From Pelomonas sp. Root1217 (GTDB taxonomy: Bacteria > Pseudomonadota > Gammaproteobacteria > Burkholderiales > Burkholderiaceae_C): 64,000 bases of DNA. Location: positions 496,946-560,945 of the forward strand of contig NZ_LMDC01000028.1 in assembly GCF_001425705.1 (NCBI RefSeq), read 5' to 3'. Below are positions 1-64,000 of the stretch, piece by piece. How positions within the stretch are numbered: position 1 is the first letter of the stretch; every line of letters begins with the position of its first letter. The position numbers were made by a program, and so were the translations under genes. Under the pieces are notes generated by a model. The model saw nothing but the letters and a program-made list of their open reading frames with translations, was not told where the DNA came from and did not search any database.

Positions 1-2173
1 TGAAGCAGGCAACGGACACGATGCTGTCTTTGGCCTCCAGGTCCATCAGCATCAAGCCCTTGCCGCCCTTGGGCTGGTGCTTGAGTTCATCCAACGGGAA
101 GCTCAGCAGGCGCCCCTGGGCGCTCAGCACGCCGAGTTGCAGTGCGACCGCATGGTTAGGCACGACGGCCAACAGCGGCAGCTCGCCGTCGTCGAGCGCA
201 AGGAAGGTCTTGCCGGCCTTTTGGCGGCCGACCAGGTCGCCGATCTGGGCAATCAGGCCGTAGCCCGTCGAACCGGCGAAAACCAGGCGCTGGCTCGGCG
301 CACCGGCCACGTAATGGGCGATCTGGCTGCCCGTCTCCAGCTCGATCATGGTCGTGATGGGCTGGCCATCGCCACGGCCACCCGGCAAGGTTGCGACCGG
401 GACGGAATAGACGCGGCCGTTGCTGCCGACGACGATGAGCGGATCGACGCTGCGGCACCGGAAAGCGCCCCACAGCGTGTCGCCTGCCTTGAAGGTTTGG
501 GCCGCGACGTCGACCTCGTGGCCCTTCAGCGCCCTCACCCAGCCCTTCTGGCTGACGATGACGGTGACCGGCTCGTCGACGATCTTCACTTCGGCGGTGA
601 CACGCTTCTCGGCCTGGATCAGCGTGCGGCGGTCGTCGCCGTACTGCTTGGCATCGGCCTCGATCTCCTTGACGACGGTGCGGCGCAGCGCCGCCGCCGA
701 GCCCAGGATGTCCTCCAGCTTGGCGCGCTCGTCGCGCAGCTTGGAAAGTTCCTGCTCGATCTTGATGGCCTCCAGCCGCGCCAATTGACGCAGCCGGATT
801 TCGAGGATGTCCTCGGCCTGGCGATCGCTGAGCTTGAAGTGCTCGATCAGCGCGGCCTTGGGCTCGTCCGACTCGCGAATGATGCGGATGACTTCGTCGA
901 TGTTCAACAGCACCAGCTGCCGGCCTTCGAGCACATGGATGCGGTCGTTGACATGGGCCAGGCGGTGCTCGGTGCGCCGGCGCACCGTCGTCTGGCGGAA
1001 ACCCACCCACTCGACCAGCATCTCGCGCAGGCTCTTCTGCGTTGGCCGGCCGTCAGCGCCGATCATGGTCATGTTGACCGGCGCGCTGCTCTCCAGGCTG
1101 GTGTGAGCCAACAGCGTGTTGATGAGATCCTGCTGCTCGACGGTGCGGCTCTTGGGCTCGAAGACGATGCGAACAGCGGCGTCCTTGCTGGACTCATCGC
1201 GCACGCCGTCCAGAACCGCCAGCAGTCCGGCCTTGAGCTGCAACTGCTCGGCGGACAGCGTCTTCTTGCCGGCCTTGACCTTGGGGTTGGACAGCTCCTC
1301 GATCTCTTCAAGCACCTTCTGCGCGCTGGTGCCGTGGGGCAACTCGGTGACGACGAGCTGCCACTGGCCGCGTGCCAGGTCCTCGATCTTCCAGCGCGCG
1401 CGCACCTTGAGGCTGCCACGGCCCGACAGGTAGGCGGCGCGGATGTCTTCCGGCGCGCTGATGAGCTGGCCGCCGCCCGGGAAGTCGGGGCCGGGGATCA
1501 GGTCGAAGAGCGTGTCGTCGCTGAGCTTGTCGTCCCTCAGCAGGGCCACCGCCGCCGCCGCGACTTCGCGCAGGTTGTGGCTGGGGATCTCCGTCGCCAG
1601 GCCCACGGCGATACCGCTGGCGCCGTTCAACAACACGAAGGGCAACCGCGCCGGCAGCTCGACAGGTTCCTGCGTGGTGCCGTCGTAGTTGGCGCGGAAG
1701 TCCACCGTGCCTTCGTCGATCTCGTCCAGCACCAGGCGGGCGATGGGTGCCAGGCGCGCTTCCGTGTAGCGCATCGCCGCGGCGCCGTCGCCGTCGCGGC
1801 TGCCGAAGTTGCCGTGGCCGTCGATCAGCGGGTAGCGCAGCGAGAAGTCCTGCGCCATGCGCACCAACGCGTCGTAGACCGACTGGTCGCCATGCGGGTG
1901 GAAGTTGCCGAGCACATCGCCGACGACCTTGGCGCCCTTGACGGGCTTGGCGCCCGAGTTGCCGCTCCAGCCCAGGCCCAGGCGCTGCATCGCGTAGAGG
2001 ATGCGGCGCTGCACGGGCTTTTGCCCGTCGGCATAGGACGGCAGCGCGCGCCCCTTGACGACGCTGAGCGCGTATTCGAGATAGGCCTGCTGGGCGTAGG
2101 CGCCCAGGGTCAGCGTGTTGTCGTCGCTGCCCTCGGCGGGCGGGTTGAAATCGATGGGGGTCTGGGAACTCAT
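1..2173 (-). CDS. parC: DNA topoisomerase IV subunit A (partial, C-terminus beyond window)
   Basis: This is the breakage-reunion subunit of topoisomerase IV, which unlinks daughter chromosomes together with ParE, encoded 2.3 kb upstream. About 724 residues are visible and the frame is still open at base 1, so the C-terminus is missing. The active-site tyrosine lies in AAMRYTEARL (Tyr136 from the start at 2173), just after the conserved HPHGD segment, and a GyrA/ParC beta-propeller region follows. The start ATG overlaps the stop of the lytic transglycosylase gene by four bases, so parC is read as the last gene of the parE-led run. ParC rather than GyrA is chosen because of the parE linkage and the short propeller region. 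Confidence 0.95.
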   Translation of the reverse strand, partial: MSSQTPIDFNPPAEGSDDNTLTLGAYAQQAYLEYALSVVKGRALPSYADGQKPVQRRILYAMQRLGLGWSGNSGAKPVKGAKVVGDVLGNFHPHGDQSVYDALVRMAQDFSLRYPLIDGHGNFGSRDGDGAAAMRYTEARLAPIARLVLDEIDEGTVDFRANYDGTTQEPVELPARLPFVLLNGASGIAVGLATEIPSHNLREVAAAAVALLRDDKLSDDTLFDLIPGPDFPGGGQLISAPEDIRAAYLSGRGSLKVRARWKIEDLARGQWQLVVTELPHGTSAQKVLEEIEELSNPKVKAGKKTLSAEQLQLKAGLLAVLDGVRDESSKDAAVRIVFEPKSRTVEQQDLINTLLAHTSLESSAPVNMTMIGADGRPTQKSLREMLVEWVGFRQTTVRRRTEHRLAHVNDRIHVLEGRQLVLLNIDEVIRIIRESDEPKAALIEHFKLSDRQAEDILEIRLRQLARLEAIKIEQELSKLRDERAKLEDILGSAAALRRTVVKEIEADAKQYGDDRRTLIQAEKRVTAEVKIVDEPVTVIVSQKGWVRALKGHEVDVAAQTFKAGDTLWGAFRCRSVDPLIVVGSNGRVYSVPVATLPGGRGDGQPITTMIELETGSQIAHYVAGAPSQRLVFAGSTGYGLIAQIGDLVGRQKAGKTFLALDDGELPLLAVVPNHAVALQLGVLSAQGRLLSFPLDELKHQPKGGKGLMLMDLEAKDSIVSVACF

Positions 2174-2820
2174 GGATGCAAGGTCAAACGCTGCGCGCGA
2201 GCCGGTTGGCTCTGCTGCAGCAGGGCCCAGTACAACTCGAGGACGAGATGCACATGGGCCTGGGTTTCGTCAATGTCGGGGACGCGGTTGCCTGCGCGGC
2301 GCACGGCGCCCTCGCCAGCATTCCAGGCCGCCAGAGCCGCATCGATGCGGCCGAAGCGTCGCATCAGGTCGGCCAGCATGCGCGCGCCCGTGTGGATGTT
2401 GATGCGGGGTTCGATCAGGCGCGCCGCATCTGCCGGCGTGGCGTAGCGGCTGGCCGTTTCGGGCGTGATCTGCATCAAGCCCACGGCGCCGCGAGGCGAC
2501 ACGGCGCTGCGTTGGTAGCCGGACTCGACGGCGATGATGGCCTTCAACAGGTCGGCGTCCACGCCATGCTGGGCGGCGGCCTCGCGCAGCCAGGGCTGCA
2601 CAGCCTTCACTTCGGGCGCGATATCCAGCCAGTTCAGCAGCGCAAGGCCGGCGTCGGTCTTGCCTGGCACGCGCTGCATGCCGACACTGCCCAGCACGGG
2701 CGTGTAGCGGGCATTCAACTGGCGCGGCGCGAAGTGGGCCACGCCGGTCGCGTCAACATAGCCCCAGAGGTCGGCGTGGGCTGGCAGAGCCAGGGCGAGC
2801 AACAGCCAGGAGAGCCTCAT
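2170..2820 (-). CDS. Periplasmic lytic transglycosylase (SLT domain)
   Basis: A 216-residue secreted protein that should cleave peptidoglycan strands to 1,6-anhydromuropeptides. Residues 1-16 form a signal peptide (MRLSWLLLALALPAHA). A short DUF4124-like stretch (LWGYVDATGVAHF) follows. The SLT/goose-lysozyme-type domain spans about residues 75-180, with the catalytic glutamate in AVESGYQ (Glu99) and the GLMQ motif near 114. No membrane anchor is seen in the mature part. It overlaps parC downstream and the GNAT gene upstream by four bases each, so it is translated as part of that operon. The domain assignment is firm; the exact family-1 subtype is not. Confidence 0.88.
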   Translation of the reverse strand: MRLSWLLLALALPAHADLWGYVDATGVAHFAPRQLNARYTPVLGSVGMQRVPGKTDAGLALLNWLDIAPEVKAVQPWLREAAAQHGVDADLLKAIIAVESGYQRSAVSPRGAVGLMQITPETASRYATPADAARLIEPRINIHTGARMLADLMRRFGRIDAALAAWNAGEGAVRRAGNRVPDIDETQAHVHLVLELYWALLQQSQPARAQRLTLHP

Positions 2821-3341
2821 GCCGCCTCCAGCCCAAGCGCCACGCGTGCCTGGTATTCCCGGTCCAGCAGCGACATGACGATCAGCGAGTCGTAGCCATC
2901 GGCGCCATCGGTGGTCACGCGCACACTTTCGCGCAGGCGGCCCTCCTCGACAAAGCCTTCGCTGCGGTAGAGCTCGAAGGCCCGCGTGTTCAGCGCCTTC
3001 ACGTCCAGCCAGAAACGGTGGGACTTCAGCTGCGTGAAGGCCATGGCTTTCAACTGCCGCACTGCCGTCCGGCCCAGGCCGCGGCCCTTGGCTTGCAGCA
3101 CCAGGCGCTTCAGCTCGACCGAGCCGTTCGGGTTGCGGCAGCCCTGCAGGATGACGAAGCCGATGCGCTCGAGCTCATCACCTTCCTCCAGCATGAAGTG
3201 ACGCGAGTCGGGAAAGCGGATGGCGCCTTCATGCTGCGTGCGCTCCCAGGGCGTGATGAACGGCAGGTTGGCGCCGTCGCGCTCCAGCGAGACGACCCAG
3301 TCCAGGTCGGACAGCATGGTCGGGCGCAGGCGCAGGCTCAT
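2817..3341 (-). CDS. GNAT family N-acetyltransferase
   Basis: A 174-residue acetyl-CoA-dependent acetyltransferase of the RimI/Acetyltransf_3 type. The family signature is visible as the acetyl-CoA loop KGRGLGRTAVRQLKAMAF near residue 100 and the C-terminal LYRSEGFVEEGRLRE. The start chosen is ATG 3341 (MSLRLRPT); the frame stays open further upstream, but that extension is low-complexity and does not look like protein. The substrate cannot be read from the sequence. It lies directly downstream of a predicted acetylpolyamine deacetylase, so an acetyl-polyamine or acetyl-lysine substrate is a possible but unproven link. It overlaps the lytic transglycosylase gene by four bases (ATGA). Confidence 0.85.
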   Translation of the reverse strand: MSLRLRPTMLSDLDWVVSLERDGANLPFITPWERTQHEGAIRFPDSRHFMLEEGDELERIGFVILQGCRNPNGSVELKRLVLQAKGRGLGRTAVRQLKAMAFTQLKSHRFWLDVKALNTRAFELYRSEGFVEEGRLRESVRVTTDGADGYDSLIVMSLLDREYQARVALGLEAA

Positions 3342-3342
3342 G

Positions 3343-3411
3343 GGTGCACCCTTCGGCCTGCGGCCTGTCCCGCCAAGCGGGAGCGAGCTTGCTTGGGGCG
3401 GCCCGGCGCTG
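3343..3411. repeat. Inverted-repeat-rich gap, possible dispersed element
   Basis: The 73-base gap between the GNAT and amidohydrolase genes holds a CCCGC/GCGGG hairpin and the string TTGGGGCGGCCCGGCGCT. A close relative of that string, TTGGGGGCGGCTCGGCGCT, occurs after acnA at 30519. Two copies in one window suggest a dispersed intergenic element. No function is visible. Confidence 0.35.
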
Positions 3412-3414
3412 CGC

Positions 3415-4446
3415 TCATGCGCCCTCAAACCCAGCCAGCACGGCGACGACATTGCGGCCGATGGCCTCGGTCGCGTAGCCGCCTTCCTGCAGGAACAGCG
3501 TCGGCGCGCCGAAGCGGGCAATGCGTTCGCCCATGCGGCGGAACTCGGGCTCGTCCAGCTTGAAGTGCGAGATCGGGTCGCCGCCGTAGGTGTCCACGCC
3601 GAGGGACACGATGAGCAGATCAGGTTGATAGGCGGTCAACCGTGCAAGCGCCACGTCCAGTGCGGCGAACCAGTCGTCGTTGGCCACACCCACCGGCAGC
3701 GGGAAGTTGGCATTGAAGCCGACGCCCTCGCCTGCGCCGGTCTCGTCGGCATGGCCGAGGAAGAACGGGTACTCGGTGCGCGGGTCGCCGTGGAGGCTGG
3801 CGAAAAAAACGTCGGCGCGGTCGTAGAAGATGGCCTGGGTGCCATTGCCATGGTGGTAGTCCACGTCCAGGATGGCGACGCGTGCCAGGCCGGCGTCGCG
3901 TGCAGCCTGGGCGGCGACCGCGGCGTTGTTGATGAAACAGTAGCCGCCGAAGAAGTCGGCGCCAGCGTGGTGGCCGGGCGGGCGCGTGAGGCAATACGCC
4001 GCGCGCTGGCCGCCGAGCACGAGATCCAGTGCCGTCAACGATGCCTGCGCGCCGGCATAGGCCGCCGCCCAGCTGCCAGCCGTCAGCGGCGTGCCACTGT
4101 CCATCGAATACAGCCCCATGCGGGCCGCAAAGCTCGCCGGCTCGACATCGCTGCGCAGTGAGCGCACGGGCCAGACGGCCGGGAAAGCATCGCCGTCGCC
4201 ACCCGTGGCCAGCCATTCGGCGTGGGCGCCCTCGACGAAGTTCAGGTAGCGCGTGGCATGCACTCGCTCCAGCGGCGCGCGGCCGTGGTCCACCGGCGCC
4301 AGCACTTCACCCAAGCCAGCCGTTTGCACGGCCTGCAGGATGTAGTCGGCCCGCGCCGGGATCTCGAACGCCGGCACCAGGCGGCCGCGGAAGAACTCAT
4401 GCGTTGCCGCATGGGCCGTGTGGCTGGCGTTGTAGACCGTCTGCAT
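3415..4446 (-). CDS. Histone-deacetylase-family acetylpolyamine amidohydrolase
   Basis: A 343-residue zinc hydrolase of the arginase/deacetylase fold. It should remove acetyl groups from acetylpolyamines, as in the bacterial APAH branch, although a protein acetyl-lysine substrate cannot be excluded. The catalytic pair His159-His160 lies in RPPGHHAG. The zinc ligands are Asp196 and His198 in LDVDYHHGNGTQ, with a third Asp in GVDTYGGDPISHF. The DVDYHHGNG form is typical of APAH rather than eukaryotic HDACs. The start ATG at 4446 overlaps the parE stop by four bases; a longer frame exists upstream but runs through parE. No signal peptide is present, so the enzyme is cytoplasmic. Its place between the two topoisomerase IV genes is unusual. 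Confidence 0.88.
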   Translation of the reverse strand: MQTVYNASHTAHAATHEFFRGRLVPAFEIPARADYILQAVQTAGLGEVLAPVDHGRAPLERVHATRYLNFVEGAHAEWLATGGDGDAFPAVWPVRSLRSDVEPASFAARMGLYSMDSGTPLTAGSWAAAYAGAQASLTALDLVLGGQRAAYCLTRPPGHHAGADFFGGYCFINNAAVAAQAARDAGLARVAILDVDYHHGNGTQAIFYDRADVFFASLHGDPRTEYPFFLGHADETGAGEGVGFNANFPLPVGVANDDWFAALDVALARLTAYQPDLLIVSLGVDTYGGDPISHFKLDEPEFRRMGERIARFGAPTLFLQEGGYATEAIGRNVVAVLAGFEGA

Positions 4447-6440
4447 CAGACGTCCACCTCCACAGCGTCGCCATGCAACTCCATCAGCTCGCGGCGCGAC
4501 GCCGCCTCGCCCTTGCCCATCAGCTTGTTGAAGGACTCCACCGTCGCGGCAAAGTCGAGCTGGCCGTACTCGACGCGCGACAGGCGTCGCGTCTCCGGAT
4601 TCAGCGTCGTGTCCCACAGTTGCTCGGCGTTCATCTCGCCCAGGCCCTTGAAGCGGCTGATGCTCCAGCTGCCTTCACGGGCGCCTTCCTTGCGCAGCTT
4701 GTCCAGCGTCGCGGTCAGCTCGCCGTCGTCCAGGGCGTAGAGCTTGGCGGCGGGCTTCTTGCCACGCGCCGGCGCATCGACGCGGTACAGCGGCGGGCGG
4801 GCGACGAACACATGGCCGGTCTCGACCAGCTTGGGGAAATGGCGGAAGAACAGTGTCAGCAACAGCACCTGGATGTGCGAGCCGTCCACGTCGGCGTCTG
4901 ACAGGATGCAGACCTTGCCGTAGCGCAGGCCGCTGAGGTCGGGCGTGTCATTGGGGCCATGCGGGTCCACGCCCAGCGCCACCGAAATGTCGTGGATCTC
5001 GTTGTTCTTGAACAGCAGATCGCGTTCGACCTCCCAGGAGTTCAGCACCTTGCCACGCAGCGGCAGGATGGCCTGGGTCTCCTTGTCGCGGCCCATCTTG
5101 GCGCTGCCGCCGGCCGAGTCGCCCTCGACGAGGAAGACCTCGTTGTGCAGCAGGTCGCGGCTCTCGCAGTCGGTCAGCTTGCCGGGCAGCACAGCCACAC
5201 CGGAGCCCTTGCGCTTTTCAACTTTCTGACTGGCGCGTTGCCGAGTTTGTGCCTGCTTGATGACCAGCTCGGCCAGCTTCTTGCCGTGGTCCACATGGTG
5301 GTTCAGCCACAGCTCCAGCGCCGGCTTCACGTAGGCCGACACCAGCCGCAGCGCATCACGCGAGTTCAGTCTCTCCTTGGTCTGGCCCTGGAACTGCGGG
5401 TCCAGCACCTTGGCGGACAGTACGAAGCTCGCGCGCGAGAACACGTCGTCAGGCATCAGCTTGACGCCCTTGGGCAGCAGCGAGTGCATCTCGATGAAGC
5501 CTTTGACCGCGCCGAACAGGCCGTCCTTCAGCCCCGACTCATGCGTGCCGCCGGCCACCGTCGGGATCAGGTTCACATAGCTTTCGCGCAGCGGCGCGCC
5601 GTCCTCCGTGAAGGCCACGCACCAGGCGGCGCCCTCGCCCTCGGCAAAGTTCTCGCTCTCGCCAGCGGTGGCAAAGCCCTCGCCTTCGAACAGCGGGATC
5701 AACGGGTCGCTGGTGAGCGACTGCGCCAGGTAGTCGCGCAGTCCGGCCTTGTAGAGCCACGTCGTCGTCTCGCCGGTCTTCTCTATCTTCAGCGTGACGG
5801 TCACGCCGGGCATCAGCACGGCCTTGGAACGCAGCAGGTGCACCAATTCGTGCCTGGGCAGCTCGACGCTCTCGAAGTATTTGGCCTCGGGCCAGACACG
5901 CACCGTCGTGCCCTGCTTGCGGTCACCGCTGGCGGCGGGGCGGGTGACGACCTGCTGCACCACGTCGCCATGCTCGAAGGCGATGCCGGCGACCTGCTTG
6001 TCGCGCCAGACGGCCACTTCGAGCCGCTTGGCCAGCGCATTGGTCACCGACACGCCCACGCCGTGCAGACCACCGGAGAAGCTGTAGGCGCCGCCTGAGC
6101 CCTTGTCGAACTTGCCGCCGGCGTGCAGGCGGGTGAAAACGATCTCGACGACCGGCACGCCTTCCTCGGGGTGCAGGCCGAAGGGAATGCCGCGGCCATC
6201 GTCGGCGACTGACACGGACCCATCGACATGCATCGTCACGTCGATGCGCTTGCCAAAACCGCCCAGCGCCTCGTCGGCGGCGTTGTCGATGACCTCCTGG
6301 ATGCAGTGCAGCGGGTTTTCGGTACGGGTGTACATGCCCGGCCGTTGCTTGACGGGTTCCAGGCCCTTGAGAACGCGGATGGAAGCTTCGCCATAAGCGG
6401 CAGGTGCAGCGGCGGGAGAGGAAGACGGACGGCTCGACAT
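4446..6440 (-). CDS. parE: DNA topoisomerase IV subunit B
   Basis: The 664-residue ATPase subunit of topoisomerase IV. It has the GHKL ATP site (Asn53 in VIDNAADEALGG, DDGRGIPFG, and GLHGVGVSVTNAL), the GyrB transducer domain, and a TOPRIM domain with LVEGDSAGGSA and DADVDGSHI. The length is close to E. coli ParE, and the long insert found in gamma-proteobacterial GyrB is absent, so ParE is preferred over GyrB. It starts at 6440 and is the first gene of the coupled minus-strand run that ends with parC. An amidohydrolase gene starts 67 bases away on the other strand, so the promoters of both must lie in that short gap. Confidence 0.95.
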   Translation of the reverse strand: MSSRPSSSPAAAPAAYGEASIRVLKGLEPVKQRPGMYTRTENPLHCIQEVIDNAADEALGGFGKRIDVTMHVDGSVSVADDGRGIPFGLHPEEGVPVVEIVFTRLHAGGKFDKGSGGAYSFSGGLHGVGVSVTNALAKRLEVAVWRDKQVAGIAFEHGDVVQQVVTRPAASGDRKQGTTVRVWPEAKYFESVELPRHELVHLLRSKAVLMPGVTVTLKIEKTGETTTWLYKAGLRDYLAQSLTSDPLIPLFEGEGFATAGESENFAEGEGAAWCVAFTEDGAPLRESYVNLIPTVAGGTHESGLKDGLFGAVKGFIEMHSLLPKGVKLMPDDVFSRASFVLSAKVLDPQFQGQTKERLNSRDALRLVSAYVKPALELWLNHHVDHGKKLAELVIKQAQTRQRASQKVEKRKGSGVAVLPGKLTDCESRDLLHNEVFLVEGDSAGGSAKMGRDKETQAILPLRGKVLNSWEVERDLLFKNNEIHDISVALGVDPHGPNDTPDLSGLRYGKVCILSDADVDGSHIQVLLLTLFFRHFPKLVETGHVFVARPPLYRVDAPARGKKPAAKLYALDDGELTATLDKLRKEGAREGSWSISRFKGLGEMNAEQLWDTTLNPETRRLSRVEYGQLDFAATVESFNKLMGKGEAASRRELMELHGDAVEVDV

Positions 6441-6507
6441 AGGGGCGGGATTCTATGGATGCGCTCGGGGCTAGGATTCGCGGCCCCCGACGAGCGAGTG
6501 TTCGAGC

Positions 6508-7884
6508 TTGAGATTCCTGACTGCCTTTTTGCTGCTGGCCTGTGGAGTCGCACAGGCCCAAGGCCCCTCCCAGCCGCCCTACCAGGCCAGCGCCCCGCTG
6601 TCCTGGGAACTGAAGAATGCGCGCTGGTTCGACGGCCAGAAGATCCAGCGCGGCAGCCTTTACGTCGAAAACGGCGTCTTCGTCACCAGGAAGCCGGCCA
6701 AGGTCAACCGCAAGATGGACATCCATGGCCAGCAAGTCCTGATCAACCCGCTGGCCGAGGCGCACAACCACAATTTGCAGACCGCCTGGGGCTGGGGCCA
6801 GTACGCGCAGAGCTATCTGGACGAGGGCGTGTTCTACGCCGCCATGCTGTGTGGCGACCCGCAGAGCGTCGCCGAGGTCAAGCCGCTGACCGCCACGCCC
6901 GCAGCACCGGATGTCAGCTTCGTGACCGCCTGCATCACGTCCAGCGACGGCTACCCATTGGCGGCCATGCTGCCCGAACCCAGCGCCGAGGCTGCCGCAG
7001 CGCAGAAGCAGATCATCCTCGTCGACACCCCCGAGCAGGCGCTCAGCGCATGGCCGGCCATCAAAGGCCGCGGCGGCAACTGGCTGCGCATCGTGCTGGC
7101 GCACAGCGAGCGCCCCGAGCTGCGCGGCCGACCGGAGATGTTCGGCCGCCTGGGCCTGACGCCCGAAACCGCCAGCGCGCTGACGCGGCTGGCCCGCGCG
7201 GACGGCCGGCGCGTCGTCGCCCATGTGGAAACCGCGGCTGATTTCGACGCCGCGCTGGCCGCCGGCGTCGACGCCATCGCCCACCTGCCCGGCTACGCCA
7301 ACACGCTGGACGAGGCGCCCGAGCGCTTCGCCATCAGCGAGGCCGCCGCCGCCCAGGCCGCCCGCCAGCACACCGCCGTCATCACGACGACGGCCGCCAC
7401 CGCGCTCTTCAAGCTCGACCCCGCAACCCTGACCGCGCTGCGGGAGGTGCAGCGAGCCAATCTGGCACGGCTGCTGGCAGCGGGCGTGCAGCTGCTGGTG
7501 GGTTCCGACGTCTTCGTCGGTACCGGCCGGGCCGAGCTGCACGCGCTGGACGAACTCGGCGTGGACCGTGCGACGCTGTTGCGCCTGGCCACGCGCGATA
7601 CGCCGCAGGCGCTGTTCCCGGGCCGCAAGCTCGGCTGCTTCGACCCCGGCTGCGAGGCCAGCTTCCTGGTGCTGGGCGCCGACCCGCTGGCCGACCTGGC
7701 CACGATCGACATGCCGCTGCTGCGCGTCAAGCAGGGCCGGTTGCTGACGCGGCTGGCAGACGTGGCCGCCGCCAGTTCCCAGGCCAGCACCTCCACGGCA
7801 GACCCGCCCAAAGCCACGGCCAAGAAGAAGACCGGCAAGGGCAAAGCCCAAAGCAAAGCGCCCAGCAAGGCCAAACGACGCTGA
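6508..7884 (+). CDS. Secreted amidohydrolase with a Lys/Ala-rich C-terminal tail
   Basis: A 458-residue metal-dependent hydrolase with a probable signal peptide (residues 1-17, ending VAQA) and a TTG start; no in-frame ATG lies upstream. The amidohydrolase (TIM-barrel) features are the HxH in EAHNHN (His86, His88), a later histidine in RVVAHVET, HLPGY, and a late metal aspartate in LLVGSDVF. The substrate is unknown; the family includes imidazolonepropionase-like and prolidase-like enzymes. The last 29 residues are extremely basic and Lys/Ala/Pro-rich (TAKKKTGKGKAQSKAPSKAKRR region), like histone-H1-type tails, which is odd for an exported enzyme. An MFS transporter gene follows 13 bases downstream, so uptake of the product is plausible. 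Confidence 0.78.
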   Translation: MRFLTAFLLLACGVAQAQGPSQPPYQASAPLSWELKNARWFDGQKIQRGSLYVENGVFVTRKPAKVNRKMDIHGQQVLINPLAEAHNHNLQTAWGWGQYAQSYLDEGVFYAAMLCGDPQSVAEVKPLTATPAAPDVSFVTACITSSDGYPLAAMLPEPSAEAAAAQKQIILVDTPEQALSAWPAIKGRGGNWLRIVLAHSERPELRGRPEMFGRLGLTPETASALTRLARADGRRVVAHVETAADFDAALAAGVDAIAHLPGYANTLDEAPERFAISEAAAAQAARQHTAVITTTAATALFKLDPATLTALREVQRANLARLLAAGVQLLVGSDVFVGTGRAELHALDELGVDRATLLRLATRDTPQALFPGRKLGCFDPGCEASFLVLGADPLADLATIDMPLLRVKQGRLLTRLADVAAASSQASTSTADPPKATAKKKTGKGKAQSKAPSKAKRR

Positions 7885-7897
7885 TTACAGTCGCCGC

Positions 7898-9112
7898 ATG
7901 AATACCCCCCGCACCGCTTCCACCGGCCTGTCAGTCCAGCAAGTGCTGCTTTGCGGCGCCATGATCGTCACGCTGTCGATGGGCATCCGCCACGGCTTCG
8001 GCTTCTGGTTGCAGCCCATCATCACGGAGCGCGGCTGGACGCGCGAGACCTTCTCCTTCGCGATGGCCGTGCAGAACCTCTCCTGGGGCATTGCGGGGCC
8101 GATTGCCGGCATGCTGGCCGACCGCTTCGGCGCCTGGAAGGTGCTGATCGCCGGCGGCCTGACCTATGCCTGCGGCTTGCTGCTGATGGCCGTGACCAGC
8201 CACCCGCTGAGCTTCACCCTCGGTGCCGGCGTGCTGATCGGCATTGCCCAGTCGGGCTCGACCTATGCCGTCATCTACGGCGTGCTGGGCCGCACGGTGT
8301 CGCCGGAGAAGCGCTCCTGGGCCTTCGGCGTTGCGGCAGCGGCAGGCTCCTTCGGCCAGTTCGTCATGATCCCCGTCGAGACCTGGCTGATCAGCCATCT
8401 CGGCTGGCAGGGCGCCCTGTGGCTCCTGGCCGGCGCGGCGTTGCTGATCCTGCCGCTGGCCCTGGGCATGCGCGAGCGCAGCGTGGCCGCCTTCAGCGGC
8501 GCCCACCAGAGCATCGGCCAGGCCCTGCGCGAGGCCTTCGGCTACCGCAGCTTCCAGCTGCTGATGCTGGGCTATTTCGTCTGCGGCTTCCAGGTCGTCT
8601 TCATCGGCGTGCATCTGCCGAGCTATCTGAAGGACCATGGCCTGGGGATCGGCGTGTCCACCGGCGCGCTGATGCTGATCGGCCTGTTCAACATCTTCGG
8701 CACCTATGCCGCGGGCATGCTGGGCCAGCGCTTCCCGAAGCGCTACCTGCTGTCGGCCATCTACGGGCTGCGCGCGGTGGCCATCGTCATCTTCATCTCG
8801 GTGCCGCTGACGCCATTGAGCGTCTACGTCTTCGCCGCGGTCATCGGTTTCCTGTGGCTGTCGACCGTGCCGCCGACCAATGCCGTCGTCGCGCAGATCT
8901 TCGGCGCCCAGCATCTGTCCATGCTTGGCGGCTTCGTCTTCCTGAGCCACCAGGTGGGCAGCTTCCTGGGCGTGTGGCTGGGCGGCAAGCTCTACGACGC
9001 GACCGGCAGCTATGACGTCGTCTGGTGGCTGGCGGTGGCCCTGGGGCTGATGGCCATGCTGGCCAATCTGCCGGTGCGTGAGACACCCATCCTGAGGGCT
9101 CAGCCAGCATGA
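7898..9112 (+). CDS. MFS transporter, monocarboxylate/OFA-like
   Basis: A 404-residue inner-membrane carrier with 12 predicted membrane spans. The MFS loop 2-3 motif is seen as GMLADRFGAWKVL near residue 75 and a second-half repeat as GMLGQRFPKRYLL. The RHGFGFWLQP start and overall pattern resemble oxalate/formate antiporter and monocarboxylate-type MFS proteins. The substrate is not determined. Its stop overlaps the start of the 41-residue gene downstream (ATGA), so the two are probably translationally coupled. The amidohydrolase upstream suggests a small acid or amide product as substrate, which is inference only. Confidence 0.85.
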   Translation: MNTPRTASTGLSVQQVLLCGAMIVTLSMGIRHGFGFWLQPIITERGWTRETFSFAMAVQNLSWGIAGPIAGMLADRFGAWKVLIAGGLTYACGLLLMAVTSHPLSFTLGAGVLIGIAQSGSTYAVIYGVLGRTVSPEKRSWAFGVAAAAGSFGQFVMIPVETWLISHLGWQGALWLLAGAALLILPLALGMRERSVAAFSGAHQSIGQALREAFGYRSFQLLMLGYFVCGFQVVFIGVHLPSYLKDHGLGIGVSTGALMLIGLFNIFGTYAAGMLGQRFPKRYLLSAIYGLRAVAIVIFISVPLTPLSVYVFAAVIGFLWLSTVPPTNAVVAQIFGAQHLSMLGGFVFLSHQVGSFLGVWLGGKLYDATGSYDVVWWLAVALGLMAMLANLPVRETPILRAQPA

Positions 9113-9234
9113 AGCCGCGACGCTGGATCCTGCCAGTGCTGGGCATCGCCGCCCTCGCGGCAACGGTGCTGGCCTACCGCCACCCTGCCGTCATGATCCA
9201 GCTCAGCGAGCAGATCTGGGCCTGCTTCGGATGA
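9109..9234 (+). CDS. 41-residue single-span membrane peptide
   Basis: A very short gene that begins in the ATGA overlap with the MFS stop and ends in an ATGA overlap with the methyltransferase start. The product is basic at the N-terminus (MKPRRW), has one hydrophobic span of about 17 residues (ILPVLGIAALAATVLAY), then a short polar tail (SEQIWACFG) with one cysteine. The coupling on both sides and the protein-like arrangement make it a likely real gene even though it resembles nothing I can name. It may be a small membrane partner of the transporter; that is inference. Confidence 0.6.
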   Translation: MKPRRWILPVLGIAALAATVLAYRHPAVMIQLSEQIWACFG

Positions 9235-9734
9235 GCCGCACGCCCTCGGCGTGGCTGCAGCGCTTCGCACCCCATCCACCCGGCACGGCGCTGGACGTGG
9301 CCTGTGGCTCGGGTCGCAACCTGAGCTGGCTGGCCGCGGCCGGCTGGCAGGTGACCGGCGTCGACCGTGACGCAGTCGCCACGGCACCCTTGCAAAGCCT
9401 TGCAAAGATCGTGGTGGCGGACATCGAGAACGCTCCCTGGCCTTTGCCGTCGATGGCTTTCGATCTGGTGGTCGTTTGCAACTATCTGTGGCGGCCGCTG
9501 TTCGACACCATCAAATCGGCCGTCAAACCCGGCGGCTGGCTGATCTGGGAAACCTTCGCCGACGGCCAGCAGACCATCGGCCGGCCATCACGGCCCGACT
9601 TCCTGCTGCAGCGGGGCGAACTGCTGCGCGTCTGTGGCGACTGGCGCATCGTGGCTTACGAAGACCTGTTCGAAGACACCGTCAACCCGCGCTTTGTGCA
9701 GCGCGTTGCGGCGATCCGGCCGCCGGTCCCCTGA
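9231..9734 (+). CDS. Class I SAM-dependent methyltransferase
   Basis: A 167-residue Rossmann-fold methyltransferase of the Methyltransf_11/25 type. The SAM-binding motif I is ALDVACGSGRNL near residue 20, the acidic residue after strand 2 is in VTGVDRD, and motif IV/post-motif features are FDLVVVCNYLWRPLF and LKPGG-like VKPGGWLIWETFA. The family acts on many small molecules, so the substrate cannot be named; tellurite-resistance TehB-like proteins are relatives. It is coupled by ATGA overlap to the small membrane peptide gene and lies 44 bases before dapA. Confidence 0.82.
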   Translation: MSRTPSAWLQRFAPHPPGTALDVACGSGRNLSWLAAAGWQVTGVDRDAVATAPLQSLAKIVVADIENAPWPLPSMAFDLVVVCNYLWRPLFDTIKSAVKPGGWLIWETFADGQQTIGRPSRPDFLLQRGELLRVCGDWRIVAYEDLFEDTVNPRFVQRVAAIRPPVP

Positions 9735-9778
9735 TCCAGGCGGCCTAAAATCGCTCGATTCACTCAGACTCTCCCACC

Positions 9779-10660
9779 ATGAAGCCCATCCTCGGCAGCA
9801 TCGTCGCCCTCGTCACCCCGATGAACGAGGACGGCAGCATCGACTACCCGGCCCTGCGCCGCCTGATCGACTGGCATGTCGAGGAAGGCACGGCCTGCGT
9901 CGGCGTCGTCGGCACCACGGGCGAGTCGCCCACCGTCAGCATGGAAGAGAACCGCGAGATCATTCGCGTCGCGGTCGAGCATGCCAAGGGCCGCATTCCC
10001 ATCCTGGCAGGCACCGGCGCCAACTCCACCGCCGAGGCCGTCGAGCTCAGCCGCTATGCCAAGGAGGTCGGCGCGGACTGCACGCTGTCCGTCGTGCCCT
10101 ACTACAACAAGCCCTCGCAGGAAGGCATCTACCAGCACTTCAAGGCGATTGCCGAGGCCGTGGACATCCCCATGATGCTCTACAACGTGCCCGGCCGCAC
10201 CGTCGCCGATCTGCTGCCCGAAACCACGCTGCGCTGCGCCACGCTGCCCGGCGTCTTCGGCATCAAGGAAGCCACCGGCAACATCGAGCGCGCCGCGTTC
10301 CTCATCAAGCACGCGCCCGAAGGCTTCCACATCTACTCAGGAGACGACGGCACCGCCGTCGCGCTGATGCTGCTCGGCGGCCACGGCAACGTCAGCGTGA
10401 CGGCCAACGTCGCGCCGCGCCAGATGGCCGAGCTGTGCCGCCTCGCCATCGAAGGCAATGCCGTCGAGGCCCGCAAGGTCCATCTCAAACTGCTTGGCCT
10501 GCACAAGCAGCTGTTCTGCGAGCCCAGCCCTGGCCCGGCCAAGTGGGCGCTGTCGCGCCTGGGCCGCTGCGGCGCTGCGCTGCGCCTGCCGATCACGCCG
10601 CTGACGGCCGCCGGCCAAGCCAGCGTCGGCCAGGCCATGGTCGAAGCCGGATTGCTCTGA
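9779..10660 (+). CDS. dapA: 4-hydroxy-tetrahydrodipicolinate synthase
   Basis: A 293-residue enzyme that condenses pyruvate with aspartate semialdehyde at the branch point of lysine and diaminopimelate synthesis in the cytoplasm. The Schiff-base lysine is Lys163 in GIKEATG, with Thr47 in GTTGES and Tyr135 in LYNVPGRT completing the proton relay. Length and motifs match the family exactly. bamC follows 70 bases later, the same order as in E. coli and most Burkholderiales, which supports both calls. No strong ribosome-binding site precedes the ATG. Confidence 0.96.
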
Positions 10661-10730
10661 AGGCTCTGGTCTAATGCGCGGCTGCGCCGGCCTCGACCGG
10701 CGTCTTTGTTCCCCGGAGATTTCCAGCGTG

Positions 10731-11906
10731 ATGTCTGTTTCCTCGCTCCGCCCTACGGCGACCCGTCTGGCCTGCACGGCCTTTGTCCTGTCGCTCGCCG
10801 GCTGCAGCACCATCGACAGCATGTTCTCGACGGACAAGGTCGACTACCGCGCCGCTTCGCGCCAGACCCAGGGCCTGGACATTCCGCCCGACCTGACCCA
10901 GCTCGCCAAGGACAACCGCGCCCAAGTGCAAGGCGGCTCCATCACCGCCTCGGCGCTGTCAGCGGTCAAGCCGGCGAATTCGACCAATGCCCAGTCGCTG
11001 GTCTCCGGCAGCGTCGCCGCCAATGCGGCCGGCGATGTTCGCCTCGAGCGCAGCGGCGCCGAGCGCTGGCTGCACACCTCGGCTTCGCCCGAGCAGCTCT
11101 GGCCGCAGATCCGCAGCTTCTGGCGGGAACGCGGCCTTGAAGTCGTCAAGGAGCAGCCCGAGGTCGGTGTCATGGAGACCAACTGGGGCGAGAACCGCGC
11201 CAAGCTGCCCCAGGACTTCATCCGCTCCACCATCGGCAAGGTCTTCGACGGCCTGTACTCCACCGGTGAGCGCGACATGTACCGCACCCGTGTGGAACGC
11301 AGCGCGAGCGGTACCGACATCTTCATCAGCCACCGCGGCATGCAGGAGGTCTACACCTCCCAGGGCCGTGATTCGACCGCCTGGCAGAACCGCCCGGCCG
11401 ACCCCTATCTCGAAGCCGAGATGCTGTCGCGCCTGATGCTCAAGCTCGGCGGCAAGGAAGACACTGCCAAGGCCATCGTCGCCGAAGCGGGCTCGCCCGC
11501 CGCAGCCACGACACCGAGCACGATCAAGGTCGGCGGCGACACCCCACGTGTCCGCCGCCCGCTGTCCGAAGTGCCTGAGAGCCTTGCCGTCAATGACGGA
11601 TTCGACCGCGCCTGGCGCCGTGTCGGCCTGTCGCTGGACCGTCATGGCTTCACCATCGAAGACCGTGACCGCGCTGCTGGCCTCTTCTATCTGCGCTACG
11701 CCGACCCCGAGCAGGCCGGCAAGGACGAGCCCAACTTCTTCCAGCGCCTGTTCGGCGCCAAGGCCGGCGCGCCGGTGCGCTATCGCGTTTCGGTCAAGGC
11801 AGACGGAGTCAAGAGCACGGTGCGCGTGCTAGACGACCGCGGCCAGGCCATTGCGGACGACAACGCCAAGCGCATCCTGTCGTTGCTGATGGACGACCTG
11901 AAATAA
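10731..11906 (+). CDS. bamC: Outer membrane assembly lipoprotein BamC
   Basis: A 391-residue lipoprotein of the BAM complex that inserts beta-barrel proteins into the outer membrane. The N-terminus is a lipoprotein signal ending SLAGC with Cys25 as the lipidated residue. The mature N-terminus holds the unstructured DYR segment (DKVDYRAASRQTQGLDIPPDLT) that contacts BamD. Two helix-grip domains follow. The start is ATG 10731, after CCGGAGAT; a GTG directly before it and an open frame further upstream are less likely. The dapA neighbour supports the identification. Confidence 0.92.
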   Translation: MSVSSLRPTATRLACTAFVLSLAGCSTIDSMFSTDKVDYRAASRQTQGLDIPPDLTQLAKDNRAQVQGGSITASALSAVKPANSTNAQSLVSGSVAANAAGDVRLERSGAERWLHTSASPEQLWPQIRSFWRERGLEVVKEQPEVGVMETNWGENRAKLPQDFIRSTIGKVFDGLYSTGERDMYRTRVERSASGTDIFISHRGMQEVYTSQGRDSTAWQNRPADPYLEAEMLSRLMLKLGGKEDTAKAIVAEAGSPAAATTPSTIKVGGDTPRVRRPLSEVPESLAVNDGFDRAWRRVGLSLDRHGFTIEDRDRAAGLFYLRYADPEQAGKDEPNFFQRLFGAKAGAPVRYRVSVKADGVKSTVRVLDDRGQAIADDNAKRILSLLMDDLK

Positions 11907-11908
11907 GA

Positions 11909-11972
11909 CCACCCCTACCGGCTTCGCCGGCCCCTCAAGGGGCGCTCCAAGCAGCCCGGCAAAGCCGGATCT
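11909..11972. repeat. Hairpin-rich intergenic stretch after bamC
   Basis: The 144-base gap between bamC and the metallo-hydrolase gene holds two tight hairpins, CCGGCTTCGCCGG and CCCCTCAAGGGG, followed by GCCCGGCAAAGCCGG. There is no T-run, so a rho-independent terminator is not demonstrated. The composition resembles the other hairpin-rich gaps at 3343 and 30511. Confidence 0.35.
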
Positions 11973-12053
11973 ACTGGAGCCACTCGGTGAAGATCAGGTT
12001 GTTTCGATGAACCGCCCGTTTCCCGCTGCAATGCTCAAAGGAGCGTTCGCGTG

Positions 12054-12833
12054 ATGCGCTTTTGCAGCCTCGGCAGCGGCAGCGGAGGCAACTCGACCCT
12101 GATTGAGGCCAGCCAGGGCATCACGAGCACGCGGTTGCTCGTCGATGCTGGCTTCAGCGTGCGCGAACTCGTCAAACGCCTCGCCCGCGCCGGCAGTGCG
12201 CCCGAGGATGTCGATGCCGTCTTCATTACCCACGAGCACGGCGACCACATCGGTTGCGCACTCGCCTTCGCGATGCGCTACCGAATCCCGCTGGTCATGA
12301 GCCGTGGCACCTGGCGGGCGGTTGGCAACGCCGACTTCGATCCCGGTTTGCTGCGCATCGCCAAGGACGGCGAGGCCATGGCATTGGGCGACATGGATTT
12401 GCGGCCCTTCTCAGTGCCGCATGACGCCAACGAGCCGCTGCAACTGGTGCTGGACGACGGCGCGCTGCGCTTGGGGGTTGTCACCGACCTGGGCTGTGCA
12501 CCGGCAAGCGTGGCCCAAGCGCTGGCGGGCTGCCAGGCGCTGCTGCTGGAATGCAACCACGACGAAGGCATGCTGCGCACCGGGCCCTATCACCCGGCGT
12601 TGAAAAAGCGCATTCTGGGCAGCCATGGCCATCTGTCGAATGCCGCGGCGGCCGATCTGTTGGCTCGCTGCCTGCATACGGGTTTGAAGACTGTGGCCGC
12701 AGCCCATCTCAGCGAACACAACAACACGCCCGAACTGGCGCGCGCCGCGTTGACCAGAATCCTCGGCGATGCGCAATCAGATATTCGCATCGCCCATCCC
12801 ACATTGGGTTTGGATTGGATGTCGCTGAACTGA
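12054..12833 (+). CDS. MBL-fold metallo-hydrolase (WalJ/YycJ-like)
   Basis: A 259-residue metallo-beta-lactamase-fold hydrolase. The dinuclear metal site is visible as THEHGDH (residues 59-65), a later histidine in VPHDANEP, the bridging Asp in VVTDLG, and a C-terminal histidine in AAHLSEHNN. The N-terminal CSLGSGSGGNS is characteristic of the YycJ/WalJ group, which includes 5'-3' exonuclease-like and DNA-repair-linked enzymes; the substrate is not known here. ATG 12054 has AAAGGAG upstream; the GTG directly before it is an alternative start. It is transcribed alone, between bamC and a strong hairpin that faces the opposite direction. Confidence 0.85.
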   Translation: MRFCSLGSGSGGNSTLIEASQGITSTRLLVDAGFSVRELVKRLARAGSAPEDVDAVFITHEHGDHIGCALAFAMRYRIPLVMSRGTWRAVGNADFDPGLLRIAKDGEAMALGDMDLRPFSVPHDANEPLQLVLDDGALRLGVVTDLGCAPASVAQALAGCQALLLECNHDEGMLRTGPYHPALKKRILGSHGHLSNAAAADLLARCLHTGLKTVAAAHLSEHNNTPELARAALTRILGDAQSDIRIAHPTLGLDWMSLN

Positions 12834-12899
12834 GCCAGGCCGCTCGATCGCATCACGCAAAGTTTTGTAATCGCGTCAGCAACGCCCGCCAAAGCGTCG

Positions 12900-12942
12900 C
12901 GAAAAAGAAAAGAGCCGCCGCTGCTTGCGCAGCGACGGCTCT
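12900..12942 (-). terminator. Rho-independent terminator of the small lipoprotein gene
   Basis: A 14-base stem with one mismatch (arms at 12911-12924 and 12929-12942, loop of four) is followed on the minus strand by a T-rich tail, TTTCTTTTTC. It sits 19 bases past the stop of the lipoprotein gene. The stem also ends in CTTT on the plus strand, so it may act weakly on the metallo-hydrolase transcript as well. Confidence 0.85.
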
Positions 12943-12961
12943 TTCCGTGGGGACGAAGCGA

Positions 12962-13165
12962 TTACTTCGAAGCAGCGGACGCAGCGGCGTCAACAACGGC
13001 GCTGGCAGCGGCCGAGGCAGCATCGGCAACAGCCGAGGCGGCTTCAGAAGCGGCGGGAGCCGGGGTCACGACCGCGGGGGCCTCAACCTTGGGTTCTTCC
13101 TTCTTGCTGCAAGCGGTCAGAGCAGCAGCAGCCAGCAGGGAAGCCAACAGGATCGACTTATTCAT
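12962..13165 (-). CDS. Small Ala-rich lipoprotein
   Basis: A 67-residue lipoprotein. Residues 1-18 are a signal peptide with lipobox LTAC and lipidated Cys19. The mature part is short and charged (SKKEEPKVEAP), then almost entirely Ala, Ser, Val and Asp in a repeating pattern (ASAVADAASAAASAVVDAAA) that could form a helix or coiled rod like Lpp. The start ATG 13165 has GAGGA upstream in a longer open frame. It is transcribed alone, with its own promoter gap upstream and a strong terminator downstream. The function is unknown; an envelope spacer or peptidoglycan-associated role would fit the composition. Confidence 0.8.
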   Translation of the reverse strand: MNKSILLASLLAAAALTACSKKEEPKVEAPAVVTPAPAASEAASAVADAASAAASAVVDAAASAASK

Positions 13166-13329
13166 ACTTGTCCTCAAACGTTTAAACGACGGTGCACACC
13201 ATAATTTTGGGGTCGTGCGCCAGTGCTTTTTGCACACCAACGGCCGACCCCGACAGAACAAGACGCGGAAAACCTCGAGCGCTTCCCTCGCCTAGCCCGT
13301 GATTATAGGGGTTTGCACGTCACAAACAC

Positions 13330-13824
13330 TCAGAGCCCCAAAGTCGTGGGCGCAAATGAGTCGCTGGAGCGTTGTGCGAGGGCATCAAACCATTCCAGGC
13401 CACGCAGGCGCTCAGCCGGATCCAGGCTCAATTCGCCGCGCCACAGATGGCGGTCGAAAAGCCGCAGGCTCAAGGTCGACTCGGCCCCGACAGCCAGCAG
13501 CAAGCTCACCGGCACCGCTTCGAGCCTGACTTCCGGCTCGACCGCCCGGGCCGTCACGCAATGCGCGAAGTCACGGCGCCAGCGGACGAAGCGCGGGTGT
13601 CGGCGCACCACGTCGTCGTACTGCAGGGCCAGCAGGTGCAGTTGACGGCCGTTGCGGGCCCAGGCGGTCAGGGCGGTGAGGGCAGCCGCTTCGGACAGCG
13701 GCCAGTCGACGAAGTCCGCATCCCAGGCGTGCAGTTCACGGCAACCCTGCTCGCCCGCCCACGCCAGGGTTTCGGTGAGCAGGCGCTGGAAATCGGCCCG
13801 GCCGGCAAAAGTTTGTGCGTTCAT
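13330..13824 (-). CDS. Conserved hypothetical protein coupled to the ribosomal oxygenase gene
   Basis: A 164-residue cytoplasmic protein with no signal peptide or membrane span, rich in Leu, Arg and Trp. Its start at 13824 lies in an ATGA overlap with the oxygenase stop, so it is probably co-translated. Visible features are WDADFVDWPLSEAAALTAL and a conserved-looking RWRRDFAHCVTAR segment. I do not recognise a catalytic motif. The pattern of a helix pair and strands around a WDADF core looks like a domain found next to acetyltransferases in this order, but I cannot name it with confidence. Confidence 0.72.
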   Translation of the reverse strand: MNAQTFAGRADFQRLLTETLAWAGEQGCRELHAWDADFVDWPLSEAAALTALTAWARNGRQLHLLALQYDDVVRRHPRFVRWRRDFAHCVTARAVEPEVRLEAVPVSLLLAVGAESTLSLRLFDRHLWRGELSLDPAERLRGLEWFDALAQRSSDSFAPTTLGL

Positions 13825-14936
13825 GGCGTCTGTGGCTGAACCCAGCCATCCTCGGTCCATTGGTCCAGCAGTTCGCGCGCGTCGGGAGACAGGCGCGCGA
13901 CTTCGGCGGCCCCCAGCGCCCGGTTGTCGGCCAGGCTGCGCATCAGCGCTGCGTCGCGGCCGCCGGCCCGAAAGCTCTCGCCGTTCAGGAAGACATGGGC
14001 AGCGTCGTAGAGCATGCGGCTGCGCCTGTCGAGCACTGCATCGCGGCCCGGCGGTAGCGGTTCGCCGGGCTCGAACCAGACGGTTGCCTTGGGCTCGGTC
14101 AGCGCCTCGCCCAGAGCCCGCTCCAGCGCCTGCGGCCGCTGCACGGCCGCTTCGACGGCACGGCGGGCGAAATCCAGCAGAGCGGCCGGCACCCGGGCCG
14201 GCTCCGCGGTGGCCTCCTGGCGAGGATCGGCGTAGAGCCTGCCGTCGCTGTCGACGTCGTCCAGCAGGCGCGGCAGCAGCTCAGCCGCCAAGCCGTCGAC
14301 GCTCGACGCTCGAAAGCCAACCGAGCCGGTGATGCAGCCAGGCCCGACGGCGACGCCGTCATGCGCCCAGCCCGGCGGCAGGTAGAGCATGTCGCCGGGC
14401 TCCAGCACGAACTCCTCTTCGGCCTTGAAATTGGCAATGATCTTCAGCGGCACGTCGTCGCGGAGTACGGCATCACGCTGGGCGGAGATCCGCCAGCGGC
14501 GCTGTCCAGCGAGTTGGATCAGGAAGACGTCGTAGGAATCGAAATGCGGACCGACGCCGCCGCCGTCGCTGGCCACGGACAGCATCAGGTCGTCCAGCCG
14601 CGCATCGGGCACAAAGCGAAAAAGGTCGAGCAGCGCGCGCCCTTGCGCCAAATGCTGGTCCAGTCCCTGGACCAGCAGGGTCCAACCGGGCTTGCTCGTC
14701 GCCGGCAGGCGCGCGATGGGGCCTTGCTTGAGCTTCCACTCGCCATCAAAGGCTGTGACGAGGCGGGACTCGACGTCGTCGCGCGCCGCCAGTGCGGCGA
14801 GCTCCTTCAGCGAAGCCGGCGACGGCGCGGGATTGAAGGCCTGGCGCACGAGCAGCGGCTTCTTTTGCCAGTGCTTGTCCATGAACTGCTCCGGGCTCAG
14901 GCCGGCGAGCATCGCGGTGGGTAAGGCAATTTGCAT
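13821..14936 (-). CDS. roxA: JmjC-type ribosomal protein arginine hydroxylase (RoxA/YcfD-like)
   Basis: A 371-residue 2-oxoglutarate/Fe(II) dioxygenase. E. coli YcfD/RoxA of this family hydroxylates an arginine in ribosomal protein uL16. The N-terminal half is a cupin/JmjC barrel with the iron-binding HxD in GPHFDSYDVFL and the distal histidine in GWAHDGVAV. The lysine/arginine that binds 2-oxoglutarate would be in QRRWRIS. The C-terminal half holds the dimerisation and winged-helix parts seen in ribosomal oxygenases. The start at 14936 lies 39 bases from the divergent FKBP gene, so both promoters share that gap. Length fits RoxA. Confidence 0.85.
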   Translation of the reverse strand: MQIALPTAMLAGLSPEQFMDKHWQKKPLLVRQAFNPAPSPASLKELAALAARDDVESRLVTAFDGEWKLKQGPIARLPATSKPGWTLLVQGLDQHLAQGRALLDLFRFVPDARLDDLMLSVASDGGGVGPHFDSYDVFLIQLAGQRRWRISAQRDAVLRDDVPLKIIANFKAEEEFVLEPGDMLYLPPGWAHDGVAVGPGCITGSVGFRASSVDGLAAELLPRLLDDVDSDGRLYADPRQEATAEPARVPAALLDFARRAVEAAVQRPQALERALGEALTEPKATVWFEPGEPLPPGRDAVLDRRSRMLYDAAHVFLNGESFRAGGRDAALMRSLADNRALGAAEVARLSPDARELLDQWTEDGWVQPQTP

Positions 14937-14975
14937 GCCTTATTGTGCCGAGGGTGGTGTGGGAAAATCTCTCCC

Positions 14976-15497
14976 ATGCAAGCGACCCGCCCCTGTGTTG
15001 TCTCCCTGCGCTGGAGACTCGAAGATGCCCAAGGCCAGCTCATCGACGAGCTGGCTGAGCCCATGGAATTCCTGCTTGGTGGCGACGACCTGTTTGCCAG
15101 GGTCGAGGAAGCGCTGGAGGGCCAAGATGTCGGCTTCGAAACCGCTCTGGCCTTGCAGCCCGAAGAAGCCTTTGGCGACTACGACTCCAACCTCGTCTGC
15201 TTCGAGGCACGCAGCCTGTTCCCGGATGGCGTCGAGCCCGGCCTGCAGATCGAAGGCCTGCCCGAAGGCGCCGCTACCGAAGGCATGCCCGAGGACGTGG
15301 TCTACACGGTCACCGAGGTCTACCCTCAGCACGTCGTGCTCGACGGCAATCACCCGCTGGCCGGGATCGGCCTGCGCATGCACCTGACGCTGCTGGACGT
15401 GCGTGCGGCCACCGAACAGGAGGTCGAGGCCGGTTCGGTTGGCGAGCCCATTTTCATGGTGCAGACCGGTGCGCCGCCGGACGAGCCGATCCACTGA
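14976..15497 (+). CDS. FKBP-type peptidyl-prolyl isomerase (SlyD-like)
   Basis: A 173-residue prolyl isomerase and chaperone with the SlyD layout: a short FKBP domain interrupted by an insert-in-flap domain (about residues 70-130), with EFLLGGDDLFARVEEALEGQ and GNHPLAGIGLRMHLTLLDV as the family signatures. It lacks the His/Cys-rich metal-binding tail of E. coli SlyD. The ATG at 14976 is preferred over an upstream in-frame ATG because the upstream residues are not family-like. A strong terminator follows the stop at once. Confidence 0.87.
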   Translation: MQATRPCVVSLRWRLEDAQGQLIDELAEPMEFLLGGDDLFARVEEALEGQDVGFETALALQPEEAFGDYDSNLVCFEARSLFPDGVEPGLQIEGLPEGAATEGMPEDVVYTVTEVYPQHVVLDGNHPLAGIGLRMHLTLLDVRAATEQEVEAGSVGEPIFMVQTGAPPDEPIH

Positions 15498-15501
15498 GAT
15501 C

Positions 15502-15525
15502 AAGGCGCCTCACGGCGCCTTTTTT
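15502..15525 (+). terminator. Rho-independent terminator after the FKBP gene
   Basis: An eight-base perfect stem, AAGGCGCC with GGCGCCTT and a TCAC loop, is followed by a run of six T. The T-run overlaps the stop codon of the convergent dut gene at 15524, so transcription of the two genes ends at the same spot. Confidence 0.92.
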
Positions 15526-15973
15526 ATGCCTTGCCCGTCGAGCCGAAACCACCCGCGCCGCGCTCGGACGAGTCGAAGGTGTCGACGCGGCGGAAGCTCG
15601 CCTGCACGACCGGCACGATAACCAGTTGGGCGATGCGCTCAAACGGCTGGATGACGAACTCGGTCTGGCCGCGGTTCCAGCAGCTCACCATCAGCTGGCC
15701 CTGGTAGTCGCTGTCGATCAGGCCGACGAGGTTGCCGAGCACGATGCCGTGCTTGTGGCCGAGGCCCGAGCGCGGCAGGATGATGGCGGCCAGGCCCGGG
15801 TCGGCGATGTGGATGGCCAGGCCCGTGGGGATCAACGTCGTCTGGCCTGGGGCCAGTGTGATCGCCTCATCCAGGCAGGCTCGCAGGTCGAGGCCGGCGC
15901 TGCCGGGCGTGGCGTAGGCGGGGATCTGCTCGGCCATGCGGGCGTCGAGCACTTGCAGGTCAATCGGGGTCAT
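15524..15973 (-). CDS. dut: dUTP diphosphatase
   Basis: A 149-residue trimeric dUTPase that hydrolyses dUTP to dUMP, keeping uracil out of DNA and feeding dTMP synthesis. All five family motifs are seen: [37 protein letters not shown], and the C-terminal [11 protein letters not shown] that closes over the active site. The start ATG 15973 overlaps the coaBC stop in TGATG, so it is the last gene of the deoA-trmB-coaBC-dut run. Confidence 0.96.
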
Positions 15974-17175
15974 CAAAGGCGTTTCGAGAGTTCAGAGATC
16001 AGCTCACGCGCGAGGCTGAGCTTGTCCGCACGGGGCAGCTCGCGCTGGCCCTGCTCGTCGATGAGCAGCAGCGCGTTGTCGTCGCGGCCAAAGGTGGCCG
16101 GGCCGAGATTGGCGACGATCAGCGGGATGCCCTTGCGGCGGCGCTTGGCGTCGGCGTGTTCGGCCAGCTTCTCGCTTTCAGCGGCGAAGCCGACGCAGTA
16201 AGGCGGCTGGGGCAGCCCGGCCACAGCGGCGAGGATGTCCGGGTTCTCGGCCATCGCGATGGTCGGCGCCGTCGCGCCTCCTTCGGCCTTCTTGAGCTTG
16301 TGCTCGTGGGTTTGCGCAGGACGCCAGTCGGCGACGGCGGCCGTCGCGATGAAGGCATGCTGGTGGGTGGCCAGCGGCAGCACGGCATCGAACATCTGCT
16401 GCGCGCTCTGTACGTCAATGCGCTGCACGCCGCGCGGTGTCGCCAGGTTCACCGGTCCAGCCACCAGAGTGACCTCGGCGCCGGCTTCAGCCGCAGCGCG
16501 GGCGATGGCAAAACCCATCTTGCCGCTGCTGTGGTTGGTGATGCCACGCACCGGGTCGATGGGCTCGAAGGTCGGGCCGGCGGTGATGAGGAGCTTCTTG
16601 CCTAGCAATGCCTTGGGCGCAAAGAAGGCCTCGACGTCGAGGAAGATCTCCTGAGCTTCGAGCATGCGGCCGTCACCGATCTCGCCGCAGGCCTGATCGC
16701 CGTTGGCTGGGCCAATGACGGTCGCACCATCGGCGCGGATCTGCGCCACGTTGCGTTGTGTGGCCGGGTGGGCCCACATTTCGCGGTTCATCGCTGGGAC
16801 GACCAGCAGCGGACATTCATGGATGCGGCGGGCCAGCGCGGTCAGGCTGACGAGGTCGTCCGCCCTGCCCTGCGCAAGCGCCGCGATGGCATCGGCGCTG
16901 GCTGGCGCCACCAGCATCACATCGGCCTCGCGGCTGAGGTTGATATGGGCCATGTTGTTGTCGGGCCGCGCATCCCACTGGCTGGTGTAGACCGGCCGGC
17001 CGGACAGGGCCTGCATCGTCACCGCGGTGATGAACTGCTCGGCGGCCTCGGTCATCATGACCTGCACCGTTGCGCCGCCCTTCACGAACAGGCGCGTCAG
17101 CTCGGCGACCTTGTAGCCGGCGATTCCGCCGGTCATGGCGAGCAGGACGTGCCTGCCTTGCAGTGGTGATGTCAT
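15973..17175 (-). CDS. coaBC: Bifunctional phosphopantothenoylcysteine decarboxylase / phosphopantothenate-cysteine ligase
   Basis: A 400-residue enzyme for two steps of coenzyme A synthesis. The N-terminal flavoprotein CoaC domain has [28 protein letters not shown] and the active-site cysteine in [10 protein letters not shown]. The C-terminal CoaB domain begins about residue 190 with [18 protein letters not shown] and HSSGKMG, and ends with the CTP-site features VGFAAES and NDNALLLID. The ATG at 17175 overlaps the trmB stop (TGATG); a TTG directly before it is a less likely start. The dut linkage is the usual proteobacterial arrangement. Confidence 0.96.
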
Positions 17176-17861
17176 CAACGCTTCCTGAACACCAGATCCC
17201 AGACCCCATGGCCCAGCTTCAGGCCGCGCGCCTCGAATTTTGTTAGGGGCCGGTAGGCGGGCTTGTCAGCATAGCCGGCCGCTGTGTTCTGGAGGGTCGG
17301 CTCGGCAGACAGCACTTCAAGCATCTGCTCGGCATAGGGCTGCCAATCGGTCGCGCAGTGTAGGTAGCCGCCGGGCGCCAGATGCTGCATCAGCTTGGCG
17401 ACGAAGTCGGGCTGGATCAGCCGGCGCTTGTTGTGGCGCTTTTTGTGCCAAGGATCGGGGAAAAAGATGTGCACACCGGCCAGCAGACCGGGGCCGACCA
17501 TGTCGCGCAGCACCTCCACGGCATCATGTTGGACGATGCGGATGTTGCTCAGCTGCCTCTCGTCGATGAGCTTGAGCAGCGCGCCGACGCCCGGCTCGTG
17601 GACCTCGCAGCCGATGAAGTCATGGTCCGGCAGCGTGGCCGCAATCTCGGCGGTGGCGCCGCCCATGCCGAAGCCGATTTCCAGCACCAGCGGGGCATTG
17701 CGGCCGAAGACGGCCCCGGCATTCAAGCGCTCGGCCTTGTAGGGCAAAACGAACTTGGGGCCCAGTTCGGCCAGTGCCTTGATCTGGCCTGTGCCCATGC
17801 GGCCGGCACGCGTGACGAAGCTCTTGATGGCCCGGCGCGGCGGGTCCTCTTTCTCTTCCAT
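17175..17861 (-). CDS. trmB: tRNA (guanine-N7-)-methyltransferase
   Basis: A 228-residue SAM-dependent enzyme that makes 7-methylguanosine at position 46 of tRNA. Motif I is LEIGFGMGG near residue 60, and the family signature [15 protein letters not shown] is intact. The start at 17861 ([10 protein letters not shown]) overlaps the deoA stop in TGATG; the frame is open further upstream but that part runs antisense-like through deoA. Placing a tRNA-modification gene within a nucleoside salvage operon may reflect co-transcription only. Confidence 0.95.
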
Positions 17862-19171
17862 CAGCCCACCTCGGCCATGACCATGGGCGTGGCGGCGATG
17901 TCGGCGTCGCCCAGCGAGCAAGCCGCCAGATAGGACGCGATGGCACGGTCGGCCGCAGCGTCGTCGGCCGCGTGGATCAGCGCCAGCGGCTCGCCAGCGG
18001 CGACACGCGTACCGAGCGGCTTCACTTCGGAGAAGCCGACGCGCATGTCGATGCCGTCCCCCGCCTTGCGGCGGCCGCCGCCCAGCTCGACGATGGCCAC
18101 GCCGAGGTCGCGGGTCGACATCGTCGTGATGACGCCAGCCCGCGGTGCGGCCACCGGCTTCACGACGGGCGCGGCGACCAGGTAGATGTCGGGCCGCTCC
18201 ATCAGATCGGCCGGGCCACCCAGTGCGACGACCATCTTGGCGAACTTCTCGGCAGCGGCGCCAGAGTCCAGCGCGGCCTGCAGCTTCACGCGCGCGGCGG
18301 TGGTGCTGGCAGCCAGCCCGCCCAGCACCAGCATCTCGGCGCACAGCGCCAACGTGACTTCATGCAGACGAGGTTCGCGGACCTCGCCCTTCAGGTAGCG
18401 GATGGTCTCGATGACTTCCAGCGAGTTGCCGACATCGGTGCCCAGGATCTGGTTCATGTCGGTGATCAGCGCGCGCGTCTTCAGGCCCGCGCCACTTGCG
18501 ACCGCGACGATGCTCTCGGCCAGTTCCTTCGCGAACTCGGGCGTGGAGGCGAAGGCGCCATTGCCGCACTTGATGTCCATCGCCAGGCCTTCGAGGCCGG
18601 CAGCGAGCTTCTTGGACAAGATGCTGGCGGTGATCAGCGGAACGCTCTCAACGGTGGCCGTGACGTCGCGCGTCGCATAAAAGCGTTTGTCGGCGGGTGC
18701 AAGATCGGCTGTTTGGCCAATGATGGCGCAGCCCAGTGAGCGCACGATCTGGTCGAAGCGCGCCGGCTCGGGCGTCGTCGTGTAGCCCGGGATGGCCTCG
18801 AGCTTGTCGACCGTGCCGCCGGTGTGGCCCAGGCCCCGGCCGGCAATCATCGGCACATAACCACCGCATGCCGCCACCATGGGCGCCAGCATCAGGCTGA
18901 CCTTGTCGCCCACGCCGCCGCTGCTGTGCTTGTCCAGCACCGGGCCGGGCATGTCGGGCCAGCGCATGACGCGGCCGGAGTTCATCATGGCGCGGGTCAG
19001 CAGCACGGCTTCGTCGCGGCCCATGCCCTTCAGGAACACGGCCATGCCGAGGGCGGCCACCTGGCCTTCACTCCAGGAGTTGTGCGTCAGGCCGTCGACG
19101 AAGTTCTGGATTTGCGCTTCGTTGAGCGCGAGGCCGTCGCGCTTGGCGCGGATGATTTCTTGGGCAAGCAT
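17861..19171 (-). CDS. deoA: Thymidine phosphorylase
   Basis: A 436-residue enzyme that splits thymidine and deoxyuridine with phosphate to base and deoxyribose 1-phosphate. The family signature [14 protein letters not shown] and the phosphate-binding loop are intact, with [19 protein letters not shown] following, and the C-terminal PYNP domain is full length ([21 protein letters not shown]). Its product feeds DeoC after isomerisation. It is separated from deoC by a 157-base gap with a long inverted repeat and is coupled to trmB by TGATG. Confidence 0.95.
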
Positions 19172-19202
19172 AGGGGCTTGGTAATGCTACGGGAATCGAT
19201 GC

Positions 19203-19302
19203 GAGAGGGTCTGCGCGGGTGCAGGGCTAGGCGTGCGACGCCGCCTGGGCTCGTGCCCAGGCAAGGCGCGCAACGACGGCATGCGCCCGCGCAGACCCTC
19301 TC
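19203..19302. repeat. 100-base dumbbell inverted repeat between deoC and deoA
   Basis: The 17-base arms GAGAGGGTCTGCGCGGG (19203-19219) and its exact complement (19286-19302) enclose a second perfect 8-base hairpin GCCTGGGC-TCGT-GCCCAGGC (19243-19262). The half-lengths on both sides of the centre are equal (48 bases), so the whole element folds as one symmetric long hairpin with an internal unpaired region. It lies inside the nucleoside operon with no T-run, so it may be a mobile palindromic repeat or an RNA-stability element. Confidence 0.7.
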
Positions 19303-19328
19303 CCGAAGGGTTGTCACTCAAAAGCCCC

Positions 19329-20093
19329 TCAGTACGCGGACGTTGTGGCCGCGGATGGGGCGCCGGAAAGTACGGCGTCGATGTCGGTGAGCAGGCCACT
19401 GGCGCCAAAGCGCAGGCGCTGCGGGTTGAGAGCGGCGGCGCCCAGGGCCGCTTCGGCCTGGGCGATATAGCCCGCGGCGTCGGCCACGGAGCGCACGCCC
19501 CCCGAGGCCTTGAAGCCGGCAGCGGACAGGCCGCTTGCGGCGATTTCCTTCAGCATCACGGCGGCAGCCTCGGGCGTGGCGCCGACCTTGGTCTTGCCGG
19601 TGCTCGTCTTGACGAAGTCGGCACCGGCCGCCAACGCCAGGCGCGTTGCCTGGGCGATGCGCTCGGGCGTGGCCAGTTCGCCGGACTCGATGATGACCTT
19701 GAGCGTCAACGGCCGGCTGGCGAAGCGGACTTCGGACAGGAACTCGCTCACCTCGGTGCTGTCACCGGCAATCAGCGCGCGGTACGGCAGCACGACGTCG
19801 ACCTCGTCGCCGCCCGCCTGCGCAATCTCCGTGACATCGGCCAGCGCGCGAGCCAGATCCAGCGCCCCATCGGGGAAGTTCGCGACTGCGGCAACCTTGA
19901 TGGAAGCCGGCAAGGCAGCGCGCGCCTGGGCGACGAAGCGGGGCCAGACGCAGACGGCTGCCACGGGTCCATGCGGCGACTGCGCGCGCCGGCACAGCGC
20001 ATCGACGTCGGCGGCCGTGTCGGCATCGTTCAAGCTGGTCAGATCCAGGCAGGCCAGCGCCGTGCGGGCCACCGCCTTCAGATCGGTGGTCAT
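19329..20093 (-). CDS. deoC: Deoxyribose-phosphate aldolase
   Basis: A 254-residue class I aldolase that converts deoxyribose 5-phosphate to acetaldehyde and glyceraldehyde 3-phosphate, the last step of deoxynucleoside breakdown. The Schiff-base lysine is in LTLKVIIESGEL, the partner lysine in FVKTSTGKTKVGAT, and the phosphate site is in KASGGVR. Length and motifs match the E. coli-type (class II sequence) group. The start ATG overlaps the purine nucleoside phosphorylase stop by four bases. Confidence 0.95.
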   Translation of the reverse strand: MTTDLKAVARTALACLDLTSLNDADTAADVDALCRRAQSPHGPVAAVCVWPRFVAQARAALPASIKVAAVANFPDGALDLARALADVTEIAQAGGDEVDVVLPYRALIAGDSTEVSEFLSEVRFASRPLTLKVIIESGELATPERIAQATRLALAAGADFVKTSTGKTKVGATPEAAAVMLKEIAASGLSAAGFKASGGVRSVADAAGYIAQAEAALGAAALNPQRLRFGASGLLTDIDAVLSGAPSAATTSAY

Positions 20094-20926
20094 AGCGTCA
20101 GCTCGGCAAAGCTCGCAACGAGGGCCGCGAGGAAGCTGGCGGCACGTTCGCCGGAGAGCTGGGCCTGCTTCAGCGTCAGATCGTGCGTCAGCGCCTCGGC
20201 GGACAGGCCGGCAGCCATGTTGGTCATCAGCGCGATGCCCATGACCTTGAGGCCGGCATGGCGGGCCAGGATGGTTTCGGGCACGGTGCTCATGCCGACG
20301 GCGTCGGCGCCCCAGGCGGCGAACATGCGGATCTCGGCGGCCGTCTCGAACTGCGGCCCGAGGGCCCAGCAGTAGGTGCCCTCGCCCAGCATCAGGTTCT
20401 CACGCTTGGCCAGGGCCAGCGCGTGCTTGCGCAGGTCGGCGTCGTAGGCGTTGACCATGTCGACGAAGCGGTGGCTGCCCTGTTCGCCGACGAGCGGGCT
20501 GCGCTGCGGCGCGTTGATGTGGTCGGCGATCAGCATCAGGCTGCCGGGCGGCATGTGGCCGCGCAGCGACCCGGAGGCATTGGTCTGCACGACCAGCTTC
20601 ACGCCCCAGCGCTTCAGGGAACGCAGCGCGCCGGCCATGCCGGTGCAGTCGCCGCTCTCGTAGGTGTGGGCGCGGCCGCGCAGGAAGATGACCCGCTGCG
20701 CGCCGATCTTGCCGACGACGATCTCGTTGACATGGCCCTCGACCTTGGGCTGCGGGAAGGCCGACAGCTCGGTGTAGGGCAGGTGCTCGGCGTCCTGCAC
20801 ATGGCTGACCGCGCCGGCCCAGCCGGAGCCGAGCACCACGGCGACCTCAGGGGCGTTGCCGAACAGGGATTGCAGCTTCTCGACGCTCGCGGCGATCGCG
20901 ACGTCGAGGTTCTTGTTGTCGATCAT
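20090..20926 (-). CDS. Purine nucleoside phosphorylase (trimeric type)
   Basis: A 278-residue phosphorylase that splits purine (deoxy)nucleosides with phosphate. Family features are the phosphate loop VVLGSGWAGAV, the FPQPKVEGHVNEIV and FLRGRAHTYES segments, TNASGSL, and EIRMFAAWGADAVGMSTVPE near residue 195, which is the nucleoside-binding signature of the PNP/MTAP (type II, trimeric) group. The start is ATG 20926, preceded by GAGGT; the longer frame upstream overlaps cdd and is discarded. XapA-like or PunA-like naming cannot be settled by eye. It sits nine bases after cdd and overlaps deoC. Confidence 0.92.
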   Translation of the reverse strand: MIDNKNLDVAIAASVEKLQSLFGNAPEVAVVLGSGWAGAVSHVQDAEHLPYTELSAFPQPKVEGHVNEIVVGKIGAQRVIFLRGRAHTYESGDCTGMAGALRSLKRWGVKLVVQTNASGSLRGHMPPGSLMLIADHINAPQRSPLVGEQGSHRFVDMVNAYDADLRKHALALAKRENLMLGEGTYCWALGPQFETAAEIRMFAAWGADAVGMSTVPETILARHAGLKVMGIALMTNMAAGLSAEALTHDLTLKQAQLSGERAASFLAALVASFAELTL

Positions 20927-20934
20927 GGGAAACC

Positions 20935-21351
20935 TCAGATGTGCAAGTGACTGGGCCCGAAGCTGTGGGGCAGCAGTTCGGCCAGGGTCCAGCGTTGGCG
21001 GATGCCGCCGGGATCGCCGGCAATGACGACGAGCTCTTCGGGCACGGAGAACTCGCGCAGCTTCTGCCGGCAGCCGCCGCAGGGGGTGATGATGTCCGGG
21101 CCGGGGCCGGTCACGAGCACCGCCCTCGCCTGCTTGCCACCGGCCATGATCATGGCCGTCAGCGCCGAAGGCTCGGCGCACCAGCCCTGCGGGTAGGACG
21201 CGTTCTCCATGTTGGCGCCCAGGTGGATGCGGCCCTGCTCGTCGAGGATGGCCGCGCCCACCTTGTATTTGGAGTAAGGCGAATGTGAGAAATCGCGCGC
21301 ACGCAGGGATTCGGCGAGCAGGCGGTTCAGCAGGTCTTGACTCAATTCCAT
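20935..21351 (-). CDS. cdd: Cytidine deaminase
   Basis: A 138-residue zinc deaminase converting cytidine and deoxycytidine to uridine forms. The zinc and catalytic residues are Cys58 and Glu60 in WCAEPSA and Cys91 and Cys94 in PCGGCRQ. This is the short homotetrameric type, not the longer E. coli dimer type. The start ATG 21351 is chosen because AAGGAG lies eight bases before it; a GTG at 21360 overlaps that ribosome site. It is the first enzyme gene after the nucleoside importer genes, separated by a hairpin-rich 240-base gap. Confidence 0.95.
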   Translation of the reverse strand: MELSQDLLNRLLAESLRARDFSHSPYSKYKVGAAILDEQGRIHLGANMENASYPQGWCAEPSALTAMIMAGGKQARAVLVTGPGPDIITPCGGCRQKLREFSVPEELVVIAGDPGGIRQRWTLAELLPHSFGPSHLHI

Positions 21352-21360
21352 CTCATTCAC

Positions 21361-21593
21361 TCCTTGCGGGCCGAGCGACGGGCCGCTGCCTAGCCGGCCC
21401 GCTCAGGCGATGTGCTTGCGGCTCGATGCCGAGAGCATCGCCGTCCCCGCGGGGGCTTCGGTCGGACACGACAAGTCCAGTGGACTGGTTGTGCCTACCG
21501 AAGAGCGGCCGCTCTGCCGGCTGCGCGGTCTGCAAGACCGACCAGACTCGCCCGCGTTCAGCGGCGAGAGGATGGGCGAGGGGCAGCTTCATC
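21361..21593. repeat. Hairpin cluster between importer and cdd
   Basis: This gene-free stretch contains several separate palindromes: GAGCG/CGCTC at 21373-21404, CTTCGGT/ACCGAAG at 21456-21503 around GTCCAGTGGAC, a 14-base perfect palindrome AGAGCGGCCGCTCT (21502-21515), and CGGTCT-GCA-AGACCG (21526-21540). It has no T-run and no coding signal. It looks like a dispersed intergenic element, or an RNA processing region that separates importer mRNA from enzyme mRNA. Confidence 0.55.
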
Positions 21594-22559
21594 TCAGCGC
21601 TCCTTCACGTACGGCTTGCCAAGCGCCTTGGGTGCGATCGCCGAGCCGATGAAGCCGGCGAGCAGCACGACGGTCAGGATATAGGGCAGCGCCTGAATCA
21701 GCTGCACGGGCACCTCGCCGACACCAGGGATTTGCACGCCCTGCATGCGGATGGCCACCGCATCCAGGAAGCCGAACAGCAGGCAGGCGCCCATGGTCGG
21801 CAGCGGCTTCCACTTGCCGAAGATCATCGCGGCCAGCGCAATGAAGCCGCGGCCAGCGGTCATGTTGGGCGAGAAGGACGCGTTCTGCGCCAGCGTCAGG
21901 TAGGAGCCTGCCAGGCCACAGAGCACGCCGTTCATCAGCAGCGCCTGGTAGCGCAGGCTTTGCACGGACATGCCGGCCGCCTCCACCATGGCTGGGTTCT
22001 CGCCGACCGCGCGCAGGCGCAGGCCCGGGCGGGTGCGCTCCAGGAAGAACCAGACGGCCGCCACCATCAGGAAGGCGACGTAGACCAGCACGTTGTGGCT
22101 GAGCAGGCCGTGGCCAAAGACCGAGGCGAACCAGTTGCCCGGCTGCGGCTCGGCAAAACCCCTGGCGAGAGCCGTCAGGCGCACGTCGGGGTCGATGGGC
22201 GGCGTCTGGCCGCCCTGCTGGAACCAGGCAATGCCCAGCACCACTGTGAGACCGGCGGCGATCATGTTCAGCGCGACGCCGGAGACGACCTGGTCGCCGC
22301 GGTTGGTCACGCAGGCGAAGCCGTGCAGCAGGGAGGCGACGCAGGCGACGGCAATGGCGGCCACCACGCCATAGGCGGTGGAATGCGTGACCGAGGCGGC
22401 CGCTGCGGCCGCAAAGGCGGCGAACAGCATCTTGCCTTCCAGGCCCAGGTCGACGACACCGGCGCGCTCGGACAGCACGCCCGCCATCGCGCACAGCAGC
22501 AGCGGCGCGCTGACGCGCAGTGTGGAGGCCAGCACCGAGGCGATCAGGACTTCATCCAT
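21594..22559 (-). CDS. Nucleoside ABC transporter permease (second)
   Basis: A 321-residue inner-membrane permease of the BPD_transp_2 family, as in NupQ/YufQ-type and BmpA-linked nucleoside importers. It has about nine hydrophobic spans and the family signature LSERAGVVDLGLEGKML near residue 30, with the conserved GRGFIALAAMIFGKW loop that meets the ATPase near residue 240. The start ATG 22559 overlaps the stop of the first permease in TGATG. An open frame runs further upstream but belongs to the other gene's complement frame. The neighbouring nucleoside enzymes define the likely substrate class. Confidence 0.92.
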   Translation of the reverse strand: MDEVLIASVLASTLRVSAPLLLCAMAGVLSERAGVVDLGLEGKMLFAAFAAAAAASVTHSTAYGVVAAIAVACVASLLHGFACVTNRGDQVVSGVALNMIAAGLTVVLGIAWFQQGGQTPPIDPDVRLTALARGFAEPQPGNWFASVFGHGLLSHNVLVYVAFLMVAAVWFFLERTRPGLRLRAVGENPAMVEAAGMSVQSLRYQALLMNGVLCGLAGSYLTLAQNASFSPNMTAGRGFIALAAMIFGKWKPLPTMGACLLFGFLDAVAIRMQGVQIPGVGEVPVQLIQALPYILTVVLLAGFIGSAIAPKALGKPYVKER

Positions 22560-23662
22560 CAGCGGCCTCCTTTCACCATGCCGTACAGGCGTGCGAACAG
22601 CGGTGCGCTGACCGTGGCCATGGCGCCCGAGAACAGCACGATCAGGCCCTGGGCCGTGACGACCATCTCGCGGCTGAAGCCCTGCAGCTCGAACGACACT
22701 TCGACGCCGCCCTGGTAGAGCACGCCGAACAGCAGCGAGGCCAGCACGATGCCGACCGGATGGTTGCGGCCCATCAGCGACACGGCGATGCCGGTGAAGC
22801 CGGCGCCGGCGACGAAGTCCAGCGTCAGCTTGCCCTGCACGCCCGAGATCTCGTTGATGCCCACCATGCCCGCCAGCGCGCCGGAAATGGCCATCGCGAC
22901 CAGCACCTGGGCGCGCGGGCGGATGCCGGCGTAGTGGGCGGCGCGCGGCGCGCTGCCGACGGCCCGCACCGCATAGCCGGCGGCGCTCTTCCACAGGAAC
23001 CAGCCCACCGCCACGCAGGCGATCAAGGCGATGACGAGGCTGAGGTTCAGCGGCGAGGACGGCAGCTCATAGCCCAGGGCCGCAGCCATCTGGTGCAGGG
23101 CCGGCATGCGGGCGCTTTCGGCGAACTCGGCGGACTCCACCGACATGCTGCCGGCCGGGCGCAGCCAGTTCACAAGCAGATAGCCGTTCAGCGCCGCGGC
23201 GAGGAAGTTGAACATGATGGTCGTGATGACGATGTGGCTGCCGCGCCAGGCCTGCAGATAGGCCGGCAGGGCCGCCCACAGCATGCCAAAGACGGCCGCG
23301 GCGACGACCAGCAGCGGCAGCATGACGACCGCCGGCAGCTTGGCGCCCAGCCACAGCGCGACCAGGGCCACGCCCACCCCGCCCAGCGTCGCCTGGCCCT
23401 CGCCGCCGATGTTGAACAGGCCGGCGTGGATGGCCACTGCCACGGCCAGGCCGGTGAAGATGAAGGTCGTCGCGTAGTACAGCGAATAGCCCAGGCCGCG
23501 CACGCTGCCCAGCGCCCCGTTGAGCAGCACGGTCAGCGCCTGCCAGGGGCTGTGGCCGATGACCATGACCACCAGGCCGGCAACGACCAGGGCGACGGCC
23601 AGGTTCCACAGCGGCAGCAGGCCGATGTCGATCCAGCGGGGGAGTTGGAGGGGCTGGCTCAT
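22559..23662 (-). CDS. Nucleoside ABC transporter permease (first)
   Basis: A 367-residue inner-membrane permease, BPD_transp_2 family, paired with the gene downstream. Signatures are HAGLFNIGGEGQATLGG near residue 90 and GAGFTGIAVSLMGRNHPVG near residue 300, the latter being the loop toward the ATPase. The start chosen is ATG 23662 (MSQPLQLPRW). Between this start and the ATPase stop lies a near-perfect palindromic repeat, so coupling to the ATPase gene is unlikely to be tight. About ten membrane spans are visible. Confidence 0.92.
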   Translation of the reverse strand: MSQPLQLPRWIDIGLLPLWNLAVALVVAGLVVMVIGHSPWQALTVLLNGALGSVRGLGYSLYYATTFIFTGLAVAVAIHAGLFNIGGEGQATLGGVGVALVALWLGAKLPAVVMLPLLVVAAAVFGMLWAALPAYLQAWRGSHIVITTIMFNFLAAALNGYLLVNWLRPAGSMSVESAEFAESARMPALHQMAAALGYELPSSPLNLSLVIALIACVAVGWFLWKSAAGYAVRAVGSAPRAAHYAGIRPRAQVLVAMAISGALAGMVGINEISGVQGKLTLDFVAGAGFTGIAVSLMGRNHPVGIVLASLLFGVLYQGGVEVSFELQGFSREMVVTAQGLIVLFSGAMATVSAPLFARLYGMVKGGR

Positions 23663-23679
23663 TGGTAGAAGACGAAAAG

Positions 23680-23753
23680 GCAACCACAGAGGCACGGAGG
23701 CACAGAGAAAAGCTCTGTGAATTCCCTCTGTGCCTCAGTGGCTCTGTGGTTGC
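23680..23753. repeat. 74-base palindromic repeat (CACAGAG type) inside the importer operon
   Basis: Two 28-base arms (23680-23707 and 23726-23753) are complementary at 26 positions and enclose an 18-base loop. The arms are built of GGCACAGAG-like units (GCAACCACAGAGGCAC and so on). The composition is A-rich and unlike the surrounding genes. Elements of this CACAGAG style are known as dispersed palindromes in many environmental bacteria. It lies between the ATPase stop and the permease start and may weaken or stabilise the polycistronic RNA. Confidence 0.85.
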
Positions 23754-23756
23754 ATT

Positions 23757-25286
23757 TCATGCGGCCGCCTGTTCCTGCGCTGCCATCAGCAAGCCAAGCC
23801 GACGCTCGTCGCAGTCTTCGATCGCCAGCTCGCCGGTGATGCGGCCGCAGTTCATGACGACGACACGGTCGGCCAGGGCGAGGATCTCATCCAGCTCGCT
23901 GCTGACCAGCAGCACCGCGCAGCCGGCGTCACGCAGCGCGCGCAGCTGGCCGTGGATGAATTCGATGGCGCCGATGTCGACACCACGGGTCGGCTGGCCC
24001 ACCAGCAGCACGGTCGGCTGCTCGCCGATCTCGCGGGCCAGGATGAGCTTCTGCTGGTTGCCGCCGGAAAACTTGCTGGAACCCAGGTTCTCGTCGCGCG
24101 GGCGCACGTCGAAGCGCTCCTGCATCGCGCGGGTCGCGTCACGCATCGCAGCGTGATCCATGGAAGCGCCCTTGCGGTATTTGGGCAGCCCCTGGTAGCC
24201 CAGCACGGCGGATTCCCAGGCGGGAAAGTTCATGACGAGACCGACCGCATGGCGGTCCTCCGGCACATGCGCAAGGCGCAGGGGACGGGCCTGCGCGGTG
24301 TCCAGCCAGGCCTCGGGCGTGAAGGACTTGCCGCCCAGTTCCATGCGGCCGCCCTCGGGCGCGCGCAGGCCGGACAGCACTTCGAGCAGCTCGCTCTGGC
24401 CGTTGCCCGAGACGCCGGCCACGCCGACGATCTCGCCGGCCTTCAGCGTCAGGCTCACGCCTTTCAACGCCGGCACGCCGTTGGCATGCTTGAGGCTCAG
24501 GTCCGAGGCTTGCAGGCGGACCTCGCCCGCATGCACTGCCAGGCCTTCGGGACGGCCGAGCGTCACCTTGCGGCCGACCATCGATTCGGCCAGTGCTTCC
24601 TCGCTCCACTCGGCGATGCCACGCGTCTCCACCACCTGCCCCGCGCGCATCACCGTGACGGCGCTGCACAGGCTCATGACTTCACGCAGCTTGTGCGTGA
24701 TGAGGATCAGCGTCGTGCCGCGTTCCTTCAACCGGCGCAGCGTGACGAAGAGCTGGTCGGTTTCCTGGGGCGTCAGCACGGCGGTGGGCTCGTCCAGGAT
24801 CAGCACCTTGGCGCCGCGGTACAGCGCTTTCAGGATTTCCAGCCGCTGCAGCTCGCCCACCGGCAGGTCGGCCACGACGGCGTCGAGCTGCACCGTCAGG
24901 CCGGTCTCCTGCATCAGCGTGTTGAGCTTCCTGCGCACTTCGGCCTTGGCCGGCGCCAGGAAGAAGCGCCCTTCGGCGCCCAGCATGATGTTTTCCAGGC
25001 AGGTCAGCGTGTCGACCAGCATGAAGTGCTGGTGGACCATGCCGATGCCCAGGCGGATCGCCTGCTGGGAATTGGCGATGTGGACCTGCTGGCCGTTGAC
25101 CTCGATATGGCCGGAGTCGGCGTGGTAGTAGCCATACAGGATGGCCATCAGCGTGCTCTTGCCCGCGCCGTTCTCGCCGACGAGGCCATGCACGCTGCCC
25201 GCGGCGATGTCGAAGGACACCTCGCGGTTGGCCTGCACGGCGCCGAAGCGCTTGGAGATGCCTTGAAGGCGTACCGCGGGCGTCAT
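23757..25286 (-). CDS. Nucleoside ABC transporter ATP-binding protein (two ATPase domains)
   Basis: A 509-residue tandem ATPase of the sugar/nucleoside type (as NupO/YufO). The first domain has a full Walker A (GENGAGKST) and Walker B (VLILDEPTAVL), but its signature is LPVGELQR instead of LSGGQ. The second has a degenerate Walker A (GVSGNGQSE, no lysine) with an intact signature FSGGNQQK. This complementary pattern is the norm for the family, giving one competent ATP site. It starts five bases after the binding-protein gene. Confidence 0.94.
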   Translation of the reverse strand: MTPAVRLQGISKRFGAVQANREVSFDIAAGSVHGLVGENGAGKSTLMAILYGYYHADSGHIEVNGQQVHIANSQQAIRLGIGMVHQHFMLVDTLTCLENIMLGAEGRFFLAPAKAEVRRKLNTLMQETGLTVQLDAVVADLPVGELQRLEILKALYRGAKVLILDEPTAVLTPQETDQLFVTLRRLKERGTTLILITHKLREVMSLCSAVTVMRAGQVVETRGIAEWSEEALAESMVGRKVTLGRPEGLAVHAGEVRLQASDLSLKHANGVPALKGVSLTLKAGEIVGVAGVSGNGQSELLEVLSGLRAPEGGRMELGGKSFTPEAWLDTAQARPLRLAHVPEDRHAVGLVMNFPAWESAVLGYQGLPKYRKGASMDHAAMRDATRAMQERFDVRPRDENLGSSKFSGGNQQKLILAREIGEQPTVLLVGQPTRGVDIGAIEFIHGQLRALRDAGCAVLLVSSELDEILALADRVVVMNCGRITGELAIEDCDERRLGLLMAAQEQAAA

Positions 25287-25291
25287 GCCGC

Positions 25292-26275
25292 TCAGAACTT
25301 ACAAGCGTTGTCCGCCATGTAGTCGGCGACCTTGACCTTGCCGGCAATGATGTCGGCCTTGATGGCTTCGACCTTGGCCTTTAGCGGCGGCGTGATGAGC
25401 TTGGCGTTGTTCTCGTCCAGCGCGTAATCCACGCCGCCTTCCTTCAGGCCCAGCACGCTGACGCCTGGCTTCCAGGCCTTCAGTACGTTGTAGACGGCCA
25501 CGTCCACGTGCTTGACCATGGAGGTCAGCATGGTGCCGGGCTGGATGTGGTTCTGGTTGCTGTCCACGCCGATGGCGAGCTTGCCGGCGTCCTTGGCCGC
25601 TTGATACACGCCCACGCCCGTGCCGCCGGCGGCGGCGAAGACGACGTCCGAGCCCTTGGCGAACTGGCTCTTGGCCAGTTCACCGCCGCGGGTGGGGTCG
25701 TTCCAGGCCGTGGAGGTGGTGCCCGTCATGTTGGCGAACACCTCGATCTTGGGATTGGTCGCCTTGGCGCCCTGCTCGTAGCCGCACTGGAACTTGCGGA
25801 TCAGCGGGATGTCCATGCCGCCGACGAAGCCGACCTTGTTGGTCTTGGTGACCAGGGCCGCCATGGCGCCGACGAGATAGCTGCCCTCGTGCTCCTTGAA
25901 CAGCAGGGACTGCACATTGGGCAGGTCGACCTTGGCGTCGATGATGGCGAACTGGGTCTTGGGGAAGTCCTTGGCCACCTGCTGCAGGGCCGACGCCTGG
26001 GCGAAGCCGATGCTGATGATGGGGCTGGCGCCCCGCTCGGCCATGCGTCGGATCGCCTGCACGCGCTGGGTGTCGTTGCTGATCTCGAATTCGAGATAGG
26101 TCTTGCCGGTCTCCTTCTTCCATTGCTCGGCGCCCTGGTAGCCGGCCTGATTGAAGGATTTGTCGAACTTGCCGCCCATGTCGAAGATCACCGCGGGCTG
26201 CTGGGCCTGGGCCATGGCCGATGCGACCACCAGGGTCAAGGCGGCAAGACGGGGCAGAGAGGTCGTCATGGGCAT
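25292..26275 (-). CDS. BMP-family nucleoside-binding lipoprotein-like periplasmic protein
   Basis: A 327-residue substrate-binding protein of the BMP/PnrA family (PF02608). A signal peptide runs to about residue 24 (ALTLVVASAMAQA) and no lipobox cysteine follows it, so it is probably a free periplasmic protein in this Gram-negative. Family features are DMGGKFDKSFNQAGYQGAEQ, GFVGGMDIPLIRKFQCGY and VDSNQNHIQPGTMLTSMVK. The start is uncertain: ATG 26275 or 26269 fit the signal peptide, while upstream starts at 26302 and 26314 are also open. It is the first gene of the importer operon. Confidence 0.9.
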   Translation of the reverse strand: MPMTTSLPRLAALTLVVASAMAQAQQPAVIFDMGGKFDKSFNQAGYQGAEQWKKETGKTYLEFEISNDTQRVQAIRRMAERGASPIISIGFAQASALQQVAKDFPKTQFAIIDAKVDLPNVQSLLFKEHEGSYLVGAMAALVTKTNKVGFVGGMDIPLIRKFQCGYEQGAKATNPKIEVFANMTGTTSTAWNDPTRGGELAKSQFAKGSDVVFAAAGGTGVGVYQAAKDAGKLAIGVDSNQNHIQPGTMLTSMVKHVDVAVYNVLKAWKPGVSVLGLKEGGVDYALDENNAKLITPPLKAKVEAIKADIIAGKVKVADYMADNACKF

Positions 26276-26356
26276 GAGGTGAGCAAGGCGAAAGGGGCGC
26301 ATTGTAGAAAACATCCCTCAAGTTTTACTGGGTAGGAAAATACGGATTCCCGCGGA

Positions 26357-27706
26357 TCAGTGGGCACGGCTGTGGCGCAGGCGCCGGTGAGCCGCACGGG
26401 CATGGGGCAGCCAGCCGAGTGTCGCCCAACGCCGCCACATCAACAGGCCTCGAATCCACTCGTCTGCTGCATAAGCAATCCACACGCCAACCAAGCCCCA
26501 ACCCAGGTAAACACCGAGGAACCAGCTGCCGCCCGCCAGCACGATGGCCATGGAGGCCGAACCGACCATCACCGGATAGCGCGCATCCCCGGCGGCCCGC
26601 AGCGCGTTGATGACGACGAGATTGAAGGTGCGCCCCGGCTCGACGAGCACCGTCCACCACAGCAGCGTGCAGCCCAGCGCAACGATGCCCGGGTCTGACG
26701 TGAAACGGGTCAGCAGCCAAGGGCCCGCCAGCGCAAAGCCACTGGACACGGCAAGCGCCAGCACCAGGCCCAGGGCCATCGAGCGGCGCACCAGACGGTG
26801 GGCCGCATGCAGCCGGCCCGCGCCGATCATGTGGCCGACCATGATCTCGACCGCGAAGCTGATGGCCAGGCTGAACATCAGGATCACGTGCATGAACTGC
26901 ATCGTGTAGGCCTGCGTCGCCAGCGCGTGGGCGCCGAGCTGCGCGACGGCCGCCAGACTGGTCATGAAAGCCAGGCGCCAGGAGATGTTCTCAGCCGCGC
27001 CGGGGATGCCGATGTGCAGCACGGTCTTCAGCGGCTCGCGCACCAGCCGCCACCAGTCGGCCGCGCGCAGTCGCAGGTCCAGGCGCGTGCGCCACAGCAA
27101 GATATGCAGCAGCAAGCCCATGCCGCGCCCGCAGGTGCAGGCCAGCGCATAGCCCACCAGCCCCAGCCGCGGCATGGCCAGCAGGGCCACCACCAGCGTG
27201 ACGACCTGGATGAGCACGACGACGGCCAGGGCCTCGCGGCTGCGCAGATGCGAGCGCATGACGCTGGACATGTTGGCGTTCCAGGCATCCAGCAGCAGCG
27301 CCGGTGCCAGCGCCTGCAGCAGCACCTTGGCCAGCGGCGCCACCTCGGGCGGCGCATTCACCAGCGTCAGCAGCGGACCTGCCGCGATCAATGCCGCCAC
27401 GGCGCCGCCCAGGCCCAGCCAGCTGCTGGCGCCAACAACCGCTCGGGCCACCGCGTCGGCCTGGTCACGCCGGCCGGCGCCCAGGGCCTGGGTCACGGCC
27501 ACACTGACGCCGGCGCCGATGACCCGGAACAGCACGAAGACGGCTGCAAACACCTGGTTGGCCAGGCCGAAGGCCGCACCGCTGTTGTCGGACAGCCGGG
27601 CGGCCAGCCCCGTGCCGATGATGCCGATGCCGATGCCCAGCAGCAGCTCCAGCAGCATCGGCCAGGTCAGCGCAAACAGACGCGGGCGAGCAGACAAGGC
27701 GGTCAT
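26357..27706 (-). CDS. MATE family efflux transporter
   Basis: A 449-residue inner-membrane multidrug and toxin extrusion protein with 12 hydrophobic spans in two similar halves. The first half begins [20 protein letters not shown] and contains [25 protein letters not shown]; the second has [35 protein letters not shown], the internal counterpart. The family exports cationic or other drugs using Na+ or H+. It is transcribed alone, divergent from acnA with a 77-base gap. The very end ([15 protein letters not shown]) is basic and cytoplasmic. Confidence 0.9.
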
Positions 27707-27783
27707 TACCGGGTCTTAACGACGGGATTCACACAAGTCACAGCAAGCTCGCCAGAATGGGCCGGAATCGTAAAGGAGTAACC

Positions 27784-30492
<2,709 letters not shown>

Positions 30493-30510
30493 CGCCCCTC
30501 GTCCAAGGCG

Positions 30511-30545
30511 AGCCCCCCTTTGGGGGCGGCTCGGCGCTCAGCTCG
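30511..30545. repeat. Hairpin after acnA, possible terminator or dispersed repeat
   Basis: GCCCCCCTTTGGGGGC forms a tight stem, followed by GGCTCGGCGCTCAGCTCG. No T-run follows, so termination is only suggested. The string TTGGGGGCGGCTCGGCGCT matches the gap at 3343 closely. The rest of the 180-base gap holds GGGACAGGTTTGTCCC, a second hairpin, and no gene. Confidence 0.4.
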
Positions 30546-30672
30546 CAAATCCACCACCTGCCTAGACGGGTTTATGGGACAGGTTTGTCCCACGGCACGC
30601 ACACCATCCCCTTCACCAGAATCCGCAGCTTCTTCAACCGAGTGCCCCCACCCGGGGCCGACAGGAGCTTGC

Positions 30673-31743
30673 ATGAAGACCTGGTTCAAGTTGACCGCCG
30701 CCGCCTTCGCCGTTGCCGCCACAAGCGCCAGCCACGCCGCCGGCACCGAGTGCCTGGACGTGCGCCTGAGCACCGCCAATCCCGTTGTCAACGGCGATGT
30801 GGACGTCCACGTGGGCGTCGCCGTGACCAACCGCTGCCGCAGCGCGGTCCAGGTCCTGCGCTGGCAGCTGCCGAGCGACACCATGAGCGGCTCGCTGTTC
30901 ACCGTGACGCGCGACGACCGGCCGGTGCGTTACACGGGCGCCGTCATCAAGCGCGCCGCCCCCACGGCCAAGGACTATGTCGAGATCGCTGCCGGCGCCA
31001 CGCTGAACTACGAGGTCGAACTGACCGGCCACTACGACTTCAGCAAGAACGGCCGCTACGCCATCGAGTTCCACAGCGACCGGGGCACCCACGGCTCGGG
31101 CGCGCAGTCCATGCACAGCGCCGCGGCCACCTATCTGTGGACGCAAGGCCGCAATGAGAAGCTGGATGCCGCCAGCGCCGACGACGAAGCGGCCACCACG
31201 ATGCGCGCCAATGCCGCTGCGGCCGCCAGCATCTCCTACACCGGCTCCTGCACCAGCAGCCAGAAGTCGTCCCTCGCCTCGGCCGTCACCGCGGCCACTA
31301 ACTACTCAGTCAGTTCGACCAACTATCTCAACGGCACGCCGTCGGCCACGCCGCGCTACACGACCTGGTTCGGCGCCTACACGTCCTCGCGCTGGAACAC
31401 GGCCAAGGACCACTACACCAAGGCCCGCAACGCCTTCCAGACCGCCGCGCTGACGCTGGACTGCAGCTGCAAGGACAGCGGCACCTATGCCTACGTCTAC
31501 CCGACCCAGCCGTACAAGATCTACGTCTGCGGCGCCTTCTGGAGCGCGCCGATGACCGGCACGGACAGCAAGGGCGGCACGCTGGTGCACGAGATGATGC
31601 ATTTCAACGTCATCGCCGGCACCGACGACTGGGCCTATGGCCAGAGCGCGGCCAAGAGCCTGGCCAGGTCCAATCCCACCAAGGCCCTGGACAATTCGGA
31701 CAACCACGAATACTTTGCCGAGAACAGCCCGTTCCAGAACTGA
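30673..31743 (+). CDS. Secreted M35 (deuterolysin/aspzincin) metallopeptidase with N-terminal domain
   Basis: A 356-residue zinc endopeptidase exported through a signal peptide (about residues 1-22, SHAAG). Residues 30-140 form an N-terminal beta-rich domain. The peptidase domain is about 188-356, with zinc-binding HEMMH (306-310) and the aspzincin motif GTDDWAYG (316-323), the Asp of which is the third ligand. Peptidyl-Lys metalloendopeptidases of fungi and Aeromonas have this arrangement, so cleavage next to lysine is plausible. The start ATG 30673 follows AGGAG. Six cysteines suggest disulfides outside the cell. The following gene encodes a protein like the N-terminal domain alone. Confidence 0.88.
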   Translation: MKTWFKLTAAAFAVAATSASHAAGTECLDVRLSTANPVVNGDVDVHVGVAVTNRCRSAVQVLRWQLPSDTMSGSLFTVTRDDRPVRYTGAVIKRAAPTAKDYVEIAAGATLNYEVELTGHYDFSKNGRYAIEFHSDRGTHGSGAQSMHSAAATYLWTQGRNEKLDAASADDEAATTMRANAAAAASISYTGSCTSSQKSSLASAVTAATNYSVSSTNYLNGTPSATPRYTTWFGAYTSSRWNTAKDHYTKARNAFQTAALTLDCSCKDSGTYAYVYPTQPYKIYVCGAFWSAPMTGTDSKGGTLVHEMMHFNVIAGTDDWAYGQSAAKSLARSNPTKALDNSDNHEYFAENSPFQN

Positions 31744-31760
31744 GTTCCCTCGCGTTCGAT

Positions 31761-31785
31761 GCGCCGCCTTCGGGCGGCGCTTTTT
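31761..31785 (+). terminator. Rho-independent terminator after the M35 protease
   Basis: An eight-base perfect stem GCGCCGCC-TTCG-GGCGGCGC is followed by TTTTT. The TTCG tetraloop is unusually stable. It separates the protease from the small secreted protein gene, which must therefore have its own promoter or be made by read-through. Confidence 0.92.
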
Positions 31786-31829
31786 GTTGGGGGCTGTCGT
31801 TCCTGCGGCCCTGGGCTAGGCTCGCAACC

Positions 31830-32342
31830 ATGCGTCTTCACCGCCTCCATCTCGCAGCCGCAGCCTTGTTCGCCGCCTGCCTTTCGCCCATGGCCCTTGC
31901 CGTAACGCCCCTGCAGCATGCCGAGCTGAGCTGCCAGTTCAAGGCCACACCCAAGCCCGACGGCCAGGTGTTGCTGCAGTTCAAATTGAGCAACAACGGC
32001 AAACGCGATCTGCACCTGCTGCGCTGGGGAAGCCCTTTCGAGGGCGCCTGGTTCGGACCCTTCGTGCAGGCCAGCACGCCGCAGGGGGAGCTGACCTTCC
32101 AGGGCGCGATGCGCAAGCGCGGCGATCCGTCGGCCCAGGACTATCTGCACCTGCCAGCCGGCGAGAGCCTGAGCGCCGAACTGACGCTGAACGACGCCTT
32201 CGCAGTGCCTCCCAACGGCACGCTGCGGTTGAAGGCCCGCTGGCATTGGCACGACATGATGCTCCGGGGCGCACCACCACGGCCGCGCGCTCAACATCGC
32301 GGTCTGGATCAGGACTGCGGCGAGGTCACGCTGGACCGCTGA
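31830..32342 (+). CDS. Secreted protein resembling the N-terminal domain of the M35 protease
   Basis: A 170-residue protein with a signal peptide (residues 1-24, SPMALA) and no protease domain. Its residues 48-138 align with residues 48-135 of the upstream M35 protease: LLRWGSPFEGA matches VLRWQLPSDTM, and KRGDPSAQDYLHLPAGESL matches KRAAPTAKDYVEIAAGATL, with the NG-x-LRL/ANGRYAI ending strand also shared. It therefore looks like a free-standing copy of the protease prodomain or substrate-targeting domain. Possible roles are inhibitor, folding helper or adhesion partner; none is proven. The C-terminal 30 residues are Arg-rich with a cysteine. Confidence 0.75.
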   Translation: MRLHRLHLAAAALFAACLSPMALAVTPLQHAELSCQFKATPKPDGQVLLQFKLSNNGKRDLHLLRWGSPFEGAWFGPFVQASTPQGELTFQGAMRKRGDPSAQDYLHLPAGESLSAELTLNDAFAVPPNGTLRLKARWHWHDMMLRGAPPRPRAQHRGLDQDCGEVTLDR

Positions 32343-32419
32343 GCCCCGACGCGGCCTGAAGAACGACTGCTGCCGACAGCGGCGTTACGCTGCCGCCCTT
32401 TCGCCGCACCACGCTCTCC

Positions 32420-32560
32420 ATGCACCGCCTACCCGGCCTCGACCTCCTGCGCAGCATCGCCATCGTCTGGGTGATGTTCTTCCACACCTTCCTGATCGGC
32501 GGCCTGGGGCCGGACTGGACCTGGCCGCGGGCTATCGAAGCTGGCAGCATGCCGGCATGA
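32420..32560 (+). pseudogene. Truncated acyltransferase-3 family gene (first 40 codons)
   Basis: A 46-codon reading frame starts MHRLPGLDLLRSIAIVWVMF, the typical first membrane span of acyltransferase family 3 (O-antigen/OafA/OpgC-like) with the conserved histidine in MFFH. After GPDWTW the frame departs from the family and stops within 14 codons, in ATGA that gives the next gene its start. The rest of the roughly 350-residue enzyme is gone. A deletion joining the 5' end of an acyltransferase gene to the region before araC explains this best. Confidence 0.7.
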
Positions 32561-33000
32561 CGATCCAACCCGGCTCCGAACTCCACCTGCGCGACCTCGC
32601 CCGGCTGCGCCGGGTGCGCGACCGCATCGACCGCGAGTACGCCCAACCGCTGGACGTCGAGGCCCTGGCCCGAGGCGTGCACATGTCGGGCGGCCACCTG
32701 AGCCGGCAGTTCCGCCTGGCATACGGCGAATCGGTCTACAGCTATCTGATGACGCGCCGCATCGAACGTGCCATGGCCCTGCTGCGCCGTGGTGACCTGA
32801 GCGTCACCGAGGTCTGCTTCACGGTGGGTTGCTCGTCGCTGGGCACCTTCAGCACCCGCTTCAGCGAGCTGGTCGGCCAGTCGCCCAGCGCCTACAAGCG
32901 CGAGCAGGCCCAGGCGACGGCGGGCATGCCGTCCTGCGTCGCGCGCCAGGTGACGAAACCGATCAGGAATCGAGAAGCGCCGGAATCGAGCGAAACCTAG
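32557..33000 (+). CDS. AraC family transcriptional regulator (DNA-binding domain only)
   Basis: A 147-residue protein made almost only of the two helix-turn-helix motifs of AraC/XylS regulators: DVEALARGVHMSGGHLSRQFR (first) and SVTEVCFTVGCSSLGTFSTRF (second), followed by the signature VGQSPSAYKR. There is no ligand-binding domain. Regulators of this short type next to VOC-family genes are common in soil bacteria. It probably controls the VOC and UvrA2-like genes just downstream. The ATG overlaps the end of the acyltransferase stub, so expression signals may be borrowed from that deleted gene. Confidence 0.87.
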   Translation: MTIQPGSELHLRDLARLRRVRDRIDREYAQPLDVEALARGVHMSGGHLSRQFRLAYGESVYSYLMTRRIERAMALLRRGDLSVTEVCFTVGCSSLGTFSTRFSELVGQSPSAYKREQAQATAGMPSCVARQVTKPIRNREAPESSET

Positions 33001-33040
33001 ACTGCCCCCCATGGCTCAACAACTGAACGGAGATCACGCC

Positions 33041-33451
33041 ATGGACATCAGCATTCACTCCAGCTTCCTGCCCCAATCCGACCCCGAGGCATCGATGGCC
33101 TTCTACCGCGACACCCTCGGCTTCGAGGTGCGCAACGACGTCGGCTACAACGGCCTGCGCTGGATCACGGTCGGCCCGGTCGGCCAGCCGGGCACCTCCA
33201 TCGTGCTGCACCCGCCGGCGGTCACGCCGGGCGTCACCGAGGACGAGCGCCGCACCATCACCGAGATGATGGCCAAGGGCACTTTCGGCATGCTGATCCT
33301 GGCGACGCCCGACTTGGACAAGACCTTCGCCAAGCTGCAGGCCCAGGACGCCGAGATCGTCGAGGAACCGACCATGCAGCCCTATGGCGTTCGGGACTGC
33401 GCAGTCCGCGATCCCGCCGGCAATCTGCTCCGTATCCAAGAGAAGCGCTGA
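33041..33451 (+). CDS. VOC (glyoxalase/bleomycin-resistance) family protein
   Basis: A 136-residue metal-dependent vicinal-oxygen-chelate protein with two beta-alpha-beta-beta-beta units. The family features are SFLPQSDPEASMAFYRDTLGFEV at the start and YGVRDCAVRDPAGNLLRI at the end, with Glu in IQEKR as a possible ligand. It may bind or alter a toxic small molecule; the substrate is unknown. The start ATG 33041 has CGGAG upstream and is preferred to the ATG at 33011. The stop TGA abuts the UvrA-like start with no spacer. Confidence 0.85.
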   Translation: MDISIHSSFLPQSDPEASMAFYRDTLGFEVRNDVGYNGLRWITVGPVGQPGTSIVLHPPAVTPGVTEDERRTITEMMAKGTFGMLILATPDLDKTFAKLQAQDAEIVEEPTMQPYGVRDCAVRDPAGNLLRIQEKR

Positions 33452-35820
<2,369 letters not shown>

Positions 35821-35824
<4 letters not shown>

Positions 35825-37488
35825 CCCTGCACGGGCACGCTGATCTCGAACCAGAACCGGCTGCCCTGGGCCAGCCGGCTCTCCAGCTTGATTTCGCCGC
35901 CCATCATGCGCACCAGCTGCCGGCTGATGGCCAGGCCCAGGCCCGTGCCGCCGACACGCTGCTCGGCATTGCCGGCCTGCTCGAAGGGCTCGAACAGGCG
36001 GTAGACCTGGTCGTCGGCGATGCCCACGCCGGTGTCCTGCACTTCGAAGCACAGCCGCACATGGCCCGGCTCCGTGTCGGCCAAGGGTGGCAAGGCGCGC
36101 GCCATCAGCAGCACGCCGCCGACATGGGTGAACTTGACCGCGTTGCCCAGCAGGTTCAGCAGGATCTGGTTGAGCCGCTTTTCGTCGGTCAGCACCACAG
36201 CAGGCAGATTCGGGTCGAGCTGCAGATCGAGCGTGATGTGCTTGCCCTCGGCCATGACGCGCACGATGTCGATGACGGCCTGCAGGCGCGGGACCAGCTC
36301 GATCGGGCCGATGCGCAACTCGGCCTTGCCGGCCTCGATGCGCGACAGATCCAGGATGTCGACGATCAACGTCAACAGGTGCTGGCCGCTGCTGTGAATG
36401 ATGTCCAGGCCGTTGCGTTGCTTCGGCGTCAGGCCGTCGTCCATCTTCAGGATCTGCGCGTAGCCCATGACGGCGTTCAGCGGCGTGCGCAGCTCGTGGC
36501 TCATGCGCGCCAGGAACTGGCTCTTGGCGCGGCTGGCGATCTCGGCACGCTCCTTGGCGTCGCTGAGTTCCAGCGTCCGCTCGGTCACCAGGTCCTCGAG
36601 GTGGTCACGGTGGGCGCCGAGCTCGGTCTCGCGCTCCTGCAGCGCCGTGATCATGCGGTTGAAGGTCTCGGCCATCGCCGCGATGTCGCGCGGGCCGCCG
36701 GCCGGCGCACGGGCATCGTTGTCGCCCAGCTCGACCCTCTCCATGGCCTCGGACAAGGCGCCCAGCGGCCGCGTCAGGCGCAGGATGAGAAAGCGCACCG
36801 CCAGCAGGAAGATGGTTGCAAACAGCACGGCCACGCCGAAGTTGGCGAGGAAGAGCGAGGCCTGGGTGCGGTGCAGCGTCGCCTTGCTCAGCACGATGCG
36901 CACATGGCCGAGCAGTTGCGCGGGGCGCAGCGTCACGTCGAATGGTGAGGCCTCGGGGCGGGTCCAGACCGGTGCAGCGAAGGCCCAGCTGTCTTCCGTC
37001 TCCTGGTCGAGCCAGGGTTCGCTGGCCGCCGGGTCGGGCACGGCCGGTGACGTGGTCGTGGGCAGGCGGTCCCGCTCGGGGCCGAGCGCCAGCAGCAGGC
37101 GGCCCTTGGTGTCGCGGATCTCGATGCCCATCACATCCGGGAAGGCCAGCGAGGCGCGCACCGCCTCCTCGGCGTTGTCGGCGGAGGCGTACAGCAGGGC
37201 CAATGAGCTGTTGGACGCCAGGTTGGCTGCCACACGACCGCCCTGCTCCATCAGCATGGCCCGCACCTGGCGACCACCTTGCCAGGCGTTGACGACCGCC
37301 ATCAGCAAGGCCAGGCAGAGCGTGCCCAGCGCGACGGCGACGCTGAGATGGCGGCGGAACGAGGTCTCGCGCAACCAGCGCGCGTAGACGCGCAGCGGCC
37401 ACGACCGCTGCGGCGGCGCGGCCACAGGCACGCTTTCATCCCGAAGGATGAGGGGCGGCTGGCTGTCCAGTGGAACGGGTGGCGTCAC
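35821..37488 (-). CDS. Membrane sensor histidine kinase
   Basis: A 555-residue kinase with TM1 at about 48-66, a periplasmic CHASE8-like domain (72-205, with ASNSSLALLYASADNAEEAV), TM2 at about 213-235, HAMP to about 290, a short coiled coil, then HisKA with phospho-acceptor His331 in MSHELRTPLNAV and a full HATPase_c (NLLGNAVKFT, DTGVGIADD, GGTGLGLAIS). No receiver domain is attached and no response regulator is adjacent. It lies nine bases after the binding-protein gene upstream, so that protein may be its periplasmic ligand sensor. The stop overlaps the uvrA2 stop in CTAG. Confidence 0.88.
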
Positions 37489-37497
37489 TCTCGAACC

Positions 37498-38472
37498 TCA
37501 GCTGGAGGGGTAGACCAGATCGAATCCCGACTGCACGGAGGCGACGTCAAGCCCCAGGTGCGCGGCGGTGCGGATGTTGATGGCGGCGCGGGCCTGGCGC
37601 AACGGCAGCACACCCGCCGCGCCCGATTTGGGGTTGGACGCGAGGCGTTGGGCAGACACGGCCAGTGAACGCCCGAGCTCATGGTTGTCCGGGTAGAGCG
37701 AAAACAACGCGCCGCGCTTCACATGCGCCAGGTGGCTGGAGAACACCGCGATATTGCGGTTCCAGCCTTCCTTGAGTACCAGCGTGAGCACGACGTTGTC
37801 ATCCACGGTCGTCGGGTCCTGCGGCAGCCAGACGGCATCGCGGGCCGGGTCGGCCGAGGCCAGCAACTGGGTGTAGGCACGCAGAGCCTCGGCCTGGTCG
37901 GCGGCTTCCTGGGCCAGCAGCTCCAGCCCTTCGGTGCGGGCCGCCTCGCGCGCCAGCTTTACCAGCCAAGCGTTCAGCTTGGGGTCGTAGACCAAATGCA
38001 CACGACGCATGGACGGCTTCAGGCGCCGCAGCCGTGCGAGCAGCAGGGCCGGGTCGGGCGCCAGTGTGTGGATGGGAAAGTTGCGAGCCTCGGACTCCTG
38101 AACCGACACGACGCAGCCGACCATCACGGCCAGTTCGTCGGCCAGCGCCGCCGCGACGCGCATGCCGCCGCGCCCGAGGCCGATCAATACCTTGACGTCT
38201 CGCTTGCGCACGTCGTCGGCGACCTGTGCCGGATTGGCGTTGCTGGCCAACGTGAAGGTCGTGACCGCGCCGCCGAGCCTGTCCTCGATGCCTTCGATGA
38301 TGGTGGTGAAGACCTGGCGAAAGGGCTCGCCGAGCTCCGGGTAGACAACCACCAGCGAGCGCCCGAGCTCCGCCGCCGCGGCTGAACCGCCGGTCAACAC
38401 CACGGCACCGCCCAGGGCCTGTTGCAACAAGGCGCGGCGCGTGGCGGGGCGGAGGCAACCGGGCTCAGTCAA
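37498..38472 (-). CDS. Periplasmic ABC-type substrate-binding protein paired with a sensor kinase
   Basis: A 324-residue protein resembling the ABC_sub_bind family (PF04392) of periplasmic binding proteins: VVYPELGEPFRQVFTTIIEGIEDRL at the start, VHLVYDPKLNAWLVKLA in the middle and GVLPLRQARAAINIRTAAHLGLD at the end. The signal sequence carries a double Arg ([16 protein letters not shown]), so Tat export is possible. No permease or ATPase is near; instead a histidine kinase follows, which suggests signalling rather than transport. The start (TTG 38472) is uncertain because no ribosome-binding site is visible. Confidence 0.72.
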   Translation of the reverse strand: MTEPGCLRPATRRALLQQALGGAVVLTGGSAAAAELGRSLVVVYPELGEPFRQVFTTIIEGIEDRLGGAVTTFTLASNANPAQVADDVRKRDVKVLIGLGRGGMRVAAALADELAVMVGCVVSVQESEARNFPIHTLAPDPALLLARLRRLKPSMRRVHLVYDPKLNAWLVKLAREAARTEGLELLAQEAADQAEALRAYTQLLASADPARDAVWLPQDPTTVDDNVVLTLVLKEGWNRNIAVFSSHLAHVKRGALFSLYPDNHELGRSLAVSAQRLASNPKSGAAGVLPLRQARAAINIRTAAHLGLDVASVQSGFDLVYPSS

Positions 38473-38923
38473 AAGAAGAACGCTGTGTGGCAGGGTCGGG
38501 AGGGGTGGGCGGCATTATGCAAAGGCCCGCGCGCCATGGCGGAACAGGGCCGGAACAGCGGCGCGCGACGACGAACAGCGTCGTCCTCGACGAGCCACTG
38601 CGCAGCAGCGGTTCAAGCATGAACAGGTTGCAGATGCCGAGGCAGGTGCACGCCGGCACGGACCGGCCGGGCACCGCCGAAAGCCCGTCGCAATGGCGCA
38701 TGGCAAGGGGCTTTCGATGGGCAACCGGAGGCAATCAATGGGGCTCTAGGCGTTCCGACGCCGGGCGCAGGGTGGGGCATTATGCAGACGGCCACCGGCC
38801 TTATGCGCGCCACTCCGGGAGGAGTTCACGATCACGCCACAGTCCCTGACGCCACTCGCTGGACCACCCCGGGGTGACAGCACAATACGCGCCCATTCAC
38901 CCTCCACCTCGGAGACGCTGGCG
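38473..38923. promoter_or_regulatory. Divergent control region with a repeated GGCATTATGCA element
   Basis: This 451-base gap separates the sensor operon (minus) from the TonB receptor gene (plus). The 11-base string GGCATTATGCA occurs twice in the same orientation, at 38511-38521 and 38776-38786. Its core GCATTATGC is a near-perfect palindrome, and read on the minus strand it contains CATAAT, a fair minus-10 hexamer placed about 45 bases before the binding-protein start. A CGACGAC/GTCGTC-like hairpin lies at about 38567. I see no open frame with protein character. Confidence 0.5.
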
Positions 38924-41047
38924 ATGAGACCTTTCTTTGGCTTGGTGATCCTATGCGGCGTCTGCTGGGCAGCCGGGCTGCCGGCCGCGTTTGCGCAGCC
39001 ACCGAGCGAGGAAGAGGAACTGGCGCAGATCTACGGCGACAAGACGACCATCAGCATCGCCACCGGCGCAGCCCAGGCCTTGCGCCGCGCACCCGCCGTC
39101 GCCACGGTGATCACTGCCCAGGACATTGCCGCGATGGGCGCGACGGGCATCGACGAGGTGCTGGAGAGCGTGCCCGGCATCCATGTCAGCCGCAGCAACA
39201 ACTCCTTTGCGCCGCTGTACCTGATCCGAGGCATCCACAGCGAATTCAATGCCCAAACGCTGATGCTGCTCAACGGCGTGCCACTGACCACCCTGTTCGT
39301 CGGCAACCGCGGCCTGGGCTGGGGCGACATGCCGGTGGAGAACATCGCCCGCATCGAGATCATCCGCGGGCCGGGCTCGGCGCTCTATGGCGCCGACGCG
39401 TTCTCGGGCGTCATCAACGTCATCACCAAGACGGCGGCCGACGTGGCGGGCACGGATATCGGCGCCCGCCTGGGCTCGTTCCGCAGCCGGGACGGCTGGC
39501 TGCAATACGGCGGAAAGGTGGGCAGCTATGACGTGGCCGCTTACCTGCGCGTCGGCAGCACCGATGGCCAGCGCGAGATCGTCGGCGCCGACCAGCAGAG
39601 CTTTCTGGACGGCCTCTTCGGCACCAAGGCCAGCCTGGCGCCCGGGTCCATGAACGTCGGCTTCAAGGCCCTGGATGCCAACGCCGACGTCAGCCGCGAC
39701 AAGCTGCGCCTGCGCGGCAGCTACAAGCTGCGCGACGATCTGCAGACGGGCGCCGGCGTCGCCGGTGCGCTGGACCCGGTCGGGCGCTACAGGATCGAGC
39801 GAGTTACCTCGGACTTCTCCTGGTCGGACATCGAGCTCGGCAGCGACTGGCGAGGCACCGCGACGGCCAGCTACCTGCACTACAAGCAGACCTTCAACGT
39901 GCCGCTGCAACTGTTCCCGCCAGGCGCCTTTGGTGGATCGTTTCCCAAGGGCATGCTGGGCGCGCCCAATACCTGGGAGCGGCAGATCCGGCTTGCGGCC
40001 GTAGCGTCCTACGGCGGCTTCAAGGGCCACAACCTGCGCATCGGCGTCGGGCATGACGACCTCGACATGTACCGCACGCAGGAGTTCAAGAACTTCACCA
40101 TCATCCCCAGCGGCCCCGCTGTCGGCCTGCCCGTGCCGCTGCCCAGCGGCCAGGTCCAGGAATTCCCCCCCGCGGAGTCCTTCGCCGAGCCGCACCGACG
40201 CGCGGTGAGCTACCTGTACGTACAGGACGAATGGAGCGTGGCCAAGGATTGGACGCTGACGGCGGGCCTGCGCCACGACCGCTACTCGGATTTCGGCAGC
40301 ACCACCAACCCGCGCGCGGCGCTGGTGTGGGACGCCAACCTCGACCTTACGGTCAAGTTGCTGTACGGACGCGCCTTCCGCGCGCCGGCTTTCACCGAGC
40401 AGTACAGCATCAACAATCCCGTCATCCGCGGCAACGACGCGTTGAAGCCCGAGACGATCAGCACCTGGGAGGGGGCGTTTTCCTGGCAAGTCCGCTCTGA
40501 CACCCAGCTCAACCTGAGCCTGTTCCGCTACGACATGAAGGACATCATCCGCACGAGCGACACCGGCGGCGGGACGGCCCAGTTCAACAACATCGGCGCC
40601 CAGCACGGGACTGGCCTGGAACTGGACGCGCAATGGGACGTGACGCGCAAGCTGCGCCTGAGTGGCAACCTGGCCCTGCAACGCTCCACCGAGGACATGA
40701 CGGGCACTGACGCGGGCTATGCACCGCGCCAGCACCTGAACGCCCGGGCCGACTGGAGCATCGTGAACGGCTGGCTGCTCAGCGGGCAGGTCAACTACGT
40801 GGCCGAGCGCAAGCGCTCCGCGGGCGACGTGCGAGCACCCATCCCTGACTACACCACCGCGGACATCACCTTGCGCACCGGCAATGGCAAGAGCAGTGGC
40901 AAGGGCGCCTGGGACTTCGCGGTCTCGGTGCGCAACCTGTTCAACGCCGACGCCCGCGAGCCCAGCATGGCGCCCGGGCTGGCCCTGCCGGGCGACATCC
41001 CGCTGGCGCGGCGTTCACTCTACGTTCAGGCCGCCTACCACCTCTGA
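38924..41047 (+). CDS. TonB-dependent outer membrane receptor
   Basis: A 707-residue outer-membrane receptor with signal peptide (1-24, LPAAFA), a plug domain (about 35-155) containing APAVATVITAQDIAAMGATGIDEVLESVPG and IEIIRGPGSALYGADAFSGVINVITK, and a 22-strand barrel that ends in SLYVQAAYHL. The plug looks like that of BtuB/FepA/CirA-type receptors, so the ligand is probably a metal chelate or cobalamin-like compound, but this cannot be told by eye. It faces a sensor kinase and binding protein gene across a shared control region. Its last 33 bases overlap the end of the convergent P450 gene. Confidence 0.88.
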   Translation: MRPFFGLVILCGVCWAAGLPAAFAQPPSEEEELAQIYGDKTTISIATGAAQALRRAPAVATVITAQDIAAMGATGIDEVLESVPGIHVSRSNNSFAPLYLIRGIHSEFNAQTLMLLNGVPLTTLFVGNRGLGWGDMPVENIARIEIIRGPGSALYGADAFSGVINVITKTAADVAGTDIGARLGSFRSRDGWLQYGGKVGSYDVAAYLRVGSTDGQREIVGADQQSFLDGLFGTKASLAPGSMNVGFKALDANADVSRDKLRLRGSYKLRDDLQTGAGVAGALDPVGRYRIERVTSDFSWSDIELGSDWRGTATASYLHYKQTFNVPLQLFPPGAFGGSFPKGMLGAPNTWERQIRLAAVASYGGFKGHNLRIGVGHDDLDMYRTQEFKNFTIIPSGPAVGLPVPLPSGQVQEFPPAESFAEPHRRAVSYLYVQDEWSVAKDWTLTAGLRHDRYSDFGSTTNPRAALVWDANLDLTVKLLYGRAFRAPAFTEQYSINNPVIRGNDALKPETISTWEGAFSWQVRSDTQLNLSLFRYDMKDIIRTSDTGGGTAQFNNIGAQHGTGLELDAQWDVTRKLRLSGNLALQRSTEDMTGTDAGYAPRQHLNARADWSIVNGWLLSGQVNYVAERKRSAGDVRAPIPDYTTADITLRTGNGKSSGKGAWDFAVSVRNLFNADAREPSMAPGLALPGDIPLARRSLYVQAAYHL

Positions 41048-42184
41048 GGTCACCTCCGAGGCCTCGAAGCGCACCGGCAGGCTGCTGAAGCCGAACAGCA
41101 CGAACGACGACAGCGGCTCGGCCGCGCGTTGCTCGTCCAGGCGCAACCCGCTGAAGCGACGCAGCAAGGTGGCGATGGCCACGCGCGCTTCCAGCCGGCC
41201 CAAGCCTGCGCCGAGGCAATAGTGGATGCCATGGCCGAAGCTCAGGTGCCGGTTGACGGTGCGAGTGATGTCGAAGCTGTCCGCGTGCGGGAAGGCCGAC
41301 TCGTCACGGTTGCCCGAGGCGTTGAAGGTCATCACCTGCTGGCCGGCCTTGATGAGCTGGCCGCCCAGCACCACGTCGCACTTGGCGATGCGGGCGAAGA
41401 ACTGGAACGGCGTGTTGAAGCGCAGCGCTTCTTCAATGGCCGACGGGAGCAGTCCGGGGTCCGCGATCAGCTGGGCGAGCGCTTTGGGATGGGACAGCAG
41501 CAGCTGCAGCGTGTTGCCGATGAGGTTGGCCGTGGTCTCGAAGCCGGCGATGAGCAGCAGCCGGCAGGTGCTGGCGACTTCCTGCAGCGTGAGCTTCTCG
41601 CCTTCTACTTCTGCAGCCAGCAGGCCGCTGACGAGGTCCTGGCGGGGCGTGTCGCGACGCTTCTCGATGAGGTCGGCGAGGTAGGCGTCGAGTTCGTCGA
41701 CGGCCTGCGTCAGCTCGGGCGCCGGCACCTGGCCCATCAGCTCCATCTCCGCGGCGCGGATCGCAGGCACCGACCATTGCTTGAACTTGTCGCGGTCAGC
41801 CACCGGCAGGCCCAGCAACTCGGCGATCACCGTGACCGGCAGCGTGAAGGCCAGGTCGCTGACGAGGTCCATGCGGCCGGTGCTCTCCACACGGTCCAGC
41901 AGCTCATCGGTGATGGCCTTCACACTGGGCTCCAGGTCAGCAACGACCTTGCTCGTGAAGGCGCGCGCCACCAGGCGGCGGAACTGCGTGTGCCGCGGCG
42001 GGTCCATGAAGACCATCATCTTGCCGTCCGACAGGTCCGACGAAAAGGTCTTCGCATCGCCCAGCACCGTCTGGATGTCGTGGTAGCCGTAAACCTCCCA
42101 GACACCCAGCGCGTCGTTGAAATGCACGGGTGTCGTGGCGCGCATGTGCGCGTAGTGCGGGTAAGGGTTCATGTGTGCGGTCAT
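41015..42184 (-). CDS. Cytochrome P450
   Basis: A 389-residue soluble bacterial P450. Heme ligand: the cysteine in FGHGIHYCLGAGLGRLEARV. I-helix oxygen-activating motif: AGFETTANL. K-helix ExxR: EEALR. The N-terminus is short (MTAHMNPYPHYAHMRA) and cytosolic. It resembles CYP107-like enzymes of secondary metabolism. It is the last gene of the four-gene coupled operon with a ThDP enzyme and two citrate-synthase-like proteins, overlapping the second by ATGA, so it probably hydroxylates or otherwise oxidises their product. No ferredoxin or reductase gene is nearby. Confidence 0.92.
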   Translation of the reverse strand: MTAHMNPYPHYAHMRATTPVHFNDALGVWEVYGYHDIQTVLGDAKTFSSDLSDGKMMVFMDPPRHTQFRRLVARAFTSKVVADLEPSVKAITDELLDRVESTGRMDLVSDLAFTLPVTVIAELLGLPVADRDKFKQWSVPAIRAAEMELMGQVPAPELTQAVDELDAYLADLIEKRRDTPRQDLVSGLLAAEVEGEKLTLQEVASTCRLLLIAGFETTANLIGNTLQLLLSHPKALAQLIADPGLLPSAIEEALRFNTPFQFFARIAKCDVVLGGQLIKAGQQVMTFNASGNRDESAFPHADSFDITRTVNRHLSFGHGIHYCLGAGLGRLEARVAIATLLRRFSGLRLDEQRAAEPLSSFVLFGFSSLPVRFEASEVTSEVVGGLNVE

Positions 42185-42990
42185 GGTTGTGATGGAGCAG
42201 TGGGCCAGCGGCGTTCGGCCGGACCTTCATAGGCGATGTGGGCGCAAGACATCGGGAACACCGTGCCCGGCGCCCGCTCGGCGGCCTCGATGAAGCAAGG
42301 CGACATGCCGGCCAGGAACACCGGCACCTGGAAGTGGTGCATCTCGGTCGGCGAGAAGCCCAGGTCGGCGCACAGGGCTGACATCAGCGCCGCGTAGTTC
42401 ATGCGCAGCTTGGGATTGCACTGCACCAGCAGCCGCTCGACTTCGAGCGCGATGTGCAGATGCGGGCCGTCGTCCAGCCGAAGTTCGCGGGCAATGCCCA
42501 GCACCCAAGGCAGGCGCTCGTCGATGCTGGCGATCGGGCGGCCGTAGCCGTAGATGCGGCCCTTCGCCAACTCGGCGTCGACGAACTCGTTCAAGGCTCC
42601 GATGCCATGCTGCTGCGCGCGGATCAGGAAGTCGATGCTGCTGACATAGGGGTGGCCGCCATAGATGGTGGCCTCTGACATCGCCAGCGCCGCTGCGATG
42701 CCCAGGCCCGGCGTGCTGCGTACCGAGCCGGCCAGCGCGGCCGTGCGGTTGTTCCAGATGCGCGCGTCCGGGTAGCTGGTGCAGACCCACAGGGCATGCA
42801 GCAGCTTGATCTGCGGCTCGGTGTGATGGCGCCCAGTGATGCCGAGCACATACAGCGCCATCCAGTCCAGATGACGCAGCTCGGCATGCAGGTCCTGGCC
42901 GCGGAAGACGGCGCGGGTGCCGACGAAGGCCTGGCCCATACGGGTGCTCATGCGGTCAGCGCTGCTCACCAGTGCTTCGGGTCCGTTCAT
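42181..42990 (-). CDS. Citrate-synthase-like protein with altered active site (second of pair)
   Basis: A 269-residue protein of the citrate synthase / citryl-CoA lyase fold. The C-terminal family ending is clear: FSPTEMHHFQVPVFLAGMSPCFIEA then IAYEGPAERRW. The usual catalytic positions are changed: the HGG stretch is IYGGHP, the GFGH loop is GYGRPIAS, and the N-V-D-F segment with the catalytic Asp is RMNYAAL. It therefore may be a structural partner, or may catalyse a different C-C bond reaction. It overlaps the first citrate-synthase-like gene and the P450 gene by four bases each. Confidence 0.75.
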   Translation of the reverse strand: MNGPEALVSSADRMSTRMGQAFVGTRAVFRGQDLHAELRHLDWMALYVLGITGRHHTEPQIKLLHALWVCTSYPDARIWNNRTAALAGSVRSTPGLGIAAALAMSEATIYGGHPYVSSIDFLIRAQQHGIGALNEFVDAELAKGRIYGYGRPIASIDERLPWVLGIARELRLDDGPHLHIALEVERLLVQCNPKLRMNYAALMSALCADLGFSPTEMHHFQVPVFLAGMSPCFIEAAERAPGTVFPMSCAHIAYEGPAERRWPTAPSQP

Positions 42991-43775
42991 GCCTCACCTC
43001 GCGGATCGTCCTGCAGGTCCAGGGCGAAGAACGGGAAGCTCTTGTGGCCCAACTCCTTTTGTTCCAGCGCATGCGCGGCCGCGCCGGGCAGCCGCAGCAG
43101 CAGGTGCAGCATTTCGCCCTGGTCGGGCGTGAAGCCCAGGTCGACAAAGGCGGCGGCGGCGACGCCAGTCATGGCCAGGCCACGGCCCGCGGCGGCTTCC
43201 AGCGGGACCCGGCTCTGGAGCAGCCAGGGCAGGCAGGGGCCGTCGCTCAGCGCGGCGAGCACCTGCAGCGTCCGCTCAACGACGCCGCCGCACCGTGCAG
43301 CATGCAGCTCGAACCCTGGTGGGTGGTCGGCCTGCGGCCAGATGCCGGCGCGCTCGGCAGCCGGTGTGGCCAGCGCACGCTCCCAGGCAGACGGGCTGCG
43401 GCCGCAGTCTTTGAACAGCTGTATCGCGGCCCAGACCTCACGCGCACCGCCTGCCTTGCCGGCGCCCACCGACAGTGCGGCGATCAGCGCCGCGGCAGCG
43501 GTCGAGCCGCCAACGCCGGCGCACATCGCGGCATGCACCGCCGCATCGCGCGGCCCAGGGTTGGACAGCGCAAGGGCCAACGCCTCCAGCATTCGCGCCT
43601 GCCCGGCGGACGGTGCTTCGCCGCGGAACAACAGAAAGAGCATGTCCACCCAGCGTGCTTGACCCAGCATGTCGCCATAGACGTCATAGCCGTGGCAGAG
43701 CGCGCGGCGAGCGGCGAAGCTGTTGTCGGGTTCCGGTTCCTCGTGCCAGATGCGCGTTCGGACCTGCGCTGTCAT
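42987..43775 (-). CDS. Citrate-synthase-like protein with altered active site (first of pair)
   Basis: A 262-residue protein of the same superfamily, with the small-domain-like start RALCHGYDVYGDMLGQARWVDML and LLFRGEAPSAGQARMLEALALAL, then VHAAMCAGVGGST. Where citrate synthases read GPLHGGANE this reads GKAGGAREVW, so the first catalytic histidine is absent. The C-terminal LGFTPDQGEMLHLLLRLPGAAAHALEQ fits the family end. It probably forms a heteromer with the second protein. The start at 43775 overlaps the ThDP enzyme stop by four bases. Which acyl groups it handles is unknown. Confidence 0.75.
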   Translation of the reverse strand: MTAQVRTRIWHEEPEPDNSFAARRALCHGYDVYGDMLGQARWVDMLFLLFRGEAPSAGQARMLEALALALSNPGPRDAAVHAAMCAGVGGSTAAAALIAALSVGAGKAGGAREVWAAIQLFKDCGRSPSAWERALATPAAERAGIWPQADHPPGFELHAARCGGVVERTLQVLAALSDGPCLPWLLQSRVPLEAAAGRGLAMTGVAAAAFVDLGFTPDQGEMLHLLLRLPGAAAHALEQKELGHKSFPFFALDLQDDPRGEA

Positions 43776-45625
43776 CGCGCCGTTCCCAGCGTCTTCATAC
43801 GCAGGTTCATCGGCGGCACTTCCTCGCCGTCGATGCGGATGTCCAGCAGCGTCGGCCCCTGGCGCGACAGCAGCGCGTCGAAGTCCAGCGCGTCCAGGTC
43901 CTTTGGCGAGCGGATCACGTGTCCGGGGATGCCCATGGCAGCGGCCATCATGGCGAAGTCGACCTTGGGCAGCTGGAAGCCGATGGGTTCTGCGCCGGCC
44001 AGGCGCTGGCCATGCTTGACCATGCCCAGGGCCCCGTCGTTGAGCACCACATAGAGCACCGGCAGGCCCAGCTCAGCGGCCACCGTGATCTCCTGGCCGT
44101 TCATCAGGTAGCTGCCGTCTCCCGTCAGGCAGACGACCGGGCAGCGCCGGTTGGCCATCGCAATGCCGACGGCGGAGCCGATGGCCCAGCCCATGGGCGC
44201 GAAGTCCATCGTCACGCGCAGCCAGCTGGAACTGCGCGTGCGCCTTTCCTTGCCGGCCGGCAGATAGGCGCCACCCGGCATGCGGGCGCGCTGGTCATGC
44301 GGCGCCAGGTAGTGCACGGCCCAGGCCGCGCTGTTGCCGGCGTCGGCTACGAAACGGGTCTGCGGCGGGCAGCGCTCGCTCAAGGTCGCCAGCAGGCGCT
44401 GCGGCTTCACCGGCGCGCTGTCGCTGTGGATGGCTTGCGGGCTGTCGACCATGGCCTCATAGGCCTGGCGCGCCGTCTGCGGATGCATGAAAGGCAGCAG
44501 CTGCCCTTCCGGACCGTTCTGCGATGGCGCCAGCAGCGTCATCAGTTGCTCGCAGACCGACTTGATGTGGCCGCGCACATGCAGCCGCGCCATTTGCGAG
44601 CGCATCAGGTTCTCGTCGCTGTCGTCCACGTGGACGAGGCGGCTGTTCAGCAGCGCGGCCGACCAGCCCCCGCTGTTGAACTCGCCAAAGCCCGTGCCCA
44701 GGGCGATGACCAGGTCAGGCTCGCTCGACAGCAGCTCGGCCGCGCTGGCGTGGCCACCAAAACCGAACACGCCGCGGTAACGCGGGTGGCGCGGGTTGAT
44801 GAAGCCCTTGCCGTCAGGCGTCGTGATGAAGCTGCCGTCGGTCAGCTGCACCAGCTGCATCAATTCGTTGGCGGCATCGCCGCAACCGTCACCGATCAAC
44901 CAGACGGGCTGGCGGGCCGAGAACAGCAGGCGTGCGAGCTGGCGCACGGCGGGAAGGTCGACCATGGCCGGCGCGCGGCGCAGCAGGCCGGCGAAGTCCG
45001 GCGTCTCCATGTCGTCGGGCAGGGGTTCGCGCAGGATGTCCACCGGGATGGACAGGTGGCTCGGCCCGCTCGGTGCGCGCTGGGCCTGCATCAGTGCATT
45101 GAAGAGCTTGGTGGGCAGTTGCTCGACATGCGAGACCAGCGAGTTGTAGCGCGTGCACGGGCGGAACATCGCCATCGTGTTGATGCCGGTGCAGCTGGAC
45201 TCCTGCAGCGCGCCCTTGCCGAAATTCTTGATCGGCGGCTGGCCGGTGATGACCAGCATCGGCACGTTGTTGTCATAGGCGCAGGCCACGCCGGTGATCA
45301 GGTTGGTGGCACCCGGCCCGGAGGTGGCGATGCACACGCCGATGCGGCCGGTCTCGCGGGCATAGCCGTCGGCCATGTAAGCCGCACCTTGTTCGTTGCG
45401 GGCCACGACGGCCTGTGGGCCACCGCGGCGGGCGCTGCGCGCGAGGGCGTTGTAGAGCGGCTCGATGGCGCCACCCGGCACGCCGAAGACGTATTCCACG
45501 CCCAGCGCGGCCAGCGCATCGACGAGCAGGTCCGCTGCGTCGCGCGCGGCAGGTTCGCGCGCCCCATCCGACGCCGGATGGGACGCCTCGGTATAGAACG
45601 GGGCGAGAGCAGTATTTGATTCCAC
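43772..45625 (-). CDS. Acetolactate-synthase-like thiamine-diphosphate enzyme
   Basis: A protein of about 617 residues with the three-domain layout of ThDP enzymes. The catalytic Glu is in ARNEQGAAYMADGYAR, the VFGVPGGAIEPLYNAL start and SGPGATNLITGVACAY follow the acetolactate synthase pattern, and the metal/ThDP motif is GDGSYLMNGQEITVAAELG...LNDGALGMV. No ilvH small-subunit gene is adjacent and no branched-chain genes are near, so a secondary metabolism role is more likely than valine synthesis. The start is uncertain: GTG 45625 is used, but ATG 45663 in frame is possible and neither has a clear ribosome site. It leads the coupled operon. Confidence 0.85.
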   Translation of the reverse strand: MESNTALAPFYTEASHPASDGAREPAARDAADLLVDALAALGVEYVFGVPGGAIEPLYNALARSARRGGPQAVVARNEQGAAYMADGYARETGRIGVCIATSGPGATNLITGVACAYDNNVPMLVITGQPPIKNFGKGALQESSCTGINTMAMFRPCTRYNSLVSHVEQLPTKLFNALMQAQRAPSGPSHLSIPVDILREPLPDDMETPDFAGLLRRAPAMVDLPAVRQLARLLFSARQPVWLIGDGCGDAANELMQLVQLTDGSFITTPDGKGFINPRHPRYRGVFGFGGHASAAELLSSEPDLVIALGTGFGEFNSGGWSAALLNSRLVHVDDSDENLMRSQMARLHVRGHIKSVCEQLMTLLAPSQNGPEGQLLPFMHPQTARQAYEAMVDSPQAIHSDSAPVKPQRLLATLSERCPPQTRFVADAGNSAAWAVHYLAPHDQRARMPGGAYLPAGKERRTRSSSWLRVTMDFAPMGWAIGSAVGIAMANRRCPVVCLTGDGSYLMNGQEITVAAELGLPVLYVVLNDGALGMVKHGQRLAGAEPIGFQLPKVDFAMMAAAMGIPGHVIRSPKDLDALDFDALLSRQGPTLLDIRIDGEEVPPMNLRMKTLGTAR

Positions 45626-45854
45626 GTTGCAGCAGTCGATAGACACCGCACCGGAAGGCCGCATGGCGCTGCGAACAGCGCCATGCACCTGCTTGTCGGC
45701 ACGACATCGGGAGAGATGAATCCACCCACGGTGGACCCCGAACGGCCGCCGGGCAAACACCCGAACGACCTTGCCCCTCCCTGCGTGCGCTTGGGGCGCC
45801 GGCGCTGACTACACCTGGCCCTGCAACATCTAATGGCTGCGCATGAATACGTTT

Positions 45855-45894
45855 CCGCAACCGCACAACAACCGCAACTGTATCTAGTTGCAAC
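45855..45894 (-). promoter_or_regulatory. Palindrome and direct repeats upstream of the ThDP/P450 operon
   Basis: An 18-base element GCAACT-GTATCT-AGTTGC (45874-45891) is palindromic in its outer six bases, and GTTGCAAC at 45887-45894 is itself a perfect palindrome. On the minus strand GTTGCGG occurs twice (45872-45878 and 45855-45861), 17 bases apart. The cluster is about 230 bases upstream of the ThDP enzyme start and reads as a regulator-binding region. The remainder of the gap (45626-45937) shows no gene. Confidence 0.45.
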
Positions 45895-45937
45895 AATTTC
45901 GCATCCCCGCAAATGCGGGCGGCAGGACGTCACGGGG

Positions 45938-47179
45938 TCAAGGCTTGACCTTCGCTCCCGTAAGTTGCGCGACAGCTGCGAGTGTTGTCTGTGCCGCGTT
46001 GAGGCCGAGCAGGAAGTCCTTGTCCGAGTAGTTCACGAACAGGTCGCTCGGCTGGTGCCAGTGCGGGTTCCAGCCGGCACCAATCTGCTGGCCGCGCTCG
46101 TTCTCGCGCAGCGAGATCGCCGGCACTTCGTCCATGAACGGTGTCGAGTCGGTATTGGTCATGTGAAAGCCTACGGCCGCCGGGTAGTTCGTCGCGTACC
46201 GGTCGTTGGCCGCGCGGAAATGCCAGGCCAGCTTGGCCGCCGCATCCGCGAACCGGGACGTGGACTGGTACTCGATGTTCACGTCGGCCTCGGCACGCTG
46301 CTCCTTGGGCGGCGCGTAGACCGGCTGGCCCTTGGCATCCAGCACTGGCTTGCCCGCCGCGTCCAGCTTGGGCACGGGCATGCCGTGGTCGAACATCATC
46401 ATGTCGTGCTGGATCATGCCCAGCCACTTCGGCTCGGGGTAAAGCCCCGAGCCCTTGGGCGACTCGATGCCCTGCAGGTCCTTGCGCTGGGCAACATAGG
46501 CATGGGCGCCGTTCAGGCCGGTCTCCTCGTTGTTCCACAGCACGAAGCGGATGGAGCGTTCGGTCGTCACGCCCGGCAGGCTGAAGATGCGCGCCAGCTC
46601 CATGACCAGGGCCGTGCCCGAGCCGTTGTCGTTGGCCGCCTCGCCCCAGCCGATGCCATCCATGTGCGCGCCGACGATGTACATCTCGTCCGGCCGCGTG
46701 GCGCCGACCTTGGTGCAATAGACGTTCTCGCGCAGCGAAGTGCCCTCGGGCGTCGGCTCGGCGTTCAGCTTGCGCAGGCGCTCGTCGGGCTGCGCCAGCG
46801 GATCGGTGTTCACGCCGATGGGCGCGCGCTTGCCGAACAGCGTGCTGCCGCCCTGCCCGGCTGGTCCACCAGCCAGCGGGTCACGGGGTGCGGCCGGCGT
46901 GCGTTTGGCAGGTTCGGTGAAGGAGTACTGCAGCCGCTCGGTGTTCGTGCAGCCATAGCTCTTCAACTGCGTCTCGACCCAGTCCAGCGCTGCCCGGTTG
47001 CGCGCCGTGCCTTGGCGGCGGTCACCGAACTGGGTCAGGCCTTTGATCGTCGCTTTGTACTTCTCGAGGTCAAGGTGGTTGACAAGGGTGGCGACGGGGT
47101 CGGCCGAATCGGCGGCTTGCGCCTGGGCCTGACCGGCGGCGAGCAGTGCGACGACGACAGTGGCGGTCTTGAAGGACAT
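45938..47179 (-). CDS. Secreted M28 family zinc aminopeptidase
   Basis: A 413-residue exported peptidase with a signal peptide (1-21, AGQAQA). The two-zinc site is intact: His in VGAHMDGIGWG, bridging Asp in ANDNGSGTALV, catalytic Glu and ligand Glu in WNNEETGLNGA, a later Asp in HDMMMFDHG or NTDSTPFMD, and His in HWHQPSDLF. A non-catalytic insertion with VPKLDAAGKPVLDAKGQPVYAPPK is Pro- and Lys-rich. It should remove N-terminal residues from peptides in the periplasm or outside. It is transcribed alone. Confidence 0.88.
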   Translation of the reverse strand: MSFKTATVVVALLAAGQAQAQAADSADPVATLVNHLDLEKYKATIKGLTQFGDRRQGTARNRAALDWVETQLKSYGCTNTERLQYSFTEPAKRTPAAPRDPLAGGPAGQGGSTLFGKRAPIGVNTDPLAQPDERLRKLNAEPTPEGTSLRENVYCTKVGATRPDEMYIVGAHMDGIGWGEAANDNGSGTALVMELARIFSLPGVTTERSIRFVLWNNEETGLNGAHAYVAQRKDLQGIESPKGSGLYPEPKWLGMIQHDMMMFDHGMPVPKLDAAGKPVLDAKGQPVYAPPKEQRAEADVNIEYQSTSRFADAAAKLAWHFRAANDRYATNYPAAVGFHMTNTDSTPFMDEVPAISLRENERGQQIGAGWNPHWHQPSDLFVNYSDKDFLLGLNAAQTTLAAVAQLTGAKVKP

Positions 47180-47212
47180 GGCTGGCGGAGTTGAATCGGG
47201 CAGGCACGCATC

Positions 47213-48124
47213 CTAGGCCGGCAGCGCCAGGTTCGCCGACAGCAGCAGGGCCGGCGCAGCGCGATCGTCCGGGTCGGTCACCAGCAACAGTTGCAGCACA
47301 CCGTTCTCGACGGTCGCAGCAATCCCCTCGGCCTTGCATCGCAAGGACAGCGGCAACACGGCGCGCAGCTGACCGTCAGCGGCAACTACGCCGACGGCCG
47401 ATCCACGGCAAGGCCCGTCCGCGTAGTTGTCATCGGTCGCTTCCGCTGCCGCGCAGAACACCCAGCGGCCGTCGGGCAAGGCGGCGCCGTCCGTAAAGCA
47501 CAAAGGCACGCCGTCGATGCTGCCGAGGTCATAGGGCGCGCTGGAGACCGGCTCCGGCGCTGGTGCGGTGCCGCTGAGCCAGGCCTGAACGGCCAGCCAG
47601 TCGAAAGTGATCAGCACATTGGCCGCGTTGGTGGCATTGCCCCGCTGCAGCAGGCAGAACCGACCTCCACCGACAAAGGCGCCCTCGATATTCAGGTGTT
47701 CGTGCTGTACGTGCAGCGGCGCGTACAAGGCGGACAAGTCAAGTTCGCGCACAGCGCCCCGGAGATCACCCACCTCGTCGCATGCCAGCAGCGCCGCACG
47801 CTGACGCTGGGGGCGTGAGCCCGAGCCCAAGACCAGCAACGCGCCCTGTGGCCAGCTTTGGCAGGGTGGCAACTGCGCCAGCGCCTCCAGGTCCGGCTTG
47901 GCCTTTTTGCGGGCCTTGTGGGCCGCCGGCAACTCGCCGTCAAAGAGCCGGCGCAGCGAGCCGGGCGCGTCGCCAACCAAACCGAACACGGCCAACTGGA
48001 GCTCGTCATCGGCGACGACATAGAGCCGCTGCCCCACGCGCACCAACCCGCTGGCGGCGCTGAGGTGGCCCGCACCTGAACCCGTCTCCATCGACAGCGT
48101 CCGCACCACCTCGACGTCCAGCAT
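47213..48124 (-). CDS. Conserved hypothetical protein (DUF6929-like)
   Basis: A 303-residue cytoplasmic protein without signal peptide or membrane spans. The start ATG 48124 follows a very strong GGAGGTG. It contains strand-rich repeats typical of a beta-propeller: VRVGQRLYVVADDELQLAVF, QGALLVLGSGSRPQRQRAALL, HEHLNIEGAFVGGGRFCLLQRG and AEGIAATVENGVLQLLLVTDPDD. The phrase KARKKAKPDLEALAQLPP is a good family marker. I believe this is the DUF6929 type found in Burkholderiales, but no reaction is known. It is transcribed alone between the M28 peptidase and the AhpD-like gene. Confidence 0.75.
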   Translation of the reverse strand: MLDVEVVRTLSMETGSGAGHLSAASGLVRVGQRLYVVADDELQLAVFGLVGDAPGSLRRLFDGELPAAHKARKKAKPDLEALAQLPPCQSWPQGALLVLGSGSRPQRQRAALLACDEVGDLRGAVRELDLSALYAPLHVQHEHLNIEGAFVGGGRFCLLQRGNATNAANVLITFDWLAVQAWLSGTAPAPEPVSSAPYDLGSIDGVPLCFTDGAALPDGRWVFCAAAEATDDNYADGPCRGSAVGVVAADGQLRAVLPLSLRCKAEGIAATVENGVLQLLLVTDPDDRAAPALLLSANLALPA

Positions 48125-48169
48125 CGCGACACACCTCCGAAAAGAAGTGCGCGCGATCCTAGCTGCCAC

Positions 48170-48649
48170 TCAGTTCAGGCCCGCCTTGTCCAGCCCGAAC
48201 ATCTTGTCCGCCGAGCCCGGCACATTGCGCACCGCCACATTCATGCGATTCCAGCCGTTGATGGCAGCAACGCGCCAAGTCAGCTCTGACAGTTCCTCGG
48301 GCGGGAAATGCTCGCTGACCTCGACATAGGCAGCGTCGGAGACGCCTTCGGCCGGGATGCGCGTCAACAGCTCCGTCCATGCCAGGGCGGCACGCTCCTT
48401 GGGCGTGAACAGCGGCGACTCGCGCCAGATGGCGACGTGGTGCAGGCGCAGCTCGCGCTCGCCGTGCATCTTGGCCTGCTTGACGTGCATGTCCAGACAG
48501 AAGGCGCAGCCGTTGAGCTGCGACGCGCGGATGTCGATCAGCACGGCCAGCGTCTTGTCCATGCGGAAGGCCATGCTGAAGTCCAGGTACTTCTTGGACA
48601 GGTCGGCGGACTGGCGGAAGTAGTCGAGGCGGGCTTGGTGCGTGCTCAT
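48170..48649 (-). CDS. AhpD-like carboxymuconolactone decarboxylase family protein
   Basis: A 159-residue alkylhydroperoxidase-D-type protein. The redox-active pair and the proton relay are seen in NGCAFCLDMHVKQA (CxxC followed by His), within an all-helical CMD domain, and the C-terminal AAINGWNRMNVAVRNVPG fits the family. The start ATG 48649 has AAGGA upstream. It lies directly downstream of an ECF41 sigma gene and an ECF41-type promoter, which is the usual context for this enzyme class with that sigma group. It probably reduces peroxides or quinone-type compounds. Confidence 0.88.
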   Translation of the reverse strand: MSTHQARLDYFRQSADLSKKYLDFSMAFRMDKTLAVLIDIRASQLNGCAFCLDMHVKQAKMHGERELRLHHVAIWRESPLFTPKERAALAWTELLTRIPAEGVSDAAYVEVSEHFPPEELSELTWRVAAINGWNRMNVAVRNVPGSADKMFGLDKAGLN

Positions 48650-48692
48650 GATGATGTCCTTAGGGTGTTGCGGGCCGGCGAAATCGCCGGCC

Positions 48693-49649
48693 TCATACAC
48701 AAGACGGATCAGCCTCGCCGGTTGTGACACGCGCGGCGATCGCGGCGAGTTTGTCGGGGTTGCGCTGGATGTAGACGGCACCGACCTGGCCCGGCTCGGC
48801 GGCCGGCGCGAGCGCGATGGTCTGCACGAGGCGGCCGCCGGCGCTGTCGTCGACGATCAGCAGGCCGGGCAGGCCGTTGACCGTGGTGGGCACCAGCCGC
48901 CAGCCCTGGCTGGTGGACATCTGCGCAAAGCCGATGAAGGTGCGTGCGATGACGGCGCCGCCATGCAGCGGCTTGGGCACCGCGCTGACCTTGCCGCCGC
49001 CATCGGCCATCAGCACGGCGTCCTCGCTCAGCAACTGGGCCAGGGCCGACACGTCCTGGCTGCGCACCGCGTCCATGAAGGCGGTCACCAGCCGGTCGGC
49101 CTCCTCCTTGGCCACCTCGCGGCGCGCATAGTCGGCCTTGATGTTCTTGCGCGCCCGGCTGATGAGCTGGCGGCAACTGGCCTCGTTGCGGTCCAGGTGG
49201 CGGGCGATCTCGTCGTAGTCGAGGTCGAACACGTCGTGCAGCAGGAAGGCCGCGCGCTCCAGCGGTGACAGGCGCTCCAGCGCCAGCATGAAGGCGATGG
49301 ACACGTCCTGGGCGAACTCCGCCTGCTTCTCGGGCCCGGGCGTCCAGCCGAACAGGGCTTCGTCCTCCAGCATGGGCTCCGGCAGCCAGACGCCCACATA
49401 GTGCTCGCGCTGCACGGCGGCCGAGCGCAGCTTGTCCAGGCACAGGTTGGTCACCAGCCGCGACAGGAAGGCGCCCTCGTGCTGGACGGTGGCTACATCC
49501 ACCTCGGCCCAGCGCAGCCAGGCCTCCTGCACGATGTCTTCGGCTTCGGCGCGCGAGCCGAGCATGCGGTAGGCCAGCGCGCGCAGGCGGCGCGCGTGGT
49601 CACGGTCGTAGCGCAGGGCGCGGGCAGTGGGCGAGAGATCGTCGGTCAT
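48693..49649 (-). CDS. ECF41-type sigma factor with C-terminal SnoaL-like domain
   Basis: A 318-residue extracytoplasmic-function sigma factor. Region 2 has RLRALAYRMLGSRAEAEDIVQEAWLRW and region 4 has LSPLERAAFLLHDVFDLDYDEIARHLDRNEASCRQLISRARKN. It carries the ECF41 hallmarks: WLPEP in the linker, then a fused SnoaL-like domain with DGGGK and the late NPDKL motif. In this group the extension replaces an anti-sigma factor. ATG 49649 is used; a TTG at 49670 has AGGAGG nearby, but the predicted transcription start is so close that it would be almost leaderless. An exact promoter of its own type lies just upstream, so it is probably autoregulated. Confidence 0.93.
   Translation of the reverse strand: MTDDLSPTARALRYDRDHARRLRALAYRMLGSRAEAEDIVQEAWLRWAEVDVATVQHEGAFLSRLVTNLCLDKLRSAAVQREHYVGVWLPEPMLEDEALFGWTPGPEKQAEFAQDVSIAFMLALERLSPLERAAFLLHDVFDLDYDEIARHLDRNEASCRQLISRARKNIKADYARREVAKEEADRLVTAFMDAVRSQDVSALAQLLSEDAVLMADGGGKVSAVPKPLHGGAVIARTFIGFAQMSTSQGWRLVPTTVNGLPGLLIVDDSAGGRLVQTIALAPAAEPGQVGAVYIQRNPDKLAAIAARVTTGEADPSCV
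48703..48729 (-). promoter_or_regulatory. ECF41-type promoter for the AhpD-like gene
   Basis: On the minus strand TGTCACA (48723-48729) is followed after exactly 16 bases by CGTC (48703-48706). This is the known ECF41 consensus. It lies inside the last codons of the sigma gene, giving a leader of about 48 bases to the AhpD-like start. Confidence 0.85.
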
Positions 49650-49679
49650 GGCGGAAGTTTCGTGGTTCAACTCCCTCCT

Positions 49680-49706
49680 GACGAAACAGATCCCACGTTT
49701 GTGACA
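49680..49706 (-). promoter_or_regulatory. ECF41-type promoter upstream of its own sigma gene
   Basis: On the minus strand TGTCACA (49700-49706) is followed after exactly 16 bases by CGTC (49680-49683), identical in layout to the site at 48703. The predicted transcription start is near 49674, about 25 bases from ATG 49649. Confidence 0.88.
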
Positions 49707-51512
49707 TCAGCGCGCTGTTGCGACCGCCGCTAGCAGCATCCAGGCTGAATGCGGAATCCACTGCTCCACCCAGCGCCACTGCTCGCCGTCGGGCCCGGGT
49801 CCAAAGGCGATGCCCTCGCCGGTGTCACTACCCACCGCACCGGTGATGCCGTTGGAGATGCCACCGGCGAACATGTCGCCGGCGCTGGATGCCACTGTCG
49901 GCGGGTTGCGTTTGCCAAAGCCGTAGAGCATGGAGATGCCATAGGGGTTGCGGCCCAACGTCCAGTCGAGCTGGCTCTGCGCATAACCGGCCCAACCCTC
50001 CGGCATGCCGGCACCGAGCTGGCGACCGGCAACGGCCATGGCCGTGCTCAGCGAGGCCAGCCGTGCGCTCTCGCCCTGCCACCAGTAGCCGGTCTCGTTC
50101 TTGTGCGGGATGAAGAAGCCCTCCATCACCTCGCCTTCGGCCTTGCCGTTCAGCGCGAGCTGGAAGGCCTGGCGCGCATAGCCATAGGGGTTGGAGACGC
50201 TCTGCGTGATGGCGATCTCGTACTTCAGCGCCGCCGCGATGGTCGCGGTCGTGCGGCCGCGACGCGCCTCCTGCGTCTCGACTTCGAGGTAGTAGGCCAG
50301 GCTCAGCACCGGCAGACCCGCTTCGACCGCGTGGTAATACGGCCGCGTGCCGCCATCGCTGATGAAGCCACCGGCAGCCGTCTGGCGGCCCATCAGGCTT
50401 TCGGCTCGCAGACGCGCGGCGTCGAGGAAGCGCGGCTCGCGCGTGGCGTTGAACAACTCGGTGGCGGACATCAAAGCCGCGTAATCGTCGATGATGTTTT
50501 CGACGCCATTGGCCGTGTACTGCGCGTTGAACTGCTGCAGATGATCGAAGGCCTTGATTGCGTCGGCCAGATAGGTCGCGCCGCTGAACTCGCCCTGTCG
50601 CCCCGACTGCTTGGCCAGCAGCGAGGCCCGCGCCAGCGCCGCGATGGCCATGCCGCCCCCCGCACGGTAGGCCGAGCGGTAGAGCCGGGTGTATCTGCCG
50701 TCCTCGCCCTCGTAGCCGACGATCATGCGCTCGGCTTTCTCGTCGCCCCATTTGTCGAACACCGTCGTGTAGAAATAGCCCTCCGCGTCGAGGATGCGGT
50801 GCAGATAGTCGGCACCCCAGAAGGCCTCGGTCTCGGCGCGCTTGAGCAGGCCCGCGCGGCGGTAGAGGTCGGCCGAGGTGTGCGCTGTGTAGGCCAGCAC
50901 CCAGGCCGCCATCGACGTCTGCTGCGGGTTGAAGAAGTTGGCGTAGCCGAGGTGGGACAAATACTTGCCCGTGTCGCCGCCGGCATCCTTCCAGCCGCCA
51001 TGCACGTCGACGAAGCGGTTGGTCTCGAAGATGCGGATGCGGCTGTCACCCTTGCCCGTGTGGCGACTGCGGTGGAAGTAGTCCAGCGTCTTGTCGGCGA
51101 TGGTCGTGAACAGCGCCTGGTCACGCACTCGCACGGGCGCGGACAGCACCCGTGCGCCACCCAGCGTGGCCTCGACGCGGTAGACGCCCGGCGCCTGCAG
51201 CGCCGAGAAGTCCACCTCGAAGTAGCGCTTGCCCGCGCCCCAGGCCGAGAACTCGGGCAAGGCCTTCAGTTCGCCCTGGGCGACGACCTTGGCGCCGGCC
51301 AACACACGGTAGCGCCCGGCTTGCGCCGGGCCCGTGGACTCGACGACGGCCCGTTTGGGGCCGACGCGTTCCAGCGCCACCTGGTTGATCTGCACCAGCA
51401 GCGGCTCGGTGGGCAGTTGCACCGAGACCGTCGTCACCGGCGCAGCCGCCTCGGCGGCAACGGCCAGCGGCATGGCGGCCGCCAGGGCCGCCGCAATCAG
51501 GATTCGCTTCAT
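49707..51512 (-). CDS. Glycoside hydrolase family 9 enzyme (exo-glucosaminidase/endoglucanase type)
   Basis: A 601-residue exported enzyme: signal peptide (1-19, LAVAAEA), an N-terminal Ig-like CelD_N domain (to about 120), and an (alpha/alpha)6 GH9 domain. The nucleophile-side DAG motif is in DVHGGWKDAGGDTGKYL, and the C-terminal catalytic region holds NPYGISMLYGFGKRNPP and a late Glu-rich segment. GH9 proteins of marine vibrios include exo-beta-D-glucosaminidases acting on chitosan oligomers, and the partner chitosanase gene upstream supports that reading over cellulase. The start at 51512 overlaps the chitosanase stop by ATGA. Confidence 0.85.
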   Translation of the reverse strand: MKRILIAAALAAAMPLAVAAEAAAPVTTVSVQLPTEPLLVQINQVALERVGPKRAVVESTGPAQAGRYRVLAGAKVVAQGELKALPEFSAWGAGKRYFEVDFSALQAPGVYRVEATLGGARVLSAPVRVRDQALFTTIADKTLDYFHRSRHTGKGDSRIRIFETNRFVDVHGGWKDAGGDTGKYLSHLGYANFFNPQQTSMAAWVLAYTAHTSADLYRRAGLLKRAETEAFWGADYLHRILDAEGYFYTTVFDKWGDEKAERMIVGYEGEDGRYTRLYRSAYRAGGGMAIAALARASLLAKQSGRQGEFSGATYLADAIKAFDHLQQFNAQYTANGVENIIDDYAALMSATELFNATREPRFLDAARLRAESLMGRQTAAGGFISDGGTRPYYHAVEAGLPVLSLAYYLEVETQEARRGRTTATIAAALKYEIAITQSVSNPYGYARQAFQLALNGKAEGEVMEGFFIPHKNETGYWWQGESARLASLSTAMAVAGRQLGAGMPEGWAGYAQSQLDWTLGRNPYGISMLYGFGKRNPPTVASSAGDMFAGGISNGITGAVGSDTGEGIAFGPGPDGEQWRWVEQWIPHSAWMLLAAVATAR

Positions 51513-52618
51513 TCCCATGCCATGTTCTTGGACCACTTGATGCCCGAAGTCGGGCACTTGCCGCTGTTGTTCGGGTAGCTGCTGTTGATGACCGAGTTGA
51601 CCGTGCTGACGCTGTTCATGGCCGGGTTCTTCTTGTAGATGTCCAGGGCCATGCTGGCACGCCAGCAGTTGCCCGCATCGTCGCCGAGGCTGCTGGACTT
51701 GAGCCAGCGGATGTACTGGTCGGTCAGGTAGGTGGCGAAGCAGGTCTCGGCGCTCAGGCTGCCGCAGTTGCCGGCGTTCTTGACCGAGCTGAAGGCCGAC
51801 ACGCTGCTGATGGAACCGGTGTTGACCTGCACCTGGAAGGCCAGGCCCACGAGGTTGTATTTGTCGAAGGCCGTGAAGCCGATGCCCTTGAGGGCACTGA
51901 GCACCGGCAGCAGCTTGTCGTTGTTGATGTGCGCGTAGTGGCTCATCACATACTTGTCCTGCTGGGTGTCGAAGGCCGACTGCAGGGCCTTGCAGATCTT
52001 GGTCAGAGCCGCGCGCTTGGTGGAGTTGGAGCGGCTGAGGTTGGGATAGGGATCCAGCTGCGAGTCGTCGGCCTTGAAGTTGCTGGCCGACACGCCGGTG
52101 ACCTGCACGCCCCAGTTCTTCATGTCGGTGTTGGTCGCACCCGTCTTGCCCAGCACATAGGGGGCGAAGGCGTTCTTGAAGTAGTCAGGGAAATCGCCCA
52201 CCGTCGTCACGCCGACCGGGCCGAAGGTGTTGCCGCGGTAGTCCGAGATGCCGACGCTGGCCTCGTAGTCCACCTCGCAATAACGCCATGGCCCGACGTC
52301 CTGGTAGTTGGTGGTGCCGTTCTCGGGATAGGCGTCCATGCTGAGCACGGCCTGCCACTGGGCGACCGTCAGCTTGCGGTTCTTGTCGAAGACATTGCCC
52401 CAGACGCGCGAGTCCCCCACGGGGATGACACCGCTGGCGGCGGCCGGCTGCACGGCCGTCACCAGGGCCTGGCCACTTGCAGTCTCGGTCTTGGTGTACA
52501 GCCAGCCGTCCTGCACAAAGGCCGTGCCCTTGGCCGCGTTGCTGCCGGCCGCAAAGGCCAGCGAAGACAGGCTCAACAGGGCGAGGGCCGCACAGGAGCC
52601 GATCCGGAGTGATTGCAT
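51509..52618 (-). CDS. Secreted chitosanase-like hydrolase (GH80-type)
   Basis: A 369-residue exported protein with signal peptide (1-24, SLAFAAG). The segment KLTVAQWQAVLSMDAYPENG with Glu in PENG, followed about 30 residues later by ISDYRGNTFGPVG, resembles the Glu/Asp pair of GH46/GH80 chitosanases such as Mitsuaria ChoA. The C-terminal part is helical and Cys-containing (NCGSLSAETCF, GNCWRASMALDIYKK). I am fairly but not fully sure of the family. It is the first gene of a two-gene operon with the GH9 enzyme, under a promoter that shares an operator with the kinase operon. ATG 52618 follows GAGG; a longer frame upstream is non-protein-like. Confidence 0.65.
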   Translation of the reverse strand: MQSLRIGSCAALALLSLSSLAFAAGSNAAKGTAFVQDGWLYTKTETASGQALVTAVQPAAASGVIPVGDSRVWGNVFDKNRKLTVAQWQAVLSMDAYPENGTTNYQDVGPWRYCEVDYEASVGISDYRGNTFGPVGVTTVGDFPDYFKNAFAPYVLGKTGATNTDMKNWGVQVTGVSASNFKADDSQLDPYPNLSRSNSTKRAALTKICKALQSAFDTQQDKYVMSHYAHINNDKLLPVLSALKGIGFTAFDKYNLVGLAFQVQVNTGSISSVSAFSSVKNAGNCGSLSAETCFATYLTDQYIRWLKSSSLGDDAGNCWRASMALDIYKKNPAMNSVSTVNSVINSSYPNNSGKCPTSGIKWSKNMAWE

Positions 52619-52786
52619 GTTTGCCTCAACAGAAGTCGTGTGGCGAAAAAGGGCCACGGGTTGTGGATGCCCACGAGCGGTGCGAAGAAAAGGGAGTGCA
52701 CCGCCGGCGAGGAGCGCAACTTCACTGCGGGATGCGCCGGGCTGGACCTCGTCCCTCCAACGGGACTTCACGTCTCATGGGCGGCG

Positions 52787-52832
52787 AATGTAGGGCCGCC
52801 AAGCCGGCATCGTCAATATTTAAATCCAATGG
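52787..52832 (-). promoter_or_regulatory. Promoter and ROK-type operator of the chitosanase operon
   Basis: On the minus strand TTGACG (52811-52816) and TACATT (52787-52792) are spaced by 18 bases. Directly upstream lies CCATTGGATTTAAATA, which matches the kinase promoter element in the same position and orientation. The leader to the chitosanase start is about 160 bases. The rest of the 384-base gap to the ROK gene holds no gene. Confidence 0.7.
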
Positions 52833-53002
52833 TTGTATAAATTTATTACAGCCACACGATGATGTTTGGGTTGACGGCTCAGTCAGAATCGCCACCACCC
52901 TCAGGTCAAGCCCCAGAGAGCGCAGAACGCAGCTCATGGACCGGCCGCCCGGCTTGAGGCCGCCCACTATCATCGGCGCCACGAAAGGCGCCGCCAGCAC
53001 GC

Positions 53003-54256
53003 ATGAGAACCACCGGCCGAGGAGCCAACCAGCAGTCCAGCGCCCCCTACAACCGCCGCGTTGTGCTGGACTTCATCCGCCAGCAAGGCGCCGCCTCGCG
53101 CAAGGACATCGCCGACATGGTGTCCCTGAGCCCGCAGACAGTGGCCAACATCACCAACGACCTGGAGGCCATCGGCCTCATCGTGTCGCGGCGCCAGAAG
53201 GTCGACAAATCCCGCGGCCAGCCACCCATCGCCTTCGAGCTGAACCCGCAGGCGGGCAACTCCATCGGCATCAGCCTGGAGCCGGGCCGCGCCTCCGCTG
53301 CGCTCGTCAATCTGGTCGGCGAGGTGCGCAGCCGCTGCGAGGTCGAGCTGGACACCAGCGACCGCCAGCAGATGCTGGCCTCGATGCTGCAGGTCGTCTC
53401 TCGGCTGCGCCGCGAATCAAGCGAGCGCCTGTGGGGCATCGGCATCGCCCTGCCCGGCCCGCTCGGCCACACCGACATCAGCTTCATCGGCCCGACGGCG
53501 CTGGAGGGCTGGAACGACCTGTCCGTGCTCGATGAGCTTGGCGAACTCACCGGCCTGCCGCTCTTCTACCGCGTGGACAGCGTTGCCGGCGCCCTGGGTG
53601 AGACGCTGTTCGGCGTGGCCCGCCACCTGGACGACTTCTTCTACCTGCACCTGGGCCTGGGCCTGGGCGGCGCCCTCGTCATCGGCCGCTCGGCCTTTCC
53701 CGGCGCCGACGGCAACGCCACCGAGATCGGCCACGTGCCCATCGTGCCCGGCGGCACGCCTTGCTACTGCGGCAACCGCGGCTGCCTGGAGCGCTATCTG
53801 TCCATGCATTCGCTGGCCGAGGCGCTGGGCGTGTCGGACCACGATGTGTGGGCCGTCGACCTGGCCCGGCGCCTGCAGCAGCCCGCCGACGCGGCCCTGC
53901 ACGGCTGGTGCCGCCAGGCAGCGGACCGCCTGCGCGACGCCGTCTGCATGATCGAGAACATGCTGGACCCGCGGTCCATCGTCATCGGCGGCTCGGCGCC
54001 CAAGGTGCTGGTGGAGCACCTCGTGGCCCTGGCCCAGCCCTGGCATCGCTCGGTGCGGGGCGGCGTCGCCAGCCCCGAGACGCGCCTGGTGCTGTCTGAC
54101 CGCCAGGACGACAGCTCCATCCTCGGCGCGGCCGTGCTGCCCTTCTACGAAATGCTGTCGCCACGCCTGGAAGTGCTGCAGCAGGAACGCCGCCCGGACG
54201 TCGACGCGGCCGAGCTGATGGGCCACCGCGCACCGCCTTCGCGTCGGGCTCAATAA
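53003..54256 (+). CDS. ROK family transcriptional repressor (NagC/Mlc-like)
   Basis: A 417-residue regulator with an N-terminal winged helix-turn-helix (NRRVVLDFIRQQGAASRKDIADMVSLSPQTVANI) and a C-terminal ROK sugar-kinase-like domain (about 85-390). The zinc motif is intact: GHVPIVPGGTPCYCGNRGCLE. The kinase-type ATP site is poorly kept, as in repressors. It probably binds an amino sugar or its phosphate and controls the chitosanase operon on the other strand and the kinase operon just downstream. A shared operator element is found in both regions. ATG 53003 has no strong ribosome site. Confidence 0.9.
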   Translation: MRTTGRGANQQSSAPYNRRVVLDFIRQQGAASRKDIADMVSLSPQTVANITNDLEAIGLIVSRRQKVDKSRGQPPIAFELNPQAGNSIGISLEPGRASAALVNLVGEVRSRCEVELDTSDRQQMLASMLQVVSRLRRESSERLWGIGIALPGPLGHTDISFIGPTALEGWNDLSVLDELGELTGLPLFYRVDSVAGALGETLFGVARHLDDFFYLHLGLGLGGALVIGRSAFPGADGNATEIGHVPIVPGGTPCYCGNRGCLERYLSMHSLAEALGVSDHDVWAVDLARRLQQPADAALHGWCRQAADRLRDAVCMIENMLDPRSIVIGGSAPKVLVEHLVALAQPWHRSVRGGVASPETRLVLSDRQDDSSILGAAVLPFYEMLSPRLEVLQQERRPDVDAAELMGHRAPPSRRAQ

Positions 54257-54312
54257 ATATTTCAATCCACTGGATTTAATTATTGACAGGCCATTTGGCG
54301 CACTCCTATAGT
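54256..54312 (+). promoter_or_regulatory. Promoter and ROK-type operator of the kinase operon
   Basis: The 13-base palindrome AATCCA-C-TGGATT (54264-54276) lies just before TTGACA (54283-54288), with TATAGT 18 bases further (54307-54312). The expected transcription start is near 54319, only one or two bases from the kinase ATG at 54321, so the mRNA should be nearly leaderless. The operator overlaps the repressor stop codon. Confidence 0.8.
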
Positions 54313-54320
54313 TGGCGCCC

Positions 54321-55271
54321 ATGGACACGGCACGCCTTCATCTCGACCCTCACCTCAGCATCGTCGGAGACGTCGGCGTCGATCTCGTTCTCGGCACTCT
54401 GGACGCCTGGCCGCGCATCGGCACCGAGCTGCTGATGCCCCGCAGCGAGCTGCGTGCCGGTGGCTCCGGCGCCAACGCCGCGCTGGCGGCCCGCCATATC
54501 GGCCTGAACACCCAGCTCATCTCCGCCGTCGGCAACGACCACTTCGGCCATTGGTTGGCCGAGCAGTTCACTGGCATCCGCTGCAACCTCGAGGCCTGCG
54601 ACCGCGAGACGACGATCTCGGTCGGCCTCATGCATGCCTGCGGTGATCGCAACTTCTTCACCACACACGGCCATCTGCAGCAGCTGTCGGTACAGCATGT
54701 GCTCAAGCACCTGCGTCCGACCGATGCGCCGGCCATCGCCCTGTTCACGGCGCCCTTCCTGCTGACCGAACTGCGCGGCCGCTATGCCGATCTGCTCGCC
54801 GAGGCCGCCACGCGCGGTTACCGCATCGCACTGGACACCGGCTGGCCGCCTGAGGGATGGACACCCGACGTGCGCGACGAGGTACTGACCTGGCTGCCGC
54901 ACTGCGACCATCTGCTCATCAACGAGCTGGAGGCGCGCAGCATTGCCGGCACGGAAGACCTTGACGCGGCACTGGTGCTGATCGGCCGGGAACTCAAAGC
55001 CGGCGCCAGCCTTGTCGTCAAGGTCGGCGCGCGTGGTGCGATGGGTTTCGAAGCCGGCCGCCGCAGCGCGCATGACGCCGAGCCGGCCGACATCTTCGAC
55101 ACCATCGGCGCCGGCGACGCCTTCAACGCGGGTTACCTTGCAGCCCGGCTGCGCGGCGGTCATCTCGCAGAAGGGCTCGCTGCCGGCTGCCGCACGGCCC
55201 GCGCCATCCTGTCGCGCTTCCCGCGCAAGACCATTCGTGCCGGCGAGTTCGCCGACTGCATCGCAGCCTGA
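54321..55271 (+). CDS. PfkB family carbohydrate kinase
   Basis: A 316-residue sugar kinase of the ribokinase fold. The ATP and substrate signature DTIGAGDAFNAGYLAARL is near residue 258, and GGSGANAALAARHIG near residue 47 is the N-terminal PfkB signature. The sugar is not determined; glucosamine or N-acetylglucosamine is the best guess because of the chitosanase, GH9, ROK and importer genes around. The start ATG 54321 has no ribosome site and lies at the predicted transcription start, suggesting leaderless translation. The MFS gene follows by five bases. Confidence 0.87.
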   Translation: MDTARLHLDPHLSIVGDVGVDLVLGTLDAWPRIGTELLMPRSELRAGGSGANAALAARHIGLNTQLISAVGNDHFGHWLAEQFTGIRCNLEACDRETTISVGLMHACGDRNFFTTHGHLQQLSVQHVLKHLRPTDAPAIALFTAPFLLTELRGRYADLLAEAATRGYRIALDTGWPPEGWTPDVRDEVLTWLPHCDHLLINELEARSIAGTEDLDAALVLIGRELKAGASLVVKVGARGAMGFEAGRRSAHDAEPADIFDTIGAGDAFNAGYLAARLRGGHLAEGLAAGCRTARAILSRFPRKTIRAGEFADCIAA

Positions 55272-55276
55272 ACATC

Positions 55277-56509
55277 ATGAAGCAGCGCGCGCTGATCGTC
55301 GGCTACATCCTGCTGATCTGGTTCGTGATCTCCTTCGTCACCAACCTCATCGGCCCGCTGATGCCGATCATCATCCAGGACTTCAAGCTGAGCCTGGCAA
55401 TGGCGGGCTTCCTGCCGTTCTCGTTCTTCCTGGCCTACGGGCTGGTGTCCATCCCGGGCGGCATGCTGGTGGAAGCGCGCGGGCCGCGCTTCACGCTGCT
55501 CGTGGCCTTCGTATCGAACTTCGCCGGCTCGCTGGCCATCGCGCTGTGGCCCAGCTACGCAACGGCCATCGGCGGCTTGTTCGTCATCGGCCTGGGCATG
55601 GCACTGCTGCAGGTCGTCATCAACCCGTTGATGCGTACCGCCGGTGGCGAGGCGCACTTCGCGTTTTTCTCGGTGATGGGCCAGCTCGTGTTCGGCCTCG
55701 CATCCTTCCTGAGCCCCTGGGCCTTCCAGCTCTTGATGGAGCGCCCCGGCGCGGCCGGCAGCCCGCTCGTGTGGGTCGCGTTCTACTGGATCTTCATGGC
55801 GGCCTTCATCGCGCTGATCGTCATGAACCAGGCACTGCCGCTGCCCCGAGTCGAGCTGAAGGACGACGAGCGCACCGGTGGCTGGGGCGCCTACCGCGAG
55901 CTGCTGGCGCGGCGCGACGTGCGGCTGTTCTTCCTGGGCATCATGGCCTACGTCGGCACCGAGCAGACGCTGGCGAACTGGATATCGCAGTTCCTGTCGA
56001 CCTATCACGGCATCTCGGCCACGGCCGAAGGCGCCGACGCCGTCGCGCGCTTCTGGGGCCTGATGTCGCTGGGCTGCCTGCTCGGCCTGCTGCTGCTCAA
56101 GCTGCTGGACTCGCGCCTCGTGCTGGCCGGCTTCACGGTGCTGGCGATCGGCAGCGTGGCCCTCGCCCTGTTCGGACCGGCCGCCGCGTCGCAGCTGGCC
56201 TTCCCGGCCTCGGGCTTCTTCCTGTCGGTGATGTTCTCGGTCGTGTTCTCGCTCGGCCTGAACTCCGTGCCCCGCCACCACGGTGCCTTCTCGGGCGTGC
56301 TGTGCACCGGCATCCTGGGCGGCGCCGTCTTCCCCCTCATCGTCGGCGTGCTCGGCGATGCCATCGGGCTGCGCGCCGCGATGTCCACCGTCTTCCTGAC
56401 CCTGGCCTACATCCTGAGCGTGAGCGCCTGGGCGAGGCCCCTGGTGCGCAACGAGACCGTCTCGCTGGCGCAGCTGTTGTCCCCCACCAGGCCCAGACCC
56501 GAGGCCTGA
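55277..56509 (+). CDS. MFS sugar importer (FucP/NagP-like)
   Basis: A 410-residue inner-membrane carrier with 12 spans. The start MKQRALIVGYILLIWFVISFVTN and the pattern FFLAYGLVSIPGGMLVEARGPRF with NPLMRTAGGEAHFAFFSVMGQLVFGLASFLSPW (loop 3-4) resemble the fucose/glucose/GlcNAc H+ symporters. A likely substrate is glucosamine or GlcNAc released in the periplasm by the GH9 enzyme. It is co-transcribed with the kinase. The substrate is inference from context. Confidence 0.85.
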   Translation: MKQRALIVGYILLIWFVISFVTNLIGPLMPIIIQDFKLSLAMAGFLPFSFFLAYGLVSIPGGMLVEARGPRFTLLVAFVSNFAGSLAIALWPSYATAIGGLFVIGLGMALLQVVINPLMRTAGGEAHFAFFSVMGQLVFGLASFLSPWAFQLLMERPGAAGSPLVWVAFYWIFMAAFIALIVMNQALPLPRVELKDDERTGGWGAYRELLARRDVRLFFLGIMAYVGTEQTLANWISQFLSTYHGISATAEGADAVARFWGLMSLGCLLGLLLLKLLDSRLVLAGFTVLAIGSVALALFGPAAASQLAFPASGFFLSVMFSVVFSLGLNSVPRHHGAFSGVLCTGILGGAVFPLIVGVLGDAIGLRAAMSTVFLTLAYILSVSAWARPLVRNETVSLAQLLSPTRPRPEA

Positions 56510-56586
56510 GTTCCCGATTCAAAACACGCCATGGCTTGCGGGCCAGGACGGCGTCCGCCCATACACAGACACAAGGAGCGAGAGCG

Positions 56587-59223
56587 ATGAGACCGAACCG
56601 AGCAGCATTCACCAAGACCGTCACCGCCGCGGCCGTCGGCCTGCTGGCCGGCACGGCCTTCGCGCAGGAGTCGCCGCAAGACAAGGACAGCGCTCGCAAC
56701 GAGCTGCCCACCGTCGTCGTCAACGCCACCCGCGTCAGCACCAGCCTGCTGAAGACGCCGGTCGCCGTCACCGCCATCACGCAGGAGGCGCTGAGCCGCG
56801 AAGGCATCCACGACGTGCGCGGCCTGTCGGGCACGATCCCCAACTTCCAGATCTCCTCGGGCGCCGACTCGGGCATCCAGATCAACATCCGCGGCGTGGG
56901 CTCCACCAACTTCACCGAGATCGGCGACCCCGCCGTCGGCCTGCATGTGGGCGGCCTGTATTCGCCGCGGCCGCAGGGGGCCCTCGCGCTGATGTTCGAC
57001 CTCGAGCAGGTGGAAGTGCTGCGCGGCCCGCAGGGCACGCTGTTCGGCCGCAACTCCACCGGCGGCAGCGTCAACATCATCCCGGCCAAGCCCGAGTTCG
57101 GCTCGACCTACGGCAGCCTCGAGGCCGACCTGGGCAACTACCGCAAGCGCCAGGTCAACCTGATCCAGAACATCGCCGTCAACGACAGGTTCGCGCTGCG
57201 CGCCACGGTCAACAAGGTGCAGCGCGACGGCTGGATCAACCAGCAGCAGGACTTCTATGACGTCAACCTGCCCACACACGGCATCAATGCCGACGGCATC
57301 CCCGATGTCGACCAGCGCCGCAACACGCTGGTGCCCAAGAGCAAGTACTACTCCAACCGCGACGAATGGGCCGCCCGCATCGCCGGGCGCCTCAAGCTCG
57401 CCGACAACGTCGAATGGCTGCTGGCTTACGAGAAGTTCCAGAACAACAGCGCCGGCGACGTCGCGATGAAGGACTGCGACATGGCGGCCGGCACCGCCTT
57501 CGCCTGCACCGGCGGCAAGTGGGACGTCAAGATCAACGTGCCCGGCAAGACCGACATGAGCATCGACACGCTGCGCTCGAATCTCGTCTGGAACCTCAGC
57601 CCCAGCAGCAGCATCGAATACGGCTTCGCCTTCGCCAACCAGAAGCGCAGCCAGCAGTCCGACGACGACGGCGGCTACCACCCCATCGCCAGCCAGGTGA
57701 CGGCCAGCCTGCCCGTCGGCCCCGACGGCGACTGGGGCACCTGGCCCGTCAACGACATGACCTCGTTCACGCTCGGCTCGACCTACAAGTCCAGCGTGCA
57801 TGAGCTGCAGTTCAAGCATCACACCGACACGCTGCAGCTCGTCACGGGCCTGTTCTGGATGCACGAGAAGAACGCCATCGACTATGCGCAGGAGCAGCTG
57901 GTCACGGCGCCGTATGGCTTCCCGACCAGCCAGTTCTATCACCAGCCCGACCGCCAGATCGACGCCAAGGCCGTGTTCGCCCAAGCCGACTGGAAGTTCG
58001 CGCCGACCTGGACGGCCACGCTCGGCGCGCGCTACAGCGTCGACAAGAAGACCGACAAGGGCGGCCAGGTCTTCGGTGGCTGGGACGGCTCCACGCCGGC
58101 CTACTACAACGGCCTCTTCCACCCCGGCACGCCCGGCGAGCCTGGCTTTCGCGCCCACAACGGCCGCGACCTGACCGAGCTGATGGGGCCCTTCGCCGGC
58201 ACCGGCGCCTATGCCGAATGGGGCCCGCCGGCCGGCAACGACAACTCCGAGACCTGGAAGAAGATCACCTACCGCCTGGGCCTGCAGAAGCAGCTGACGC
58301 CGCTGGACATGGTCTACACGTCGCTGTCCACCGGCTACAAGGCCGGCGGCTTTGGCGACAAGGACGACCGCTGCGGCGGCCACGACTGCGTGGACGGCCC
58401 GGCCGGCCCGCAGTACACCTTCTTCTCTTACAAGCCCGAGACCGTCACCAACTTCGAGATCGGCTACAAGGGCCTGATGCTGAACAAGCGGCTGAGCCTG
58501 TCGGCCACCCTCTTTTTCAGCCGCTACAAGGACATGCAGGTCACCGGCGACAACTTCGCCTCGCGCATCAAGCGCACCGAGCCCTGCCCCGAGGACAACC
58601 CGACCTGCGACATCGTCACCAAGTGGCAGACCGTCAACGTCGGCGTCGTCAACATCCCGGGCATCGAGTTGGAGGTCGACTACAAGCCCTGGGCCGGCGC
58701 GCGCCTGGGCGCCTTCTTCAGCTACATCAACAGCAAGACCAAGAACTACCCGTCCTACAGCGACACCTGGAACTGCGGCGTGCGCGCAGAGGCCGGCGCA
58801 CCGGCCTGCCCCGAGCCCTACAGCGGCCCGGTACGCGAGTTCGCCGGCCGCCAGATCCTGGACATCACCGGCAACCACCTGCCCCTGTCGCCCAAGTACA
58901 GCTTCGGCATCAACTTCGCGCAGAGCTTCATGATGGGCGACGGCTGGGAGCTGACGCCCTGGGTCAACCTGAAGTGGCAGGACAAGATGTACTTCACGCT
59001 GCTCAATCTGGACAACCCGCACATCTCCGACGGCCAGAAGGCCTTCACCAAGATCGACGCCAGCCTCAAGCTGCAGGCACCCAAATACTGGCGCGCCGAG
59101 CTCTACGTGCTGAACGCGACCAACAAGATGACCAAGAACGCGGTGCAGGACGGCGGCGGCTTCGTGCGCGCCTACTGGAACGACCCGCGCACCTACGGGA
59201 TTCGGGTAGGGATCGACTACTGA
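56587..59223 (+). CDS. TonB-dependent outer membrane receptor of the chitosan locus
   Basis: An 878-residue receptor with signal peptide (1-26, GTAFAQ), TonB-box-like LPTVVVNATRV near residue 40, plug to about 175 (IEIGDPAVGLHVGG, VEVLRGPQGTLFGRNSTGGSVNI) and a long 22-strand barrel. The barrel carries extra extracellular loops with Cys pairs (CGGHDCVDG, CPEDNPTCDIV). The ending GIRVGIDY is the normal barrel end. It is the last gene of the kinase/importer run, 77 bases after it, with AAGGAG before ATG 56587. It probably imports chitooligosaccharides. An open frame far upstream of 56587 is an artefact. Confidence 0.9.
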   Translation: MRPNRAAFTKTVTAAAVGLLAGTAFAQESPQDKDSARNELPTVVVNATRVSTSLLKTPVAVTAITQEALSREGIHDVRGLSGTIPNFQISSGADSGIQINIRGVGSTNFTEIGDPAVGLHVGGLYSPRPQGALALMFDLEQVEVLRGPQGTLFGRNSTGGSVNIIPAKPEFGSTYGSLEADLGNYRKRQVNLIQNIAVNDRFALRATVNKVQRDGWINQQQDFYDVNLPTHGINADGIPDVDQRRNTLVPKSKYYSNRDEWAARIAGRLKLADNVEWLLAYEKFQNNSAGDVAMKDCDMAAGTAFACTGGKWDVKINVPGKTDMSIDTLRSNLVWNLSPSSSIEYGFAFANQKRSQQSDDDGGYHPIASQVTASLPVGPDGDWGTWPVNDMTSFTLGSTYKSSVHELQFKHHTDTLQLVTGLFWMHEKNAIDYAQEQLVTAPYGFPTSQFYHQPDRQIDAKAVFAQADWKFAPTWTATLGARYSVDKKTDKGGQVFGGWDGSTPAYYNGLFHPGTPGEPGFRAHNGRDLTELMGPFAGTGAYAEWGPPAGNDNSETWKKITYRLGLQKQLTPLDMVYTSLSTGYKAGGFGDKDDRCGGHDCVDGPAGPQYTFFSYKPETVTNFEIGYKGLMLNKRLSLSATLFFSRYKDMQVTGDNFASRIKRTEPCPEDNPTCDIVTKWQTVNVGVVNIPGIELEVDYKPWAGARLGAFFSYINSKTKNYPSYSDTWNCGVRAEAGAPACPEPYSGPVREFAGRQILDITGNHLPLSPKYSFGINFAQSFMMGDGWELTPWVNLKWQDKMYFTLLNLDNPHISDGQKAFTKIDASLKLQAPKYWRAELYVLNATNKMTKNAVQDGGGFVRAYWNDPRTYGIRVGIDY

Positions 59224-59267
59224 GGTAGCCACCGCAAAAAACTCGAACCGTCAGCATTGGGCGCGCC

Positions 59268-59285
59268 CTAGCAGGCTGTTGAAAA
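59268..59285. mobile_element. Insertion-sequence end remnant
   Basis: CTAGCAGGCTGTTGAAAA resembles the terminal inverted repeat of IS1182/IS5-like elements. No transposase gene and no second end are in the window, so this is at most a scar. It lies between the TonB receptor and the PLD-like gene, where codon use changes. The remaining 330-base gap holds a 7-base hairpin AGGGGTC/GACCCCT (59318-59334) and no gene. Confidence 0.5.
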
Positions 59286-59556
59286 TGGCTTTCAGGTGGG
59301 GCGCAAGCGGCCACTTGAGGGGTCCTCGACCCCTTGACCAGCGTCATAACGCTCTGACGGTGAGCCATGGCGGACTGTCCGGGGCCCCCTCAGCCCTTCT
59401 CTCAAGACCGGGACTGCGCTGAGGAAAACCCTTCAATCGTTTTGAGGACGTGCGCACTGAAAATCTTGCCGGCGAGGTAGCGCCACAGGTGCCCTGATCC
59501 CTAGACTTTGGGAAGGCAAGCAGGCTGGCACTTCAGCGACCCTGGGAGGGGCACAC

Positions 59557-61323
59557 ATGCAAAACGCGATCGCGTTCGCGGACAACGATGTTGTCATGGT
59601 GGCTTGGAGCTATGGGCGTCAGTTGCCGGGCTGCATGGGATTTGCAGTGCACCGGATCGACGAAGCTGGCGTCGAGACGCCACTGCCTTCAATGGCCGTC
59701 TTCCCGGGTTTCAAGCGCAAGGCGGGCCAGACGACCGATGAGTTCCCGATCCAAAAGTTCTACTGGAAGGATCCATACGCCCGCCTAGTCGCCGACAAGT
59801 CAGGCTCTCGCAGGTTCCGCTACAAGGTCGTTCCTCTGGAGGGCAAGCCAGGAAAGCTCAAACCGATGTCGGTCGGCTACGCCGTTTCGAACGAGGTTGA
59901 GGTCACGCCGTTCCTGTCAGACACGCTTGCAGCCTACTTCAACCGCGGAATCATCTCGACGCAACACGTCTCGCAGGCTCTGGACGGGAAGCCAGAAAAG
60001 GGCAAGTTGCTTGAGCGTGTTACCGACCAAGCGGATTCGCTTCGCGGTGACCTCGCCGGCGGCATGATTGAGGCGCTGACAGGATTCGTGGGCGAGGCCA
60101 AGACCAACGACGAGTTGTACTGCGCGCTCTATGAACTTGGCGATGACGAACTGATCTCTTCGCTAGCGAGCCTGAAGTCCCGACTGCACGTTGTGCTCTC
60201 GAACCCAAAGGCCAGCGACGGGCAGAGCGCGAGCGGCGTCACCGATGGCAACAGCACTTCCCGCCAGACGTTGAAGCACGCTGGTGCTGAAGTGATTGAT
60301 CGAATGTTCCGGACAGGACAGATCGGACACAACAAGTTCGCGGTCCTGGTCAAGAAGAAAAAGCCTGTTGCAGTTTTGTTCGGTTCGACCAACTGGACAT
60401 CGACGGGGCTGTGCACACAGACCAACAACACCATCATCTGGCGTAACCCTGAACTGGCTCAGCGTTACCTCGACTATTGGAACGAGCTGAAGAAGGACAC
60501 TGAGGCCGCCGGCGATGACCCGAAGGCCTTGCAGGCCGCCAAACTGCGCACATGGGATCGGAAGTCCAAGACCTTCAACCTTGAGAACGGCGCCACTGTC
60601 ACGAGTTGGTTCTCACCGAACGCCCCGGCGTTGCGCAAGGGGACCGGCGCCAACGAAACGCGCCCTGTCGACATGGACGAGGTGGCGAAGCTGATGCTTA
60701 GAGCCAAGAGTGCGATCCTTTTCCTGGCGTTCTATCCCGGCTCGCCGAGCCTCGCAAACTGGGCAGCGCAGGCGCAGAAGGCCAACCATCAGCTCTTCGT
60801 GCGAGGCTGCGTGACCAACCCCTCAGCGGCCGATGGCTTTGTGTACGAGCTCAAAGGCATTACTCCGCCCAAGGAAGGCGACGGTACGCCACCTGTCAAG
60901 CAAGACCCGCGTGTTGTCACGGCGGCGGCACTGTCGCGAACCATCCCCGCTGGATGGATGAAGGAAATCCTCACTGCCGGCTTTGCAGTCACCCACGACA
61001 AGATCGTCGTTATCGATCCGTTCTCGGATGACTGCGTTGTCGTGACCGGCAGCCACAACCTTGGCCATCGTGCTTCTTTCAACAATGACGAGAACCTCGT
61101 CATCGTCAAAGGTCAGCGGTACCTGGCAGAGGCTTATGCGACGCATGTCCTCGACATCTACGACCACTTCTCGTGGCGCTCGATGGTTCAGCGCGATGGC
61201 GAGAAGGCGGACGCCAGCCTCAAGGTGAAGCCTGAAGAATGGCAGTCGCGCTACTACAACGACGATGGCTCCATCCGGAACGCTCAATTGCGTTTCTGGC
61301 TATCGGCGATTCCTTCGGACTGA
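59557..61323 (+). CDS. Phospholipase D-fold protein with two HKD half-sites
   Basis: A 588-residue protein without signal peptide. Two HKD-type half-sites form one PLD active site: HNKFAVLVKKK with GSTNWTSTG near residue 265 (the aspartate of the first HKD is missing), and HDKIVVIDPFSDD with GSHNLGHRASF near residue 480 (complete). An unclassified 190-residue N-terminal region (MQNAIAFADNDVVMVAWSYG) precedes them. PLD-fold proteins include nucleases, lipases and defence effectors; the substrate is unknown. GGAGG precedes ATG 59557. Codon use and lower GC differ from neighbours, and an IS end lies upstream, so acquisition by transfer is likely. Confidence 0.8.
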   Translation: MQNAIAFADNDVVMVAWSYGRQLPGCMGFAVHRIDEAGVETPLPSMAVFPGFKRKAGQTTDEFPIQKFYWKDPYARLVADKSGSRRFRYKVVPLEGKPGKLKPMSVGYAVSNEVEVTPFLSDTLAAYFNRGIISTQHVSQALDGKPEKGKLLERVTDQADSLRGDLAGGMIEALTGFVGEAKTNDELYCALYELGDDELISSLASLKSRLHVVLSNPKASDGQSASGVTDGNSTSRQTLKHAGAEVIDRMFRTGQIGHNKFAVLVKKKKPVAVLFGSTNWTSTGLCTQTNNTIIWRNPELAQRYLDYWNELKKDTEAAGDDPKALQAAKLRTWDRKSKTFNLENGATVTSWFSPNAPALRKGTGANETRPVDMDEVAKLMLRAKSAILFLAFYPGSPSLANWAAQAQKANHQLFVRGCVTNPSAADGFVYELKGITPPKEGDGTPPVKQDPRVVTAAALSRTIPAGWMKEILTAGFAVTHDKIVVIDPFSDDCVVVTGSHNLGHRASFNNDENLVIVKGQRYLAEAYATHVLDIYDHFSWRSMVQRDGEKADASLKVKPEEWQSRYYNDDGSIRNAQLRFWLSAIPSD

Positions 61324-61601
61324 GCGAGTTGCTTCGCTCCTAGACTTCGATCATTTGCCGAGACCAAACCGGATCTAAGGCCGAACGTTGCCTGCCCGGC
61401 TTCAGGGTTCATGGATGAACAGCGCGGTGCTTGAGCATTGCAGCATGCTCGCCTGAGGCAGTCCGGCACCGCCCGCTTCCACCTGAACCTGCCTATCGGT
61501 GGCTTCAGCGGTCTATGCCAATGCTGCGATGTGAAAGGTCTGGTTTCGCAACTCGGCCTCCGCGGAACGCTCCACGGTCCCCCTGCATTTACCATCCACC
61601 C
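61324..61601. other. Gene-free stretch before the YciI gene
   Basis: About 280 bases with no supported gene, promoter or terminator. It has somewhat lower GC than the genes downstream and may belong to the transferred segment that starts at the IS-end remnant. Confidence 0.4.
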
Positions 61602-61997
61602 ATGAACCAACCGCAGCACGAATACCTCGTTGTGTCGCGCGGCCAGTGGGACGAAAAAGCGTCTCGCGAGGACGTCCAGCGCGCCATCGATCAGTTCTAC
61701 GTTTGGTACGAGGGCCATCTCGCGGCGGGGCGGATGAAACCCGGGAGCCGGTTGGCGCCCGAAGGCAAGCTCGTTGCCCATGGGCTGGTCACCGACGGCC
61801 CCTTCGCGGAGACCAAGGAGATCGTCGGCGGCTACTGGTTCATCGTCGCCACGAGCCTGGAGGAAGCGGCCGAACTCGCCGCGCAGAACCCCTGCCTGGC
61901 CTTCGGTCTGACGCTGGAGATCCGCCCCCTCGACGCCGAGCGGGCGCGGGCGACGGACATCACCAACGAAACGCCGCCGCCCTGGCGTCAGCGTTGA
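61602..61997 (+). CDS. YciI-like (DGPF domain) protein
   Basis: A 131-residue cytoplasmic ferredoxin-fold protein of the YCII/DGPF family. The defining motif is VTDGPFAETKEIVGGYW, with the YCII-type strand MKPGSRLAPEGKLV and C-terminal AAQNPCLAFGLTLEIRPL. Members are often beside ECF sigma genes; here the sigma gene is far away. No reaction is known. ATG 61602 is taken (MNQPQHEYLVVSRGQ); the open frame runs further upstream but the residues do not fit the family. Confidence 0.82.
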   Translation: MNQPQHEYLVVSRGQWDEKASREDVQRAIDQFYVWYEGHLAAGRMKPGSRLAPEGKLVAHGLVTDGPFAETKEIVGGYWFIVATSLEEAAELAAQNPCLAFGLTLEIRPLDAERARATDITNETPPPWRQR

Positions 61998-62027
61998 GGC
62001 CTGGCGCCGCGCCGTCGCGCAGAACAG

Positions 62028-62435
62028 ATGTTCGTCCTCCAACCCATCGGCCATGTGCGTTCACCGCTGACGAGCCGGGAGCAGGCGCCCAAGCAAGGCG
62101 ATGAAGGCGCCCCCACGGCGTGGCTGGAGTTCCTGCCCGCATTCGAAGCGGGCCTGCGCGACCTGCAGGTCGGTGACGACATCCTGCTGCTGACCTGGCT
62201 GGACCGCGGCCAGCGCGAGACCTTGAGCGTGCATCCACGCGACGACCTGAACGCCCCGCTGCGCGGCGTGTTCAGCACCCGCTCGCAGGACCGGCCCAAC
62301 CCGGTGGGGCTGCACCGCGTCACGCTGGTCGAGAAAGACGGCCCGCTTCGCTACCAGGCACTCCATCTCGAAGCCTTCGACGGCACGCCGATCATCGACG
62401 TCAAGCCGGTGCTGGATCGCCTGCGGGAGCGCTAG
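62028..62435 (+). CDS. TrmO/TsaA-like SAM-binding protein, short form
   Basis: A 135-residue TsaA-domain protein. TrmO of E. coli methylates the N6 of t6A in tRNA-Thr and is 235 residues; only the core beta-barrel is present here. Family motifs are PIGHVRSP at the start, GVFSTRSQDRPNPVGLHRV in the middle (SAM and active-site loop) and FDGTPIIDVKPVLD at the end. Whether the short form still methylates tRNA is unclear. Its stop TAG overlaps the stop of the convergent ankyrin gene (CTAG). Confidence 0.85.
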   Translation: MFVLQPIGHVRSPLTSREQAPKQGDEGAPTAWLEFLPAFEAGLRDLQVGDDILLLTWLDRGQRETLSVHPRDDLNAPLRGVFSTRSQDRPNPVGLHRVTLVEKDGPLRYQALHLEAFDGTPIIDVKPVLDRLRER

Positions 62436-63175
62436 CGCAAATACCGGTTCGGCACATTGCCCAGCCGCGGCGCGGGCCGCCCCAGGGCCGCGAGCAGTTC
62501 GACGATGTTGGCGTAGGTATCGGCCTCGATGCGCTGCATCTGCGGCAGCAGGCCGAGTTGGGCGTAGGACAGCGGCGTCACGTCGTAGCAGACCGTCTCC
62601 CAGTCGAAGCCGCGGCCCCAGGTGATGCCCTGAACGCGCACGTCCGCCCTCGCGCCAGCCGCGAGCAGCAGGCGCATGACGGGCGCCGAACGGTTGGCAT
62701 TCGAGTTCACGGCGTGGAAGAGCGGCGTCTGGCCGTTCAGCCCGTCGGCGTCGACATCGGCCGCTGCGTTCGGGTCGGCGCCCAGTACCAACAGCCGCTC
62801 GGCGACCTCTGCGTGGCCGTACTCCGCCGCCACATGCAGCGGCGTGGCGCCGTCAAGCGGCGTGAAGGTGCAGGGCATCTGCGTGCGGTGACGCAGCAAC
62901 ACCGGGTTCGCCGCCACGGCCGAGGCCAGCGCGTCGGCGTCGTTGAGCAGCACCGGCGCCAGGTGCGGGTCGTCCAGCACGGCGCCACGTTCCAGCAGCA
63001 ACCGAAGGCAGGTGGCAAACCGGTCCGAACGAAAGTACATCTCGATCAGATGGTTGACCACCGTCTTGCCGCCGATGCTTGAACTCGCATCGAAGCCGGC
63101 ATCGAGGACGGCCCGGATGTCTTCAACGTCGTGCGTTTCAAAGGCGGTGAGCAGACGCTCGGAGATGCCGGTCAT
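62432..63175 (-). CDS. Ankyrin-repeat protein
   Basis: A 247-residue cytoplasmic protein with at least two clear ankyrin repeats: GATPLHVAAEYGHAEVAERLL and GQTPLFHAVNSNANRSAPVMRLLLAAGA, plus weaker flanking helices (NHLIEMYFRSDRFATCLRLLLERGAVLD). It binds other proteins rather than catalysing a reaction. No signal peptide is seen. The partner is unknown. It is transcribed alone toward the TrmO-like gene. Confidence 0.82.
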   Translation of the reverse strand: MTGISERLLTAFETHDVEDIRAVLDAGFDASSSIGGKTVVNHLIEMYFRSDRFATCLRLLLERGAVLDDPHLAPVLLNDADALASAVAANPVLLRHRTQMPCTFTPLDGATPLHVAAEYGHAEVAERLLVLGADPNAAADVDADGLNGQTPLFHAVNSNANRSAPVMRLLLAAGARADVRVQGITWGRGFDWETVCYDVTPLSYAQLGLLPQMQRIEADTYANIVELLAALGRPAPRLGNVPNRYLR

Positions 63176-63309
63176 GACTTGCTTTCGGTAAGCAACCGGT
63201 GCGCCTTCACGGCGCGGCCTGGGGACTGGGTGTTGGGAAGCGATGCTACGACCGCCGGCCTGCCGAGCCCGCCTTCCTTTGCCAGGGCGAGGTCGCCATA
63301 CTCCGGCCG

Positions 63310-64000
63310 GTGCAGGAACTTGAACAAATCCTGATCATCTTCATCGCCGCCGTGGCACTGGCTGCCGCCGCGCGGCGTGCGGGCGCGCCCTACCCGGTGT
63401 TCCTGGCCATTGGCGGCGCGCTGCTGGCCCTGGTGCCGGGTGCACCCAGCCCCAGCCTGCCACCCGAGCTGGTGCTGGCTCTGTTCGTCGCTCCCGTCCT
63501 CGTCGATGCCGGTTACGACGCCTCGCTACGAGATCTCAGGGACAACTGGGCGCCGTTGGTCAGCCTGGTGATCTTCGCCGTCTGCCTCACAACGGCCGCA
63601 GTGGCCATGGTGACCCATGCGCTCGTGCCAGGCATGCCATGGGCCGCCGCGGTGGCACTGGGCGCCATCGTCGCACCGCCCGATGCTGTGGCGGCCACCG
63701 CGGTGCTGCGGCCGCTGCGCCCACCGCAGCGCATCCTGGGCATCCTCGAAGGTGAAAGCCTGCTCAACGACGCCAGTGCGCTGCTGATCTACCGCCTGGC
63801 CGTTGGCGCAGTTGCGGCGGGTGGCTTCTCGGTGCAGGCGGTGGCGCCAACTTTCCTGCTGGCCGTGCTGGGCAGCCTGATCGCCGGCCCCGCTTTAGGC
63901 TGGCTGGTGCAGCGCCTGTTCGAGCGCGTGCAGCACATTCCCACGGCCATCATCCTGCAGTTCATCGGCACCATCAGCGTGTGGCAGCTGGCGGAGCATG
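63310..64000 (+). CDS. CPA1-type Na+(K+)/H+ antiporter (partial, C-terminus beyond window)
   Basis: The first 230 residues of a cation:proton antiporter, open at the right window edge. Seven or so hydrophobic spans are visible. The family core is intact: APPDAVAATAVLRPL and the Asp-containing LEGESLLNDASALLIYRLAV, which form the ion site of the NhaP/CPA1 group. GTG 63310 (VQELEQILIIFIAAVALAAA) is the likely start; GAGGT lies about 18 bases before it, which is far. The role is pH and sodium homeostasis in the inner membrane. Confidence 0.85.
   Translation, partial: MQELEQILIIFIAAVALAAAARRAGAPYPVFLAIGGALLALVPGAPSPSLPPELVLALFVAPVLVDAGYDASLRDLRDNWAPLVSLVIFAVCLTTAAVAMVTHALVPGMPWAAAVALGAIVAPPDAVAATAVLRPLRPPQRILGILEGESLLNDASALLIYRLAVGAVAAGGFSVQAVAPTFLLAVLGSLIAGPALGWLVQRLFERVQHIPTAIILQFIGTISVWQLAEH

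What the first reader, a model, noticed from the sequence alone, without database searches (positions are those of the whole stretch)
41015..45625. Four-gene coupled operon: ThDP enzyme, two altered citrate-synthase-like proteins, P450
Three consecutive ATGA overlaps tie an acetolactate-synthase-like enzyme, two different citrate-synthase-fold proteins and a P450 into one translation unit, with no branched-chain or TCA genes nearby. Both citrate-synthase-like proteins lack the usual catalytic His/Asp residues (GKAGGARE and IYGGHP replace the HGG stretch; RMNYAAL replaces the Asp segment) but keep the family ending. A plausible reading is a heteromeric C-C bond-forming enzyme fed by a ThDP ligase and finished by oxidation: a small secondary metabolite pathway I do not recognise. 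The sequence shows the order, coupling and motif losses; the pathway is inference.
Basis: partly seen in the sequence, partly recalled or inferred. Interest (0 to 1): 0.82.

Follow-up and report, generated by a model that had tools for sequence, protein, structure and literature searches.

The report
Candidate self-made bacterial signal system
A set of linked genes in environmental bacteria appears to build a small molecule with two rebuilt citrate-enzyme-like proteins and then take up and sense that same molecule, which would be an undescribed kind of bacterial chemical signalling.

Summary
In detail: ThDP enzyme, CS1, CS2 and P450 are joined by three 4-base ATGA overlaps, and the window's two citrate-synthase-fold proteins lack the known catalytic residues. 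Both are predicted to fold like citryl-CoA lyase. Their altered active-site segments are on average better conserved than the rest, so they look repurposed rather than decayed. In 80 homologous loci P450 is an accessory (5 of 80). The recurring unit is ThDP-CS1-CS2 with a TonB receptor, a periplasmic PF04392 binding protein and a HAMP sensor whose output varies (histidine kinase, hybrid kinase, GGDEF-EAL). SDR, sulfotransferase and P450 are optional. In Roseateles, CS1-CS2-(P450)-TonB swaps as one cassette between conserved ThDP and binding-protein/sensor genes. Some genomes carry only receiving genes; two carry ThDP with a sulfotransferase and no CS2. Best reading: a self-made small molecule is taken up by its matched receptor and sensed in the periplasm, like quorum sensing or siderophore signalling, by a synthesis route that my eight library searches did not turn up. 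The molecule, the direction of the pathway and the CS1-CS2 reaction are inferred, not shown.

The parts
43772..45625 (-). ThDP-dependent enzyme of the acetolactate-synthase superfamily, 617 aa from GTG at 45625 (longest ORF starts at 45760)
   Evidence: Pfam TPP_enzyme N/M/C above cut-off; best PDB match BbmA 8x3x E 1.7e-90; GTGGA(A/T)TC start conserved in 9 Roseateles-group loci, window included; Glu123 of P0003 invariant in the 4 aligned sequences
42987..43775 (-). CS1, citryl-CoA-lyase-fold protein, 262 aa, catalytic positions replaced (NPGPRD, GKAGGARE, GFELH, AMTG)
42181..42990 (-). CS2, citryl-CoA-lyase-fold protein, 269 aa, catalytic positions replaced (YPDARIWNNR, IYGGHP, GYGRP..DER, MNYAA)
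41015..42184 (-). cytochrome P450, 389 aa, accessory tailoring gene
   Evidence: PF00067 E 1.1e-36; FGHGIHYCLG segment read directly (haem-Cys motif recalled); present in 5 of 80 homologous loci
38924..41047 (+). TonB-dependent outer-membrane receptor, convergent, 33-nt 3' overlap with P450
   Evidence: PF00593 and PF07715; relative in 53 of 56 full-length loci; next-best match in the genome only 31% over 197 aa
37498..38472 (-). periplasmic substrate-binding protein, PF04392 type
   Evidence: relative in 43 of 56 full-length loci
35821..37488 (-). membrane sensor histidine kinase (periplasmic region, HAMP, HisKA, HATPase)
   Evidence: N-terminal sensor plus HAMP region 42-52% identical to 8 sensors, several with other outputs, at other loci
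45874..45891 (.). perfect inverted repeat GCAACT-N6-AGTTGC upstream of ThDP, inside a stretch conserved in Roseateles; possible regulator site, weak evidence
   Evidence: 1 match in the window; 0.14 expected, but 12 of 100 shuffles had at least one; pattern taken from the window itself; the repeat is not perfect in the other 8 loci

Best explanation
The operon is the synthesis half of a self-sensing small-molecule system. The ThDP enzyme makes a core C-C coupled (acyloin-type) unit (inferred from family). CS1 and CS2 form an obligate heteromer with a rebuilt pocket that adds or reshapes a second unit (gene pairing and pocket conservation shown; complex and chemistry inferred). Optional SDR, P450 or sulfotransferase tailor it. 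The product leaves the cell, is taken up through its matched TonB receptor, is bound by the periplasmic PF04392 protein and read by a HAMP sensor that drives a kinase or c-di-GMP output. The TonB receptor and CS1-CS2(-P450) are exchanged together as a specificity cassette, while ThDP, binding protein and sensor stay fixed.
For: Of 56 loci longer than 20 kb, ThDP 55, TonB 53, binding protein 43, sensor 44. A distant lineage has TonB-CS1-CS2-ThDP-SBP-HK as one same-strand run, read in full for L148. One sensor family carries several outputs. Cassette: window against Pelomonas Root1237 (L038) shows ThDP 98, SBP 96, HK 99% but CS1 63, CS2 66, TonB 60%; breakpoints at the ThDP/CS1 junction and in the first part of TonB; strongly supported tree conflict. 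Partial Mantel CS1-TonB given ThDP 0.42, CS2-TonB 0.44, 0 of 2000 permutations each. Receiving genes without close ThDP or CS2 in 3 near-complete genomes. Another lineage couples ThDP-CS1-CS2 to a different sensor kinase plus a LuxR-type regulator. No recurrent inner-membrane importer noticed.
Against: No molecule, export route or expression data. 13 of 56 full-length loci show no binding protein at my threshold and 3 no TonB. The binding protein hardly varies with TonB (partial r 0.22, 4 of 2000) or with CS1 (0.09, 227 of 2000), though it should if it contacts the variable part of the ligand. ThDP keeps some correlation with CS1, CS2 and TonB of its own (0.28, 0.27, 0.31; 0 of 2000 each), so the two blocks are not fully separate. 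In Geobacter-type loci ThDP and TonB are only 30-40% identical to the window's, so their equivalence rests on position. TonB receptors mostly serve metallophores or nutrients (recalled).
Confidence: 0.6

Rival explanations
1. A metallophore: ThDP plus CS1-CS2 make a hydroxycarboxylate-type chelator that TonB reimports with its metal, the sensor reporting the metal-chelator level.
For: The TonB receptor's nearest solved relatives are the colicin I (Cir), BtuB, PirA, enterobactin and FecA receptors; several hosts are iron-cycling genera such as Gallionella, Sideroxydans and Geobacter.
Against: No Fur-box-like site above background upstream of ThDP or TonB in the window (9 and 10 of 19; background mean 9.8, 95th percentile 11). 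No recurrent ABC permease or ATPase noticed. No siderophore synthetase family among the 47 proteins scanned with Pfam, although L153 has an AMP-binding enzyme next to CS2.
Confidence: 0.16
2. A catabolic locus: TonB imports an outside compound, the sensor detects it as a nutrient, and ThDP plus CS1-CS2 cleave it.
For: TonB, binding protein and sensor also fit nutrient sensing; citryl-CoA lyase is a lyase; receiver-only genomes fit loss of degradation too.
Against: No inner-membrane transporter recurs. A PF13469 sulfotransferase, a building enzyme by family, stands in L183 and L187 where no CS2 is found and accompanies CS1-CS2 in 9 of 80 loci.
Confidence: 0.13
3. CS1 and CS2 are catalytically dead and act as regulatory or scaffold subunits of the ThDP enzyme, as acetolactate synthase small subunits do.
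For: Three (CS1) or four (CS2) of the four catalytic positions are replaced in all aligned rows; a ThDP gene is in 55 of 56 full-length loci.
Against: The altered segments are on average better conserved than the rest (0 of 261 and 0 of 268 circular shifts as conserved); CS1-CS2 swaps against a 98% identical ThDP partner; two ThDP loci exist in genomes without CS2.
Confidence: 0.12
4. One reading: a four-gene secondary-metabolite pathway finished by the P450, with no special link to receptor or sensor.
For: Four-gene coupling in the window and the same four genes in L034, L035, L036 and, with an SDR, L061.
Against: P450 not found in 75 of 80 loci; TonB, binding protein and sensor recur.
Confidence: 0.05

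Closest known systems
Citryl-CoA lyase (6hxp; NCBIfam PRK06224 subfamilies)
   Same: fold, length of about 265 aa, C-terminal AHALEQ-type ending in CS1 (H235 and E238 in 71 of 71 rows)
   Different: catalytic His/Asp positions replaced (all four in CS2; three in CS1, the fourth variable); two different paralogues encoded as a pair; scores far below family cut-offs
Acetolactate synthase and related ThDP enzymes (PDB BbmA, CsmA, biosynthetic ALS)
   Same: three ThDP domains, conserved glutamate and GDG...ND segment (motif recalled)
   Different: below every NCBIfam cut-off among the 25 of 59 models shown; no small subunit among the neighbours scanned; sits in a receptor-sensor locus
LuxP-LuxQ type quorum sensing
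   Same: periplasmic binding protein plus membrane kinase; sensing of a self-made small molecule is inferred here
   Different: different binding-protein family, outer-membrane TonB step, different synthesis genes (LuxPQ details recalled)
Siderophore biosynthesis-receptor loci such as pyoverdine/FpvA
   Same: product-making genes and the TonB receptor diversify together (pyoverdine recalled)
   Different: no siderophore synthetase among the proteins scanned, no Fur-like site found, periplasmic binding protein and HAMP sensor alongside
CqsA/LqsA alpha-hydroxyketone signalling
   Same: a C-C coupled hydroxyketone is one plausible product type
   Different: those synthases are PLP enzymes (recalled); none was seen among the proteins scanned here

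Membership tests
Citryl-CoA lyase / citrate synthase | fold | tested here: met
   Foldseek top hit 6hxp for both models, E 7.6e-08 and 4.2e-10
Citryl-CoA lyase / citrate synthase | catalytic His (DHG, HGG, GHR) and Asp (NxDG) residues (positions recalled) | tested here: not met
   CS2: none of the four in 72 of 72 rows; CS1: DHG, GHR and Asp positions replaced in 71 of 71 rows, HGG position His in 9 of 71, Ala in the window; alignment
Citryl-CoA lyase / citrate synthase | curated score cut-off | tested here: not met
   PF00285 14.3 of 27 bits for CS1, none for CS2; NCBIfam best 55.2 of 245 and 31.8 of 193
Acetolactate synthase | ThDP N, M and C domains | tested here: met
Acetolactate synthase | equivalog cut-off TIGR00118 | tested here: not met
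   305.9 of 538.35 bits
Quorum-sensing system | synthesis genes linked to dedicated sensing genes | tested here: met
   linkage met; that the genes act as synthesis and sensing is inferred
Quorum-sensing system | self-made diffusible molecule that changes the sensor's output | not testable with these tools
   needs mutants, spent medium and a reporter
Siderophore system | TonB receptor linked to biosynthesis | tested here: met
   53 of 56 full-length loci
Siderophore system | Fur-box control | tested here: not met
   best 9 and 10 of 19 positions, background mean 9.8 (window only, consensus recalled)
Siderophore system | metal chelation by the product | not testable with these tools
   product unknown

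The most novel reading that the evidence does not exclude
A new class of bacterial autoinducers: a ThDP-made core elaborated by a heteromeric citryl-CoA-lyase-fold synthase with a non-classical active site, taken up by a cognate TonB receptor and read by a PF04392-HAMP sensor, with strain-specific dialects set by an exchangeable CS1-CS2-tailoring-receptor cassette and with receiver-only eavesdroppers.
Probability: 0.4. Interest if true: 0.92.

Novelty: new variant of a known kind. Interest (0 to 1): 0.8.

Why it matters
If right, environmental Proteobacteria and Geobacter-type bacteria share an unnoticed chemical language whose dialects can be predicted from sequence. It also gives a natural case of a citrate-synthase fold re-tooled as a pair with conserved new pocket residues, and it suggests what one PF04392-HAMP sensor family listens to, a question that deletion and spent-medium tests could settle.

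Tried and rejected
P450 as core gene: rejected (5 of 80 loci). CS1/CS2 as decayed pseudoenzymes: disfavoured by segment conservation, though I chose the segments after seeing the alignment, intact enzymes would pass the same test, and single segments are weak (CS2 TIYGGHP entropy 1.43 against 1.52 for the rest). Fur control: no site above background. Plasmid carriage: tblastn of CS2 in 72,556 plasmid records gave no match. Literature: eight searches, seen as listings and abstract starts only, no paper opened; none of the listed papers describes the locus as far as the listings show; (BbmA/CsmA names and PDB codes) returned unrelated papers, so the chemistry of BbmA and CsmA stays unknown to me. 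A CS1:CS2 complex was not predicted: the structure tool takes single chains. The M28 peptidase upstream of ThDP was found only in Roseateles-type loci (5 of 80) and was left out. The sulfotransferase-SDR association is weak (7 of 9 against 25 of 71, Fisher p 0.026).
Full report
WHAT WAS CLAIMED AND WHAT IS THERE. The four ORFs are real and on the minus strand: ThDP enzyme 45625(GTG)-43772, CS1 43775-42987, CS2 42990-42181 and P450 42184-41015, each junction a 4-base ATGA overlap. ThDP carries the three TPP-enzyme domains and P450 carries PF00067, all above cut-off. CS1 reaches PF00285 only at 14.3 bits (cut-off 27), CS2 no Pfam family; both reach NCBIfam citryl-CoA lyase models far under cut-off. 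The genome's one PF00285 match lies elsewhere and covers the whole model (E 1.4e-134).

CS1 AND CS2 ARE CITRYL-COA-LYASE FOLDS WITH ALTERED POCKETS. AlphaFold2 models built on 71 (CS1) and 72 (CS2) rows have mean pLDDT 91.4 and 87.1. I gave 70 of 78 usable CS1 rows and 71 of 77 usable CS2 rows from the 80 loci, plus the window, leaving out the others by hand, mostly near-duplicates. Foldseek's best PDB match for both is 6hxp, citryl-CoA lyase (E 7.6e-08 and 4.2e-10), as with profile HMMs (E 1.9e-10 and 1.4e-10). Against members from the same bacterial family with the usual motifs (DHGPQAPS, DVHGGAGE, GFGHRFHPIDPR, MNIDG), the window's CS1 has NPGPRD, GKAGGARE, GFELH and AMTG; CS2 has YPDARIWNNR, IYGGHP, GYGRP with DER, and MNYAA. 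That these are the catalytic positions is recalled knowledge of the family. Row counts: in CS2 the four positions are never His or Asp in 72 rows (Ala 59 of 72; Tyr 70, Phe 2; Arg 72; Ala, Gly, Val or Ser 72). In CS1 the DHG position is Pro 66 or Ala 5 of 71, the GHR position never His (though the next residue is His in 57 of 71), the Asp position never Asp; but the HGG position is variable and is His in 9 of 71 rows, and in the distant rows L152 and L153. So CS1 has lost three positions throughout and the fourth in most rows. New invariants stand in their place: CS1 N72, G74, P75, R76; CS2 D75, R77, W79, N80, N81, R82, R151, P152, D157, E158, R159, N198; some, such as N80 and R82 of CS2, change in distant rows. 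Mean column entropy in the four segments that I chose is 0.67 against 1.39 elsewhere (CS1) and 0.85 against 1.52 (CS2), lower than all 261 and 268 circular shifts. This shows constraint, not chemistry. CS1 and CS2 are found together in 80 of 80 loci and overlap by exactly 4 nt in 71 of 80.

THE UNIT IS LARGER THAN THE FINDING. A scan of the genome collection with the CS2 alignment gave 135 relatives, of which the tool kept the best 80: mostly Betaproteobacteria (Roseateles, Massilia, Rugamonas, Collimonas, Gallionella, Sideroxydans, Rhodocyclales and others), some Geobacter-type genomes and single MAGs filed elsewhere. Of these 80, P450 was found in 5 (L034, L035, L036, L061 in the operon; L085 on the other strand), SDR in 32, ThDP in 76, TonB in 70, the PF04392 binding protein in 50 and a histidine-kinase match in 55 (tblastn E 1e-6; kinase matches include generic ones; many loci are cut by contig ends). 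With stricter bit scores and only the 56 loci longer than 20 kb: ThDP of either type 55, TonB 53, binding protein of either type 43, sensor 44, SDR 24, sulfotransferase 5, P450 3. The three lacking TonB are L064, L076 and L112; thirteen lack the binding protein. In the window these partners are the TonB receptor 38924-41047, the binding protein 37498-38472 and the sensor kinase 35821-37488. The receptor's next-best match in its own genome is 31% over 197 residues at E 3.7e-21, so the association is not a by-product of many alike receptors there. In Geobacter-type loci ThDP (34-40%) and TonB (30-31%) are far from the window's, and their equivalence rests on position.

Wider searches: CS1 in 150 genomes of the family gave 20 matches at E 0.001, of which 4, window included, are 60% identical or more; CS2 in 300 of the order gave 18, 14 of them strong; CS2 in 398 of the phylum gave 22, of which 10 at E 1e-46 or better.

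The sensors share one periplasmic-HAMP region (8 at 42-52% identity to the window's; two distant ones at 21-24%) but differ in output: HAMP-HisKA-HATPase in the window, kinase-receiver in L104, kinase-receivers-Hpt-GGDEF-EAL in L089 and L090, PAS-GGDEF-EAL in L066 and L182. In a distant family L148 shows TonB, CS1, CS2, ThDP, binding protein and hybrid kinase in one same-strand run; L149-L151 show the same order by tblastn, except that no kinase match was found in L149. In a further lineage (L152, L154, L155) ThDP-CS1-CS2 are followed instead by a protein of about 1,730-1,770 aa, scanned in L154 as Ser/Thr-kinase-AAA-GAF-histidine kinase, and a response regulator, in L154 with a LuxR-type domain; no TonB or binding protein was matched there. 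Two unlike sensing modules attached to one synthesis trio is what one expects if the product is sensed.

CASSETTE EXCHANGE. Within Roseateles-type loci, type A (window, L034, L035, L036) has the P450 and type B (L037, L038, L041, L056) lacks it. Between types CS1 is 60-66, CS2 62-68 and TonB 60-62% identical; within types 72-89, 83-91 and 80-93% (TonB of L034 is cut by its contig end and is not in that table). L065, with an SDR, is a third type. Yet the window and L038 (Pelomonas sp. Root1237) are 98% in ThDP, 96% in the binding protein, 99% in the kinase and 94% in the M28 peptidase. DNA identity falls from 98% to 75% within about 300 bases at the ThDP/CS1 junction and returns to 90% or more only beyond the start of TonB, with one 79% stretch between. 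Trees agree: window plus L038 100/100 for ThDP, but window with L034-L036 (100/99, 100/99, 100/100) for CS1, CS2 and TonB. Across 51 loci, window included, that passed my filters (genes long enough, TonB within 3.5 kb, beta-type ThDP), CS1-TonB and CS2-TonB stay correlated given ThDP (0.42, 0.44; 0 of 2000 permutations). Against a clean split, CS1-ThDP and CS2-ThDP given TonB (0.28, 0.27) and ThDP-TonB given CS1 and CS2 (0.31) also reach 0 of 2000. In the 39 loci with a binding protein, ThDP correlates best with it (0.79); binding protein given ThDP is weakly tied to TonB (0.22, 4 of 2000) and CS2 (0.15, 27 of 2000) and not to CS1 (0.09, 227 of 2000). My reading, an inference: CS1-CS2 and tailoring set the variable part that the receptor discriminates; ThDP makes a common part.

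RECEIVERS AND ALTERNATIVE TAILORING. In 300 genomes of the order, strong CS2 matches (E at most 1e-80) occur in 14 and strong binding-protein matches (E at most 1e-60) in 20; all 14 are among the 20. The two draws appear to be the same genomes (same handles), though the tool does not say so. Hypergeometric P 9.6e-20, which ignores relatedness. The six without CS2 (0 of 6 match) split as follows. G186, G219 and G267 have TonB and the binding protein but no close ThDP (G219's best is 31%). G341 is 86% complete and its contigs are short. G210 and G424 have ThDP (58 and 62%), TonB and binding protein with a PF13469 sulfotransferase in or next to the run. Relatives of the L187 sulfotransferase (58-66%) also sit in 9 of the 80 CS loci. 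A sulfotransferase is a building enzyme by family, which speaks against the degradative rival.

WHAT IS SHOWN AND WHAT IS INFERRED. Shown by sequence: the coupling, the residue replacements and their conservation, the recurring neighbourhood, the cassette exchange, the receiver-type loci; the folds are predictions. Inferred: that ThDP and CS1-CS2 build rather than degrade, that they form a complex, that the product is exported and re-imported, that the binding protein and sensor read it, and every chemical step. The strongest points against are the absent molecule, the weak co-variation of the binding protein and the metallophore rival, against which I only have the lack of a Fur-like site in this window and the lack of recurrent importer genes, judged by eye, without a domain scan, from six unassigned ORF families out of the 41 that recur in at least 6 loci.

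KNOWN OR NEW. Eight searches of the held open-access library, seen as listings, showed no paper describing it; most subscription papers are not held, so this is not proof of novelty. It works like a quorum-sensing or siderophore-signalling system, but fails tested membership features of citryl-CoA lyase and of acetolactate synthase, and cannot be filed as a proven signal system until a molecule is shown.

Noticed in passing
window 45874-45891: Perfect inverted repeat GCAACT-N6-AGTTGC within a stretch (GTTNCAA...GATACAGTT) largely conserved upstream of ThDP in 9 Roseateles-group loci; possible regulator site (12 of 100 shuffles also give a match in the window).
   Followed up: partly
window 41015-41047: P450 and TonB genes overlap tail to tail by 33 bases; the same 33-base overlap occurs in L034, L035 and L036, and one of 86 bases in L061.
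   Followed up: partly
L152, L154, L155: ThDP-CS1-CS2 followed by a protein of about 1,730-1,770 aa (Ser/Thr kinase, AAA, GAF, histidine kinase, scanned in L154) and a response regulator; FkbH-like and methyltransferase genes nearby in L152.
   Followed up: partly
L153 8057-9571: AMP-binding enzyme (PF00501) downstream of ThDP-CS1-CS2.
   Followed up: no
L112 3829-10822 and L101 7383-14579: Tandem duplications: L112 holds two CS1 and three CS2 matches, L101 two complete ThDP-CS1-CS2 sets.
   Followed up: no
L061 6626-19237: Two systems side by side: ThDP-SDR-CS1-CS2-P450-TonB and a second ThDP with a sulfotransferase further on.
   Followed up: no
window 48170-49649: Carboxymuconolactone-decarboxylase-type protein next to a sigma-70-family factor, an apparent pair with no seen link to the finding.
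   Followed up: no
L014, L016-L020, L022: Other short citryl-CoA-lyase-like proteins in the same bacterial family with the HGG stretch altered and NATG, NVSG or similar in place of NVDG, suggesting more repurposing in this fold (read by eye).
   Followed up: no
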